A DNA stretch of 51,447 bases, taken from the NCBI GenBank assembly GCA_012799935.1, contig JAAZKG010000071.1, positions 1 to 51,447 of the forward strand. The letters are read 5' to 3'. The notes under the pieces were generated by a model. It was not told the DNA's origin, did not search any database, and saw only the letters and a program-made list of their open reading frames with translations. The position numbers were made by a program, and so were the translations under genes. Below are positions 1 to 51,447 of the stretch, in pieces (within the stretch, counting starts at the first letter, position 1; every line of letters starts with the position of its first letter). This DNA is from Erysipelotrichia bacterium (GTDB lineage: Bacteria; Bacillota_I; Bacilli_A; Erysipelotrichales; Erysipelotrichaceae).

Positions 1-841
1 CATTCAACACTGGTCTACCATATAATATTCCTTTACAATATTTAAACCAGCCAGCTTGTTTTAATTGCCACAAGCCTCTACTTTGAGCTAAAACATTTAA
101 ATCACAAGCTTCTAAAAACCAAATAAAGCCATCTTCTTTATACTTTTCTAAAAAGTTATTTACTTGACCATACTTTGTTCCACATAACATTAATAAAATG
201 TCTAAGCAGCCTCCAATAAGACGACCCGTTATTTCAACTTTATTTTCACCGTTTAAACTTTTATATTCAACTTTTTCAGTTAAATTGTATCCACATAAAG
301 CATTTCCTTCTAGTTTTGATAAACCCTCTAATTCATACATTTCATAACTATCAAAATGAAGTCTATTGCCAGTGATTAAATCATAGGCTTGTTGTAAAGA
401 TTCATCCCAATTTTTCATGCCAAAACTGCCAAAGTTACTTCCATAGATTGCAGCTGTATCGGTTAAAATTGGTAAAGTAAAAGTTAAATTAGTATTATCA
501 GAGCAACCCATAATATATTTTGGTTTAGCAAAACTCAATGTTTCAAAATCAATATAAGGCAACATGCTCATCATAAGTTCTCCCCCAGCCACGGAAATTA
601 TGAAATCAGTTTCAACATCAAGATACATTTCCATAAATTCTTTGGCTCTTTGTTCGTCTGTGGTGCTGCGACATTTTTCTGTTCCAAACAAATGTTCTAC
701 TTCTTTAATCTTATATCCAAGATTAGAAAACTTCTTATAGGCATTATTAAACTTGTCTTCATAAGGATAACCAAAAACTCCAAATGATGGAGCAATTAAG
801 CCAATAGTTCCCCCTTTTTTTAAGAAAGCTGGATAGCGCAT
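1..841 (-). CDS. LD-carboxypeptidase / MccF-like peptidase S66 (partial, C-terminus outside window)
   Basis: Translated from the minus strand, the frame starts at ATG 841-839 and stays open to base 1, giving about 280 residues without a stop. The N-terminus KKGGTIGLIAPS and the nucleophile region YIMGCSDNTN (Ser near residue 114), followed by GRLIGGCLDIL, are the hallmarks of family S66. Members cleave the L,D-bond of murein tetrapeptides during recycling or, as MccF, inactivate microcin-like peptides. The catalytic Glu/His region lies beyond the window. AAGGAG inside the end of gltX serves as ribosome site, and only one base separates the gltX stop from this ATG, so it is the last visible gene of a metG-gltX operon. 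No signal peptide is seen, as expected for a cytoplasmic enzyme. Confidence 0.85.
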   Translation of the reverse strand, partial: MRYPAFLKKGGTIGLIAPSFGVFGYPYEDKFNNAYKKFSNLGYKIKEVEHLFGTEKCRSTTDEQRAKEFMEMYLDVETDFIISVAGGELMMSMLPYIDFETLSFAKPKYIMGCSDNTNLTFTLPILTDTAAIYGSNFGSFGMKNWDESLQQAYDLITGNRLHFDSYEMYELEGLSKLEGNALCGYNLTEKVEYKSLNGENKVEITGRLIGGCLDILLMLCGTKYGQVNNFLEKYKEDGFIWFLEACDLNVLAQSRGLWQLKQAGWFKYCKGILYGRPVLN

Positions 842-842
842 A

Positions 843-2489
843 TTAATTAAACTCCTTAATAGTTTTATTAATTCTATTTACTGATTCCTCTTTCCCTAAA
901 ATTTGCATAATTGTCCATAAATCAGGAGAATTTCTATGACCTGTAATCGCAATTCTGATTACTTCGGAAACATCAGCTACCGATCCTTTATAGTTTTCAG
1001 GGTTTTCTCTATATTCTTTCATCTCGCTGGCATAACCATTATTGGCTGAAAGTTCTTTAACTTTTTCAAACCAAACTGAATTATCATCGTTATAATCATA
1101 GGTTTCAACAAACTGTGTTAAAAGATTTTTGGCAGTCTCATTATCACAACTAAAATCATCAACTCTATTATGATGATAAAATAAATCTATTGATTCTAAT
1201 ATCTGTGAACCATAAATATAGTCTTTTCTTCTTTTTCTTAGATCTAATCCCATTCCTAAAGTTAAAATTCTATCTAAATAATCTTCATTGTCAAAGTACA
1301 AATCATATTTATCTTTTTTTTGAGAAGAAACATACATTTTTAGGAAGTCTTTCATTTCTTCTAATGAAAATTTAGCTAAATATGTCTTAGAAATATTATG
1401 AAGTTTATCTAAATCAAATAATGCACCTGATTGTCCCATTTTGTCTAACGAGAACTTAAATTCTTCTAAATGAGTATCAGGATTTTTCAAATGCCATTGT
1501 TCAAAGTTCCAGTTTAGTAAAGTCATTAAATACAGTTTAACCGCATAAGGGTGATAGCCTAACTGACGATAATAATCTAAAGATAGTTCTGGATCTTTTC
1601 TTTTTGAAAGTTTACGTTTAGTTCCTTTTTCATCAATCTTCATCAAAACGGTTGTATGAGCATATTTTGGCAATTTAAACCCCAACATTTTAAATAGTTC
1701 TAAGTGTACTGGTAAAGTTCCTAACCATTCTTCTCCTCTTAAAACAATGGTCGTTTGCATTAGTGTATCATCAACAGCATGAGCAAAATGGTATGTTGGA
1801 ATACCATCAGTTTTGATGATTACCACATCTTGATTATTTTCGCGAACCGTAATATCTCCCTTAATTTCATCATGAAATATGCTTTGGTTTTCAATGTTTC
1901 CTGTACTTCTCATTCTAATAACAAATTTTTCTTTATTTTCTAAACGAACTTGAACTTCTTCCAATGATAGATTGCGGCAAGTTGCCCATTTACCATAGTA
2001 TCCAGTTGCTTCATTTAAACTTTTTTGTTGTTTTCTTTTTTCAGTCAATTGTTTTCCTGAGCAAAAACAAGGATAAGCTTTTCCTTCAGAAACAAGTCTT
2101 TTAGCAAAAGTCTGATAGATTTCTGCTCTTTGTCTTTGATAGTATGGCCCATAATTTCCTTCATGAGGCTGATGATGAGCCCCTTCATCAAAATATATTT
2201 GGAAATAATCAAAACTAGAGATAATTGCATCAACAGCTCCAGGCACTTTTCTTTTTAAATCTGTATCTTCAATTCTTAAAAAGAACACCCCTCCACTTTG
2301 ATGAGCTATTCTTTCATCAGCTAGGGCACTATAAAGATTTCCTAAATGGATAAACCCTGTAGGAGAAGGCGCGATTCTAAGCACTTCAGCATTTTCTGGC
2401 AAATCTCTTTTTGGATATTTATCGAAATAATATTGGCAGTCATGTTTCAATTTTGGAAACAGAATATCCGCAAGTTTTTGATAGTCCAT
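843..2489 (-). CDS. gltX: Glutamyl-tRNA synthetase
   Basis: Class I aminoacyl-tRNA synthetase that charges tRNA-Glu (and possibly tRNA-Gln in organisms using the GatCAB route). The HIGH-type motif is PSPTGFIHLGN (residues 41-51) and the KMSKS-type motif is KRKLSKRKDPE near residue 293. At 548 residues it is longer than the usual 480-500, partly because the catalytic core is preceded by about 38 residues not found in the common GltX. The start is supported by an AAGGAAG ribosome site about eight bases upstream. It lies 15 bp downstream of metG and directly upstream of the LD-carboxypeptidase gene, so the three look co-transcribed. Identity is certain; whether it is discriminating cannot be judged from sequence alone. 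Confidence 0.96.
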   Translation of the reverse strand: MDYQKLADILFPKLKHDCQYYFDKYPKRDLPENAEVLRIAPSPTGFIHLGNLYSALADERIAHQSGGVFFLRIEDTDLKRKVPGAVDAIISSFDYFQIYFDEGAHHQPHEGNYGPYYQRQRAEIYQTFAKRLVSEGKAYPCFCSGKQLTEKRKQQKSLNEATGYYGKWATCRNLSLEEVQVRLENKEKFVIRMRSTGNIENQSIFHDEIKGDITVRENNQDVVIIKTDGIPTYHFAHAVDDTLMQTTIVLRGEEWLGTLPVHLELFKMLGFKLPKYAHTTVLMKIDEKGTKRKLSKRKDPELSLDYYRQLGYHPYAVKLYLMTLLNWNFEQWHLKNPDTHLEEFKFSLDKMGQSGALFDLDKLHNISKTYLAKFSLEEMKDFLKMYVSSQKKDKYDLYFDNEDYLDRILTLGMGLDLRKRRKDYIYGSQILESIDLFYHHNRVDDFSCDNETAKNLLTQFVETYDYNDDNSVWFEKVKELSANNGYASEMKEYRENPENYKGSVADVSEVIRIAITGHRNSPDLWTIMQILGKEESVNRINKTIKEFN

Positions 2490-2504
2490 ATTTTTCTTCC
2501 TTTC

Positions 2505-4484
2505 TTATTTAAATTGACTTGGATGTTTTGCATAAAAGTCTTCTCTTTCTTTTAGTTCAGTGATTTTATGATTTTCTTTATCTTCCATAAAGAAGTAGTT
2601 ATCTTCAAATATATTATCCCAACTAAAGAACTTTTCTTTATCAAAACCCAAATATTCAACGGTCTTTTCAGTTCCTTCTGGACATACTGGATGAGACAAC
2701 ACTGTCGCAACTCTTACCATATGGAATCCATCAATTAATGTTTGTCTTTTTAACTGAGCATCTTCATTTTGGTTAGCTAGGTTATTATTTCTTGACCAGT
2801 ATTTATTAGCTTGTCTAATGTAAGTGTCTAAAACATTATGAACTTGATGTAATTCAAAACGATACATTACTTTTTCGTATTCTAGAATTGTCTTTTTAGA
2901 TATTTTTAGTATTTCTTCTGATATCTTTCCATATGGCAATATTCCATCGAAGAACTTTTGACTTGCATAGAAGCAACTTCTAACTAATCTATTTAAGACA
3001 TTGGTAAATAAGTTTCCTTGTGCAAGCACTGGGTCTTGTTCATTTTCATTGGCAGTTGGATTTAAAGGTTTTGGCATAAAACTAACTGATTTATTAGCTA
3101 GCGCTAAACCTAAGAAATGAGCTCTCAACTGCTCAGGAGTATAGTAATTCAATAATTCTTGAGCCATTGGAGGTTTAATTTCTCCTGAAGAAGATGCTTT
3201 TTTGTCTAAAAATAAGACATGATGATTTGCGACTAAAGTCGTTAATTGTAATTGACCTTTATCTGGATTTATTCTTAATTTTTTTCCTTCCTGAGCCATA
3301 AACATCGGCATTTGAGCTATCCCATAAAAATAGATATTATCTTGACCAATAAATTGATAAACTTGAGCTTCAGGATTACACCAGTAATCTTTCCACTTTT
3401 CCATATCTTTACCCATTATCTTTAGATAAGTCTTAGTAAATGAGATAGGTGCCCATAAACTTTCTGGCCAAACCCAAACAGTTAAACCTTCTTCTCCTTC
3501 TAATGATGGAGCTTTTACTCCCCACTCAATATTTCCTGTTAAACGAAGTGGAACTAAAGTTTTGCCTGTTCTATAGCGTATAGAGTTTTTTGTTAGAATT
3601 TCACAAGCTGTTTCTCTTTCAGTTAGTGTTTTAAATTCAATGGTAAAACTATCTTTTACATTTTCTAAATCTGAACATAAATGTTTAGGTAATTGATTTT
3701 TAATGTTTTTATATGTTTCAACGCCTTCTTTTCTAACATAAATTATTGGTCTTTCTAAAAATTCCCTCATTGTCTCCCAAACTATTTTTCTGACATTTGG
3801 TTTTAATGCAATATCATTTACATATTCCTCTAAAATATCGTAGCAGTCAGTTAATTTGAAATACCAATTGACTACATCTCTCATTTCAGGAACCTCGCCT
3901 GTAATAGTGCTTCTAGGATTAATTAAGTCTTCTGGCATATATTGATGTCCTAAATCACATTCATCAGCATAGCCTTTTTCAGATTGACAATTTCTAATTG
4001 GACATTTGCCAATCACTTGTCTTCCATTTAAAAAGCAGTCTGCTTTTGCATCATAGAATTGCTTTGTTACCATCTTTTTTAACCATCCATGATTATATAA
4101 ATTTTGGATAAATTCATAAGTTTCCTGTTGATGAATATCTTTTGCCTCTAAAAGACCACTAGCTCCATAGAAGTTTAAACTGATTCCGTATGCCTCTAGT
4201 GTTGCTTTTTGGTCTAAATGATTTTCCATAACATAATCTTCAATTGTACCTGAAAAACCTTCTTCTTCAACTTTTTTACGATAGCCTTCAACAATTGGTG
4301 AACCATAGCAGTCTGTCCCACTTAAAAAAATAACATTATCCTTGCCTATTCTATCTCTTAGGAATCTAGCAAAAACATCTGCATGAATAAACATTCCGCC
4401 AACATGACCAAAATGTAGCGACTTATTACCATAAGGCATTCCACCAGTAATTACTGCTTTTTTGGGAAAATTAGGACGCGACAT
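2505..4484 (-). CDS. metG: Methionyl-tRNA synthetase, divergent KMSKS type
   Basis: Class I synthetase charging initiator and elongator tRNA-Met. The HIGH motif is LHFGH (His24-His27), followed by the conserved SGTDCYGSP stretch and a cysteine-bearing zinc knuckle (CPIRNC...CDLG). Where KMSKSRGN is expected the protein reads KKASSSGEIKPP, an unusual variant. The start was moved in to ATG 4484 because a strong GGAGG lies seven bases before it; an upstream in-frame ATG at 4523 has no such site. At 659 residues it ends after the anticodon-binding helices and no C-terminal Trbp111-like OB fold is apparent; the length comes from large insertions in the catalytic half. First gene of metG-gltX-LD-carboxypeptidase, divergent from the aminopeptidase gene. 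Confidence 0.93.
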   Translation of the reverse strand: MSRPNFPKKAVITGGMPYGNKSLHFGHVGGMFIHADVFARFLRDRIGKDNVIFLSGTDCYGSPIVEGYRKKVEEEGFSGTIEDYVMENHLDQKATLEAYGISLNFYGASGLLEAKDIHQQETYEFIQNLYNHGWLKKMVTKQFYDAKADCFLNGRQVIGKCPIRNCQSEKGYADECDLGHQYMPEDLINPRSTITGEVPEMRDVVNWYFKLTDCYDILEEYVNDIALKPNVRKIVWETMREFLERPIIYVRKEGVETYKNIKNQLPKHLCSDLENVKDSFTIEFKTLTERETACEILTKNSIRYRTGKTLVPLRLTGNIEWGVKAPSLEGEEGLTVWVWPESLWAPISFTKTYLKIMGKDMEKWKDYWCNPEAQVYQFIGQDNIYFYGIAQMPMFMAQEGKKLRINPDKGQLQLTTLVANHHVLFLDKKASSSGEIKPPMAQELLNYYTPEQLRAHFLGLALANKSVSFMPKPLNPTANENEQDPVLAQGNLFTNVLNRLVRSCFYASQKFFDGILPYGKISEEILKISKKTILEYEKVMYRFELHQVHNVLDTYIRQANKYWSRNNNLANQNEDAQLKRQTLIDGFHMVRVATVLSHPVCPEGTEKTVEYLGFDKEKFFSWDNIFEDNYFFMEDKENHKITELKEREDFYAKHPSQFK

Positions 4485-4575
4485 ACAAAATACCTCCATT
4501 AAATCACAAAGATTATACCACACTATTACATCAATTATACATCAATGTCATATAATTATCCTGAGGATTACTAAT

Positions 4576-5655
4576 ATGAATGAAAGAATTACTAAATTAA
4601 AAAAAATCATGGAACAGGAAAAGATTGATCATGTTCTTATTACAGACTATTACAATCTGAAGTACTTTATTAATCTAGAGTTAGATCCGGGTGAAAGAAT
4701 GATTGTTCTTCTAGTTAGTAAAAATAAAGAAAACATTTTATTTATTAATGAATTGTTTTCTATTCCTTCTTCAAAAAACTACAAAAACATTTACTACAAC
4801 GATACTGATGATTGTATTAGTCTACTTTCAAGTCATTTGTCTGGTAAATCAATTTATATTGATGGTAAATGGACAGCTTCCTTTTTATTGAAATTAATGA
4901 ATCGCTTTTCCGCAAATTATAAAGATGCTAGCCATTTAATAACCAAACTAAGGGCAATCAAAGACAGTAAAGAGATAGAGTTAATGCTTAAAGCTTCTTT
5001 AAATAATGATGAAGTAATGAAAAAGATTTTTCCTTACATAAAATTAGGTATTAGCGAAAAAGAAATTCACAATCATTTATTACTTGAATTTAAAAAACTA
5101 ACTCCCGAACCAGTTCCCTTTGATCCAATTGTAGCTTTTGGTAAAAACGCTAGTAATCCTCATCATATATCTGATAACACCATCCTACAAAAAGGTGATG
5201 TTTGTCTTATTGATATGGGCTGTCGTCATCAAGGATATTGCTCTGATATGACTAGAACTTTTTTACAAAAAAATGAAAAAATGGAAGAGATTTATGAAAT
5301 TGTTAAAAACGCTAATAGGTTAGCTATTGAAGCCATAAAACCTGGTAAGAGATTTTCAGAAATCGATAAAGTAGCCAGAGATTATATCAGTTCATTTGGT
5401 TATGGACAATATTTTACTCATCGTTTAGGGCATGGAATTGGGCTGGAAATTCATGAAGGATATGATGTTTCTTCCACCAGCGAAATTCTTATTGAAGAAG
5501 GCATGTGCTTTTCTATTGAACCCGGAATATATTTACCAGATGTTGGAGGGGTTCGCATTGAAGATTTAGTTGTAGTCTCAAAAAAAGGAGTTATTATTTT
5601 AAATAGTTTTCCAAAAGAAAAACAATTTATATTCAAAGGTCTATCTTATAGATAA
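4576..5655 (+). CDS. M24 family aminopeptidase P / Xaa-Pro dipeptidase
   Basis: Metallopeptidase of the pita-bread fold that removes the residue preceding proline from peptides. The N-terminal creatinase-like domain (residues 1-125) is followed by the catalytic domain carrying all expected metal ligands: Asp in DMGCRHQGYCSDMTRTF (two Asp), His in HRLGHGIGLE, Glu in SIEPGIY and Glu in RIEDLV. The start at ATG 4576 follows GAGGA with a normal gap; a longer frame reaching back to 4462 would run into the metG coding region. The 359-residue length is typical of PepQ/YqhT proteins. In Bacillus the homologue sits before efp; here a DUF6440 protein follows instead. Confidence 0.93.
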   Translation: MNERITKLKKIMEQEKIDHVLITDYYNLKYFINLELDPGERMIVLLVSKNKENILFINELFSIPSSKNYKNIYYNDTDDCISLLSSHLSGKSIYIDGKWTASFLLKLMNRFSANYKDASHLITKLRAIKDSKEIELMLKASLNNDEVMKKIFPYIKLGISEKEIHNHLLLEFKKLTPEPVPFDPIVAFGKNASNPHHISDNTILQKGDVCLIDMGCRHQGYCSDMTRTFLQKNEKMEEIYEIVKNANRLAIEAIKPGKRFSEIDKVARDYISSFGYGQYFTHRLGHGIGLEIHEGYDVSSTSEILIEEGMCFSIEPGIYLPDVGGVRIEDLVVVSKKGVIILNSFPKEKQFIFKGLSYR

Positions 5656-5710
5656 ACCTAAGTTTAATCAATTAATGAACTAAATTATAAATTTATAGGA
5701 GGTAGTTTAA

Positions 5711-5902
5711 ATGGCTAAGAAAAAAAGATTTAAAAAAATATATTCGCAAGGCGGATTAAAAACTAAAGAAATATGGATAGATACAGAAACTGGAGTTAAT
5801 TATTTTTATTATGAAGCAGGTTATTTTGGCGGATTCACTCCATTACTAGATAAAGATGGTAAACCATTAATTACTTCAGTTAATGAAAAAGAAGAAGTTT
5901 AA
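5711..5902 (+). CDS. DUF6440-type small protein
   Basis: Sixty-three residues, beginning with a lysine-rich start (MAKKKRFKKIY) and carrying the family pattern YSQGG..., TGVNYF, GGFTPLLDKDGKP. These are the conserved positions of DUF6440, a family of small proteins of unknown function, often phage- or plasmid-associated or near mobile regions in Bacillota. The ribosome site AGGAGG lies seven bases before the ATG, so translation is well supported. It follows the aminopeptidase gene by 55 bp and opens the accessory stretch that runs to about 9.3 kb. No function is assigned. Confidence 0.75.
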   Translation: MAKKKRFKKIYSQGGLKTKEIWIDTETGVNYFYYEAGYFGGFTPLLDKDGKPLITSVNEKEEV

Positions 5903-5963
5903 TACTCATTTTAATTAAAATATTTTCTAAATAACTGCTCCACCCCTAATTTTTAGGTGCGTC

Positions 5964-6104
5964 GTGTAATATTCAGTAAAGTTGATTTATTTTCCTTGAC
6001 AATTGTGTAATAAGCTATGATCAAAGAATTTTCGAGACACTCTCAAACTATCTGTTAAGAAATTTCTTACATTTACTCGCAAATCATCTTTCTGAATATT
6101 ACAC
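5964..6104. repeat. 13-bp inverted repeat flanking a 141-bp segment
   Basis: GTGTAATATTCAG (5964-5976) recurs as its exact reverse complement CTGAATATTACAC (6092-6104), with 115 bp between the arms. This lies in the 353-bp gap between the DUF6440 gene and the merR fragment. The arrangement resembles terminal inverted repeats of a miniature element or a residue of an insertion sequence, but no flanking target duplication was recognised. The remainder of the gap is AT-rich, with a weak hairpin at about 5941-5960 (CACCCCTAA...TTAGGTG) that may end DUF6440 transcription. Confidence 0.45.
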
Positions 6105-6106
6105 AT
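5987..6106 (-). pseudogene. 39-codon fragment, weakly like a pseudouridine synthase N-terminus
   Basis: A 39-residue frame (MCNIQKDDLRVNVRNFLTDS..., ending ...LLHNCQGK) lies on the minus strand across the inverted repeat. The pattern DLRVNVRNFLTDSLRVSRKFF resembles the S4-like N-terminal domain of RluA-family pseudouridine synthases, in which a short loop and 'SR' helix follow. There is no ribosome site and no continuation into a catalytic domain, so if real it is only a remnant. The resemblance is by eye and may be chance. Confidence 0.2.
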
Positions 6107-6204
6107 TTTTTATTGTTTTATCACATAAATGGAATAACAATTTAAATTACTATTAATAAGGTGTAGATTGAATTTTTTATCGCTTATAATTGTCTCAAAA
6201 AGGC

Positions 6205-6235
6205 TTGTTTGTGACATCGCGTCATGAAATATAAT
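6205..6235 (+). promoter_or_regulatory. MerR-type promoter with 19-bp spacer and operator dyad
   Basis: TTGTTT (6205-6210) and TATAAT (6230-6235) are separated by 19 bp, longer than the normal 17. Inside the spacer sits the dyad TGAC-ATCGC-GTCA (6212-6224). An over-long spacer with the operator centred in it is the classic layout for promoters activated by MerR-family regulators, which twist the DNA to realign the two boxes. It lies just upstream of the merR fragment, so autoregulation is the natural reading. Confidence 0.55.
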
Positions 6236-6255
6236 ACGTATTAGGGAAAATATTC

Positions 6256-6456
6256 ATGGGAAAATACCGAGCAATACCAGAAGGTTTTATGACAATAGGC
6301 AAAGTAGCCCAAAAAATTGGTGTTACTGTTCGCACTCTACAATACTACGATAAAGAAAGATTGTTTACTCCTTTTGCTAAAAGTGAAGGCGGACGAAGAC
6401 TTTATACAGATAGAGATTTAGTTATGCTTTCCCAGCTTCATAGGGATATCAGTTAA
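6256..6456 (+). pseudogene. MerR-family regulator, truncated to its DNA-binding domain
   Basis: Sixty-six residues that match only the N-terminal winged helix of a MerR regulator: FMTIGKVAQKIGVTVRTLQYYDKE (helix-turn-helix) and GGRRLYTDRDLVML (wing). Intact members continue for 180 or more residues through a dimerisation coiled coil and an effector domain; here the frame stops right after LSQLHRDIS. No strong ribosome site precedes ATG 6256. The stop codon overlaps the start of a short frame that looks like the C-terminal end of a membrane protein, so a deletion that removed the rest of merR and most of a neighbouring gene is the simplest explanation. A functional mini-repressor cannot be excluded because the DNA-binding domain and its MerR-type promoter are intact. 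Confidence 0.6.
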
Positions 6457-6563
6457 TGTTAGATGGTGGTTTCTGCCTTGAAAATTTGTGGTATCCATCT
6501 TGTGTTTTTGTTACAGCAATAATAGCGATATCAATTCTTCTAAGAAAACAAAACTTTGAGTAA
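6456..6563 (+). pseudogene. C-terminal remnant of a membrane protein
   Basis: A 35-codon frame beginning in the overlap TAATG with the merR fragment. It encodes LENLWYPSCVFVTAI and a hydrophobic segment ending in ISILLRKQNFE. One transmembrane helix followed by a short charged tail is typical of the C-terminal end of an ABC permease or transporter, a gene type often found beside this class of MerR regulator. The bases after it (to 6713) hold further hydrophobic but stop-ridden frames, such as LIVYFIYRYLLGISYLNALY near 6565-6640, with no gene that can be supported. It is read as debris of a deleted transporter. Confidence 0.35.
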
Positions 6564-6713
6564 GCTGATTGTTTATTTTATATATCGTTATCTTTTGGGC
6601 ATCAGTTATTTAAATGCTTTATACGCATTGATATTCCTTTTGTTTTGGTGGCAGTAATTCTAGCATAAATTTATTTTTGCTAATATACGCTTAATTAAAA
6701 AGTAATTTAGTCC

Positions 6714-6750
6714 AAAAACAGCAGAGTTAATTTTATTATCTGCTGTTTTT
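6714..6750. terminator. Bidirectional rho-independent terminator
   Basis: AAAAACAGCAG (6714-6724) pairs with CTGCTGTTTTT (6740-6750) around a 15-base AT-rich loop, giving an 11-bp stem with T runs on both strands. It overlaps the 3' end of the kinase gene on the minus strand and closes the decayed plus-strand region. Confidence 0.75.
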
Positions 6751-7254
6751 AGATTGTTTATTTAACAAATCTTTCAAGAAATTTGTTGCTTCATTTCGAT
6801 TTTTAAAAATGATGATTTTTTTATCTGAATATTTCTTTAGTAAGCTTATAGTTTTTGGCCTGCTTTCAACATCATATTTTTTTATATAATTGATAAACTT
6901 TTCATCTTCTTTTTCTGTTGCTTCAATATAAGGTAAATCGCTTCTTTGTTTTCCCTTGCGTAAATTTATTCCTTCAAGACAAATATCCAAAGGATAATCC
7001 AAAAAGAAGATTGTATCACAATATTTCATTCTAAATTCCATTGTTGAACTATAGTTTCCATCTATTATCCACTGCGCTTTTTTAATTTCTTTCTTTAATT
7101 TTTCCATAAAAACTCTTTGATCAACAGTTGTGCCATCATCATTCCAATAAAGCCTATCTAAATGAACGAGATGAATTTTTGTTATATCATGTAATATTTT
7201 AGAAAAAGTGCTTTTTCCACTTCCTGGACAACCAATTACAATAATTCTTTGCAT
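6736..7254 (-). CDS. P-loop kinase-like protein (adenylate kinase / FlaR-like)
   Basis: A 172-residue single-domain P-loop NTPase. The Walker A motif GCPGSGKST lies at residues 8-16, the LID-side motif HLDRLYW near residue 31, the IIDGNYSSTM segment around 63-72, and a Walker B-like strand TIFFLDYPLD around 81-90. This pattern belongs to the small 'topology modulation protein' / adenylate-kinase-like family in Bacillota, whose phosphoryl acceptor is not known. GGAGGTG lies just before the ATG. The end overlaps the terminator stem. It sits between decayed regulator genes and is probably part of a laterally variable stretch. Confidence 0.75.
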   Translation of the reverse strand: MQRIIVIGCPGSGKSTFSKILHDITKIHLVHLDRLYWNDDGTTVDQRVFMEKLKKEIKKAQWIIDGNYSSTMEFRMKYCDTIFFLDYPLDICLEGINLRKGKQRSDLPYIEATEKEDEKFINYIKKYDVESRPKTISLLKKYSDKKIIIFKNRNEATNFLKDLLNKQSKNSR

Positions 7255-7278
7255 TAACTCACCTCCATTAACTTCTAT

Positions 7279-7632
7279 TTAACTATAGGTTTCTTTTAAC
7301 AACTCTTCAAGAGCGACACCATACAATTTAGCAAGAGCAATTAGATTAGTAGTATTTGGATCAGAATTGCTACTTTCCCACTTTTATACTGCTTGTCTAC
7401 TAATTCCTAAATATTTAGCAACAAACTCTTGTGTCATATTGCACCTAATGCGATATTCCTTTAATACTTGACCTAAAGATTTTGCCAATTCTTGCTTTTC
7501 TTGACTAATTTCTTTTGAATTTATATATTTTCTTAATGCTCTAACAATTAAAAAAACAAATAACCCTTTAGCAAAAAATTTGTAATTATCATAATTACAC
7601 CTATAACACCATTCATGCTTTGGGATTTTCCT
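7279..7632 (-). pseudogene. XRE-family helix-turn-helix regulator broken by a nonsense codon
   Basis: On the minus strand an open stretch encodes an XRE-type HTH: LGQVLKEYRIRCNMTQEF, VAKYLGISRQAV, then TAA (7384-7386), then KWESSNSDPNTTNLIALAK and a natural end at 7279. In family members the motif reads ISRQAVSKWE, so the stop replaces the conserved Ser by one base change (TCA to TAA). No ATG with a ribosome site starts the frame. Downstream, the segment after the stop is intact and undegraded, so the mutation looks recent. Sequencing error is the alternative. Confidence 0.8.
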
Positions 7633-7678
7633 TTACGACTAAATTCTAGATGTTTTTCTTTAGTTGCTATATGTTTTT
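7548..7678 (-). pseudogene. Fragment of a basic/transmembrane tail, frame-shifted relative to the HTH
   Basis: In the next frame upstream of the broken HTH, and just after the GNAT stop codon, the minus strand encodes TKEKHLEFSRKGKSQSMNGV followed by a hydrophobic stretch that ends at 7548. A basic patch followed by a membrane segment is the kind of tail found on some membrane-anchored XRE regulators. It overlaps the HTH frame and has no start. It is probably the remnant of a second regulator or of a rearranged single gene. Confidence 0.25.
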
Positions 7679-8233
7679 TTATCTAATTTCTTTAATCATT
7701 GAATATTCATCTAATAGTGTTCCATCCTTTAAGCGAATAGCATTTGGTTTTATTCCAACGATTTTAAATCCCATCTTTTCATACAAAGCTTTTGCACGCT
7801 TATTTCCTTCAACAAAATCCAATTCAATTTGAATTATATCTTTGTTTTTTTCTGCTATTTTAATAGCCTCTTTCATTAAAGTTGTTCCTATGCCTTGGTT
7901 CCAAAATTCTTTTAATATTGCAATTCCAATTCTGGCACGATGTTTTATTTTTAAATTGTTGCTCCATAAAATACCGCAAGTTCCAACTACTTTCTCTTCA
8001 ACTAAACACACTACCATAGCCTCATTATCTGAATTATTCACTCTATTAATAAATTCTATTTCTTTTTCTAAAGTATACTTACTACATTCCTCAGGATATC
8101 TTATAATAAATTCTGTTTCTTCTGCTGATTTATATAGATAATCTATCATGCTTTGGGCATATTTTTCTTTGGGACTGCATACTGTAGCAATTCTTCCATC
8201 TTTTAATCTAAAATCAAATTTATCTACTATCAT
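7679..8233 (-). CDS. GNAT family N-acetyltransferase
   Basis: A 184-residue Gcn5-related acetyltransferase. The acetyl-CoA pyrophosphate-binding motif A is visible as RIGIAILKEFWNQGIGTTLM (around residues 107-126), preceded by the beta-strand VVGTCGI and followed by IQIELDFVEGNKRAKALYEKMGF, the conserved motif B. The protein resembles RimJ/RimL-like or small-molecule acetyltransferases; its substrate cannot be told. AAAGGTGG lies about eight bases before the ATG. It forms a possible operon with the two upstream minus-strand genes. Confidence 0.88.
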   Translation of the reverse strand: MIVDKFDFRLKDGRIATVCSPKEKYAQSMIDYLYKSAEETEFIIRYPEECSKYTLEKEIEFINRVNNSDNEAMVVCLVEEKVVGTCGILWSNNLKIKHRARIGIAILKEFWNQGIGTTLMKEAIKIAEKNKDIIQIELDFVEGNKRAKALYEKMGFKIVGIKPNAIRLKDGTLLDEYSMIKEIR

Positions 8234-8258
8234 AACTTTCTTCCACCTTTAACATTAA

Positions 8259-8621
8259 TTATATATCCCAATTCAAAATTATTGGCGCTATCTCAATAAC
8301 AAAATGTTTTTCATTAATATCTGTATATGGATGAGATTTAGCTATTTGTATTGAAACATTAGAAATTATTGTTTCTTTAAAATTTTTAAAGTCTCCAAAA
8401 ACAACGTATTGGACTGCTATATATTCAATTCTATTATTATCTGGTTCCAATGGCATCGTTTCAAATGGCTTTTCAATGTTTATTCCAATTGCTTCCAAAT
8501 AATTAGCTAATAAAGGGTAAGCTTTTCTAATTTCTTTTATATAATTCTGGCAATAATCACAATGACAAAAATCTTTTAATGGCATATTTTCATAGTATGT
8601 TTTAGTAGCTTCAATATTCAT
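8259..8621 (-). CDS. Hypothetical protein with an N-terminal CxCxxC motif
   Basis: A 120-residue soluble protein not recognised with confidence. Residues 19-25 read CHCDYCQ, followed by NYIKEIRKAYPLLANYLEAIGI, a small Cys-rich opening that appears in a group of uncharacterised Bacillota proteins. The rest is beta-rich, with no membrane segment or signal peptide. GAGG precedes the ATG at a good distance. It lies between a GNAT gene and a membrane-protein gene. Its function is unknown. Confidence 0.7.
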   Translation of the reverse strand: MNIEATKTYYENMPLKDFCHCDYCQNYIKEIRKAYPLLANYLEAIGINIEKPFETMPLEPDNNRIEYIAVQYVVFGDFKNFKETIISNVSIQIAKSHPYTDINEKHFVIEIAPIILNWDI

Positions 8622-8656
8622 TTTTTACCTCACAATTTAATTCTCTAATATTATAA

Positions 8657-9286
8657 CTAACCAAAGTGAAACGGCAAAATTTGATTAAGGATAACTGCCA
8701 CTATAATTCCCAATACAATGACATATATCATTTCCTTTTTTTCTCTTTTTAAAAATAACACTGTTATTATAAATAATATTAATTCTAGTATATTGTTAAT
8801 GTCAAAATAAAATATTCCATAACTGAAAGTTAAGTTAAACATAGCACTAAATATTAAGGCGCTAATGATAATTGCTATCTTTCCTTGTCCCTTGGCAAGC
8901 CAAACAATAAAAGCTAAAAACGGAGAGATTAATGTTAATATAATCCATATCATAGCATAATGATAAGGGAAAAATCCGGCTACATAATGTGAGTATAAAT
9001 AGTAACTCGTCACCATTGCACTAAAGAATAGTAGCACATATAATCCTGCTCTATATGGAGACTTAGTAAACAATGCTATTGATTGGCCAATAAATATCCA
9101 GATTGCCATTCTGCTTAAAAAATTACCTATATCTAAAATTTCAAAAAGATATGGTAATTCATTGATCGGTGTTGTGTCAAGAAATTTTGATATTACTCCC
9201 ATTACTGTTCCAAAAAAAACAAATAATAAAGAAAACTTTAATATCTCTATTTTCTTTATTTTAGTGTTTTTTCTTATTTTTTCCAT
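8657..9286 (-). CDS. Multi-pass membrane protein (possibly DUF6518)
   Basis: A 209-residue integral membrane protein with about seven hydrophobic segments after a short basic N-terminus (MEKIRKNTKIKK). The first two segments flank GVISKFLDTTP, and the region resembles DUF6518 proteins of Bacillota by eye. No catalytic motif is seen. GGAG lies nine bases upstream of the ATG. It is the first gene of the run 9286-7679 on the minus strand. No role can be assigned. Confidence 0.65.
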   Translation of the reverse strand: MEKIRKNTKIKKIEILKFSLLFVFFGTVMGVISKFLDTTPINELPYLFEILDIGNFLSRMAIWIFIGQSIALFTKSPYRAGLYVLLFFSAMVTSYYLYSHYVAGFFPYHYAMIWIILTLISPFLAFIVWLAKGQGKIAIIISALIFSAMFNLTFSYGIFYFDINNILELILFIITVLFLKREKKEMIYVIVLGIIVAVILNQILPFHFG

Positions 9287-9392
9287 TTATAATTTTCTCC
9301 ATAATTTTCTAATTTTTAACACAATTAACCTTTATTTTCTTAACAGCTATTTTAATATATTCTATCCTAATTTTCATATTTCTTATTATATT

Positions 9393-9431
9393 AAAGTCCA
9401 GCTTATAGCATTTAATACAAGCTGGACTTTT
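9393..9431 (-). terminator. Rho-independent terminator after ispF/HMA-like genes
   Basis: AAAGTCCAGCTT (9393-9404) and AAGCTGGACTTT (9419-9430) form a 12-bp stem with a 14-base loop. T runs follow on both sides, so it may act in both directions. It ends the minus-strand ispF transcript. Confidence 0.85.
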
Positions 9432-9441
9432 ACTTTTATTT

Positions 9442-9654
9442 TTATACTAGTTCTAAATCTCCAGGAGTATAACCTGCATCCTCAATGATTTGATATATTT
9501 CTTCTACCGAGAAATCTGAATCAATAAGCACTTCTTTTTTTGCGAGTTTATATGTTACAACTGCCGTTTCTGATTCTGCTTCAAAAGCTTCTCTAATAAT
9601 TTCTGCATCATGTTTACTTTTCATATCTTCTACATTAACTTTATATGTGTACAT
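9442..9654 (-). CDS. Small HMA-like (ferredoxin-fold) protein lacking CxxC
   Basis: About 70 residues with the beta-alpha-beta-beta-alpha-beta pattern of a heavy-metal-associated domain: MYTYKVNVEDM, HDAEIIREAFEAE, VVTYKLAKKEVLIDSDF, EEIYQIIEDAGYTPG. The ending 'EDAGY' is characteristic of CopZ-like folds. The metal-binding CxxC of that family is absent, so it probably does not carry copper. The second ATG (9654) is preferred because the ribosome site AGAGG lies nine bases upstream of it, while the first ATG at 9663 touches that site. The gene overlaps the 3' end of ispF and is translationally coupled to it. Confidence 0.7.
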   Translation of the reverse strand: MYTYKVNVEDMKSKHDAEIIREAFEAESETAVVTYKLAKKEVLIDSDFSVEEIYQIIEDAGYTPGDLELV

Positions 9655-10138
9655 ATTTAACATTACCTCTTTCTTTTAATAAGACAATAGCTAGTGCTAC
9701 TACACCTCTTTCCTTTCCAACAAATCCTAATTTTTCTCCACGAGTTGCCTTAACATTAACCTTTGATACATCACATTTTAAAATCTCAGCAATATTTTTT
9801 TCCATTTGTTGTTTATAGGGCGCTATTTTTGGTTTTTCAATAAGAATTGTCGAGTCAATATTTCCAATTTCATAATTATGACTTGTCATTAATTTTTCAA
9901 CTTCAGCTAATAGTAACATTGAAGAAATACCTTTATACTTCTCATCAGTATCTGGAAAATGAGTTCCCAAATCACCTAATCCTAAAGCGCCAATAATTGC
10001 CTCAGCAATCGCATGTAACAAAACATCGGCATCAGAATGACCTAAAAGTCCTTTTTCGTGCTTTATTTTAACACCGCCAAGGACTAATTCTCTATTTTCT
10101 ACTAGTTGATGAATATCTATTGCTTGTCCAATTCTCAT
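9641..10138 (-). CDS. ispF: 2-C-methyl-D-erythritol 2,4-cyclodiphosphate synthase
   Basis: Enzyme of the non-mevalonate isoprenoid pathway that cyclises CDP-ME 2-phosphate with release of CMP. Zinc ligands are visible in GQAIDIHQL (Asp8, His10) and the family signature is LGHSDADVLLHAIAEAIIGALGLGDLG, followed by HFPDTDEKYKG. The 165-residue length is normal (about 158). The C-terminal end KYVHI overlaps the next gene by 14 bp. It lies alone without ispD, which is often adjacent. It is transcribed from a promoter shared back to back with the PfkB-like gene. Confidence 0.96.
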   Translation of the reverse strand: MRIGQAIDIHQLVENRELVLGGVKIKHEKGLLGHSDADVLLHAIAEAIIGALGLGDLGTHFPDTDEKYKGISSMLLLAEVEKLMTSHNYEIGNIDSTILIEKPKIAPYKQQMEKNIAEILKCDVSKVNVKATRGEKLGFVGKERGVVALAIVLLKERGNVKYVHI

Positions 10139-10156
10139 AATTTTACCTTTTTATAA

Positions 10157-10197
10157 TTTTAACATATTTTGTTGTTTATTGTTTTAATATGTTAAAA
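10157..10197. promoter_or_regulatory. Mirror-image divergent promoters
   Basis: The 66-bp gap between ispF and the PfkB-like gene carries TTTTAACATA (10157-10166) and its exact inverted copy TATGTTAAAA (10188-10197). Read outward each arm gives the extended -10 sequence TGTTAAAAT, one firing toward ispF and one toward the PfkB-like gene. Similar TGTTAAAATAT boxes stand before rarA (15869) and dnaN (31328). Confidence 0.5.
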
Positions 10198-10204
10198 TAT
10201 AACC

Positions 10205-11044
10205 ATGAACAAAGTGCTTGTGATTGGATTAACACATAAAAGTGAAGTCATCTCTATTAATGAATCTCTGATTAGCGGAGAAGATTTTTTATGTAAGCAT
10301 AATACTTACTTAACTGGAGGTCAATATACTATAGCCAATAATTTAGCTTTTTTGGGCGTTGACACTTTTTTCATTACTAGGTTTGGTTATGATATTGATG
10401 CCAATTCAATGATGCAAAAATTAGACAACTTAAATGTGATAATTCATTCAAAACACTTTGAATTTAAACAAACACCTATTAAAACCCATCTTTTTGACAA
10501 AGAAAATGAAACAAATCTAAATTATGTACCATATAATAGTTACCCTGACTTTAATGATGGGCTTCCACAAGAATTCTTTATTGGAACAGATATAGTAATT
10601 GTAAATGTCTTAAATTATCATTATTTAAAGGCGATTACTAGTTTATATCCTGATCCTTTATATATTTGTGACAACTATATTCCTAGCGAATTACTACTTA
10701 ATAAAATTGAAGGACTAATATTAGAGGCAGATTATTTAAGAAAAACAATTAAAGAAAAAGATTTTGAAGATTTTGCCAAAAATCTTATTGATAAAGGACT
10801 TAATTGGATCTTAATAACTGATAAAGGTAAAAAGGTTAGTATTTTTACAAAAGATGGCTTTGACTACATTGAAAAGGAACAATGTGGGGTAAAATATTTG
10901 GGCACACACGAGGTTTTTGTTAGTATGTTTGTTGCTTGCTTAGTTAACGGAAAAACGTTTTCTGAAGCCGTCAGCAGTGCTTTAAACATTTCTAATGACT
11001 TATCTTTCGTTGATGACCTACAACTGAGTGAAAAATTATATTAA
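10205..11044 (+). CDS. PfkB/ribokinase-fold protein with degenerate catalytic site
   Basis: A 279-residue member of the PfkB carbohydrate-kinase fold. The N-terminal half has the usual strand and substrate-loop features: NKVLVIGLTHKSE, then LTGGQYTIANNLAFLGVDTFFITRFG with the sugar-binding Gly-Gly. The second PfkB signature, normally DTxGAGDxFxxGF, reads KYLGTHEVFVSMFVACL: the GAGD anion hole and the catalytic Asp are missing. The family would phosphorylate a sugar or nucleoside, but this copy is unlikely to do so by the standard mechanism. It is probably co-transcribed with the flavin-reductase-like gene 14 bp downstream. A binding or regulatory role is inferred only. Confidence 0.75.
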   Translation: MNKVLVIGLTHKSEVISINESLISGEDFLCKHNTYLTGGQYTIANNLAFLGVDTFFITRFGYDIDANSMMQKLDNLNVIIHSKHFEFKQTPIKTHLFDKENETNLNYVPYNSYPDFNDGLPQEFFIGTDIVIVNVLNYHYLKAITSLYPDPLYICDNYIPSELLLNKIEGLILEADYLRKTIKEKDFEDFAKNLIDKGLNWILITDKGKKVSIFTKDGFDYIEKEQCGVKYLGTHEVFVSMFVACLVNGKTFSEAVSSALNISNDLSFVDDLQLSEKLY

Positions 11045-11058
11045 AGAGAGGTAGACAA

Positions 11059-11997
11059 ATGAGTTCATTTAAAGATTTAAGAATTGTTGATAATTTTTAT
11101 CAAACTTCTTCATTTTTCCCAATGCCAACAGTATGTATTTCAACTATCAATGATGATGGTAGTTTAAATATCGGATCATATTCTTTATGTTTTCCATACT
11201 ATGTTGCTGGAAAAAAGCAGTATGCGATGTTGTTGTCTTGTCGTAATACATCAAATACTTGTCACAATTTATTAAAGAGAAAAAAATGTGCAATAAATTT
11301 TATTGATGATAGCAGAAAAACATTTAGAGAGGTCGTTAGATTAGGTTATCCAGGACCATCAGAAGAAAAAATGAAAGATTTAAAATTTGAAATGGAGCCT
11401 GGTCAAGCTGATCCAACTGATAAAAATCGTCCGCCAGTAATCAAAAGTGCTTTCCAAGTATTTGAATGTACTTGGGCAGATTATTTGGAAGGAGCAGATA
11501 AATTTAATGCTGATGATATTGATGATGGTCATCCTGGTCCATATAATGATTTTAATGGAATCACAAGCAAATATGGTGCGTTATTCATTCTTTACATTGA
11601 TAAGATTTTGATGAAGGAAAAATATTATAATGCTATCGTAGATGGTGTTAATAAGCATAATTTTCCTCCTATACCAGTAGATTACGGTTATAGAGATTCT
11701 ACTAATTTCTGGTACACACAATTTCCTAAAATCACAAAACCTATTTCCGAACCTATTCCTGCCCCAAAAGAAGTAGATTTAATGTCAATTAAATATGCAG
11801 CAGAAAGAGCGCATCCTGAAATTAAGTTTACCGATGCAGCATTAATGAACTTTATTAAGGTTCCTCGTCCTTTCTTAAAAACTGTCTTGAATGGATGTAT
11901 TGCTTGGGCTAAAGAAAACAACGTTACTTTAATCGATGATGAACATGTTAAGATTATCAACGATAAACGTAATGCTGAAAAACAAGCCAGAAAATAA
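11059..11997 (+). CDS. Flavin reductase-like (split-barrel FMN-binding) protein
   Basis: A 312-residue protein whose first 200 residues show the flavin reductase-like split barrel: PMPTVCISTINDDGSLNIGSYSLCFPYYV, YAMLLSCRNTSNTCHNLLKRKKCAINFI, and HPGPYNDFNGITSKYGALFIL. Related proteins bind FMN and act as flavin or nitroreductase-type enzymes; the specific substrate is unknown. The C-terminal 110 residues form an additional alpha-helical extension ending in a basic tail. A GAGAGG ribosome site and the 14-bp gap from the preceding gene support an operon. A terminator follows immediately. Confidence 0.72.
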   Translation: MSSFKDLRIVDNFYQTSSFFPMPTVCISTINDDGSLNIGSYSLCFPYYVAGKKQYAMLLSCRNTSNTCHNLLKRKKCAINFIDDSRKTFREVVRLGYPGPSEEKMKDLKFEMEPGQADPTDKNRPPVIKSAFQVFECTWADYLEGADKFNADDIDDGHPGPYNDFNGITSKYGALFILYIDKILMKEKYYNAIVDGVNKHNFPPIPVDYGYRDSTNFWYTQFPKITKPISEPIPAPKEVDLMSIKYAAERAHPEIKFTDAALMNFIKVPRPFLKTVLNGCIAWAKENNVTLIDDEHVKIINDKRNAEKQARK

Positions 11998-12003
11998 CAA
12001 ATT

Positions 12004-12035
12004 AAAATGAACTCTCAAAATGAGTTCATTTTTTT
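12004..12035 (+). terminator. Rho-independent terminator
   Basis: AAAATGAACTC (12004-12014) pairs with GAGTTCATTTT (12022-12032) around a seven-base loop and is followed by more T residues. It ends the PfkB-like/flavin-reductase-like transcript. Confidence 0.88.
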
Positions 12036-12055
12036 CTTCAATAGCAAATGCAGAC

Positions 12056-13219
12056 TTACCAATTCTTTTTTAATTTTTCTCCTAAACTGCTATAAATACC
12101 AAACAACTGAGGATTATCATCTTTTAATCCCTTTACTACTGCAATTTGACTTCTAGTAGTAAATGCCTGTGTTCTATAACATATAATCACTCCATCTCCA
12201 ATCTGATGTTTTCCTTGAAGTTTAAAGTGATAATCAATATTGTTATCTTCTGCACTACATTTTACTTTTTTGCAGTTTTTTAAACTAGTTCCTACTAAAG
12301 CACTTTGTAAACCTCCTCTTCGATAAAAACCACCACCATAACAATGACTATCTTCTTTAAAGGTGTGTGAGACTTCACTTACATATACATAACCAATCTT
12401 TTCAGGTTGATCTGTATCTTTATGAAGAGGGGTTGTTGCAGTTAAACCGTGCCCTGGTTCTCCACTATTTCCGCCATATTTATGAATTATTTCAATTCCT
12501 CTACAGCAAGTAACTGATGGAAGGTTGATTAATAAATCCTTATATCCTTTTTCTTTAGCGATTTTAATAGCTTTTTCCATTGCCTTCATATTAACTGTAG
12601 CAACAATATCTTGTTTTTCTTTGTCGTATAAAAAAGCTGGAAAAACTGTTAAACCAGCAAGTTTAACATTTTTCAACTTTGAAATGCTATCAATTAAACA
12701 CCCTAAATCTTGAACATCAAAACCACCCTGCTGGCTGCCATATAAAAATGAATCTTCATCTACTACTCTTGGCATAATATCTTGAATGTGATTTTGTTTT
12801 TTAGCGGCTTCATTAATCTTTTTGACCATTTCAAAATTATAAACAGTCATAATCTCTGGTTTATGCTTAATGACCGTTTCTAAAGCAGCAGTGGGAATTT
12901 GCACTAAATGTCCCACATTTCCAAGCTTTATGTTATTTTCTATCATCGTTAATGTTTCTTTAAAATCAACTGCTACAACTCCATCAAAACCAATTTCCAT
13001 AAGACCTTTAGCAATCTCAGGATTTCTGCCTAGCTGTTTTGTCATAAAAAATAGTTTTATATTAAGTTTGTCAGCAATTTTTTTCATCTTCTTCCCATTC
13101 TCTATTATTGTGTCATAGTCTAAAACATATGTATCAGGTAATATTTGCCCCTTTTGTTGCAATTTAAAAGCAAACTCAATTAATTTTGGGTTATTTTCCA
13201 TTACTTTCTCTAAAAACAT
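12056..13219 (-). CDS. YhfX-type PLP-dependent protein (alanine racemase-like fold)
   Basis: A 387-residue protein with the fold-type III PLP barrel of alanine racemases. The N-terminal DTYVLDYDTIIENGKKM is followed by KLFFMTKQLGRNP, where Lys is the predicted Schiff-base residue. Later come PRVVDEDSFLYGSQQGGF, the glycine-rich phosphate-binding stretch GGNSGEPGHGLTATTP and CYRTQAF near the end. These features match YhfX, a family seen in gene clusters for phosphonate or amino-acid-like metabolism but without a firmly known reaction. It stands alone between two terminator-bounded units, convergent with the flavin-reductase gene. Confidence 0.8.
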   Translation of the reverse strand: MFLEKVMENNPKLIEFAFKLQQKGQILPDTYVLDYDTIIENGKKMKKIADKLNIKLFFMTKQLGRNPEIAKGLMEIGFDGVVAVDFKETLTMIENNIKLGNVGHLVQIPTAALETVIKHKPEIMTVYNFEMVKKINEAAKKQNHIQDIMPRVVDEDSFLYGSQQGGFDVQDLGCLIDSISKLKNVKLAGLTVFPAFLYDKEKQDIVATVNMKAMEKAIKIAKEKGYKDLLINLPSVTCCRGIEIIHKYGGNSGEPGHGLTATTPLHKDTDQPEKIGYVYVSEVSHTFKEDSHCYGGGFYRRGGLQSALVGTSLKNCKKVKCSAEDNNIDYHFKLQGKHQIGDGVIICYRTQAFTTRSQIAVVKGLKDDNPQLFGIYSSLGEKLKKNW

Positions 13220-13279
13220 TGTTTTCTCTCCTTAATTTAATATATTGAAGAAAAAACTTCTCACTTAAAAGCAAGGAGT

Positions 13280-13735
13280 CTAATTCTTCTCAAATTGATA
13301 TACAAGTCTTACATTGCCATTAATTTTAGCGCCTTGATCAACAACAAGATTTTTACATATAATATCGCCGACAACATTAGCGCTACTTCTAAGAATTACA
13401 GAATCTTCTGCTTTTATATTGCCGTATATTTTGCCATATACCTCAATATTTTTGCAATTTATATTTCCTTCAATATCTGAACTTTTATCAATAAAACCAT
13501 CATAAATAATGTTTACATCACCATTAATAATACTGTTAGTTCTAGCAATCAAATCTCTGGTTTCCAAATTGCCATTGATACAGCCATAAATACTACTTAA
13601 TCCATCAGTTTCTACATAACCATTAATTTTTCCATAAACCTCAATTGCTCCTACTGTTTTCACATTTCCTTCAACTGTAGTGTTTAACAAAATCAGCGTT
13701 GTATTTGGATCAGTATAGTCAATAAAATCAATCAT
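13280..13735 (-). CDS. Bactofilin family cytoskeletal protein
   Basis: A 151-residue protein made almost entirely of short beta-helix repeats (VEGNVKTVGAIEVYGKINGYV..., NGNLETRD, INGDVNI, IEGNINCKN, YGNIKAED, VGDIICKN, INGNVRL), the DUF583/bactofilin pattern with Gly-x-hydrophobic turns. Bactofilins polymerise without nucleotide and help place cell-wall or division proteins. It has no membrane anchor. Its ATG is only two bases from the darA stop, so the two genes are translationally linked. Confidence 0.85.
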   Translation of the reverse strand: MIDFIDYTDPNTTLILLNTTVEGNVKTVGAIEVYGKINGYVETDGLSSIYGCINGNLETRDLIARTNSIINGDVNIIYDGFIDKSSDIEGNINCKNIEVYGKIYGNIKAEDSVILRSSANVVGDIICKNLVVDQGAKINGNVRLVYQFEKN

Positions 13736-13737
13736 CT

Positions 13738-14061
13738 TTAAGCCTTAATAAATTGGTCTACATCTAAGACAAAAATTGTTGCTCCACCGACATTAACTTC
13801 TACTGGATAAGCAGCATATTGTCCAATGTCAAATGATGTGGTCGCTGGAATAATTTCTGTTCTTTTTTTACTTTCTTCTTTAATTAATTCAATGGCTTGT
13901 TCAACTTTTTCATCCTCAGTTCCTATTAGTAGTGTTGTATTTCCAGCTCTTAAAAATCCACCTGTTGTAGATAATCTAGTTACCATAAAGCCATGTTCAG
14001 TTAAATTTGCACTTACCGCTGAACTATCATCGTTTGAAACAATTGCAATAATCAACTTCAT
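13738..14061 (-). CDS. darA: Cyclic-di-AMP receptor DarA (PstA), PII-like
   Basis: A 107-residue PII-like trimeric signalling protein that binds c-di-AMP. It begins KLIIAIVSNDDSSAVSANL and contains the ligand loop LSTTGGFLRAGNTTLLIGTED and the FDIGQYAAYPVEVNVGGATIFVLDVDQF tail, both diagnostic of DarA rather than nitrogen PII. Its output target is unknown in most bacteria. Presence implies a c-di-AMP cyclase elsewhere in the genome. In Bacillus darA lies between tmk and holB; here it lies between ychF and a bactofilin. Confidence 0.95.
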   Translation of the reverse strand: MKLIIAIVSNDDSSAVSANLTEHGFMVTRLSTTGGFLRAGNTTLLIGTEDEKVEQAIELIKEESKKRTEIIPATTSFDIGQYAAYPVEVNVGGATIFVLDVDQFIKA

Positions 14062-14073
14062 GTTTTTTCCTCC

Positions 14074-15177
14074 TTAAACATTAAATCTTACAAACATTAC
14101 ATCGCCATCCTGGCAAATGTATTCTTTTCCTTCAACTCTTATTTTACCTGCTTCTTTTAAGGCTAATTCACTTCCATAAATCATTAAATCATCAAATTTA
14201 TAGACTTCTGCTCTTATAAAGCCTTTTTTTAAATCTGTATGAATTTTCCCTGCACATTCAGGAGCTTTTGTTCCTTTAGTAAATGTCCAAGCCCTTACTT
14301 CATCATCACCCACCGTAAAGAAGGTGCATAAATTTAATAGCGAATAAGTTTTTAAAATTATCTCATCTAAACCACTTCTTTTTAAACCTAAATCATTTAA
14401 AAATAATTCCCTTGATTCTTCATCTAAGGTCGATATTTCCTCTTCCATTTGAGCAGTTATTCCTACTACTTGGTTATTTTCGCTTTCCGCAAATTCTTTA
14501 ACTGTTTGATAATAGTGACAATTCTCTAAGTCAACTATATCTTTTTCTGAAACATTGGCAACATAAATGACAGGTTTAGCTGTTAATAATTGATAATTTT
14601 TGAAAATCTCTTTTTCCTCTTCTAAAAAGTTAATACTTCTAGCCATTTTCCCTTCTTCAAGAGCTAATTTCAGTTTCTTTAACATTTCAAATTCTCTAAC
14701 AGCATCTTTTTCTTTAGTTGTTAAAGCCCTTCTCTCAACTTTAGAAATACGATTGTTAACTGTTTCCAAATCAGCTAAAGCTAACTCTAAATTAACTATT
14801 TCAATGTCTCTAATTGGATCAATAGTATTTTCAACATGAACAATACTGTTATTTTCAAAGCACCTTACCACATGAACAAGAGCATCTACTTCTCTTATAT
14901 TTCCTAAAAACTGATTTCCCAGTCCTTCGCCTTTTGAAGCCCCTTTTACTAGGCCAGCAATATCAGTAAACTCAAAGGTAGTTTTTATGGCTTTTTTTGG
15001 CTTAAAAACTGCTGCTAGTTTATCAACTCTTTCATCAGGGACTTCAACCGTCTTAATATTTGGTTTTATTGTCGCAAATGGGTAATTTGCTGCTTCTACT
15101 TGAGATTTTGTTATCGCATTAAATAACGTTGATTTTCCAACATTTGGTAATCCTACAATACCAGCTGTTAATGACAT
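14074..15177 (-). CDS. ychF: Ribosome-associated P-loop NTPase YchF (OLA1 family)
   Basis: A 367-residue Obg-family protein. G1 is GIVGLPNVGKSTLFNA (residues 6-21), G3 is FTDIAGLVKGASKGEGLGNQFL, and the G4 position reads YVANVSE rather than NKxD, consistent with the ATP preference of YchF. The C-terminal TGS domain with TKGTKAPECAGKIHTDLKKGFIRAEV is complete. It is thought to act on ribosomes and stress responses. GGAGG lies before the ATG. It is followed by darA and the bactofilin gene and preceded by DUF951 and dtd, all on one strand with small gaps. Confidence 0.97.
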   Translation of the reverse strand: MSLTAGIVGLPNVGKSTLFNAITKSQVEAANYPFATIKPNIKTVEVPDERVDKLAAVFKPKKAIKTTFEFTDIAGLVKGASKGEGLGNQFLGNIREVDALVHVVRCFENNSIVHVENTIDPIRDIEIVNLELALADLETVNNRISKVERRALTTKEKDAVREFEMLKKLKLALEEGKMARSINFLEEEKEIFKNYQLLTAKPVIYVANVSEKDIVDLENCHYYQTVKEFAESENNQVVGITAQMEEEISTLDEESRELFLNDLGLKRSGLDEIILKTYSLLNLCTFFTVGDDEVRAWTFTKGTKAPECAGKIHTDLKKGFIRAEVYKFDDLMIYGSELALKEAGKIRVEGKEYICQDGDVMFVRFNV

Positions 15178-15181
15178 GTTT

Positions 15182-15382
15182 TTAGTCCTCTATTTCTAAC
15201 TCGCCTGGAATAATTTTTTTAACCTTTTTTTCAAATTCGCTTCTAGAAAATAAAACTGATGCTCCACATCCCAAGCATTTAATTCTTATATCAGCACCCA
15301 TTCTAATAATTCTCCACTGTTTAGATTTTTTACAAGGATGCATTTTCTTCATTTCTACGATATCATTTAACTTATATTCCAT
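15182..15382 (-). CDS. DUF951 family protein
   Basis: A 66-residue protein, MEYKLNDIVEMKKMHPC at the start and KCLGCGASVLFSRSEFEKKVKKI at the end. The spacing of the three Cys residues (HPC...CLGC) and the conserved W-R-I-x-R-M-G-A-D stretch are the DUF951 pattern. Members are small proteins found beside ychF in many Bacillota; a metal site is plausible. It lies four bases from dtd and four from ychF, so the three are co-translated. Function unknown. Confidence 0.88.
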   Translation of the reverse strand: MEYKLNDIVEMKKMHPCKKSKQWRIIRMGADIRIKCLGCGASVLFSRSEFEKKVKKIIPGELEIED

Positions 15383-15385
15383 AGC

Positions 15386-15841
15386 TTACCTCTTTAATAT
15401 TATATCACTATCTAAGATTACAGTCACAGGTCCATCGTTAATTAATTCAACTTCCATAAAAGCTTGAAACAGTCCTGTTTCAACTTTAAGACCACTTTCT
15501 TTTAAAATATCATTAAACTTATCATATAATTGACTGGCCTTATCTGATGGGCAAGCATTGGTAAAAGAAGGCCTTCTTCCCTTTTTACAATCTGCATATA
15601 AAGTAAATTGCGAAACTGAGAGTATTTCTCCACCAATATCAATAATTGATAAATTCATTTTTCCTTGACTATCTTCATTGATTCTCAACTCTAACAATTT
15701 CTTAGCCATTGGCAATAAAATATCTTCATCATCAGAATATGAAAAACCTATAAGTAATAAATAACCTACATTAATTGAACTATACTGTTTTCCTCCTATT
15801 TTTACAGCAGCACTTTTTACTCTTTGAATCACAATTTTCAT
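15386..15841 (-). CDS. dtd: D-aminoacyl-tRNA deacylase
   Basis: A 151-residue enzyme that hydrolyses D-amino acids (and Gly) mischarged onto tRNA, protecting translation. The conserved substrate-sieving motifs are SVSQFTLYADCKKGRRPSF (SQFTL) and the cross-subunit Gly-cisPro motif in INDGPVTVILDS (GPVT). It starts MKIVIQRVKSAAVKI as is typical. The start ATG at 15841 lies at the left end of a 54-bp gap shared with rarA, which is transcribed the other way. In many Bacillota it sits beside relA, which is not seen here. Confidence 0.95.
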   Translation of the reverse strand: MKIVIQRVKSAAVKIGGKQYSSINVGYLLLIGFSYSDDEDILLPMAKKLLELRINEDSQGKMNLSIIDIGGEILSVSQFTLYADCKKGRRPSFTNACPSDKASQLYDKFNDILKESGLKVETGLFQAFMEVELINDGPVTVILDSDIILKR

Positions 15842-15895
15842 ATTTCTATTCTATACTATTTTGATTAATGTTAAAATATCTATAAGGAGAAAATT

Positions 15896-17149
15896 ATGCA
15901 ACAACCTTTAGCTCTCAAATTAAGGCCAACAAAATTGGATGAAGTATTTGGCCAACAACATTTAATTGGCGAAAATATGCTGTTAAGACGTTGTGTTAAT
16001 CAGCAACACCTTTTTTCTATGATCTTTTTTGGTCCTCCTGGTTGTGGAAAAACTACTTTAGCATTAGCAATTGCTAATGAACTTAATCTTCCTTATCATT
16101 CGTTTAGTGCTGTTACTGGAAATAAAAAAGACCTGGTCGAAATATTTGAACACGCTAAACTTTCTAATGGACTAATAGTAATTATTGATGAAATTCACAG
16201 ATTAAATAAAGATAAACAAGATTTACTTTTGCCACATATTGAAACTGGATTAATTACAGTAATTGGAGCAACTACTTCTAATCCTTATTTTGCTATTAAT
16301 CCAGCTGTTAGAAGTCGTTGTCATTTACTAGAAGTAAAATCATTATCTTTAGAAGATGTTGAAAAAGCCATTGATTTTGCTTTAAAAAGTGAAAAGGGGT
16401 ATAAGGGAACTATAACTATTGATGATGATGCTAAAAAACTAATCGCTTATCACAGCAATGGTGATTTGAGATACGCTTACAATTTAATTGAAATTTGTGC
16501 CATGGGTTGTTTTAACAGCCATATTGATATTGAATTAGTCAAAAAATACTCTTCAATGGCTAATATGCATTACGACCATGATGAAGATGGTCATTATGAT
16601 GCTGTCAGTGCCTTTCAGAAATCAATTAGAGGCAGTGATGTTAATGCTGCTTTATTCTATTTATCTAGGTTGGCAATGGCTAATGATTTAGATTCTATTG
16701 AAAGAAGACTTTTAGTCATTGCTTATGAAGATATTGGTTTAGCTAATCCAGCAGCTTGTGCAAGAACTGTAAGCGCCCTTGATGCTGCTAGACGTATTGG
16801 TTTTCCTGAAGCCTTGATACCATTAGGAGTTGCTGTAATAGATTTGGCTTTATCGCCAAAAAGTAGAAGTGCAACAGATAGTGTTCATAATGCTTATGCA
16901 GTTGCAGAAAAATCGCCTTATGCTGTGCCAGTTTATCTTCGTTTAAATCCTGTTGGTTTAGCTCAAGAAGATAAATATGATTATGATGCTTACCATAATT
17001 TCCACAAAATACAATATCTGCCAGATGAAATCAAAGATATGGAGTTCTATATTCCAAATGCTGCTAGCAGTTATGAAAAAAACTTAGCTGACAACTATCA
17101 AGAACTAAAAAAATATTATCGCACTAATAAACTAAACACCTTAAAATAA
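15896..17149 (+). CDS. rarA: Replication-associated recombination ATPase RarA (MgsA)
   Basis: A 417-residue AAA+ ATPase related to the clamp-loader subunits. It has FFGPPGCGKTTLALAIA (Walker A, residues 43-59), VIIDEIHRLNKDKQD (Walker B) and TTSNPYFAINPAVRSRCHL (sensor 1/arginine finger). The C-terminal tetramerisation domain shows the family signature LDAARRIGFPEALIPLGVAVIDLALSPKS. RarA acts at stalled replication forks. AAGGAG precedes the ATG, and an extended -10 TGTTAAAAT (15869) provides a promoter. A terminator follows, facing the convergent ABC permease gene. Confidence 0.96.
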   Translation: MQQPLALKLRPTKLDEVFGQQHLIGENMLLRRCVNQQHLFSMIFFGPPGCGKTTLALAIANELNLPYHSFSAVTGNKKDLVEIFEHAKLSNGLIVIIDEIHRLNKDKQDLLLPHIETGLITVIGATTSNPYFAINPAVRSRCHLLEVKSLSLEDVEKAIDFALKSEKGYKGTITIDDDAKKLIAYHSNGDLRYAYNLIEICAMGCFNSHIDIELVKKYSSMANMHYDHDEDGHYDAVSAFQKSIRGSDVNAALFYLSRLAMANDLDSIERRLLVIAYEDIGLANPAACARTVSALDAARRIGFPEALIPLGVAVIDLALSPKSRSATDSVHNAYAVAEKSPYAVPVYLRLNPVGLAQEDKYDYDAYHNFHKIQYLPDEIKDMEFYIPNAASSYEKNLADNYQELKKYYRTNKLNTLK

Positions 17150-17171
17150 TCGTGATTTAACGATTATTTTT
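17144..17171. terminator. Bidirectional terminator between rarA and the ABC permease
   Basis: AAAATAATCGT pairs with ACGATTATTTT around a six-base loop. The stem starts in the last codons of rarA and ends in the last codons of the convergent permease gene, so it can serve both transcripts. Confidence 0.7.
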
Positions 17172-18300
17172 GTATTAACAAGTTTCTTTTATAACTATCC
17201 GATCCTTTTATTATTGTTGCTATTATCGCTATAACAACTAACATTAGTGCCAATATTGATTCAAATGTACTAATAGTGGAACTTATTATTTTTTGAGGAA
17301 TAAGTATCATTGAAAACAATGGTAAATAACACAAATAGCTAATTAGCTTACTTTTTATTAATTGTTCACTGAAAATCATTACCAAATAATATATTATCAA
17401 TAAACCAACATACAATAGTCCTTGAAATGAAGCCATTTGCTGTCCGTTAGTATATTTACTGGTTATTAATAAAATAATTAATTGAATTAATAATAAGTTA
17501 AAAATCATTAATAAAACTATTAACATTAATTTTTTTACTGTTAAATCCATGCTAACATCCGTGGCAGATACTATTGAAAATCTGCTTATGAAAGTTTGTA
17601 AACCTAGACATCTATCTTGAACAAATCTAATTAGATAACTTGCAAACAATTGACAAATTAATATCATCATTTGAATTATAAAGATAATATAAGAAACTAT
17701 TATTTTTTCTAATAGATGTCTTTCAGCATTCATATTAGTCAAAATAATATTTAATACTCCACTAGTCTTTTCAATTATTATTTCATTGCTAGAGGTGCAT
17801 CCATAATTAATAATCAAGAAAAAAGAGATTGCCAGCATTATCACCATGCTCCCATCAATTATTTCCTCACTTTTTACAACTATTTCAGGATTTATATTTA
17901 CATATTCATCAATAAAAGAACTTAGAAATTGATGTGATAACTTATACTTTTCAGTAATTACTTTTTTAATATCATTAGTAATTCTTTCTTTGACTGATTC
18001 ATTTAACTCATATTTAGTTATTATTTGCCATTCTTCATCTAAATGCAAGATAACTTCACTTTTTTTGTTTTCTTTATCTGAAATTTTATATCTAAGATGT
18101 TCATCGCTCAATTCAGTAAATAATTCACTATATTCAATTAAACTTGTATCAACTAATACCGTATTGATGATTGTTTCTTCTTTTAAAATATAATCAATAT
18201 GAAAACCACATAATATCATGACAAAAAGTAAAATATTAACTATTGTCGTTGTCTTGTTAATAAACCTTCTTCTTAAATCAAATTTTATTAATTCTTTCAT
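17164..18300 (-). CDS. ABC-2 type transporter permease
   Basis: A 378-residue membrane subunit. One transmembrane segment near residues 15-35 is followed by a soluble loop of about 130 residues (40-155) and then five hydrophobic segments, the layout of NatB/CcmB-like ABC-2 exporters. No signature for substrate is visible. It overlaps the ATPase gene by four bases (ATGA type), so the two are stoichiometrically coupled. Placement downstream of jag suggests read-through from the yidC operon is possible but hindered by the hairpin before the ATPase gene. Confidence 0.85.
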   Translation of the reverse strand: MKELIKFDLRRRFINKTTTIVNILLFVMILCGFHIDYILKEETIINTVLVDTSLIEYSELFTELSDEHLRYKISDKENKKSEVILHLDEEWQIITKYELNESVKERITNDIKKVITEKYKLSHQFLSSFIDEYVNINPEIVVKSEEIIDGSMVIMLAISFFLIINYGCTSSNEIIIEKTSGVLNIILTNMNAERHLLEKIIVSYIIFIIQMMILICQLFASYLIRFVQDRCLGLQTFISRFSIVSATDVSMDLTVKKLMLIVLLMIFNLLLIQLIILLITSKYTNGQQMASFQGLLYVGLLIIYYLVMIFSEQLIKSKLISYLCYLPLFSMILIPQKIISSTISTFESILALMLVVIAIIATIIKGSDSYKRNLLIQK

Positions 18301-19142
18301 AATTGTTTTATTTTATCCTCAATTGTTAACGGTCCATAATAAGTTATTGTCCTATTTTCTTGTGCTAGCTTTTCGACTATTTCTTGAGCTGCTCTTACAT
18401 TTTTAACGATATACCTTACTGATTCATCATTAATTAATTTTGAAATTATCTTTTCGTTATGTAATAACTCTTTATCTCTTACTTCTATTACTTTTTTTTC
18501 TTCTTTAATTAAATCCTCTTTTGTAACATCAATTTTTATCCTAGCTTTATCTAAATAAATATATCTATCACATATCTGATTAATGGGTTGATATATATGG
18601 GAAGAAATCAGTACTATTTTCTTTTTGTTTTTTAACTTTTTTATTTCTCTTAAAAAGATCTCAATATTTTCATAATCTAATCCTGTAAAAGGTTCGTCCA
18701 TAATAACGATTTTAGGGTTTTTTATCAAGCAAACTATTAATGTCAGTTTTTGTTGATTTCCTTTTGATAATGTATGAATCTTTTTGTCTTTATATTCATA
18801 TAATCCCATTTTATGTAACCATTTATCAATTTCCTCCTTCTCATTTTCTTTTTTATTTATTCCAGTTATCAATTTTAAATGTTGATAGACTGTACAGTCT
18901 TGATACAAGCTTCTCTGTTCTGGTAAATAACCCATTATCTTATGTTCAATTTTTCTGTTTTCAAACATTATCATTCCATTATCTTTTTCTAACAGATTAA
19001 GAATCATTTTGAAAAGCGTGGTTTTCCCACTTCCGTTATTACCCAATACTGATACTATCTTTCCTTCTTCTATGGCAAAACTAATATTTCTCAAAACTTC
19101 TTTTTCTTCATATTTCTTTGACAAGTTTGTTATTTTAAGCAT
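18297..19142 (-). CDS. ABC transporter ATP-binding protein
   Basis: A 281-residue ATPase. Walker A is GNNGSGKTTLF (residues 34-44), the signature is LSKGNQQKL, Walker B is PKIVIMDEPFTGLD and the H-loop is VLISSH. The signature replaces the common LSGGQ by LSKGN, which is normal in NatA-type exporters. It has a C-terminal extension of about 75 residues. The start ATG is preceded by AGAGGTG and seven T residues, and that ribosome site is part of the jag terminator stem. Partner of the permease directly downstream. Substrate is unknown. Confidence 0.93.
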   Translation of the reverse strand: MLKITNLSKKYEEKEVLRNISFAIEEGKIVSVLGNNGSGKTTLFKMILNLLEKDNGMIMFENRKIEHKIMGYLPEQRSLYQDCTVYQHLKLITGINKKENEKEEIDKWLHKMGLYEYKDKKIHTLSKGNQQKLTLIVCLIKNPKIVIMDEPFTGLDYENIEIFLREIKKLKNKKKIVLISSHIYQPINQICDRYIYLDKARIKIDVTKEDLIKEEKKVIEVRDKELLHNEKIISKLINDESVRYIVKNVRAAQEIVEKLAQENRTITYYGPLTIEDKIKQL

Positions 19143-19181
19143 AAAAAAACACCTCTACTTATTTATTGTAAGCAAAGGTGT
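19143..19181 (-). terminator. Terminator hairpin of the jag transcript that contains the next gene's ribosome site
   Basis: On the minus strand the arms 19181-19169 and 19161-19149 pair over 13 positions with two mismatches and a seven-base loop, followed by seven T residues (19149-19143). It ends rpmH-rnpA-yidC-jag. The AGAGGTG ribosome site of the ABC ATPase (19156-19150) lies in the 3' arm, and its ATG follows the T run at once. Confidence 0.65.
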
Positions 19182-19187
19182 AATTTC

Positions 19188-19808
19188 CTAATTTACTTTT
19201 TTAGAATCGTAGATAATTTTAAGTCTGCGATTGTTTCCTTCTCCTTCTGATTCTGTTTTAATATTTGAGAAGGTTGATAAGTGTTGATGAATTATTTTTC
19301 TTTCATCATTGCTCATTTGACCAAGTCTGGCAGCTACTTTTGTTTTTTGAACTGTTTTAGCAATTCTTCCAACCATTGCTTTTAACTTCTCATAACGCTC
19401 TTCTTTATAGTTATTTACATCAATCAATAAGTTAATATGTTTTTTAAAATTAGAGCTTGCAGCCCCTTTTACAACGTTGGTAATAGCTTGTAATGTTTGA
19501 CCTGCTTTTCCAATGATTACAGCATTATTATCAGCATTCAGTTTTACATCAAATCCATCCTCGTTTGATTCAACTATTATTTCGCAGCCCATATTAATAT
19601 TATCGAAATATTCTTTGATATAATTGAAAATAAAGTCTTCAATGTCTTTAGTGCAATAAGCTTCAATTATTGCCTTAGCTCCCAATCCAAATAAGCCTCC
19701 TGGTTTTTCCTCAACAACAAAATAATTTAGTTCTTCTTTTGTTACTTGTTTATCCTCACAAGCTAATTCCATGGCTTCTTCGACAGTTTTTGCTTCATAT
19801 CTATTCAT
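19188..19808 (-). CDS. jag: RNA-binding protein Jag (KhpB / SpoIIIJ-associated)
   Basis: A 206-residue three-domain protein. The Jag_N domain (MNRYEAKTVEEAMELA, with VVEEKPGGLFGLGAKAIIEAY) is followed by a KH domain with the GKxGxTL loop (VIIGKAGQTLQAITNVV) and a C-terminal R3H domain (RLGQMSNDERKIIHQHLS). KhpB binds RNA and influences cell elongation and division in Bacilli. The first codons overlap the last bases of yidC by eight. The order rpmH-rnpA-yidC-jag is the classic origin-proximal set; mnmE and mnmG, often next, are absent here. Confidence 0.95.
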   Translation of the reverse strand: MNRYEAKTVEEAMELACEDKQVTKEELNYFVVEEKPGGLFGLGAKAIIEAYCTKDIEDFIFNYIKEYFDNINMGCEIIVESNEDGFDVKLNADNNAVIIGKAGQTLQAITNVVKGAASSNFKKHINLLIDVNNYKEERYEKLKAMVGRIAKTVQKTKVAARLGQMSNDERKIIHQHLSTFSNIKTESEGEGNNRRLKIIYDSKKVN

Positions 19809-20688
19809 TGTTAATGTACCTCATTTGAATGTATAAAGTCTTGACAATGTTAGCTAATGAGCTAACTAACCAATATACTGTCATGGCTGCTGGCCAATTT
19901 AAACCTAATAAAACTACCATAGCAACCATACTATATACCATCATATTGTTATTTGGTGCTTGTTGTCCTTCATCTTTATAAGCACGATAATTTTTAGCTT
20001 CTTTCTTTTTCTTTTCAGCTAACAGTTGTGGGATTTTAGTTGATAGCAATTGGCTTACTGCCATTAATACAAATAATACAGCAATTGGCCAACCAGTAGT
20101 CAAGTCTTTAAATGCTGCTGATGGTTTAATTGATAAAGGGATACCTAAAAAAGAACCATTACATACAACATCTGCTCTTTGAACAGCATAAAACATTGAA
20201 ATCATAATTGGAATTTGCAGCATTGGAGTTACCAAAGATCCTAGTGGATTAACACCATGTTTAGCATATAGAGCCTGCATTTCTTGAGCTTGCATCATTT
20301 TAGCATTTTCATCATCTCTTCCCTCATATTTAACTTGAATTTTATTTAATTCAGGTTGAAGCATTTGAATTTTTTGAGATGATATAGTAGATTTAACTGT
20401 AAAACTTAAAGTAATAACATTAAATAAAATTGTTGTAATAACAATCCCTAAAAAACTACTATTTAATTTTGTACCTATAAAGTTAACACATTGAGCTAAT
20501 GGATAAACAAAGATGGCGGTAAAAAAGCTTTCATCTAGCATTGCTTTCCATGGCGTAGATAAATAAATTATCTTTTCTGGTAAAGTTACGCCGCTTTGAT
20601 CCGTATTTCTTTGACATCCAGCAAGAACAGCTATCATAACTAATAAAATTATGATTAGTGTCTTCTTGTTAGAAATAAATTTTTTCAT
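19801..20688 (-). CDS. yidC: Membrane protein insertase YidC/SpoIIIJ (lipoprotein)
   Basis: A 295-residue Oxa1/YidC-family insertase that places proteins in the membrane with or without Sec. The N-terminus MKKFISNKKTLIIILLVMIA...LAGCQRN is a lipoprotein signal peptide with the lipobox LAGC, the usual form in Bacillota. Five transmembrane segments follow, with the positively charged cytoplasmic loop (EKKKKEAKNYRAYKD) and the conserved Arg-free groove regions. The KFxNxI-type first segment (VYPLAQCVNFIGTKL) is recognisable. Its partner jag overlaps its end. Identity is firm; whether a second copy exists elsewhere cannot be seen. Confidence 0.95.
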   Translation of the reverse strand: MKKFISNKKTLIIILLVMIAVLAGCQRNTDQSGVTLPEKIIYLSTPWKAMLDESFFTAIFVYPLAQCVNFIGTKLNSSFLGIVITTILFNVITLSFTVKSTISSQKIQMLQPELNKIQVKYEGRDDENAKMMQAQEMQALYAKHGVNPLGSLVTPMLQIPIMISMFYAVQRADVVCNGSFLGIPLSIKPSAAFKDLTTGWPIAVLFVLMAVSQLLSTKIPQLLAEKKKKEAKNYRAYKDEGQQAPNNNMMVYSMVAMVVLLGLNWPAAMTVYWLVSSLANIVKTLYIQMRYINNE

Positions 20689-20718
20689 TATTCAATTTCT
20701 CCTTCATTCAGATTGCCA

Positions 20719-21048
20719 TTATCTATTATAAACTGAATTATATAGTCGTGACAAATCATTTTTGTTTTTTTGGTAATCAAACTTTAAATAATTAGTCCTA
20801 ACAATGAAAATATAGTCATATCCAGTTTTAAAATTGCATGACTGTTGTACCATCATTCTTACTTGTCTTTTTACCTTGTTTCTTATAACTGCATTACCAA
20901 TTTTTTTACCTACAGAAATCCCAATTCGATCACGTTCTTTTTCAGTTGGATAATAGCACATAACAAAACTGTGACTTGTTTTACACTTGCCACAAGTAAT
21001 GATTTTTTGGAATTCTTCATTAGTTTTAACTCTTAATTCTTTTTTCAT
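20719..21048 (-). CDS. rnpA: Ribonuclease P protein component
   Basis: A 109-residue basic protein that assists the RNase P RNA in maturing tRNA 5' ends. The diagnostic RNR motif is GKKIGNAVIRNKVKRQVR (residues 47-64), and the N-terminus KKELRVKTNEEFQKI matches the family. There is no clear ribosome site in the 12 bases upstream (ACCTGTTGAACT), so expression is probably low and may depend on coupling with rpmH. A hairpin with seven T residues stands between rpmH and this gene. Confidence 0.94.
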   Translation of the reverse strand: MKKELRVKTNEEFQKIITCGKCKTSHSFVMCYYPTEKERDRIGISVGKKIGNAVIRNKVKRQVRMMVQQSCNFKTGYDYIFIVRTNYLKFDYQKNKNDLSRLYNSVYNR

Positions 21049-21060
21049 AGTTCAACAGGT

Positions 21061-21083
21061 AAAAAAAGTTGCCAACGACAACT
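21061..21083 (-). terminator. Partial terminator between rpmH and rnpA
   Basis: On the minus strand AGTTGTC (21083-21077), loop GTT and GGCAACT (21073-21067) make a perfect seven-base stem counting one G-T pair, followed at once by a seven-T run (21067-21061). It lies five bases after the rpmH stop. Such a site would let the abundant L34 message end here while some polymerases continue into rnpA. Confidence 0.6.
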
Positions 21084-21087
21084 CTCT

Positions 21088-21222
21088 TTATTCAGATATT
21101 ACTTTTCTGCCTTTCGCACGCTTTCTTGCTAAGATTCTACGTCCACCTACAGTCTTCATACGTGCTCTAAAGCCTACGAGTCTTGAACGTTTTCTTTTGC
21201 TCGGTTGATAAGTTCTTTTCAT
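21088..21222 (-). CDS. rpmH: 50S ribosomal protein L34
   Basis: A 44-residue protein, too short for most ORF lists: [14 protein letters not shown] at the start, [21 protein letters not shown] in the middle and KVISE at the end. The sequence is standard L34, including the conserved F-R-x-R-M-x-T-x-x-G-R block. GGGAGGTG lies just upstream of the ATG. Together with rnpA it marks the origin-proximal set, although about 8 kb of other genes separates it from dnaA. Confidence 0.97.
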
Positions 21223-21270
21223 TTTAGACACCTCCCGAAAATTAATACATAATAGAGCAATTGCTTTATC

Positions 21271-21299
21271 ATAATACTAAAATTTATCCCCTAAGTCAA
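21271..21299 (-). promoter_or_regulatory. Sigma-A type promoter for rpmH
   Basis: Read on the minus strand, TTGACT (21299-21294) and TATTAT (21276-21271) are 17 bp apart. The -35 box overlaps the last codons of the prepilin peptidase gene, so rpmH transcription starts about 50 bp before its ATG with its own strong promoter. Confidence 0.7.
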
Positions 21300-22025
21300 C
21301 CAAATTGTCAAGCAAATTAGTAAGTGTTTTTCAAAACTCTTATACAACAAAAATGCTAGATAGACAAACGGAACCAAGGCTATTTCTTCTTTTTTATTTT
21401 TTTCTTTTATTAATTTATACAGCGCAAAACCACCAGCAAGTACAATTGTTAGTAAATATACTATTATAATTCCTTCTGTTTTAGCTATTAATCCTAAAAT
21501 AAAAAATAGTTTTATATCTGCTCCACCAATAGATTTTGTAATTAAAGCTATTATTAATAAAGGTAAACTAATAATTATCATTCCAATATAGTTGTTGATA
21601 CTCCACTTTTCTGTAGAAACAATAATTGTCGCAACTATTAATAATATTAATTGATAACTATCTTTTATTTCTTTTATTTCAATATCTACTAAAGACATAA
21701 ATAGCAATAGATTTAATATTATAAAATATAAGAATTTAATTTCTATACTTCCAGTTATACTATCGCATACTACTGTATTTGTTCCTCCTAAAAGCTCAGC
21801 AACTAAATATCTTTTAGCAATTTTATTTTTACAATATGTACACTTACCTTGTTTTAAAAAATAACTAACAATTGGAATCATATCTAAAAAAGAAAGTTGA
21901 TGCTCACAAACAGGACAACAAGAACGCTCAAATATAAAATCCTTTCTTCTAACAATTCTATAAGCTGAAGCATTAATAAAACTTCCAAATATTGCGCCAA
22001 TAAAAAAGACAAATATCGTTTCCAT
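21291..22025 (-). CDS. Prepilin peptidase (A24 family)
   Basis: A 244-residue membrane aspartic protease that trims and often N-methylates prepilin-like proteins. The N-terminal part has GSFINASAYRIVRRKDF and two CxxC pairs (CPVCEH and CTYCKN), the usual cytoplasmic zinc loop. Catalytic aspartates are expected in SLVDIEIKEIKD (first) and GGADIKLFFILGLI (second); both are present, with GGAD in place of the common GGGD. About seven transmembrane segments are visible. No pilin or com genes lie nearby, so its substrate is encoded elsewhere. The ATG lacks an obvious strong ribosome site. Confidence 0.88.
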   Translation of the reverse strand: METIFVFFIGAIFGSFINASAYRIVRRKDFIFERSCCPVCEHQLSFLDMIPIVSYFLKQGKCTYCKNKIAKRYLVAELLGGTNTVVCDSITGSIEIKFLYFIILNLLLFMSLVDIEIKEIKDSYQLILLIVATIIVSTEKWSINNYIGMIIISLPLLIIALITKSIGGADIKLFFILGLIAKTEGIIIVYLLTIVLAGGFALYKLIKEKNKKEEIALVPFVYLAFLLYKSFEKHLLICLTIWLT

Positions 22026-22047
22026 AATCTATATTTGTCTGTACTTT

Positions 22048-23226
22048 TTATTTTTCCTTCTTTTCTAAATAATCAATTATTACATTAGCTGTTATATCAC
22101 CACTTACATTTAAGGTCGTATATAACATGTCTAATATTTTATAAATTCCACTATAGAAACCAATGAAATCTAAGGGTATTCCTAGAAGTTGTAAATAAGT
22201 TGCTCCTATTACCACTCCACCATTTGGAATGCCTGGAGCCGACATATTTATTAACAGCGAAGCTACAATCATGATGATATAAGTTGTTAGTGTAACTTCA
22301 ATTCCAAATAAACTGCTACAAAATAAACCAAGTAAGGCAAACGATACTGCCCCTCCACACATATGAATTGTACAACCTAAAGGAACAACAATATCTGTTA
22401 TTTCTCTATCAATATTTAACTCTTCCTTACATAGTCTCATTGTTGTTGGCAATGTGGCTGCTGATGAGCAAGTTGTGATAGTTATAATCCATATCTTATA
22501 AATCCTTTTAACAAAAAAAATTGGATTCATTTTGGCAAAAATCCAAACTGGCAAAATCATCACCACAATCATTGTAATAAATCCTGCTAAATATGCGGTC
22601 AAAATATATTTAACTCCTACCGCAAAAACGATTGAACCATATTTAGCGACAGTATTAGACATTAGTGAGAAAACTGCTAATGGGGTTAAATACATAATAT
22701 ATTCCAAAATTTTAAAAAGGATATTTTTAAAACTCTTAATAACATCTATAACAACATCTCCCTTTTCAACTTTAGTAGCACAAAATCCTACTAGATAGGC
22801 AAAGAGAATAATGGCAAATAACTGATTTGTTTGAAACATACTAATAACATTGGTAGGAAATAGGTTGATGATGATTTCTTTAATACTTAAATTTCCTAAA
22901 GCGCCTTCATAACTAGATAAGTCAAAAGCAAATCCTTTAGCTGGATTAATTAATACAACAATAATTGAAGTTAAAAAGAAGGTTGCTAAAAACATTAGCG
23001 TAAATATTATTACTGATTTAATTATTAGTTTTCCTCTTTTCTTGGAAGAATCATAAATTGTTTCTGCAATACTAGTAAAAACTATTGGTCCAATCATAAA
23101 TTTCAATAAATTAATATAGATTGTACCAATAAAATCTACTGCTGTTACTTGTTCTTTAAATACTAGTCCACTTACTATCGCTAGCAGTAATGCTATTATT
23201 GTTAGAAAACTAATTTTTTTCTTCAT
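22048..23226 (-). CDS. Dicarboxylate/amino acid:cation symporter (DAACS family)
   Basis: A 392-residue transporter of the GltP/GltT fold. Family motifs are visible: the serine-rich re-entrant loop TTCSSAATLPTTM (near residue 255), PLGCTIHMCGGAVSFALLG and the second hairpin ISAPGIP-like stretch MSAPGIPNGGV. It would import glutamate, aspartate, serine or dicarboxylates with Na+ or H+; the substrate cannot be fixed. Its start overlaps the end of dapL by 17 bases, so the two are coupled. Confidence 0.92.
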   Translation of the reverse strand: MKKKISFLTIIALLLAIVSGLVFKEQVTAVDFIGTIYINLLKFMIGPIVFTSIAETIYDSSKKRGKLIIKSVIIFTLMFLATFFLTSIIVVLINPAKGFAFDLSSYEGALGNLSIKEIIINLFPTNVISMFQTNQLFAIILFAYLVGFCATKVEKGDVVIDVIKSFKNILFKILEYIMYLTPLAVFSLMSNTVAKYGSIVFAVGVKYILTAYLAGFITMIVVMILPVWIFAKMNPIFFVKRIYKIWIITITTCSSAATLPTTMRLCKEELNIDREITDIVVPLGCTIHMCGGAVSFALLGLFCSSLFGIEVTLTTYIIMIVASLLINMSAPGIPNGGVVIGATYLQLLGIPLDFIGFYSGIYKILDMLYTTLNVSGDITANVIIDYLEKKEK

Positions 23227-24373
23227 CTTTCAATATCCTTTCGATGCATTTTATACCATCTTCTCTTTTTCCTAATGCTGATATTCTAATGTAGTTATCA
23301 CCAGCAAGTCCAAATACGATACCAGGAATTACTATAATATTAAGTTCTTTTAAAAAATAATCAAACATCTGCCAACTTGTTTTCTGATTTTTTGATTTTA
23401 CCCACATAAATGGGGCATCTTTTCCGCCAACAACCTCATATCCTGCTTTTTCAAAGCCTTCTCTTAAAATTTTGGCATTTTCTAAATAATAGTCGATATT
23501 TTCTTTAATTAGTTTTTGTGACTGTGGTAAATATACTGCTTCAGCAGCTTTTTGAGCTATATAACTAGCTCCGTTAAATCTATTCATCGTTCTTCTTTTC
23601 CAAATAACATTTATATCCTTATAGATTTGATTGGGAATAACATAATATGAACATCTTAGTCCAGTAAAAGAGGCTGTCTTGGAAAAACTTCTAAGCTCTA
23701 TAGCGCATTTTTTTGCTTCTTCAATCTCATAAATGCTCTTTGGAACTTCCTTACTTCTGACAAAACCTTGGTAGACATTATCAAAAATAATAACAGCTTC
23801 ATTTTTCAAAGCATAATCAACCCACTTTTCTAAGTCTTTTTTATTGTAGGCATTACCAATAGGATTATTTGGTGAACAGATATAGACAATATCATATTTT
23901 TTGTTGGGAATTTCCATCACAAAGTTTTCATCAAGAGTTGTATATTCAACTTTTCTGTTTAATGCTGCTGCTCCATCACGATATATCGGATAGGTTGGAT
24001 TAGCTAAAAGGATGGTGCTACTATTATCAAACAATTCTAAAATACTTGTTGAATCTGTTTTTGTTCCGTCTGATACATATATTTCATCTTTAGTAAAACC
24101 ATATTGTTGATATTCATTTTCAAGTATTGCTTCTCTTAAAAAGTCATAACCATAATAACCACCATAACCTTTGAAAGTATCCATGCTAGATAAATCATCT
24201 ACTGCCTTATGCATTGCTTCAATAACTGGTTCTACTATCGGCTTAGAAACGTCTCCTATTCCTAGCGAAATGATTTCTGCATTTGGATTTTCATATTTAA
24301 AAGCCTTTACTTTTTCTGTCACATTAGCATAAACGTCTTTAGTTTCCATTTGTAGTAAATCTTTATTAAGCAT
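23210..24373 (-). CDS. dapL: LL-diaminopimelate aminotransferase
   Basis: A 387-residue PLP enzyme that converts tetrahydrodipicolinate directly to LL-diaminopimelate, a shortcut in lysine and murein synthesis. Family features include ISLGIGDVSKPIVEPV at residues 35-50, MDTFKGYGGYYGYDFLREAI, ICSPNNPIGNAYNKKDLEKWVDYA and the PLP lysine in LRSFSKTASFTGLRCSYYVIP. This pattern separates DapL from general class I aminotransferases. It is the first gene of a pair with the symporter. The start region carries AAGGTG just upstream of the ATG. Confidence 0.93.
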   Translation of the reverse strand: MLNKDLLQMETKDVYANVTEKVKAFKYENPNAEIISLGIGDVSKPIVEPVIEAMHKAVDDLSSMDTFKGYGGYYGYDFLREAILENEYQQYGFTKDEIYVSDGTKTDSTSILELFDNSSTILLANPTYPIYRDGAAALNRKVEYTTLDENFVMEIPNKKYDIVYICSPNNPIGNAYNKKDLEKWVDYALKNEAVIIFDNVYQGFVRSKEVPKSIYEIEEAKKCAIELRSFSKTASFTGLRCSYYVIPNQIYKDINVIWKRRTMNRFNGASYIAQKAAEAVYLPQSQKLIKENIDYYLENAKILREGFEKAGYEVVGGKDAPFMWVKSKNQKTSWQMFDYFLKELNIIVIPGIVFGLAGDNYIRISALGKREDGIKCIERILKDEEKN

Positions 24374-24374
24374 T

Positions 24375-24405
24375 TTGACACCTTCTTTCTTTTTTATTAT
24401 ATACT
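24375..24405 (+). promoter_or_regulatory. Possible promoter for yggS
   Basis: TTGACA (24375-24380) is followed by TATATA 17 bp downstream (24398-24403), overlapping TATACT (24400-24405). The -35 is perfect but lies next to the dapL start on the other strand, so it coincides with the dapL ribosome-site region read in reverse. Confidence 0.45.
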
Positions 24406-24452
24406 AAATTAGAGAAAGTAGTATTTCTTTGTTATTTAGGAAGTGAGCAATT

Positions 24453-25088
24453 ATGAAAAAGGAATTATTAAATTTAAAAGATAAAATCGTAGTGGTCAGT
24501 AAAAATCGCTCTATTAACGAAATCAGGGAAATTTATGATCAAGGTTTTAGAATGTTTGGCGAAAATAGAGTTCAAGAACTCCTTTCAAAAGTTGATTATA
24601 CTCCTAGTGATATCCAATGGCATCTAATTGGACACTTACAAAGAAATAAAGTTTCGAAAATAATCAAATTGTGTAGTTTGATTCATTCTGTTGATAGTTT
24701 TAGATTGCTAGAAAAAATCAATCGAGAATCAAAAAAACAAAATACTATCACTAATATCTTGCTACAGGTAAATATTGCTTTAGAAGATACAAAGTATGGC
24801 TTTAATAAAAATGAAGTGTTAGATACTATTAAAAAAGCTTCCGTTTTTAATAATATCCTAATCAAAGGGATTATGGTTATTGGGCCTAATATCAGTGATG
24901 AAAAGATGATTTTAGATGTTTTTTACCAAGGATATGACTTATATAATAAATGCAAAGAAATAAAGCAACATAATGTTTGTATTGATACCTATTCTGCTGG
25001 TATGTCTAATGATTATAAATTGGCTTTGAAAGCTAATAGCACTCTTTTAAGATTAGGATCAATTATGTTTGAAAAAGACAATGTATAA
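24453..25088 (+). CDS. PLP homeostasis protein (YggS/PLPBP/YlmE family)
   Basis: A 211-residue non-catalytic PLP-binding protein. The barrel starts KIVVVSKNRSINEIREIYDQG, with Lys in VVSKNR binding PLP, then FGENRVQELLSK and IQWHLIGHLQRNKVSKII, all hallmarks of the family. The C-terminal phosphate-binding part reads SAGMSNDYKLALKANSTLLRLGSIMF, where YggS usually has MSxDxxxAI. It helps keep free PLP at a safe level. It stands divergent from dapL, another PLP protein, and convergent with htrA, separated by a bidirectional terminator. GGAAG lies upstream of the ATG. Confidence 0.93.
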   Translation: MKKELLNLKDKIVVVSKNRSINEIREIYDQGFRMFGENRVQELLSKVDYTPSDIQWHLIGHLQRNKVSKIIKLCSLIHSVDSFRLLEKINRESKKQNTITNILLQVNIALEDTKYGFNKNEVLDTIKKASVFNNILIKGIMVIGPNISDEKMILDVFYQGYDLYNKCKEIKQHNVCIDTYSAGMSNDYKLALKANSTLLRLGSIMFEKDNV

Positions 25089-25100
25089 TTTTTCTAAATA

Positions 25101-25130
25101 AAAATAGCGATTAATTTCGCTATTTCTTTT
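25101..25130. terminator. Bidirectional terminator between yggS and htrA
   Basis: AAATAGCGA (25102-25110) pairs with TCGCTATTT (25117-25125) around a six-base loop, with T-rich flanks on both strands. The right arm lies in the last codons of htrA. Confidence 0.82.
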
Positions 25131-26364
25131 GTTCTAGTGTAAGTAACAAGCTAATTTCTCTTTGTCCCCTCACTACTATAATTTTTACTGTATCACCAGC
25201 TGAATAATTACATAGTGCTGTTCTTAAATCTGTAAGTGATTTTATTTCAGTTCCATCAAAATTGACAATTACATCGCCAACCTTTAATCCTGAATTTCTT
25301 GCTGCATCTGTAACCACTTCTGATACATAGACTCCAAAAGAAGTAACACTAAAATTCCAAGCTTGTTGCATTGTTTCAATAGAAACTCCTCTAATTCCCA
25401 GTTGCGGTCTTCCTTCAACATATCCATAAGCAATCAATTGTTTTACCACATCAATGGCATAATTAGATGGAATAGCAAAACCAATACCTTCTATATATTC
25501 ACCTGCACTTTTAGCATTAACAATACCTATTAAATTTCCGCCAACATCAAACAAGCCTCCTCCAGAATTTCCTGGACTGATAGCAGTATTTGTTTGTAAT
25601 AAGACCATTTTTTGACCTGCAATGGTAATTTCTCTACTTAAAGCACTTATAATTCCATCAGTTACTGTACCACCTAGTGTTCCTAGTGGATTTCCTATCG
25701 CAATACACATTTGACCCACTTTAATTTGGTTAGAATTGCCAATTGTTGCTATTTTTAATCCTTCAGCTTCAATTTTTAGTACCGCTATATCACTAACTAA
25801 ATCTGCTGCAACTAACTCAGCATTATATTTATCACCAGAAGTTAAAACTACTACAATATTAGTAGCATCCTCAACAACATGATTATTGGTGATAATATAA
25901 CCATCACTAGAATATATGACTCCTGATCCTGCTCCTTCAGTTATGTATTCACCATAAAAAGAACTATATTTAGTTGACTCAGTATATACTTCAACAATAG
26001 TATCTTTTATATTGCTTACCACTTCACTAATATCAGTTTTCCCTGATATAACAACTGTAGGACTATTTACATTTTGATTTGGTTGTTCAATTACAACTGT
26101 TTTATTTTCTACGTTTTTAAGAACCGCTTTAGCTGTAATATAACTGCTTATTGTCGATACAATCACTGTTAAAACAAGCATCATTAAAATTATTCCACCA
26201 GTAAAACTTCTTTTTTCTTTTTTCTCGTTTTTGTTTTTTATTTTATCAATAGTATCAAAAATAGTTGTTGTACTTTCATCATTATCAATGATTATATAAT
26301 CATTTTCAAAACTTGATTTTTCTTCTTTTTTTACTTCATCTATATTTTCAAACGGTTCATTCAT
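25120..26364 (-). CDS. Membrane-anchored HtrA/DegP serine protease with PDZ domain
   Basis: A 414-residue protein: a 50-residue acidic/basic cytoplasmic head, one transmembrane helix (residues 55-78), a trypsin-like domain with the full triad His162 (TNNHVVEDA), Asp192 (SDIAVLKIE) and Ser267 (SPGNSGGGLF), and a PDZ domain from about residue 320 (GVYVSEVVTDAARNSGLKVGDVIVNFDGTEI). HtrA proteins degrade misfolded exported proteins. In many Bacillota htrA lies near the origin next to the parB/rlmH genes; here its neighbours are the cohesin- and dockerin-bearing proteins. The gene looks intact. Confidence 0.95.
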   Translation of the reverse strand: MNEPFENIDEVKKEEKSSFENDYIIIDNDESTTTIFDTIDKIKNKNEKKEKRSFTGGIILMMLVLTVIVSTISSYITAKAVLKNVENKTVVIEQPNQNVNSPTVVISGKTDISEVVSNIKDTIVEVYTESTKYSSFYGEYITEGAGSGVIYSSDGYIITNNHVVEDATNIVVVLTSGDKYNAELVAADLVSDIAVLKIEAEGLKIATIGNSNQIKVGQMCIAIGNPLGTLGGTVTDGIISALSREITIAGQKMVLLQTNTAISPGNSGGGLFDVGGNLIGIVNAKSAGEYIEGIGFAIPSNYAIDVVKQLIAYGYVEGRPQLGIRGVSIETMQQAWNFSVTSFGVYVSEVVTDAARNSGLKVGDVIVNFDGTEIKSLTDLRTALCNYSAGDTVKIIVVRGQREISLLLTLEQKK

Positions 26365-26403
26365 AGAATGTTTCCTTCTTTCATATTATGTCTATTTTAA
26401 AAA

Positions 26404-27723
26404 TTATACTTCTTTTCTTTTTAGAGTTAATGCTATTGCTGCAATAAAACTAATTGTTCCAGCTATCGCTGCCGTTAAATAAAGCATTTCTTTAACACCG
26501 ATTTTTTCTTCTACCATTGGATAAATAGGTAAAGTAAACTTCTGTAGTGTTTTTTCGCTCATTTCATAACTATAAATAGCATCGTTGCCCTCTAGATCTT
26601 TTAAGTAAATTAAACGATAATTGCTCATATTTTCTGCCAAGGAAATCCAACCATCAAATTGTTTGTCTTCAATGTTTACTTTTATTGGTTTATAAAACTT
26701 TTCTAAATCTGTATATTTTGTGTAGTCAATAGCATTAATTAAATATTGTTTTCCATCAATTTCTAGCGGTTCAAACTTATTTCCGACCACATCATTTTCT
26801 ATATCATACAAATAAAAGTCTTTGTTATTTTCGCTATTAGCTAAATATATTAAATTCAGATTACCTTTATAGAAAACTACAATTTCATTTTCTTTTACAA
26901 GAATTTCTTTTCTTTCAAATCCTTCAGGAACAATCACTTTATCTAAATTTATAACTACTCCCAAATTTTTATCTTCATAGACGATTTTTGGTTTTTCTTC
27001 AACATATAACTTTATTTTATATGTTTTTGTTGTTTTATCTTGAGCAACACAAACTACTTCTATTTCATTCCAGCCTTCTTTAACACTTTCATTTATTTTA
27101 TTAATTGTTGCTTTTGAACTGCTTGCTTTAGCTAAAACTTTAATTGTTTCAGTATTAACTGGCGCATAAGCGGTATATTCAAAAACATCTGATTCAAATG
27201 GCTGTTCAAATTCTATGTTTTCAATTTGTAAAGAAGCCAGTGATGCATCAGAAGATAAAGATGTTGTTGTCTCATTGTTTGTAGTTTTAGCCTTTATTTG
27301 CAAAGTTTTTACAATTTTTTCGCTATATCCTCCAACATATTGAGGTGGATCATAACTTGCAAACTGAGTGGTATTAACTTCGACTTTTGTTGATCCAATT
27401 TTCTTAGTTGAAAAAGTAATGCTGAATGTTACTGATTTATCTGCACTTGGCTCAACAATTATCACATTTCCTTGTATGTGCCCTCTTCCATTTAAATTAG
27501 CTGAAACATATTTTAAATATTGTGTATCATAAGAAAATATGATTTTCCCTCCACCAACACCGTTGTTACATTTTAGTTTTATTGTTAATTTAACCGTGTT
27601 TGACAGCACTACTGAACTACTAGAAAAATATGCTTCTACACTTGCGTCCGCTGCTTTTATTGGTTTTATTGTCGATACTACTATAGTAAGTATTGTTATC
27701 AATACAAAAATTCTTTTTTTCAT
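26404..27723 (-). CDS. Surface protein with cohesin-like and cadherin-like beta-sandwich domains and C-terminal anchor
   Basis: A 439-residue exported protein. A signal peptide (MKKRIFVLITILTIVV..., cleavage near AADAS) is followed by a cohesin-like domain (about residues 30-150; YFSSSSVVLSNTVKLTIKL, GGKIIFSYDTQYLKYVSANL), a cadherin-like beta-sandwich (LASLQIENIEFEQPFESDVFEYTAYAPV, about 165-245), a mixed region and a C-terminal transmembrane helix ending in LKRKEV. The start at ATG 27723 is preferred to GTG 27738 because AAAGGTG would overlap the latter. It follows the dockerin-bearing glucosaminidase by 17 bp. Cohesin identity is a by-eye judgement; the beta-sandwich match is clearer. Confidence 0.72.
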   Translation of the reverse strand: MKKRIFVLITILTIVVSTIKPIKAADASVEAYFSSSSVVLSNTVKLTIKLKCNNGVGGGKIIFSYDTQYLKYVSANLNGRGHIQGNVIIVEPSADKSVTFSITFSTKKIGSTKVEVNTTQFASYDPPQYVGGYSEKIVKTLQIKAKTTNNETTTSLSSDASLASLQIENIEFEQPFESDVFEYTAYAPVNTETIKVLAKASSSKATINKINESVKEGWNEIEVVCVAQDKTTKTYKIKLYVEEKPKIVYEDKNLGVVINLDKVIVPEGFERKEILVKENEIVVFYKGNLNLIYLANSENNKDFYLYDIENDVVGNKFEPLEIDGKQYLINAIDYTKYTDLEKFYKPIKVNIEDKQFDGWISLAENMSNYRLIYLKDLEGNDAIYSYEMSEKTLQKFTLPIYPMVEEKIGVKEMLYLTAAIAGTISFIAAIALTLKRKEV

Positions 27724-27740
27724 ATATTTATATTTCACCT

Positions 27741-29543
27741 TTATTGTTCAATGTTTCCTATTTCTAATAAATATTTTCTTAAATGCAGATAACCTAGTGT
27801 AGATATTCCTGTTTCTCCATTAATTTCTGCTGCTTTTTTTTCAATATTATTCATTTCATATATCTCTAAAAGCGCTTTTCGATATATTAGATAGTCAAGT
27901 GTTCCAATTATTCCATCACCATCAATATCCCCTTTAATAATTACGGTATAGGTGCTTTCTCCTTCATCTCCAATAATTATTAAAGCGTCTCCTGTTGAAA
28001 GTGGTAAATCTTTTGACTTTTCCGCGCCTTTTCTTTCAATTCTAATATTTACACCTGTATTCATTAGTGTAATTCTATTTAACAATTGTTGATAACTTAT
28101 CCCTATATCAAAGCCTGTTAAATGGCCTGAATCGTTTTGTAAATCTAAGTCTAAAATTAAATCGCCAGTATAATACTCTTCATTTGGAACAGTTTCTTCA
28201 ACTTCAGGTAACACAACTTCTGTTGGCAAAGCGGTTTTTTCAGGCATTTCTAAATATATTGGAATACTGAAAGTTAAAGCTTCTTCTAAAATGTCAGCCA
28301 GTCTATAGTTGGTGTACATCATTCTTCCTTCTGAAAAAGCTGCTCTAACATTAGTCGCATATTGATGCCAATATTTGCCAGTGGCACAGTTGTATTTTTG
28401 ATAGTACAAAGTGTCTTGACCTTTGTTAATGTATCCATCTGCAATCCACAATGCTCCGCCTTTAATAGATTTTTCAATGGTATTCCAAGGTCGGCCATAA
28501 CTTCCTTCCTTAGCAGCATATATTAATCCGTTTTTCCAACTTTGTTTGCCTGAATAGGCATGAATGTTGTAGAAATTGTAAATATTAGAATAAATTACTC
28601 CATTATGTTCAAACTCTCTGCCATCCACTGCAGCTGAACCATTAACTCCTTGTTCATTTCTTGCTTTTACTGCCAAGAATATTGGCGAAGTTTGAGCTTG
28701 TTGTCCAGCTTCGTAGAAAAGTGTCGCATAGCTTTTAGTTGTATTTTCATCTATTTGAACTTCGCCTTTCATAAATGTGATGTTTAATATTTGTTGAACA
28801 CATTCAGGTTGTTCAGTTTCGTTAAAAGAAAGTTTTAAAAATTGAAAAACCTCTTTTTCATTTAAAAAATTTCTTGGGTCCATAAAATAAGCGATAGTTT
28901 CAGTATTAGCTTGATACCAACTATAACCATCTAGCGCTATATATTGACCTGTTTCTGGATCATAAGCTCCTTGTCTAGTACTTCTTAAAGCTAAGTTACT
29001 TCCATCTATTAAACTTTTTCCTAGTACATCTTGGGCTTGCAAAATAGTAGCAAAAGCAGTATTTGTATGGAAGGCTTTAAATATCCAATTAGGATGTAAA
29101 GTATGCAAATATCTTAGATATACTCTATATTCCTCTGGAAATCCTTCGTTTTCTAAATGTTGTTCAAACACTTCATCTAATTCATAATAATGCAATATGA
29201 CATAATCTTCTCTAACCCAAGTTTGATATTCAATATTATTAATAATGTTAATGACATTATACCAAAGCTCATTTTTTTCATTTTTTTGTTTTCCTATAAC
29301 CTTATATGAGACATCTTCAACATAATACTGATTTTCTCCATTAATTTGAAGAATGGCATAACTTGTTGAAGGACCAGTTCTTACTCGCACATCACTTTGT
29401 GTAACTTCTAAATACACAGTTTCTTCTTGCTGTTGTTCTTGTTCCGATTCTGGTTGAGTTTCTTCTGCAAAAACATTGTTAAAAGGCTTAACGTTAATAA
29501 GCGTTGTTATAAATAATAAGACAATTAATATTTTTTTAAGCAC
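27741..29543 (-). CDS. Secreted SH3b / endo-beta-N-acetylglucosaminidase with C-terminal dockerin
   Basis: A 600-residue exported protein in domain order: signal peptide (1-27), Glu/Gln-rich linker (28-45), bacterial SH3 domain (46-115; VRVRTGPSTSYAILQI), glucosaminidase domain (about 145-420) with LHPNWIFKAFHTNTAFATIL and the catalytic-type AVKARNEQGVNGSAAVDG, then a beta-rich linker and a dockerin-like C-terminus (GDIDGDGIIGTLDYLIYRKALLEI). The calcium loop DIDGDGIIGTLD is textbook; the second repeat (AEINGETGISTLGYLHLRKYLL) is degenerate. The start is GTG, preceded by AGGAG at a normal distance. It would cut the glycan strand of peptidoglycan. The adjacent gene carries a cohesin-like domain. 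Confidence 0.85.
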   Translation of the reverse strand: MLKKILIVLLFITTLINVKPFNNVFAEETQPESEQEQQQEETVYLEVTQSDVRVRTGPSTSYAILQINGENQYYVEDVSYKVIGKQKNEKNELWYNVINIINNIEYQTWVREDYVILHYYELDEVFEQHLENEGFPEEYRVYLRYLHTLHPNWIFKAFHTNTAFATILQAQDVLGKSLIDGSNLALRSTRQGAYDPETGQYIALDGYSWYQANTETIAYFMDPRNFLNEKEVFQFLKLSFNETEQPECVQQILNITFMKGEVQIDENTTKSYATLFYEAGQQAQTSPIFLAVKARNEQGVNGSAAVDGREFEHNGVIYSNIYNFYNIHAYSGKQSWKNGLIYAAKEGSYGRPWNTIEKSIKGGALWIADGYINKGQDTLYYQKYNCATGKYWHQYATNVRAAFSEGRMMYTNYRLADILEEALTFSIPIYLEMPEKTALPTEVVLPEVEETVPNEEYYTGDLILDLDLQNDSGHLTGFDIGISYQQLLNRITLMNTGVNIRIERKGAEKSKDLPLSTGDALIIIGDEGESTYTVIIKGDIDGDGIIGTLDYLIYRKALLEIYEMNNIEKKAAEINGETGISTLGYLHLRKYLLEIGNIEQ

Positions 29544-29598
29544 AACGAAAACTCCTATCCGATTTTATTATATCACATTTATTTTTTAATCAATATAG

Positions 29599-29935
29599 TT
29601 ACCCACATGTTGATAAGTAGGTTATCCACATATGTGGAAAAATGTTTGAAATTTAAAAATTTCCTTTGTTTAAAGCGTTTTTCTCAATATAACTGTGGAT
29701 AATTCATGTGGGATACTAATTATACTCCAAGTTATCCACATTTTCCACTGTTTATAGATTTTTATTCACGAGTTATCCACATATAAAAGTCGTGGATTGT
29801 TGTGGATAACTCAAAATTTACCTTATTTATATATGTTTTTTACCTTAATTTTATTGTGGATAACTTTTTTAGACAAAAATATTAATAGATTTTTATCTGC
29901 TTAGGGGTTAATATAGTATTACTTAAAATGAAAGA
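29599..29935 (+). other. Chromosomal replication origin (oriC) with DnaA-box cluster
   Basis: The 400-bp gap before dnaA holds six exact DnaA boxes: TTATCCACA at 29622, 29732 and 29773 and the inverted TGTGGATAA at 29694, 29801 and 29855. Single-mismatch relatives stand at 29599 (TTACCCACA) and 29633 (TGTGGAAAA), the latter forming a back-to-back pair with the 29622 box. The AT-rich stretch at about 29864-29930 could be the unwinding element. Genes diverge from this point on both sides and dnaA follows at once, which fits the standard Bacillota origin. Confidence 0.93.
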
Positions 29936-29944
29936 GTGATGGAG

Positions 29945-31288
29945 ATGTATAGTTTAAATATCGTTTATAAACAATTAAAAGATAAGATTTATGAAAAATT
30001 AAATGAAAACAATAAGTCTTTTTATATTGATTGTTTTGATGAAACTGAACTCGTTCATTTAGATGAAAAAGAAGCAATTATTGTTACTCCTTATAATTTT
30101 AATAAATCTCTTTTATTTGATGTTATAACCGAAATTAATGATAGTTTTTTTGATCTTTTAAGCCAAGATGTATCTTGTGTCATTGAAACAACTGATAATT
30201 ATCGTAAAAACTATATCATTGATACCATTACAAAGGATCTTTCTGATAATTTGCTTCCTGATTACTCATTTGATAATTTCATTGAAGGACCAAGCAACAA
30301 AGAAGCTAAAACCGCAGCTTTAACTTGTGCTATAAAACCAGGAGAAAAATTTTTTAATCCCTTAGTTATTTATGGTGATTCAGGACTAGGAAAAACACAT
30401 TTATTACATGCTATTGGTAATCATATTAAACAAAATGATTTTGATAAGAAGATTTTATATATAACCAGTTTAGATTTTGTTAAAGAAGTTGGAAAGTCTT
30501 TACGTGATAACACCATCGAAGAATACAAAAATCAATTAAATTCCGTAGATATCTTACTTGTTGATGATATTCAATTTTTATCTGGTAAACAGAAATCCAA
30601 TGAAATATTCTTCACTATCTATAATGAACTCTTTAACAACAGAAAACAGGTAGTTTTAACTTCTGATAGACCTCCAGTTCAAATAAAAGATATTGAAGAT
30701 CGTTTAAAAACCAGATTTTCTCAAGGTTTATCTGTTACAATTTCATCTTTAGAGTTTGAAACAGCTGAAAAAATCTTAGAATTAAAACTAAAAAATCATA
30801 ATTTAGATAAAAATTCTATTGATTGTGATGTAATTTCTTTTATTGCCAAAAATTTCTCTACTGATGTGAGAAATTTAGAAGGAGCATTAAATAGGTTATT
30901 ATTTTATTCAATTAATTTCTCAAAAGGACAAAAAATTAACTTACCTTTAGCTTTAGAAGCATTTAAAGATAAATTAGAATATACTTCATATGCTAATACT
31001 GAACTCTCTTCTAAAGTAATTATAAAAGCCGTTGCTGATTATTATAATTTAACCGAAAAACAACTTATTTCTAAAAGCAGAACTAAAAATATCACTACTG
31101 CCAGACATATAGCTATGTATTTATGTCGAATTCATTTAGATTATTCTTATGAAAAAATAGGAGATGATTTTGGTGGAAGAGATCACACTACAGTTTTGTC
31201 TGCTTTTGAAAAGATAGAAAGACTTTTAAAAGAAAATGAATTATACAGAAAAATTATTAGTGATATTGAGAAAATTTTCACTACATAA
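29945..31288 (+). CDS. dnaA: Chromosomal replication initiator protein DnaA
   Basis: AAA+ initiator that melts oriC. Domain I covers about residues 1-75, domain III begins at SFDNFIEGPSNKEAKTAAL and contains the Walker A GDSGLGKTHLLHAIG and Walker B DILLVDDIQFLSGK, and domain IV ends with the DNA-binding signature GRDHTTVLSAFEKIE. The total of about 447 residues is normal. Possible starts are GTG 29936, ATG 29939 and ATG 29945; the last is chosen because AAAGAGTGAT, a near match to the ribosome site, overlaps the first two. It opens the dnaA-dnaN-yaaA-recF-gyrB-gyrA set. Confidence 0.97.
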   Translation: MYSLNIVYKQLKDKIYEKLNENNKSFYIDCFDETELVHLDEKEAIIVTPYNFNKSLLFDVITEINDSFFDLLSQDVSCVIETTDNYRKNYIIDTITKDLSDNLLPDYSFDNFIEGPSNKEAKTAALTCAIKPGEKFFNPLVIYGDSGLGKTHLLHAIGNHIKQNDFDKKILYITSLDFVKEVGKSLRDNTIEEYKNQLNSVDILLVDDIQFLSGKQKSNEIFFTIYNELFNNRKQVVLTSDRPPVQIKDIEDRLKTRFSQGLSVTISSLEFETAEKILELKLKNHNLDKNSIDCDVISFIAKNFSTDVRNLEGALNRLLFYSINFSKGQKINLPLALEAFKDKLEYTSYANTELSSKVIIKAVADYYNLTEKQLISKSRTKNITTARHIAMYLCRIHLDYSYEKIGDDFGGRDHTTVLSAFEKIERLLKENELYRKIISDIEKIFTT

Positions 31289-31327
31289 CTATTAACATTT
31301 TATTCTATTCAAATTAACAAGAAAAAA

Positions 31328-31373
31328 TGTTAAAATATACTTAGAGAAAAAGGGTTTTTTGAATTTATCCACT
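31328..31373 (+). promoter_or_regulatory. dnaN promoter region with a DnaA-box-like site
   Basis: An extended -10 TGTTAAAAT (31328-31336) stands about 90 bp before dnaN. TTATCCACT (31365-31373), one base from a consensus DnaA box, lies just downstream in the leader and is followed by TTTTCCAC. DnaA could therefore repress dnaN transcription here. Confidence 0.45.
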
Positions 31374-31425
31374 TTTCCACATAAGTATTAATTATATTTA
31401 TACTAATTATTATAAGGAGGATACT

Positions 31426-32541
31426 ATGTACTTCAAAATAAACAAAAAAACATTCTTAGACAATATCAACATTGTATCAAGAGCAGTTTCTATGAATTCA
31501 CCTTTACCAGTTCTTCATAATATTAAATTATCAGTGAAAGATAATTATATTCAAATGACAGCTTCCGATGGTGATATTTCTATTCAAACTTCTATTTTTA
31601 TTGATGAAGCATCAAATTTAACAATTTTTGAAGAAGGAGATGTTTTATTAGATGGTAAATATTTATCTGATATGATTAGAAAAATTGATGCAGAAATTGT
31701 TGAAGTAGAAACTATTGATGGATGTTTAACTAGCATTAGAGGTTTACAGGTAAACTTTGAGTTAAATGGAATAAAATCAGAAAATTATCCAGTAATTGAT
31801 TTTTCTCAACCTGCTGAATCTTTTGAATTAGAAGCAGAGGTATTAAAAAACATTATTTATCAAACTTGTTTTGCTACAAGCGATAAAGAAACAAGACCTG
31901 TATTAACGGGAGTAAATTTTAATTGTTCTGGTAATGTTTTGACTTGTGTGGCAACAGATTCATATAGATTAGCTCAAAAAAGAATAGTCTTAGAAAATAA
32001 TCACAATTTTAATATTACTATTCCATCTAAAAGTCTTCAGGATGTTTCAAGAATTATAAATACTGATAATGATATTACTATTTCATTGAGTGATAAAAAA
32101 GTATTATTTATCATCAACAATATATTAGTTCAAACTAGATTAATTGATGGTTTATATCCTGAAACAAGTAGATTAATTCCTTCTGAGTTTAATTATGAAT
32201 TATTAGTTGATGCTAGAGATTTATTGAATGCTTTAGACAGGGCTAGTTTTATTAAAAATGAAGGTATTTACTTAGTAAGAATGGAAATGTCAGAAGATGA
32301 AATAGTTATTACTTCAAGAAGTAATGATGTTGTTTCAGTTGAAAGAGTAACTCCGATTGAATATATTGGAGAACCATTAAATATTTCTTTCAAAGGAAAT
32401 TATGTTTATGATGCAATAAGAGTATTAAATGCCTTCCAAGTAAAAATTTCATTTAGTGGAAATATGAAACCATTCATTTTAAAATCAGTTGATGATGAAA
32501 ATGTACTGCAATTAGTACTTCCTATTAAAACTTATAATTAA
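31426..32541 (+). CDS. dnaN: DNA polymerase III beta subunit (sliding clamp)
   Basis: The 371-residue ring-forming clamp that tethers the replicative polymerase. Three repeated domains are visible, with the typical opening FKINKKTFLDNINIVSRAVSMNSPLPVLHNIKL and the C-terminal hydrophobic groove and end FSGNMKPFILKSVDDENVLQLVLPIKTY. AAGGAGG lies seven bases upstream. A strong terminator follows, so dnaA and dnaN form a unit separate from yaaA-recF. Confidence 0.97.
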   Translation: MYFKINKKTFLDNINIVSRAVSMNSPLPVLHNIKLSVKDNYIQMTASDGDISIQTSIFIDEASNLTIFEEGDVLLDGKYLSDMIRKIDAEIVEVETIDGCLTSIRGLQVNFELNGIKSENYPVIDFSQPAESFELEAEVLKNIIYQTCFATSDKETRPVLTGVNFNCSGNVLTCVATDSYRLAQKRIVLENNHNFNITIPSKSLQDVSRIINTDNDITISLSDKKVLFIINNILVQTRLIDGLYPETSRLIPSEFNYELLVDARDLLNALDRASFIKNEGIYLVRMEMSEDEIVITSRSNDVVSVERVTPIEYIGEPLNISFKGNYVYDAIRVLNAFQVKISFSGNMKPFILKSVDDENVLQLVLPIKTYN

Positions 32542-32564
32542 AGACCTCAAAAGGTCTTTTTTTT
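32541..32564 (+). terminator. Rho-independent terminator after dnaN
   Basis: AAGACCT (32541-32547), loop CAAA and AGGTCTT (32552-32558) followed by a run of T residues. The gap to yaaA (32565-32718) has a TATAAT (32681-32686) likely to be the -10 of the yaaA-recF-gyrB-gyrA unit, with no convincing -35. Confidence 0.9.
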
Positions 32565-32718
32565 ATATAAGGCAATTTAAGGCATTTTAAGTGGTTTTTT
32601 CATTGGTTGAGTATAAATGACAATTTATTAAAAATTGTTAATGTAATGCTTTTAAATAAATAAAAACCACTTTTTTATGTTATAATATAGTTGTTGTTTT
32701 ATCTAAAGGAGGTATTGT

Positions 32719-32921
32719 ATGATTGTGAAAATTAACACCGAATATATTGAATTACAACAGTTTTTAAAATTAACAGACTGGATTTCTTCTGGCGGGGAAG
32801 CAAAAATAGCAGTTAAAAAATTAAAAATTAAAATAGATGGAGCAGAAGAAAATAGAAGAGGAAGAAAAATTTATCCTGGATCTATTGTTGAAATTGAAAA
32901 TAAAAAATATGAGGTTAAATA

Positions 32922-32922
<1 letters not shown>
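32719..32922 (+). CDS. yaaA: S4 domain RNA-binding protein YaaA
   Basis: A 67-residue S4-like protein of the YaaA family located between dnaN and recF in many Bacillota. The sequence EYIELQQFLKLTDWISSGGEAKIAVKK and GRKIYPGSIVEIENKKYEV contains the conserved pattern in which a basic surface binds structured RNA. AAAGGAGG precedes the ATG. Its TAA overlaps the recF ATG by one base (TAATG), so the two are coupled. The exact RNA partner is not known. Confidence 0.92.
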
Positions 32923-35946
<3,024 letters not shown>

Positions 35947-35958
35947 GAGGAAAAAATC

Positions 35959-38508
35959 ATGGATAAAGAAAAAGATTTAATAGTTGAAAATGATGAAAAC
36001 AATACTTATGACAATATAGAATACATTAACATTTCTTCAGAAGTTAAAGGTTCGTTTTTAGATTATGCTATGAGTGTTATCGTAGCTAGAGCTTTGCCTG
36101 ATGCCAGAGATGGAATGAAGCCAGTACAAAGAAGAATTTTATATGGTATGCATGGTTTAGGAAACTATGCTAATTCATCATATAAAAAGAGTGCTCGTAT
36201 AGTTGGTGAAGTTATGGGTAAATATCACCCTCACGGCGACAGCTCAATATATGAGGCGATGGTTAGAATGGCTCAGCCGTTTTCGTATCGTTATCCTTTG
36301 GTAGATGGTCATGGCAACTTTGGTTCGGTCGATGGCGATAGTGCTGCAGCACAGCGTTATACTGAAGCAAGAATGTCTAAACTTTCAATGGAAATGTTAA
36401 GAGACATTCAAAAAGAAACTGTTGATTTTGCTGATAACTACGATGGAGAAGAAAAAGAACCAGTAGTTTTACCAGCTAAATTTCCAAATTTGCTTGTTAA
36501 TGGAACAACTGGCATTGCTGTTGGTATGGCTACAAATATGCCTCCACATAACCTAAACGAAACAATTGAGGCCTTAAAAGCTTTAATTGATAATCCAGAA
36601 ATGGAAGTAATTGATTTAATGAATAATTATTTGCCTGGACCTGATTTTCCAACAGGAGGAATTATTTTAGGAAGAAGTGGTATAAAAAAAGCTTATGAAA
36701 CAGGTAGAGGAACAATATATATTCGTTCTAAAGTTGAAATTATTGAAATGGAAAATGGAAAACACGAAATTGTAATTACTGAATTACCATATGGAGTTAA
36801 CAAATTAAATTTATATCGTAAGATTATTGATTTAGCTAAAGACAAAGAAATAGAAGGAATTACTAATACTGTTGATGAGTCAAATATGGATGGAATCAAG
36901 ATTATAATTGAATGTCGTAAAGATATTCAACCAGAAGTTTTATTAAATCAACTTTATCGAAAAACACAACTTCAAGTTTCGTATGGCATAAATATGTTAG
37001 CTTTAGTTGACAATTCTCCAAGAGTTTTACCCATTAAGGAAATATTTAAAGTATATTTAGATCATCAAATAGAGGTTATTACCAGAAAAACAATATTTGA
37101 CTTAAATAAGGCTTTAGATAGAGCCCATATTTTAGAAGGCCTTAGAATTGCGATTGACCACATTGATGAAATAGTTAATATAATTAAAACAAGTTCAAAT
37201 GATGATGAAGCTTTAAATAGATTGATGGAAAGATTTGGATTATCTGAAATTCAAGGTAAATCTATTTTAGATATGCAAATGAGAAGATTGACAGGTCTTC
37301 AAAGACAAAGAATTGAAGATGAGTACACTGATCTTCAAATTCAAATTGCCGACTTTAGAGACATTCTTGCTCGTGAAGAAAGAGTTTTAGATATCATTAA
37401 AACTGAGTTAGATGAAATTAAGGATAAATATGGCGATGATAGAAAAACTGAAATCAATGATTCAGAAGGCGATATTGATGATGAATCACTCATTCCAGTT
37501 GAAGAAGTGGTTATTTCTATCACTCACAATGATTATATTAAAAGAACCACAGTTGATACCTATAAAACTCAAAATAGGGGCGGAAAAGGTATCAGAGGAA
37601 TGGGGTTAAATAGTGATGACATCGTTGATGAAATGATAATAATGTCCACTCATGATGACTTATTGTTATTTACTAATTTTGGTAAAGTATATCGCATTAA
37701 AGGATATAATGTGCCTTCAGCAAGTAGAACCGCAAAAGGAATGCCAGTAGTAAACTTATTAAACTTAGATGAAAATGAAAAAGTAAAAGCATTAGTAAGT
37801 GTTACACCTGATGAAGATTTGAAAGATAAATATTTATGTTTTGTTACTAAAAACGGTCTAATAAAAAGAGTTGAACTTTCAGAGTTTATCTCAATTAGAC
37901 AGACAGGGAAGATTGCCATCTCATTAAGAGAAGAAGATCAGTTGTTTGGAGTTCAAATAACATCGGGTGAAGATGAAATAATTATTGCAGGCGATAACGG
38001 AAAAGCAATAAGATTTGATGAAAATGATGTAAGACCGATGGGAAGAAATGCTTCAGGTGTTAAAGGGTTTGATACCGATGGCGGAGAAGTAGTCGGAATA
38101 GCAACTAGTGCTTCAGGACAGTATATTTTATCTATTACCGAAAAAGGTTACGGCAAAAAAACATTAATAGATGAATATAGAAAGACAAAAAGAGGCGGAA
38201 AAGGAGTTGCGACAATTAACATCACTGAAAAAAACGGAAAATTAATGTGCTTGAAGGCAGTTAATGGCGATGAAGACGCCTTATTAATGAGTGATGATGG
38301 AACAATAATTAGAATTTCATTAGAAACTGTCGCTATATATGGCAGAAATACACAAGGTGTTAAACTAATCAATGTGGATGAATCTAAATTAGCTGCTGTA
38401 ACGATAGTTGAACATGAAGAAGATGAAGAATTAGAAGATTTAACATTAGAAAATAACGAAAATGAAAATGAAAATTTAGATAATGTTGAATCGGGAAATG
38501 AAATATAA
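35959..38508 (+). CDS. gyrA: DNA gyrase subunit A
   Basis: The 849-residue breakage-reunion subunit. The catalytic tyrosine is in [11 protein letters not shown] (near residue 130) and the quinolone-resistance region [17 protein letters not shown] is standard, with Ser and Glu at the usual positions. The C-terminal beta-pinwheel carries repeated blades and the GyrA-box-like [15 protein letters not shown], which marks it as gyrase and not topoisomerase IV. An acidic tail rich in Glu, Asn and Asp ends the protein. GGAGG precedes the ATG. A separate promoter and T-box follow for serS. Confidence 0.97.
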
Positions 38509-38517
38509 ACTAAAAAG

Positions 38518-38546
38518 TTGAATACAGAAAAATAATTTACTATAAT
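38518..38546 (+). promoter_or_regulatory. Promoter of the serS T-box leader
   Basis: TTGAAT (38518-38523) and TATAAT (38541-38546) are separated by exactly 17 bp, giving a strong sigma-A promoter. Transcription would start near 38553, at the beginning of the T-box leader. Confidence 0.85.
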
Positions 38547-38552
38547 ATCTGT

Positions 38553-38758
38553 AATAGTAATGAAGAGAATTAGTAACTGAGGTTAAGTTACAGAGAGATG
38601 TTGGTTGGTGTAAAACATTACGTAAACTCATTGAATCTATCTTGGAACTGGAAGTAAAACTTCCCGGGTAAAACCGTTATCTAATTAAGTGATTAGTTTT
38701 ATGCTAATTAAGAAGGGTGGCACCACGAGACATCGTCCCTTTGGACGATGTTTTTTAT
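38553..38758 (+). promoter_or_regulatory. T-box riboswitch, serine-specific
   Basis: The leader has the Stem I elements AATGAAGAGAATTAGTAAC and CAGAGAGATG...GGTTGGTG, then TTGAATCTATCTTGG where the specifier codon is TCT (38636-38638, Ser). The T-box core AGGGTGGCACCACG (38714-38727) includes TGGC, which pairs with the GCCA end expected of tRNA-Ser (discriminator G). A terminator hairpin CATCGTCC...GGACGATG (38731-38750) with TTTTTT follows. Uncharged tRNA-Ser would stabilise the antiterminator and turn on serS. Confidence 0.95.
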
Positions 38759-38777
38759 TTTTAGGAGGAGGAAAAGT

Positions 38778-40070
38778 ATGCTAGACATTAATTTTATTAG
38801 AAATAATCCTGAGTTAGTTAAGGAGAACATTAAAAGAAAATTTCAGGACGATAAATTACCTTTAGTTGATGTAATCATTGAACTAGATAAGGAATACAGA
38901 AATTATAAGGCGATGGACGATGAGTTAAGAAGCCAAAGAAATCAATTATCTAAACAAATTGGAGTTTTAATTAGCCAAGGGAAAAAAGAAAAAGCTAAAG
39001 AATTAAGAGAGAAAGTTTTAGAAATCGCTAGTCAACTTAAAGAAAACGAACATAAAGAGGAAACCCTTTATGAAAAGGTCAACAAAATTCAAATGATGAT
39101 TCCTAATATGGTTGCTGATGATGTTCCTTTAGGAAGAAGTGATGAAGAAAATGTTGAAATGGCAAGGTTTGGAGAAGCGAAGATTCCTGCTTATGAAATC
39201 CCTTATCATTCAGAAATCATGTCAAGTTTTGATGGATTAGACAAAGAAGCTGCTGGGAGAGTGTCAGGTTCTGGGTTTTATTACTTTATGGGGGATATAG
39301 CTAGACTACATTCGGCAGTGTTGGCATATGCTAGAGATTTTATGATAGATAAAGGGTTTGTTTATTGCATTCCTCCATTTATGATTAGAAGTAGTGCAGT
39401 AGATGGGGTCATGTCTTTTGCTGAAAAAGAAGGAATGATGTATAAAATTGAAGGCGAAGATTTATACTTAATTGGCACATCAGAACATTCTATGATTGCA
39501 AAATTTAAAGATCAAATACTTAAAGAAGAACAACTTCCTATTACTATGACTTCTTATTCTCCTTGTTTTAGAAAAGAGGTAGGTGCTCATGGCATTGAGG
39601 AAAGAGGAGTCTATAGAGTTCATCAGTTTGAAAAACAAGAAATGATTGTGTTGTGTAAACCCGAAGATAGTGATGTATGGTATGAAAAAATGTGGAAGTA
39701 TTCTGTTGAGTTATTACAAACACTAGATATACCTGCAAGACAACTAGTTTGTTGCACAGGTGATTTAGCAGATTTAAAATATAGAAGTTGCGATATTGAA
39801 GCTTGGTCTCCAAGACAAGAAAAGTTCTTTGAAGTTTGTTCTTGTTCTAATTTAACAGATGCACAAGCTAGAAGATTAGGAATTAGAGTACAGGGCAAAG
39901 ACGACAAATATTTTGCTCACACCTTGAACAATACCGTGGTTGCTACTCCAAGAATGTTAATTGCATTTTTAGAAAACAATTTAAACGAAGATGGATCAAT
40001 AACTGTTCCAAAAGCATTACAACCATATATGGGCGGAAAAGAATTAATTGTTCCAAATATATGTAATTGA
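38778..40070 (+). CDS. serS: Seryl-tRNA synthetase
   Basis: A 430-residue class II synthetase. The N-terminal helical hairpin (residues about 30-105, rich in Lys/Glu) binds the long variable arm of tRNA-Ser. Motif 2 is visible in SPCFRKEVGAHGIEERGVYRVHQFEKQEM and motif 3 in NTVVATPRMLIAFLENN. The start is ATG 38778 because GGAGGAGG lies seven bases upstream; the frame extends ten codons further but into the T-box terminator. A serine T-box controls it. The stop is TGA, showing that TGA is not read as Trp. Confidence 0.97.
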   Translation: MLDINFIRNNPELVKENIKRKFQDDKLPLVDVIIELDKEYRNYKAMDDELRSQRNQLSKQIGVLISQGKKEKAKELREKVLEIASQLKENEHKEETLYEKVNKIQMMIPNMVADDVPLGRSDEENVEMARFGEAKIPAYEIPYHSEIMSSFDGLDKEAAGRVSGSGFYYFMGDIARLHSAVLAYARDFMIDKGFVYCIPPFMIRSSAVDGVMSFAEKEGMMYKIEGEDLYLIGTSEHSMIAKFKDQILKEEQLPITMTSYSPCFRKEVGAHGIEERGVYRVHQFEKQEMIVLCKPEDSDVWYEKMWKYSVELLQTLDIPARQLVCCTGDLADLKYRSCDIEAWSPRQEKFFEVCSCSNLTDAQARRLGIRVQGKDDKYFAHTLNNTVVATPRMLIAFLENNLNEDGSITVPKALQPYMGGKELIVPNICN

Positions 40071-40075
40071 AATCG

Positions 40076-40098
40076 AAACAACCTGAAAGGGTTGTTTT
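40076..40098 (+). terminator. Rho-independent terminator after serS
   Basis: AAACAACC (40076-40083), loop TGAAA and GGTTGTTT (40090-40097) with additional T residues. It begins within six bases of the serS stop and is followed by a parS site three bases later. Confidence 0.85.
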
Positions 40099-40100
40099 TA

Positions 40101-40116
40101 TGTTTCACGTGAAACA
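40101..40116. promoter_or_regulatory. parS site (ParB/Spo0J binding)
   Basis: TGTTTCACGTGAAACA is a perfect 16-bp palindrome identical to the consensus parS bound by ParB/Spo0J. It lies about 10.2 kb from oriC, on the right arm. parA and parB themselves are not in this window. Confidence 0.93.
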
Positions 40117-40154
40117 TAAACAAAAAAATAAAAACGCGAATGAAATTAAAAATG

Positions 40155-40250
40155 TTGAAAAACAAAGAAAATTTAGTATAATATAGACAATAAAACATTT
40201 CGGACTATAATTTGGTCAAAAATAAAAAATAGCAAAGCAAGTTATGCGCG
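40155..40250 (+). ncRNA. Decayed second copy of the SRP RNA locus (promoter plus RNA-like sequence)
   Basis: TTGAAA (40155-40160), 16 bp and TATAAT (40177-40182) reproduce the ffs promoter at 42496-42523, including the shared ATTTAGTATAAT and a similar A-rich spacer. About 30 bases later the sequence reads CGGACTATAATTTGGTCA where ffs has CAGACTTTAATTTGGTCA. Then it diverges: the SRP core GGTCAGG...GGAA...GCAGCC is replaced by an A-rich stretch and a GCAAAGC remnant. It may still be transcribed, but it cannot form the FfH-binding loop. The rest of 40117-40401 is AT-rich and without a gene. Confidence 0.55.
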
Positions 40251-40401
40251 CTCAATTGTTTTGATTTTGTAATGAAAACAATCGAATTTGAAAATTATGT
40301 AATCATAAAAAAAGACAATTTGCTTGAAAAAAGAGAAAACCAGTTGATTTTATCAGTAAAAGCTTAGGCTTTATAAATATAAAAAAGATAAGGAGGAAAA
40401 A

Positions 40402-40889
40402 ATGAAAAAATATTTAGAGTATTATTAATTGTGATGTTATTAATAACAACAGGATGTAACAAAGAAGGTAACGGAGGGGGAAAACCGGCATTAAAGACCA
40501 CTGAAATTGGTGATGGTTTAATTAACTCATATCGTTCAACGGGGAAATATTCAAAAGTTGAAAGAGATTACTTACCAAAAGAAATTGCTGATATTGGGTT
40601 AGACTATATTGTATATGAACAAGAAAGCGATTTTGGAACTATCAAAGGTTTCACAGTAGTCATTAATGACAAAGATAAAGATGCAATATTAACTTATATG
40701 GACAACTTAGCTAATTCAACTTATGAAAACTTAGTAAAAGAAGACGCTGGAATGATTGTTATATACTACAATAATGAAATACCTATTGCAATTTCTGTTG
40801 TTATAATGGATTTTTCTGATGAATTTTGCGCAATTATGTATGAATCTATGCCTGCTACTGTAGATGATTTTTATGATTGGAGGTATTAG
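40402..40889 (+). pseudogene. Lipoprotein gene with a one-base frameshift in its poly-A start
   Basis: AAGGAGG at 40390-40396 is followed by ATG 40402 and six A residues; in that frame translation stops after eight codons. With a seventh A the sequence reads MKKIFRVLLIVMLLITTGCN, a perfect lipoprotein signal peptide, and stays open to 40889. Downstream, 145 or so residues are intact (YRSTGKYSKVERDYLPKEIA, DFGTIKGFTVVINDKDKD, IPIAISVVIMDFSDEF), with no premature stop. The intact rest argues for phase variation, slippage or a sequencing error over old decay. A start at GTG 40431 is possible but has no ribosome site and would lose the signal. The protein family is not recognised. Confidence 0.75.
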
Positions 40890-40932
40890 AAAGTAAGTTC
40901 TCAATCATTTCGATTTAAAAAGAGGATTTATG

Positions 40933-40959
40933 AAAACCGCCTTTAAATAGGTGGTTTTT
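40933..40959 (+). terminator. Rho-independent terminator after the lipoprotein gene
   Basis: AAAACCGCCT (40933-40942) and AGGTGGTTTT (40949-40958) form a ten-base stem, one G-T pair included, with a six-base loop and T-rich end. Confidence 0.8.
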
Positions 40960-41051
40960 ATATGACAAACAAAGGATAAAAGAAAAACCACTCGATTTAT
41001 AACTATTTCAAATGCATGTCAAAAATTCAAAGACGCTCAAGAAATGAAGAA

Positions 41052-41067
41052 TGTTTCACGTGAAACA
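41052..41067. promoter_or_regulatory. Second parS site, overlapping a promoter
   Basis: TGTTTCACGTGAAACA again, identical to the site at 40101 and 951 bp from it. A TATAAT box (41077-41082) lies ten bases downstream, and the matching -35 position (41054-41059, TTTCAC) falls inside parS, so ParB binding would be expected to compete with transcription of the carboxypeptidase gene. Confidence 0.92.
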
Positions 41068-41100
41068 TTTTAATGATATAATTATCAGAGAGGGAATAAA

Positions 41101-42492
41101 ATGGTTAAAAAAACATTTAAATACACATTATTGGTAATTTGTGTAGTAATTACGGTTTTCTTTAGTTACAACAAAATAAAAGAGAAAAACGAGTTGAAAC
41201 ATTTTATCAGCGAAATAAGTCTATTAGAAGGATATAGCGAAGAAAAAAATGAAGACTATTTTAATTATTATAAAATACATTCTTCTTATGAAATGGATAG
41301 AATTGTAGTTGAGGTTAACGAAAACAACGAAAAAGTATTTTATTATGATAGTTTTATTGATTTGATTAAACAGCCAAATCGAATTGAGTGTATAAAGTAC
41401 TTTTTTAAGAATAAAGGAGTTTCAATTAACGATGTAATAGTTTTAAGTAAAAAACAATTGTTGGATATGACATATGATGATATATTAGCTGAATACCTTC
41501 ATTTAGATATGGGTGGGCCAACAATTAGAGAATGTGTTGATTATTCCAAAAAGAATGCTAAAGCAAAAATAGAAGATGTAATAGTTTTAAGCAAAAAACA
41601 ATTGTTGGACATGATATATGATGATGTTTTGGTTGAATATCTTCATTTAGAGATAGACGGACCAACAATTAGGAAATGTGTTGATTATTCCAAAAAATAT
41701 AATGAAATAGAAACAAATGATGTAATTTATATAATAAATACAGGTTTAGAAGATGTAGAACCTTCGAAACAGTTTTTAGATTTGATAAATACTGATTTCT
41801 TTATGCCTACTAGATTAGAGAGGTACTTGAAACTATATGAAAAAAACAACAACTATACTTCAAGACAAATTGTAGAGATTGTTAATTGTGATGCTGATCA
41901 AGAGTTTTATACAAATGTCGGGCTTTCAGATTTATCTAAAGGATTTTTAGTAATTAATAACAAATTTAATTATTTGTCAAGCGATTATGTGCCAGCAAAT
42001 TTAGTGGTTGTTGATAAAAAATATAGCAGTTATGGTGCTAGGATGGAAAAAAACGCATATGATGCTTTTGTAGAAATGTGTGAAGCAGCAAGAGAAAATC
42101 TGTTAGAGATTAAAGTAATAGGAGATAATGGCTATAGAAGTTATAGTTATCAAAAGGAAGTTTATCGCTATTATAAAGGGCTTTATGGTAAAGCGGTAGA
42201 TACTCGTGTCGCTAGACCAGGCTATAGTGAACACCAGACAGGATTATCTGTAGATATTAGAGTTTCTCCTTTAAAAGGTAATAATACATATACTAAAATG
42301 TATGATTGGACAAAAGAACATTGTTGGGAATATGGTTTTATTTGTAGGTATCAAGCAGGGAAAGAACATTTGACTGGATTTTATAAGGAAGATTGGCATT
42401 ATAGATATGTTGGAAAAGAGGTTGCTTTATTCATTAAAGAGCATGATATAACCTTTGATGAATATTACACATATTTTGTTAAAGGATATTAA
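41101..42492 (+). CDS. D-alanyl-D-alanine carboxypeptidase (VanY/DacB, M15B) with repeat-containing stalk
   Basis: A 463-residue membrane-anchored peptidase. An N-terminal signal anchor (TFKYTLLVICVVITVFF) is followed by a stalk of repeats (residues about 105-235) and a C-terminal M15 zinc domain (about 270-463). Metal and catalytic residues are visible in GYRSYSYQKEVY, RPGYSEHQTGLSVDI (His, Asp) and YKEDWHYRYVG (Glu/Asp-x-H). The enzyme would remove the terminal D-Ala from murein pentapeptides. GAGAGGG precedes the ATG. Two stalk units are near-identical tandem copies. A parS site sits in its promoter. Confidence 0.9.
   Translation: MVKKTFKYTLLVICVVITVFFSYNKIKEKNELKHFISEISLLEGYSEEKNEDYFNYYKIHSSYEMDRIVVEVNENNEKVFYYDSFIDLIKQPNRIECIKYFFKNKGVSINDVIVLSKKQLLDMTYDDILAEYLHLDMGGPTIRECVDYSKKNAKAKIEDVIVLSKKQLLDMIYDDVLVEYLHLEIDGPTIRKCVDYSKKYNEIETNDVIYIINTGLEDVEPSKQFLDLINTDFFMPTRLERYLKLYEKNNNYTSRQIVEIVNCDADQEFYTNVGLSDLSKGFLVINNKFNYLSSDYVPANLVVVDKKYSSYGARMEKNAYDAFVEMCEAARENLLEIKVIGDNGYRSYSYQKEVYRYYKGLYGKAVDTRVARPGYSEHQTGLSVDIRVSPLKGNNTYTKMYDWTKEHCWEYGFICRYQAGKEHLTGFYKEDWHYRYVGKEVALFIKEHDITFDEYYTYFVKGY
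41431..41718 (+). repeat. Tandem duplication, two 144-bp units, within the carboxypeptidase gene
   Basis: Units 41431-41574 and 41575-41718 each encode 48 residues beginning DVIVLSKKQLLDM and containing GPTIR(E/K)CVDYSKK. The DNA is highly similar for the first 120 bp or so of each, and diverges at the end (NAKAKIE against YNEIETN). A third, weaker relative starts at DVIYIINTGLED. In-frame recombination between the copies would shorten or lengthen the stalk. Confidence 0.85.
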
Positions 42493-42495
42493 ACG

Positions 42496-42523
42496 TTGAA
42501 AAAAAGAATTAATTTAGTATAAT
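42496..42523 (+). promoter_or_regulatory. ffs promoter
   Basis: TTGAAA (42496-42501) and TATAAT (42518-42523) with a 16-bp spacer. It starts four bases after the carboxypeptidase stop and is the parent of the similar sequence at 40155-40182. Confidence 0.8.
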
Positions 42524-42529
42524 GTAAGT

Positions 42530-42602
42530 GGTACAACACATCAGACTTTAATTTGGTCAGGTCAGGAATGAAGCAGCCACGTAAGCGAGATGTGTGTGTA
42601 CC
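42530..42602 (+). ncRNA. ffs: Signal recognition particle RNA, short 4.5S type
   Basis: The ends GGTACAACACATC (42530-42542) and GATGTGTGTGTACC (42589-42602) pair. Between them stands GGTCAGGTCAGGAATGAAGCAGCC (the Ffh-binding helix 8), with a GGAA tetraloop closed by an A-T pair where most bacteria have C-G. The length of about 73 bases lacks the Alu domain found in Bacillus and Clostridium, as in Mollicutes and Erysipelotrichia. Its position before tadA and dnaX is typical of Bacillota. Confidence 0.95.
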
Positions 42603-42626
42603 TTTTCGTTTATAGGAGAGCACAAA

Positions 42627-43091
42627 ATGAAAAAGAAATACTATATGGAGGAAGCTTTAAAAGAGGCTAGAAAAGCATTAGAAAAAAATGAAGTTCCAAT
42701 TGGAGCTGTTATCGTTTGTAACGGTGAAATAATTGGCAAAGGGCATAATAGTAGAGAAAATGAAAATTCTGTGGTAGGCCATGCAGAAATTAAAGCGATT
42801 GAACAAGCATGTAAAAATCTTGGTAGTTGGAAACTAGATGGATGCTCTATTTTCGTTACGATAGAGCCCTGTCCGATGTGTGCAGGAGCAATTATGCAGT
42901 CAAGAATAACAAATGTTTATTATGGTGCAGGTGATGAAAAATCTGGTGCTTTTGGATCGGTATTTGATTTAACTACAATTCAAGGGTTTGCTCATTATCC
43001 TCATGTTAGAAAACAAATCATGGAAAAAGAATGTTCAGAATTAATGCACTCATTTTTTAAAAACATCAGAGCTAAGCAACAAAAAAACTAG
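42627..43091 (+). CDS. tadA: tRNA-specific adenosine deaminase
   Basis: A 154-residue zinc deaminase that converts wobble A34 to inosine in tRNA-Arg(ACG). The zinc/catalytic motifs are VVGHAEIKAI (HAE) and EPCPMCAGAIMQSRI (PCxxC). The start is ATG 42627, seven bases after AGGAGAG; a longer frame from 42594 would begin inside ffs. The end is a short basic tail. Gene order ffs-tadA-dnaX-recR is a usual Bacillota arrangement. Confidence 0.95.
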   Translation: MKKKYYMEEALKEARKALEKNEVPIGAVIVCNGEIIGKGHNSRENENSVVGHAEIKAIEQACKNLGSWKLDGCSIFVTIEPCPMCAGAIMQSRITNVYYGAGDEKSGAFGSVFDLTTIQGFAHYPHVRKQIMEKECSELMHSFFKNIRAKQQKN

Positions 43092-43128
43092 TTATTATAG
43101 TATAATATAGGTACAAAAGAGGTAGGTT

Positions 43129-44733
43129 ATGGCATATTTAGCATTATATCGTAAATACAGACCGAAAAATTTTGATGAGGTGTTTGGTCAACAGCATATC
43201 GTAGAAACATTGAAAAATGCAATTAAACATAATAAATTAGCACATGCGTATCTTTTTTGTGGCCCAAGAGGAACGGGAAAAACAACGGTAGCAAAAATTT
43301 TAGCAAAAATGGTTAACTGTGAATCAGAAAACGAAAGACCGTGTTGTATTTGTGCAAGTTGTATTGATATACAAGAGTCAGCGCATCCAGATGTTGTAGA
43401 AATGGATGCTGCTTCAAATAATGGCGTTGATGAAGCTAGAGAGCTTGTAGAGAAAGTTAAGTATGCTCCAATGAGTGGAAAATACAAAGTCTATATTATA
43501 GATGAGGTGCATATGATGACAACAGGTGCATTTAATGCATTGCTAAAAACAATTGAAGAACCACCTTCTTTTTGCATATTTGTGCTTGCAACAACAGAAC
43601 CTCATAAAATTCCATCAACAATCATTTCACGATGCCAACGTTTTGATTTTAAAAAACTTAGTAAAAAGGTAATTCAAATTAATTTGGCACAGATTTGTGA
43701 AAAAGAAAAGATTAATTGTTCAAAAGAAGCTATATCTCTAATTGCTGATTTAGCAGATGGAGGAATGAGAGATTCTTTGAGTATCTTAGATCAGTGTATT
43801 GCATATGCTCAAGATGACATAAATTTACAAGACGTCAGTGATGTTTACGGAGTAGCAACTACAGCTGATAAAATTGAATTATACCAATTGATATACGAGA
43901 AAGAAGTAAAGAAACTAATAGAAAAATTATCGGAAATAGAAACAAATGGCATTGATATAAGAAGATTAACTACTGATTTAATAGATATTGCTAAAGAGAC
44001 AGTTGTTTATATCTATAGTAAGAATATGGATACTTTGAGTGTGCTAAATGAAGAAAATGTCCAAAAAATGGCATCTATGTTTGATTCAAATACTTTATTA
44101 ACATATGTTGATTACTTGATAGACACATTATCAAAATATCGAGATGCTACAAGCACATTAACTTATTTAGAGATTTGTCTTTTGAAAATGGTTGAATTTA
44201 ATGAGAAAGCATTAATCGTTGTTGAAAAAGAAATAGTAACAAAAGAAGAAAATAAACCGGTTGTAATTGAAAAAAAATCTTATAGTGATGAAGAGTATTA
44301 TCAAATGCTTTTAAAAGCAACTAAAAAAGTCAAAGAGGTGGATGCTAAAATAATAAATGGCATTTTTGCTGACAATTTCTTTGGGAAAGAAAAACAGTTG
44401 ATAAATTTAATAAAAGAAGCGGAAATTATGGCTTCAAGCAAAACTAATATTATTTTGACAGTTGATAATAGAGCAGATGCGAATTTTATCAACAATAAAG
44501 AAAATAATATAATAGTAGAAAATATGATGGAAAAATATCTTCCAAATAGAAAAGACATAGTTTGTATAACTAGAGAAGAAAGAGATTTCTTGATTACGTA
44601 TTTTAAAAATGAGAGAAGCAAGGTTCAAAAACCAAAAAAAGCAACTCCAAAAAAGAAAGAGGAAACCATTACCCCCGAAGAAAGATTAACTTCTTTATTT
44701 GGAAAAGATGGATTTGATATTGTTGGAGAATAA
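43129..44733 (+). CDS. dnaX: DNA polymerase III subunits gamma/tau
   Basis: A 534-residue AAA+ clamp loader. The Walker A motif is FCGPRGTGKTTVAKILAK (residues 44-61), the zinc-binding cysteines are in CESENERPCCICASC, Walker B is YIIDEVHMM and the arginine finger region is IPSTIISRCQRF. Domain III and a Lys/Glu-rich tail follow. The ribosome site AGAGG precedes the ATG. It is followed by recR after only three bases, where most Bacillota have ybaB in between. Confidence 0.96.
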   Translation: MAYLALYRKYRPKNFDEVFGQQHIVETLKNAIKHNKLAHAYLFCGPRGTGKTTVAKILAKMVNCESENERPCCICASCIDIQESAHPDVVEMDAASNNGVDEARELVEKVKYAPMSGKYKVYIIDEVHMMTTGAFNALLKTIEEPPSFCIFVLATTEPHKIPSTIISRCQRFDFKKLSKKVIQINLAQICEKEKINCSKEAISLIADLADGGMRDSLSILDQCIAYAQDDINLQDVSDVYGVATTADKIELYQLIYEKEVKKLIEKLSEIETNGIDIRRLTTDLIDIAKETVVYIYSKNMDTLSVLNEENVQKMASMFDSNTLLTYVDYLIDTLSKYRDATSTLTYLEICLLKMVEFNEKALIVVEKEIVTKEENKPVVIEKKSYSDEEYYQMLLKATKKVKEVDAKIINGIFADNFFGKEKQLINLIKEAEIMASSKTNIILTVDNRADANFINNKENNIIVENMMEKYLPNRKDIVCITREERDFLITYFKNERSKVQKPKKATPKKKEETITPEERLTSLFGKDGFDIVGE

Positions 44734-44736
44734 TGT

Positions 44737-45330
44737 ATGTACCCAAGCACACTAGAAAAACTAATGGAATATTTAAGAGTTCTGCCTTCGGTGGGACAAA
44801 AAACAGCAGAAAGATATGCTATGAGACTTTTAGAGCTTCCTAAAGAAGAGATAGAAGCTTTTGCCAATCAGTTATTATTAGTAAAAGAAAGAATCCACAA
44901 ATGTGCTATTTGTGGCAATTTAACTGAAAGTGAAAAATGCAAAATTTGTGAAGACCCTTCAAGAGACAAAGAAGTAATCTGTGTTGTGCAACAGACCAAA
45001 GATTTAATTGCGATAGAGAAAATGGGATCATATAATGGTGTCTATCATGTGTTGCATGGTGCTATTTCTCCAATTAAAGGTATTTTGCCAGAGGATTTAG
45101 ATTTTCAAAATTTATTTGATAGAATAAACGAAAACACAAAAGAGATTATTATTGCGACAAATTCTACAATGGAAGGAGATACAACAGCGCTATATATATG
45201 TAAGATATTAAAACCTAATACACATCTTACAGTAACAAGATTAGCTTCAGGATTGCCAACAGGCAGTAATCTTGATTATGCAGATGAACTCACATTAATG
45301 CATGCTTTCAAAGGTAGAATAAAACAATAA
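44737..45330 (+). CDS. recR: Recombination protein RecR
   Basis: A 197-residue zinc and Toprim protein that, with RecF and RecO, loads RecA on gapped DNA. It has the helix-hairpin-helix LPSVGQKTAERYAMRLL (residues 17-33), the four-cysteine zinc finger HKCAICGNLTESEKCKICED, and Toprim motifs VVQQTKDLIAIEKMG and TNSTMEGDTTALYI. The length is standard. It starts three bases after the dnaX stop. Confidence 0.97.
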   Translation: MYPSTLEKLMEYLRVLPSVGQKTAERYAMRLLELPKEEIEAFANQLLLVKERIHKCAICGNLTESEKCKICEDPSRDKEVICVVQQTKDLIAIEKMGSYNGVYHVLHGAISPIKGILPEDLDFQNLFDRINENTKEIIIATNSTMEGDTTALYICKILKPNTHLTVTRLASGLPTGSNLDYADELTLMHAFKGRIKQ

Positions 45331-45340
45331 GAGGTGAACT

Positions 45341-46255
45341 ATGGCTGCAATCGCTTATGTTACAGATGAAAAGATGATAGATTACCATCGAGTAAATGGA
45401 TCAAACTCAATAGTATTCTGGCGTTTGTCAACGAAGAATTTTTCTGATTTTAATATTGGTGATTTGCTATTTTTCTTATCTAGAGACAATACTACAAAAA
45501 CTAGAAAAGAAAAAGGGTTAGTTGGTTATGGTAGATTTAGGAGTTCTTCATCAATGTCAATTTCAACAATGTGGAGAAAGCACAAAACTAAAACAGGTTA
45601 TATATCAAAAAAAGATTTATACGAGGCAATTGATAAAAGCAAAAAGACAAAAGAAATGCCGGAAAAAATAAATTGTCTAGTTTTAGATAGAGTGGTGTTT
45701 TTTAGAAGTCCAATCTATCTATCTGATCTAGGTTATAAAATTCCAATGAATTTAGAAAGTTTCACTTATTTAGATAAACATGAAGGGCAACAAACCCTAA
45801 GAATATTAGAAGAAGCTCAAAAAGTAGGTTTAGATTTATGGAGTTCGATACAAAGTGAAGCAGATGAAAATAGTTTTAATCAGCAGCTTATGCAATATAA
45901 GATTGCTACGATAGTAGAGTCGTTGGGAATTGAAGATGAGATTACGAGGAAGTATTACAAAAAAATAGAGAAAAAATATAGCATTGATAATCATCTATGG
46001 ATAAATAATAAACATATTGGATTTATAAATTTTGGCAAACCAAATATCTTGTTTTATTTGTTTCAAACAAACATTAGAGACAGTATAGTGAATTATTATA
46101 AAATGATTGGTCAACTAGTCTGCTTGCTGCTAAACATAGAACAAACAATAAAGGAAAAAATTAAGATTGTAGTAGTTTCTAATAGAGAGTTTAGTGACTC
46201 ACAAAAAGAAATGTTAAATAAAATAGGGATAAGTTTTTTATATGAAAAAGAATAG
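45341..46255 (+). CDS. Uncharacterised protein with a PUA/EVE-like N-terminus
   Basis: A 304-residue soluble protein. The opening reads IVFWRLSTKNFSDFNIGDLLFFLSR and GLVGYGRF, the beta-strand pattern of EVE/PUA-like domains that read modified bases in nucleic acid; this is a by-eye suggestion. The C-terminal half (about 190-304) has alternating strands and helices, with KIKIVVVSNREFSDSQKEMLNKIGISFLY at the end, which could be a nuclease-like or small alpha/beta fold without clear catalytic residues. It is co-oriented with dnaX-recR and begins ten bases after recR with GAGGTG. No function is assigned. Confidence 0.7.
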   Translation: MAAIAYVTDEKMIDYHRVNGSNSIVFWRLSTKNFSDFNIGDLLFFLSRDNTTKTRKEKGLVGYGRFRSSSSMSISTMWRKHKTKTGYISKKDLYEAIDKSKKTKEMPEKINCLVLDRVVFFRSPIYLSDLGYKIPMNLESFTYLDKHEGQQTLRILEEAQKVGLDLWSSIQSEADENSFNQQLMQYKIATIVESLGIEDEITRKYYKKIEKKYSIDNHLWINNKHIGFINFGKPNILFYLFQTNIRDSIVNYYKMIGQLVCLLLNIEQTIKEKIKIVVVSNREFSDSQKEMLNKIGISFLYEKE

Positions 46256-46264
46256 TGGCAAACA

Positions 46265-46789
46265 CTACTGTTTTGTTAAAACACATCTTTTATATTTTGA
46301 AGCATAAGATTGTACATATTCAATTTCTGCTTTAGACAAAATATCCTTAAATATGCTAAGGCCATCATGGTCTTTTTTAATTTCATATTCAATCTCATAA
46401 TCAATTAATCCATTATAACAATTAATGTCAAAGCATAATTCTGCTAATTCAGTTTCTACAGTTGCCCTATAAGTGACCAGCTCACCTATTAGATTAAAGG
46501 GAGGTAATATATTCATTTTATTAAGAATCAATATTATTTCGCTATCTTCATGAAATTGACCAGTAAACTGTTTTTCGTGTTCTAATATTTGATTATCTAA
46601 TGTTTCTTTTAAAGTAAAGATTTTTTGATTGTCTTTAATTCTAATTCTGAAAGAATTTTCAGAGTTAAGTGAACCATAATAATAATTATGTTGTTTGACA
46701 AACAACAAGGGGCGATATAGTTCACTAAGCTTATCAAATTGTTCTTTATTAACAAGAGTTTTAAATTCTGTTTCTAGTTGATGTTTCAT
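46265..46789 (-). CDS. CYTH domain protein (YjbK-like)
   Basis: A 174-residue triphosphate tunnel-type protein. The signature ExExK is at LETEFKTL (residues 5-12), followed by YYGSLNSENSFRIRIKDN, IFTLKET and later VETELAELCFDINCYNGLIDYEIEYEI, the alternating charged strands of the tunnel. Relatives hydrolyse triphosphate or bind long polyphosphates; in Bacilli YjbK is near ppnK and relA-like genes, as with nadK here. ATG 46789 is preferred to GTG 46801 because AGAGGTG lies nine bases upstream of it and overlaps the other start. It is the only minus-strand gene in this right arm. Confidence 0.85.
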   Translation of the reverse strand: MKHQLETEFKTLVNKEQFDKLSELYRPLLFVKQHNYYYGSLNSENSFRIRIKDNQKIFTLKETLDNQILEHEKQFTGQFHEDSEIILILNKMNILPPFNLIGELVTYRATVETELAELCFDINCYNGLIDYEIEYEIKKDHDGLSIFKDILSKAEIEYVQSYASKYKRCVLTKQ

Positions 46790-46846
46790 GTGGAATAACA
46801 CCTCTCAAATATGATACAATAACTTAATAGAGAAGGAAAGAATTCT

Positions 46847-47617
46847 ATGAAAAAGTTTGCTATTGTATCAAAAAATGATGCTGTATCTATAAAAGTCGCT
46901 ATGACAATTCAAAAACAACTATTAGAAGGAAACATGCAATATGATGAGGAAAATCCTGATATAGTGTGTGTCATTGGAGGCGATGGGACGTTTTTATCAG
47001 CGATTCATAAGTATATTTATAGACTAGATGAAACAGCTTTTACTGGCATTCACACTGGGACTCTAGGTTTTTTTGCTGATTTCACACTAAAAGAAATGAA
47101 AGAGCTTGTTAGTCATATCTTAACAAAAGAGCCAGAGATAGAAAAAAGATACTTATTAAAAATAAATCTTTCTAATGGCAAAAAGTTTTATGCTGTAAAT
47201 GAAATGAGAATCGAAAGTTATAAGACAAAGGTAATAGATGTTTTAATAAATGATGAGAAACTAGAAACATTTCATGGTTTAGGAATGTGTGTTTCAACCC
47301 AAATAGGGTCAACTGGATACAACAGATCAATATCAGGCGCTATAATTCAACCAGGATTAAATGTGCTACAACTAAAAGAAGTAGGCGGTATTCACCATTC
47401 ATATTTTAATTCAATGATTAATCCAATAGTTTTATTGGGCTCAACGAAGGTTGATTTTATCAGTGAAGACTTCAGCAATACGAAATTGTGCTTTGATAGA
47501 TATGATGTGGATTTAAAGGGGAAACTTCAAATAACATGTACACTATCAAACAAATTTGTTAAAATTGCTCATTATAAACCTCAAAGGTGGATAGAAAATA
47601 TAAAGCAACTATTTTAA
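46847..47617 (+). CDS. nadK: NAD kinase
   Basis: A 256-residue enzyme making NADP from NAD. The GGDGT motif is in CVIGGDGTFLSAIHKY (residues 44-59), and NE/A-type residues are in AVNEMRIES, followed by the conserved GSTGYNRSISGAIIQPGLNVLQL stretch. The length is near the usual 265. It faces away from the CYTH gene across a 57-bp gap with AGAAGGA upstream of the ATG. Confidence 0.95.
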   Translation: MKKFAIVSKNDAVSIKVAMTIQKQLLEGNMQYDEENPDIVCVIGGDGTFLSAIHKYIYRLDETAFTGIHTGTLGFFADFTLKEMKELVSHILTKEPEIEKRYLLKINLSNGKKFYAVNEMRIESYKTKVIDVLINDEKLETFHGLGMCVSTQIGSTGYNRSISGAIIQPGLNVLQLKEVGGIHHSYFNSMINPIVLLGSTKVDFISEDFSNTKLCFDRYDVDLKGKLQITCTLSNKFVKIAHYKPQRWIENIKQLF

Positions 47618-47635
47618 AAGAGGGAAGGACAACTA

Positions 47636-49165
47636 ATGAATAATAGATGGTATAGAATTATTGAATCAATTAAATTCGCATTAGGAATGCTATTTATTGG
47701 CTTAGTCTTAATGAGAATAGGAAGCATAAAAGCAAACGGTGAGCTTATAAGTCTCATTATTTCAATGTGTGGATATAGCGGTAAGTTAATGGTAGATGCC
47801 TTTCCTTTTGTTTTGGCGATAAATTATATTGGTAAAACACATAAGGATGTAATTCCTGTAATTGCAACGATGATTAGTTATGCCTTACTAAATGTTGTAA
47901 CAATGTTCTTTGCTAAAACATCCTTTAGTGCTACCTACTATAAAGAAATTTTAGGATTATCTTATGAAACCTTAAATCCATCAGGAAATATAATTGTAAA
48001 GTCACCTATTAATCTGGGTATTCTTGCTAGTATAATCGTTATCTTTATTGTCAAGGCATCATACAAACTTTCAAGAAAAAGATATAACTATGGTATGTTT
48101 GTGTTTGTTGACAATGATATTTGGTTCTTTTTGATGACAATAGTTTTTACTGTTGGAGCTGGTATTATAGTAAGTCATGAGTATGGTTATTTAGTAATGA
48201 TTTTAAATAGTATTATGAATTGGATTGCGAAAAACCACTCTAATCCAGGAGTTATGTTTGTTTATGGCTTAATAAGGCAGTTTTTAAATGTCTTTGGAAT
48301 GGAAGAAATTCTGACAAACAACTTTTTGTTTGGTAACCTAGGCGGAAGTTGGACTAATTCAGCTGAAGTTACCATTTTAGGTGATGTTAATATATGGATT
48401 GAACAATATAAAGCAAATTCTATATCAATTGGAACAGGAAGATATATAAGTGCAAGTTATATTATTAATATTTTTGCAATACCATCGTTGATAGTATCTT
48501 ATTACGTTAATGTTTCCGACAAAATAGAAAGAAATAGATCTATAGGTTTGGTTTTGCTAGGAATTATCACTTCTTTATTTGGAGCAGCAACTTTACCAAT
48601 GGAGTTAGTATTATTATTTACTGCGCCAGTTTTATTGGGAATGCATATAATAATGTGTGCTTTAATTCACCTAGCATGTGGATTAACTAATACCTATTTA
48701 GGGTGCGGTGCTTTTGGCAACCCAGGTTTTCTTGCTACTGGAAACATTTATGAATTAATTAAATATTCAAGAGATGTGAATTTGTTTCCAACTGTAAAAA
48801 GAATCATTTTAATTGGAATCGTTGTCTTTATTGTATATCAAATATTGGTATTCATTTTCTATAGAGTATTAGCTCATCACTTTTTAGAAAGAGAAAAACA
48901 AATTATCGAAGTAAAACAATATATTGAAAACCTTGGCGGAATCTCAAATATTAAGAAAATTACTTCATCAGCAACATCTATTATTGTAGTCTTATATGAC
49001 AAAGAAAAGATTAATGTTCAAAATATTATTGATGGAAGAGCTTATAAAATAATTGAAAGATACTATGGTTATATAATTAATTATGGTCCAGCAAGCACAG
49101 CGTTGTGTAGGAAAATACGTAAAGAAATAAAAAATTATCAAGATTGTTTAGAATATAAAGTTTAA
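47636..49165 (+). CDS. PTS EIIC-like permease with a cysteine-less EIIB-like domain
   Basis: A 509-residue protein. The first 420 residues form about ten membrane segments and resemble EIIC of the glucose/N-acetylglucosamine PTS family, including GRYISASYIINIFAIP and ATLPMELVLLFTAPVLLGMH, which corresponds to the sugar-binding motif TEPxEF with the first Glu replaced by Leu. The last 80 residues match the EIIB fold (YIENLGGISNIKKITSSATSIIVVLYD ... IINYGPASTALC), but the phospho-accepting Cys (usually DACATRLR) is Ser-Ser-Ala. Phosphotransfer is therefore unlikely; a sensor or non-PTS transport role is inferred. The gene is intact, with GGAAGGA upstream. Confidence 0.8.
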   Translation: MNNRWYRIIESIKFALGMLFIGLVLMRIGSIKANGELISLIISMCGYSGKLMVDAFPFVLAINYIGKTHKDVIPVIATMISYALLNVVTMFFAKTSFSATYYKEILGLSYETLNPSGNIIVKSPINLGILASIIVIFIVKASYKLSRKRYNYGMFVFVDNDIWFFLMTIVFTVGAGIIVSHEYGYLVMILNSIMNWIAKNHSNPGVMFVYGLIRQFLNVFGMEEILTNNFLFGNLGGSWTNSAEVTILGDVNIWIEQYKANSISIGTGRYISASYIINIFAIPSLIVSYYVNVSDKIERNRSIGLVLLGIITSLFGAATLPMELVLLFTAPVLLGMHIIMCALIHLACGLTNTYLGCGAFGNPGFLATGNIYELIKYSRDVNLFPTVKRIILIGIVVFIVYQILVFIFYRVLAHHFLEREKQIIEVKQYIENLGGISNIKKITSSATSIIVVLYDKEKINVQNIIDGRAYKIIERYYGYIINYGPASTALCRKIRKEIKNYQDCLEYKV

Positions 49166-49178
49166 AGAGGTAAAAATA

Positions 49179-51447
49179 ATGACTCAATATACACCAATGA
49201 TGACGCATTATTTGCAACTCAAAGAAAAATATAGTGATGCATTAGTCTTCTATCGTTTAGGAGACTTTTATGAAATGTTTTTTGAAGATGCAAAAATAGC
49301 ATCTCATGAGTTAGATTTAGTATTAACAGGAAGAAATGCTGGCGCAACTGAAAGGGTGCCTATGTGTGGAGTTCCTTATCATGCTGTTACAGGATATATT
49401 CAAAGGTTAATAAATAAAGGATATAAAGTTGCTATTGTTGAACAATTAGAAGATGCTTCTCAAGCAACAGGATTAGTGAAAAGAGATGTAGTCAGAGTTG
49501 TTACTCCAGGTACGATTATGGAAGAGTTGCTTGATGAAAAAAGCAATATCTTTTTAGCGAGTCTTGTGGATTATGGTTACGGTTATGCCTTAGCAATTTG
49601 CGAAACTACAACTGGAGAGACAAAGCTAGCTTCAATAAAGCATGACATGCCAACTCTAATTCAAACACTGATAAGTAATGATGTTAAAGAAGTTGTTGTT
49701 GACAGTAATTTTAATGGTAAAGCTATAAAAAACTTGGATAGCAGTTATTTTTTAACAGTTTCAGTATGCGATGAATCAATAATAAAAGAAGAATATAAAT
49801 ACTTATGTGAAGAAATAGAAGATGTTCACTTATTAGAAGCTATTGGGAAATTAATCAATTATTTAGAAATCACTCAAAAAAGAAGTATGTCTCATTTAAG
49901 AAAATTTAAAGAAATCAATGAAGATGATTTTCTTAAAATGGATTATGCAACGATAACTAATCTTGAATTGATACAACCATCAAGAACAGCCAACAAATCA
50001 ATCACTTTATGGTCTTTTTTGGACAAAACAAGAAGTGCTTTAGGCTCAAGAACTTTGAAAAAATGGGTTTCAAAACCTTTAAGAAATGAGCAATTATTAA
50101 ATCAACGTTTGGATTTTATTAATTACCTAAACACCAACTTTTTAAAAAGAGAACAATTAAAAGAAAACTTAAGTGAGCTCTATGATTTAGAAAGAATTGT
50201 CGCTAGGGTAGCTTATGGTTCAGCAAATCCAAAAGATTGCATTAGACTAAAAAAATCACTTGAAGTAGTTCCAGAAATCCACTCAATACTAAAAGACAGC
50301 AAAATATATCCAGAATATGATGATCTTGATTTGTGTGAAACCAGTTATGATTTGTTATCTAGAAGTTTAAATGATGATGTGCCAGTATATGTTAATGATG
50401 GTGGGGTTTTTAAGGATGGATATAATGTGGAATTAGATCATTATAGAGAAATCCAAAGAAATGGTCAAAACTGGTTAGCAACATTAGAGCAAAAAGAAAA
50501 AGAAAAAACAGGAATTAAAACTTTAAAAATAGGCTATAACAGAGTTATGGGTTATTATATCGAAATATCAAAAGGAGCATTAAGTCAAATAAAAGAAGAG
50601 TGGGGTTATCAAAGAAAACAGACTCTAACTACTGGGGAAAGATTTATTACTGATGAGTTAAAAGAACAAGAAAATATCCTTTTACATGCTCAAGAGAAAG
50701 CAATCAAATTAGAAAATGAATTGTTTTTTGATTTGATAGCACAAATAAAAACCAAGTTAGCAAGTATGCAACAATTAGCTATAGCTTTAGGAATTGTTGA
50801 TGCTAACTATGCGTTGGCAGTAATAAGTAGTAACCACGGCTATGTTAGACCACAGTTTTCTAATGAAGGTATAATGGATGTTAAAAACGGTAGACATCCA
50901 ATACTTGATTCGTTTAAAGATATGAAATATGTTGCCAACGACATCTATATGGATGATAATATTACAACTCTAATCATTACTGGACCAAATATGGGAGGGA
51001 AAAGCACTTATATGAGACAATGTCTGCTCATTGCGATAATGGCTCAAATAGGTTGTTATGTCCCGGCAAAGAGTGCTGTTTTGCCTATCTTTGATCAAAT
51101 ATTTACCAGAATTGGGTCAACCGATGATATTTTATCAGGACAATCAACTTTCATGGTAGAAATGTTAGAAGCAAACAATGCTTTACAAAATGCCACAAAG
51201 GATTCGTTAATAGTGTTTGATGAAATTGGAAGAGGTACTTCTACCTATGATGGTATGGCTTTAGCCCAAGCAATGCTGGAATATATTGATGCAGCAATTG
51301 GAGCTAAAACATTATTTAGTACCCATTACCATGAATTAACAGCATTAGAAAATAATATGGAACGAGTAAAAAATAAGAATGTGGAAGTTCATGAAGAAGA
51401 TCAACAAATTACATTTTTGTACAAAGTAAAAGATGGTAAAGCTGATA
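49179..51447 (+). CDS. mutS: DNA mismatch repair protein MutS (C-terminus outside window)
   Basis: Open from ATG 49179 to the window end, 756 residues. The mismatch-recognition Phe-x-Glu is in RLGDFYEMFFEDAK (near residue 33). The ATPase has Walker A ITGPNMGGKSTYMRQC, the Walker B/signature VFDEIGRGTSTYDGMALAQAML and the His switch STHYHELTAL. The remaining C-terminal piece of about 90 residues lies beyond the end. AAGAGG precedes the ATG, and it is 13 bp from the PTS-like gene. mutL is expected next but is not seen. Confidence 0.97.
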   Translation, partial: MTQYTPMMTHYLQLKEKYSDALVFYRLGDFYEMFFEDAKIASHELDLVLTGRNAGATERVPMCGVPYHAVTGYIQRLINKGYKVAIVEQLEDASQATGLVKRDVVRVVTPGTIMEELLDEKSNIFLASLVDYGYGYALAICETTTGETKLASIKHDMPTLIQTLISNDVKEVVVDSNFNGKAIKNLDSSYFLTVSVCDESIIKEEYKYLCEEIEDVHLLEAIGKLINYLEITQKRSMSHLRKFKEINEDDFLKMDYATITNLELIQPSRTANKSITLWSFLDKTRSALGSRTLKKWVSKPLRNEQLLNQRLDFINYLNTNFLKREQLKENLSELYDLERIVARVAYGSANPKDCIRLKKSLEVVPEIHSILKDSKIYPEYDDLDLCETSYDLLSRSLNDDVPVYVNDGGVFKDGYNVELDHYREIQRNGQNWLATLEQKEKEKTGIKTLKIGYNRVMGYYIEISKGALSQIKEEWGYQRKQTLTTGERFITDELKEQENILLHAQEKAIKLENELFFDLIAQIKTKLASMQQLAIALGIVDANYALAVISSNHGYVRPQFSNEGIMDVKNGRHPILDSFKDMKYVANDIYMDDNITTLIITGPNMGGKSTYMRQCLLIAIMAQIGCYVPAKSAVLPIFDQIFTRIGSTDDILSGQSTFMVEMLEANNALQNATKDSLIVFDEIGRGTSTYDGMALAQAMLEYIDAAIGAKTLFSTHYHELTALENNMERVKNKNVEVHEEDQQITFLYKVKDGKAD

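Follow-up and report, generated by a model that had tools for sequence, protein, structure and literature searches.

Cohesin-dockerin pairs are known chiefly for holding together complexes that degrade polysaccharides. Type I dockerins bind in two modes that are equivalent. The cohesin and dockerin genes of Archaeoglobus fulgidus adjoin; to our knowledge, they are not described as a repeated enzyme-plus-anchor cassette. In Clostridium perfringens, all five cohesin proteins carry GH domains themselves, and gut-bacterial cohesin-dockerin systems are known to act on external substrates (PMC12997984). In Staphylococcus aureus, the glucosaminidase SagB forms a complex with the membrane protein SpdC, which holds it (PMC10581084). 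A literature search, conducted mostly without subscription journals, returned no description of anchored cohesins paired with wall hydrolases.

The window analyzed here is a stretch of 51,447 nucleotides from Erysipelotrichia bacterium (contig JAAZKG010000071.1). An earlier note on this DNA, made from the letters alone, had proposed that two adjacent genes, here termed glcD and cohP, encode a private, non-cellulosomal pair in which an anchored cohesin-like protein holds a dockerin-bearing wall hydrolase at the membrane. Our analysis supports this proposal through recurrence of the pair, co-loss, the cohesin fold, and modelled placement, with binding as the predicted part. We believe that glcD and cohP probably form a dedicated non-cellulosomal cohesin-dockerin pair that would tether a peptidoglycan hydrolase to the membrane.

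The pair has something in common with each of the closest systems. As in the cellulosome, amylosome, and mucinolysome, a type I dockerin is found on enzymes and a cohesin fold on a surface protein, but here each anchor has one cohesin, our searches usually gave one to three dockerins in a genome, and the cargo is not directed at plant material or mucin. We rejected a cellulosome as an explanation, as the genome has one dockerin, single-cohesin proteins, and no multi-cohesin scaffoldin. The X82 cohesins of C. perfringens are likewise non-cellulosomal and single, and two of their modules (2jh2 and 2w1n) were the best Foldseek matches to CohP; CohP, however, is a dedicated membrane anchor whose presumed cargo, usually a wall hydrolase, is the product of the adjoining gene. 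The non-cellulosomal cohesin 2xdh of A. fulgidus was also among the top Foldseek matches, although that system is archaeal. In S. aureus, a membrane protein similarly retains a glucosaminidase homologous to GlcD, but SpdC is polytopic and CAAX-protease-like, SagB is itself membrane-associated, and neither a cohesin nor a dockerin is involved.

Results

The glcD-cohP locus

Both open reading frames are present and uninterrupted (Table 1). GlcD has an N-terminal signal segment and ends in the dockerin that the earlier note had read from the sequence; PF00404 matched residues 537 to 593, GDIDGDGIIGTLD, at 27.0 bits against a cut-off of 22.9, the sole Dockerin_1 match in this genome (1.54 Mb, 83.8% complete). 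The glucosaminidase domain matched PDB entry 6fxo (E 9.6e-14) and the SagB-type chain 6u0o_B (E 1.6e-10), and Glu297, which lines up with the glutamate of the AtlA-type motif (alignment A2), is the candidate catalytic residue. Against the NCBIfam SagB model (NF052642), GlcD scored 68.2 bits, far under the cut-off of 425. Judged by these matches, GlcD has a catalytic domain homologous to SagB but is not SagB itself. The beta-rich module of GlcD is common to other dockerin proteins in the order, and the closest named records are Erysipelotrichaceae and Erysipelotrichia MAGs, part of them from goat omasum or rumen (genus alignment A3).

Table 1. Features of the glcD-cohP locus, in window coordinates
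Feature	Position	Strand	Basis
glcD (600 aa), secreted glucosaminidase ending in a dockerin	27741..29543	-	ORF; PDB and family matches
Glucosaminidase domain of GlcD, residues ~183-418	28290..28997	-	Database matches, alignment A2
Beta-rich module of GlcD preceding dockerin, residues ~459-533	27945..28169	-	
Type I dockerin of GlcD, residues 537-593	27765..27935	-	Pfam match
17-base glcD-cohP gap with likely cohP ribosome-binding site	27724..27740	-	Sequence
cohP, membrane-anchored cohesin protein, 439 aa	26404..27723	-	ORF, profile matches
Signal peptide of CohP, residues ~1-24	27652..27723	-	Hydrophobicity, alignment A1
Cohesin-fold N-domain of CohP, residues ~25-147	27283..27651	-	AF2, Foldseek
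Cadherin-like domain of CohP (PF12733), residues ~163-240	27004..27237	-	Pfam
Conserved beta-rich domain of CohP, residues ~244-400	26524..26994	-	Alignment, AF2
C-terminal transmembrane helix of CohP, residues ~410-435, short basic tail	26419..26496	-	Computed

The cadherin-like beta-sandwich and C-terminal membrane anchor previously ascribed to CohP were both recovered, the former by Pfam (36.4 bits) and the latter as a computed hydrophobic helix. The reported spacing of 17 bases between the genes is exact if CohP starts at the ATG at 27723; an alternative upstream GTG at 27738 falls inside the likely ribosome-binding site, AAAGGTG. Promoter and terminator scans gave scores no higher than those of shuffles. 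Throughout the genus, cohP is followed on the same strand by a gene for an HtrA-type serine protease (25120-26364, minus strand, in the window; L053 to L058), which is possibly a third operon member. Seven DnaA-box-like sites (TTWTNCACA) cluster at 29544-29935, between glcD and dnaA, in what is likely oriC, which would overlap the upstream region of glcD.

Recurrence of the gene pair

A CohP profile, run against 196 order-level genomes without reference to neighbours, recovered 44 full-length CohPs. A Pfam dockerin gene lies upstream on the same strand, ending 23 to 144 bases before CohP, in 41 cases. The remaining three have an adjacent dockerin by a local profile built from the family, clear for G029 and for contig C23 of G062 and weak (15.7 bits) for contig C4 of G095. 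The proposed co-occurrence of both genes in related genomes thus holds for 41 of 44 by Pfam and for all 44, one weakly, with the local profile. These CohPs were found by CohP sequence alone, and chance does not account for the 41 upstream dockerins.

Taking all loci that we fetched, 81 of 84 distinct CohP-like proteins bearing the N-domain have a dockerin neighbour, at a median gap of 11 bases (two of the 81 are divergently oriented and one is 1,050 bases apart). The exceptions are L066, which is cut by a contig end, L084, which is the second cohesin protein of our own genome, and L182. Another family of the class shows the pairing in 6/6 loci, and it extends to Clostridia, Lachnospiraceae, and Oscillospiraceae MAGs; among these, L122 has two pairs in tandem at one locus. 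The location beside the chromosome origin described in the earlier note holds in the own genus but not elsewhere, where the pair is found near metA, ftsA-ftsZ, or other genes, such as glycosyltransferase-like ones. Since the contexts differ, the conserved unit is the pair itself.

In G012 and G020 (L065:6836-12702 and L071:166-6263), ftsA and ftsZ follow directly after a pair of dockerin-glucosaminidase and CohP. Of the dockerins listed, about half have no CohP-like neighbour (in G008, G020, G086, G118, G143, G151, and others). Many of these sit in very large open frames of 1,500 to 5,500 codons and perhaps belong to a different system.

The dockerin partners are mostly peptidoglycan hydrolases from unrelated families. 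The majority cargo is a GH73 or SagB-like glucosaminidase, joined by GH25 muramidases (L132 and L133) and an Amidase_2 protein (L144). Others carry a metallo-beta-lactamase (MBL)-fold protein (L067, L068, L095, and L136) or a protease (S8 subtilases in L149 and L155 and an M6 peptidase in L135), while in L121 and L127 SH3 domains alone were recognised. The cohesin-dockerin link is therefore one that is retained across cargo of changing chemistry, and since the MBL-fold proteins and proteases are not wall enzymes, the cassette has uses besides wall cutting. The pair with the MBL-fold dockerin protein (L067:8276-10801, L068:7136-9644, L136, and L147) is paralogous, and several genomes that have it also carry a glucosaminidase pair elsewhere.

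Probable cohesin identity of the CohP N-domain

The cohesin-like domain that the earlier note had placed in CohP fared differently by sequence and by fold. Pfam PF00963 matched neither CohP nor 10 of its homologues, an outcome named beforehand as speaking against a cohesin, and phmmer of CohP against PDB sequences gave no match. Because PF00963 was silent, we tested the identity by fold instead. AF2 modelled CohP with a pLDDT of 82.7 and a pTM of 0.49, the latter for a chain of several domains. Using this model and that of the read-through chain described below, Foldseek retrieved the solved cohesins 2w1n, 2jh2, 4ums, 2xdh, 5nrm, 4dh2, 3ul4, and 1ohz over residues ~25 to 147, with a probability of 1.00 and TM-scores by target of ~0.54 to 0.68 for single-domain cohesins. 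Cohesins make up the main class of top matches; non-cohesin beta-sandwiches, such as BslA and integrins, also score, so the fold evidence by itself is not exclusive. A distant relative (L124) does match PF00963, at 28 bits and at the same N-terminal position as in CohP. At ~100 residues, the aligned N-domain of a second family in the order is shorter and possibly represents a reduced cohesin.

Two genomes provide a natural experiment. In G041 (a single contig, 98% complete) and G042, the CohP homologue is missing precisely the N-domain and is otherwise retained. Both lie in the same dGTPase-metA neighbourhood, with an opposite-strand gene between in G041. In these two genomes no dockerin adjoins the CohP homologue, and none scores above the cut-off genome-wide. 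This co-loss links the N-domain to the dockerin.

Structure prediction of the dockerin and cohesin together used a linked single chain. In G005, CohP is in frame after the GlcD stop, and reading the stops as glutamine yields a chain of dockerin, signal peptide, and cohesin. With 34 aligned rows, AF2 modelled this chain at a pLDDT of 92.4 and a pTM of 0.83, with low confidence limited to the signal peptide, which forms a floppy linker. We estimate that two unplaced domains of these sizes would give a pTM of ~0.55 to 0.6; against this value, the predicted placement of the dockerin on the CohP cohesin looks confident.

Dockerin repeats and the recognition dyad

Repeat 1 of the GlcD dockerin is canonical. 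Repeat 2 (EINGETGISTLG), previously noted as degenerate, has indeed lost calcium ligands but retains the recognition dyad T-L (T10-L11), which is present in both repeats. In relatives outside the genus, the calcium ligands of both repeats are mostly kept. Across 29 non-redundant pair dockerins, the dyad residues at loop positions 10 and 11 matched across the two repeats in 83% of comparisons, compared to 15% when repeats were randomly re-paired (z 13.7; 0/5000 shuffles), while the calcium-loop positions agreed less strongly (55% versus 43%). The dyad symmetry may stem partly from shared descent via internal duplication. The symmetric dyad is what would be expected of type I dockerins that bind in two equivalent ways.

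Where a genome has two pairs, the dyads can differ between them (G048, G057, G062, and G124), and in G088 the GH73 pair and the MBL pair carry different dyads. At L135:2406-8500 in G088, the gene order is dockerin-CohP-dockerin, and the dockerins of a glucosaminidase and an M6 peptidase flank one CohP; these two share a code and have nearly identical recognition helices. In G040 (L060:3229-4425), G045 (L076:6201-7499), and G058 (L077:556-1785), dockerins away from CohP match the species-specific recognition helices of the paired dockerin. The clearest case is G045, in which an unpaired dockerin elsewhere in the genome has the code of the pair. The shared helices in these three genomes suggest that a single anchor could hold two enzymes.

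A second cohesin protein in the genome

The description of the pair as private is apt on the dockerin side, with one Pfam dockerin per genome in the own genus, but not on the cohesin side. The genome (G000) encodes a second membrane protein of 347 aa with a signal peptide, cohesin, and cadherin-like domain (C41:12024-12350, plus strand; L084:6893-7936). This protein exceeds the PF00963 cut-off and has homologues in G001 and G005. There is no dockerin gene at its locus.

Discussion

In the mechanism that we propose, GlcD would be exported, and its C-terminal dockerin would dock into the N-terminal cohesin of CohP. The C-terminal helix would fix CohP in the membrane, with the cadherin-like and beta-rich domains as spacers, and docking would keep the glucosaminidase close to the outer face of the membrane. 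There, GlcD would probably trim nascent glycan strands or those of the inner wall, comparable to the role of SagB-SpdC in S. aureus. The pair would thus behave as a surface anchor for one enzyme. Our computations support the domain identities, the cohesin fold, the conserved pairing, the co-loss, the symmetric dyad, and the modelled relative placement; we infer physical binding, localisation close to the membrane, the wall substrate, and the physiological role.

A pair that binds might nevertheless serve surface display, degrading glycans or proteins of the host or competitors rather than maintaining the cell's own wall. The MBL-fold proteins and subtilases in some pairs would fit such a use, as would the gut-bacterial precedents that target external substrates (PMC12997984). 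Most of the cargo, however, is directed at peptidoglycan (GH73 or SagB-like, GH25, and Amidase_2), the anchor is a membrane protein with just one cohesin, and in the own genus the sole dockerin sits on a SagB-like enzyme, and we consider display unlikely.

The partner itself could also be another protein. The GlcD dockerin might bind chiefly the second cohesin protein, or both, with a different role for CohP and an adjacency that reflects shared regulation. That protein passes the PF00963 cut-off, which CohP does not, and is without a dockerin gene of its own alongside; yet it is CohP that takes part in the near-universal pairing and the co-loss, and the model puts the dockerin on the CohP cohesin, leaving this reading only a slim chance. 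We find it hardly credible that the dockerin is a mere calcium- or wall-binding tail and CohP an unrelated surface protein that is co-transcribed with GlcD. The degraded calcium loop of repeat 2 and the silence of PF00963 on CohP would agree with this, but the pairing persists through exchange of cargo and genome context, exactly the N-domain is lost where the dockerin is absent, the dyads are symmetric and pair specific, and the N-domain of CohP has a cohesin fold.

Returning to the dedicated pair, we favour, with some reservation, the broader view that glcD-cohP belongs to widespread, undescribed two-gene cassettes of the Bacillota, in which pair-specific cohesin-dockerin codes would attach exchangeable secreted enzymes, chiefly peptidoglycan hydrolases, to dedicated single-cohesin membrane anchors. 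If so, cohesin-dockerin recognition would have a housekeeping use, fastening chemically unrelated wall hydrolases to the membrane, and these bacteria would have a general means of placing, and perhaps regulating, such enzymes. It would account for many of the unexplained dockerins of non-cellulolytic bacteria. The positioning of exported hydrolases would become directly testable, with dozens of natural candidate pairs at hand.
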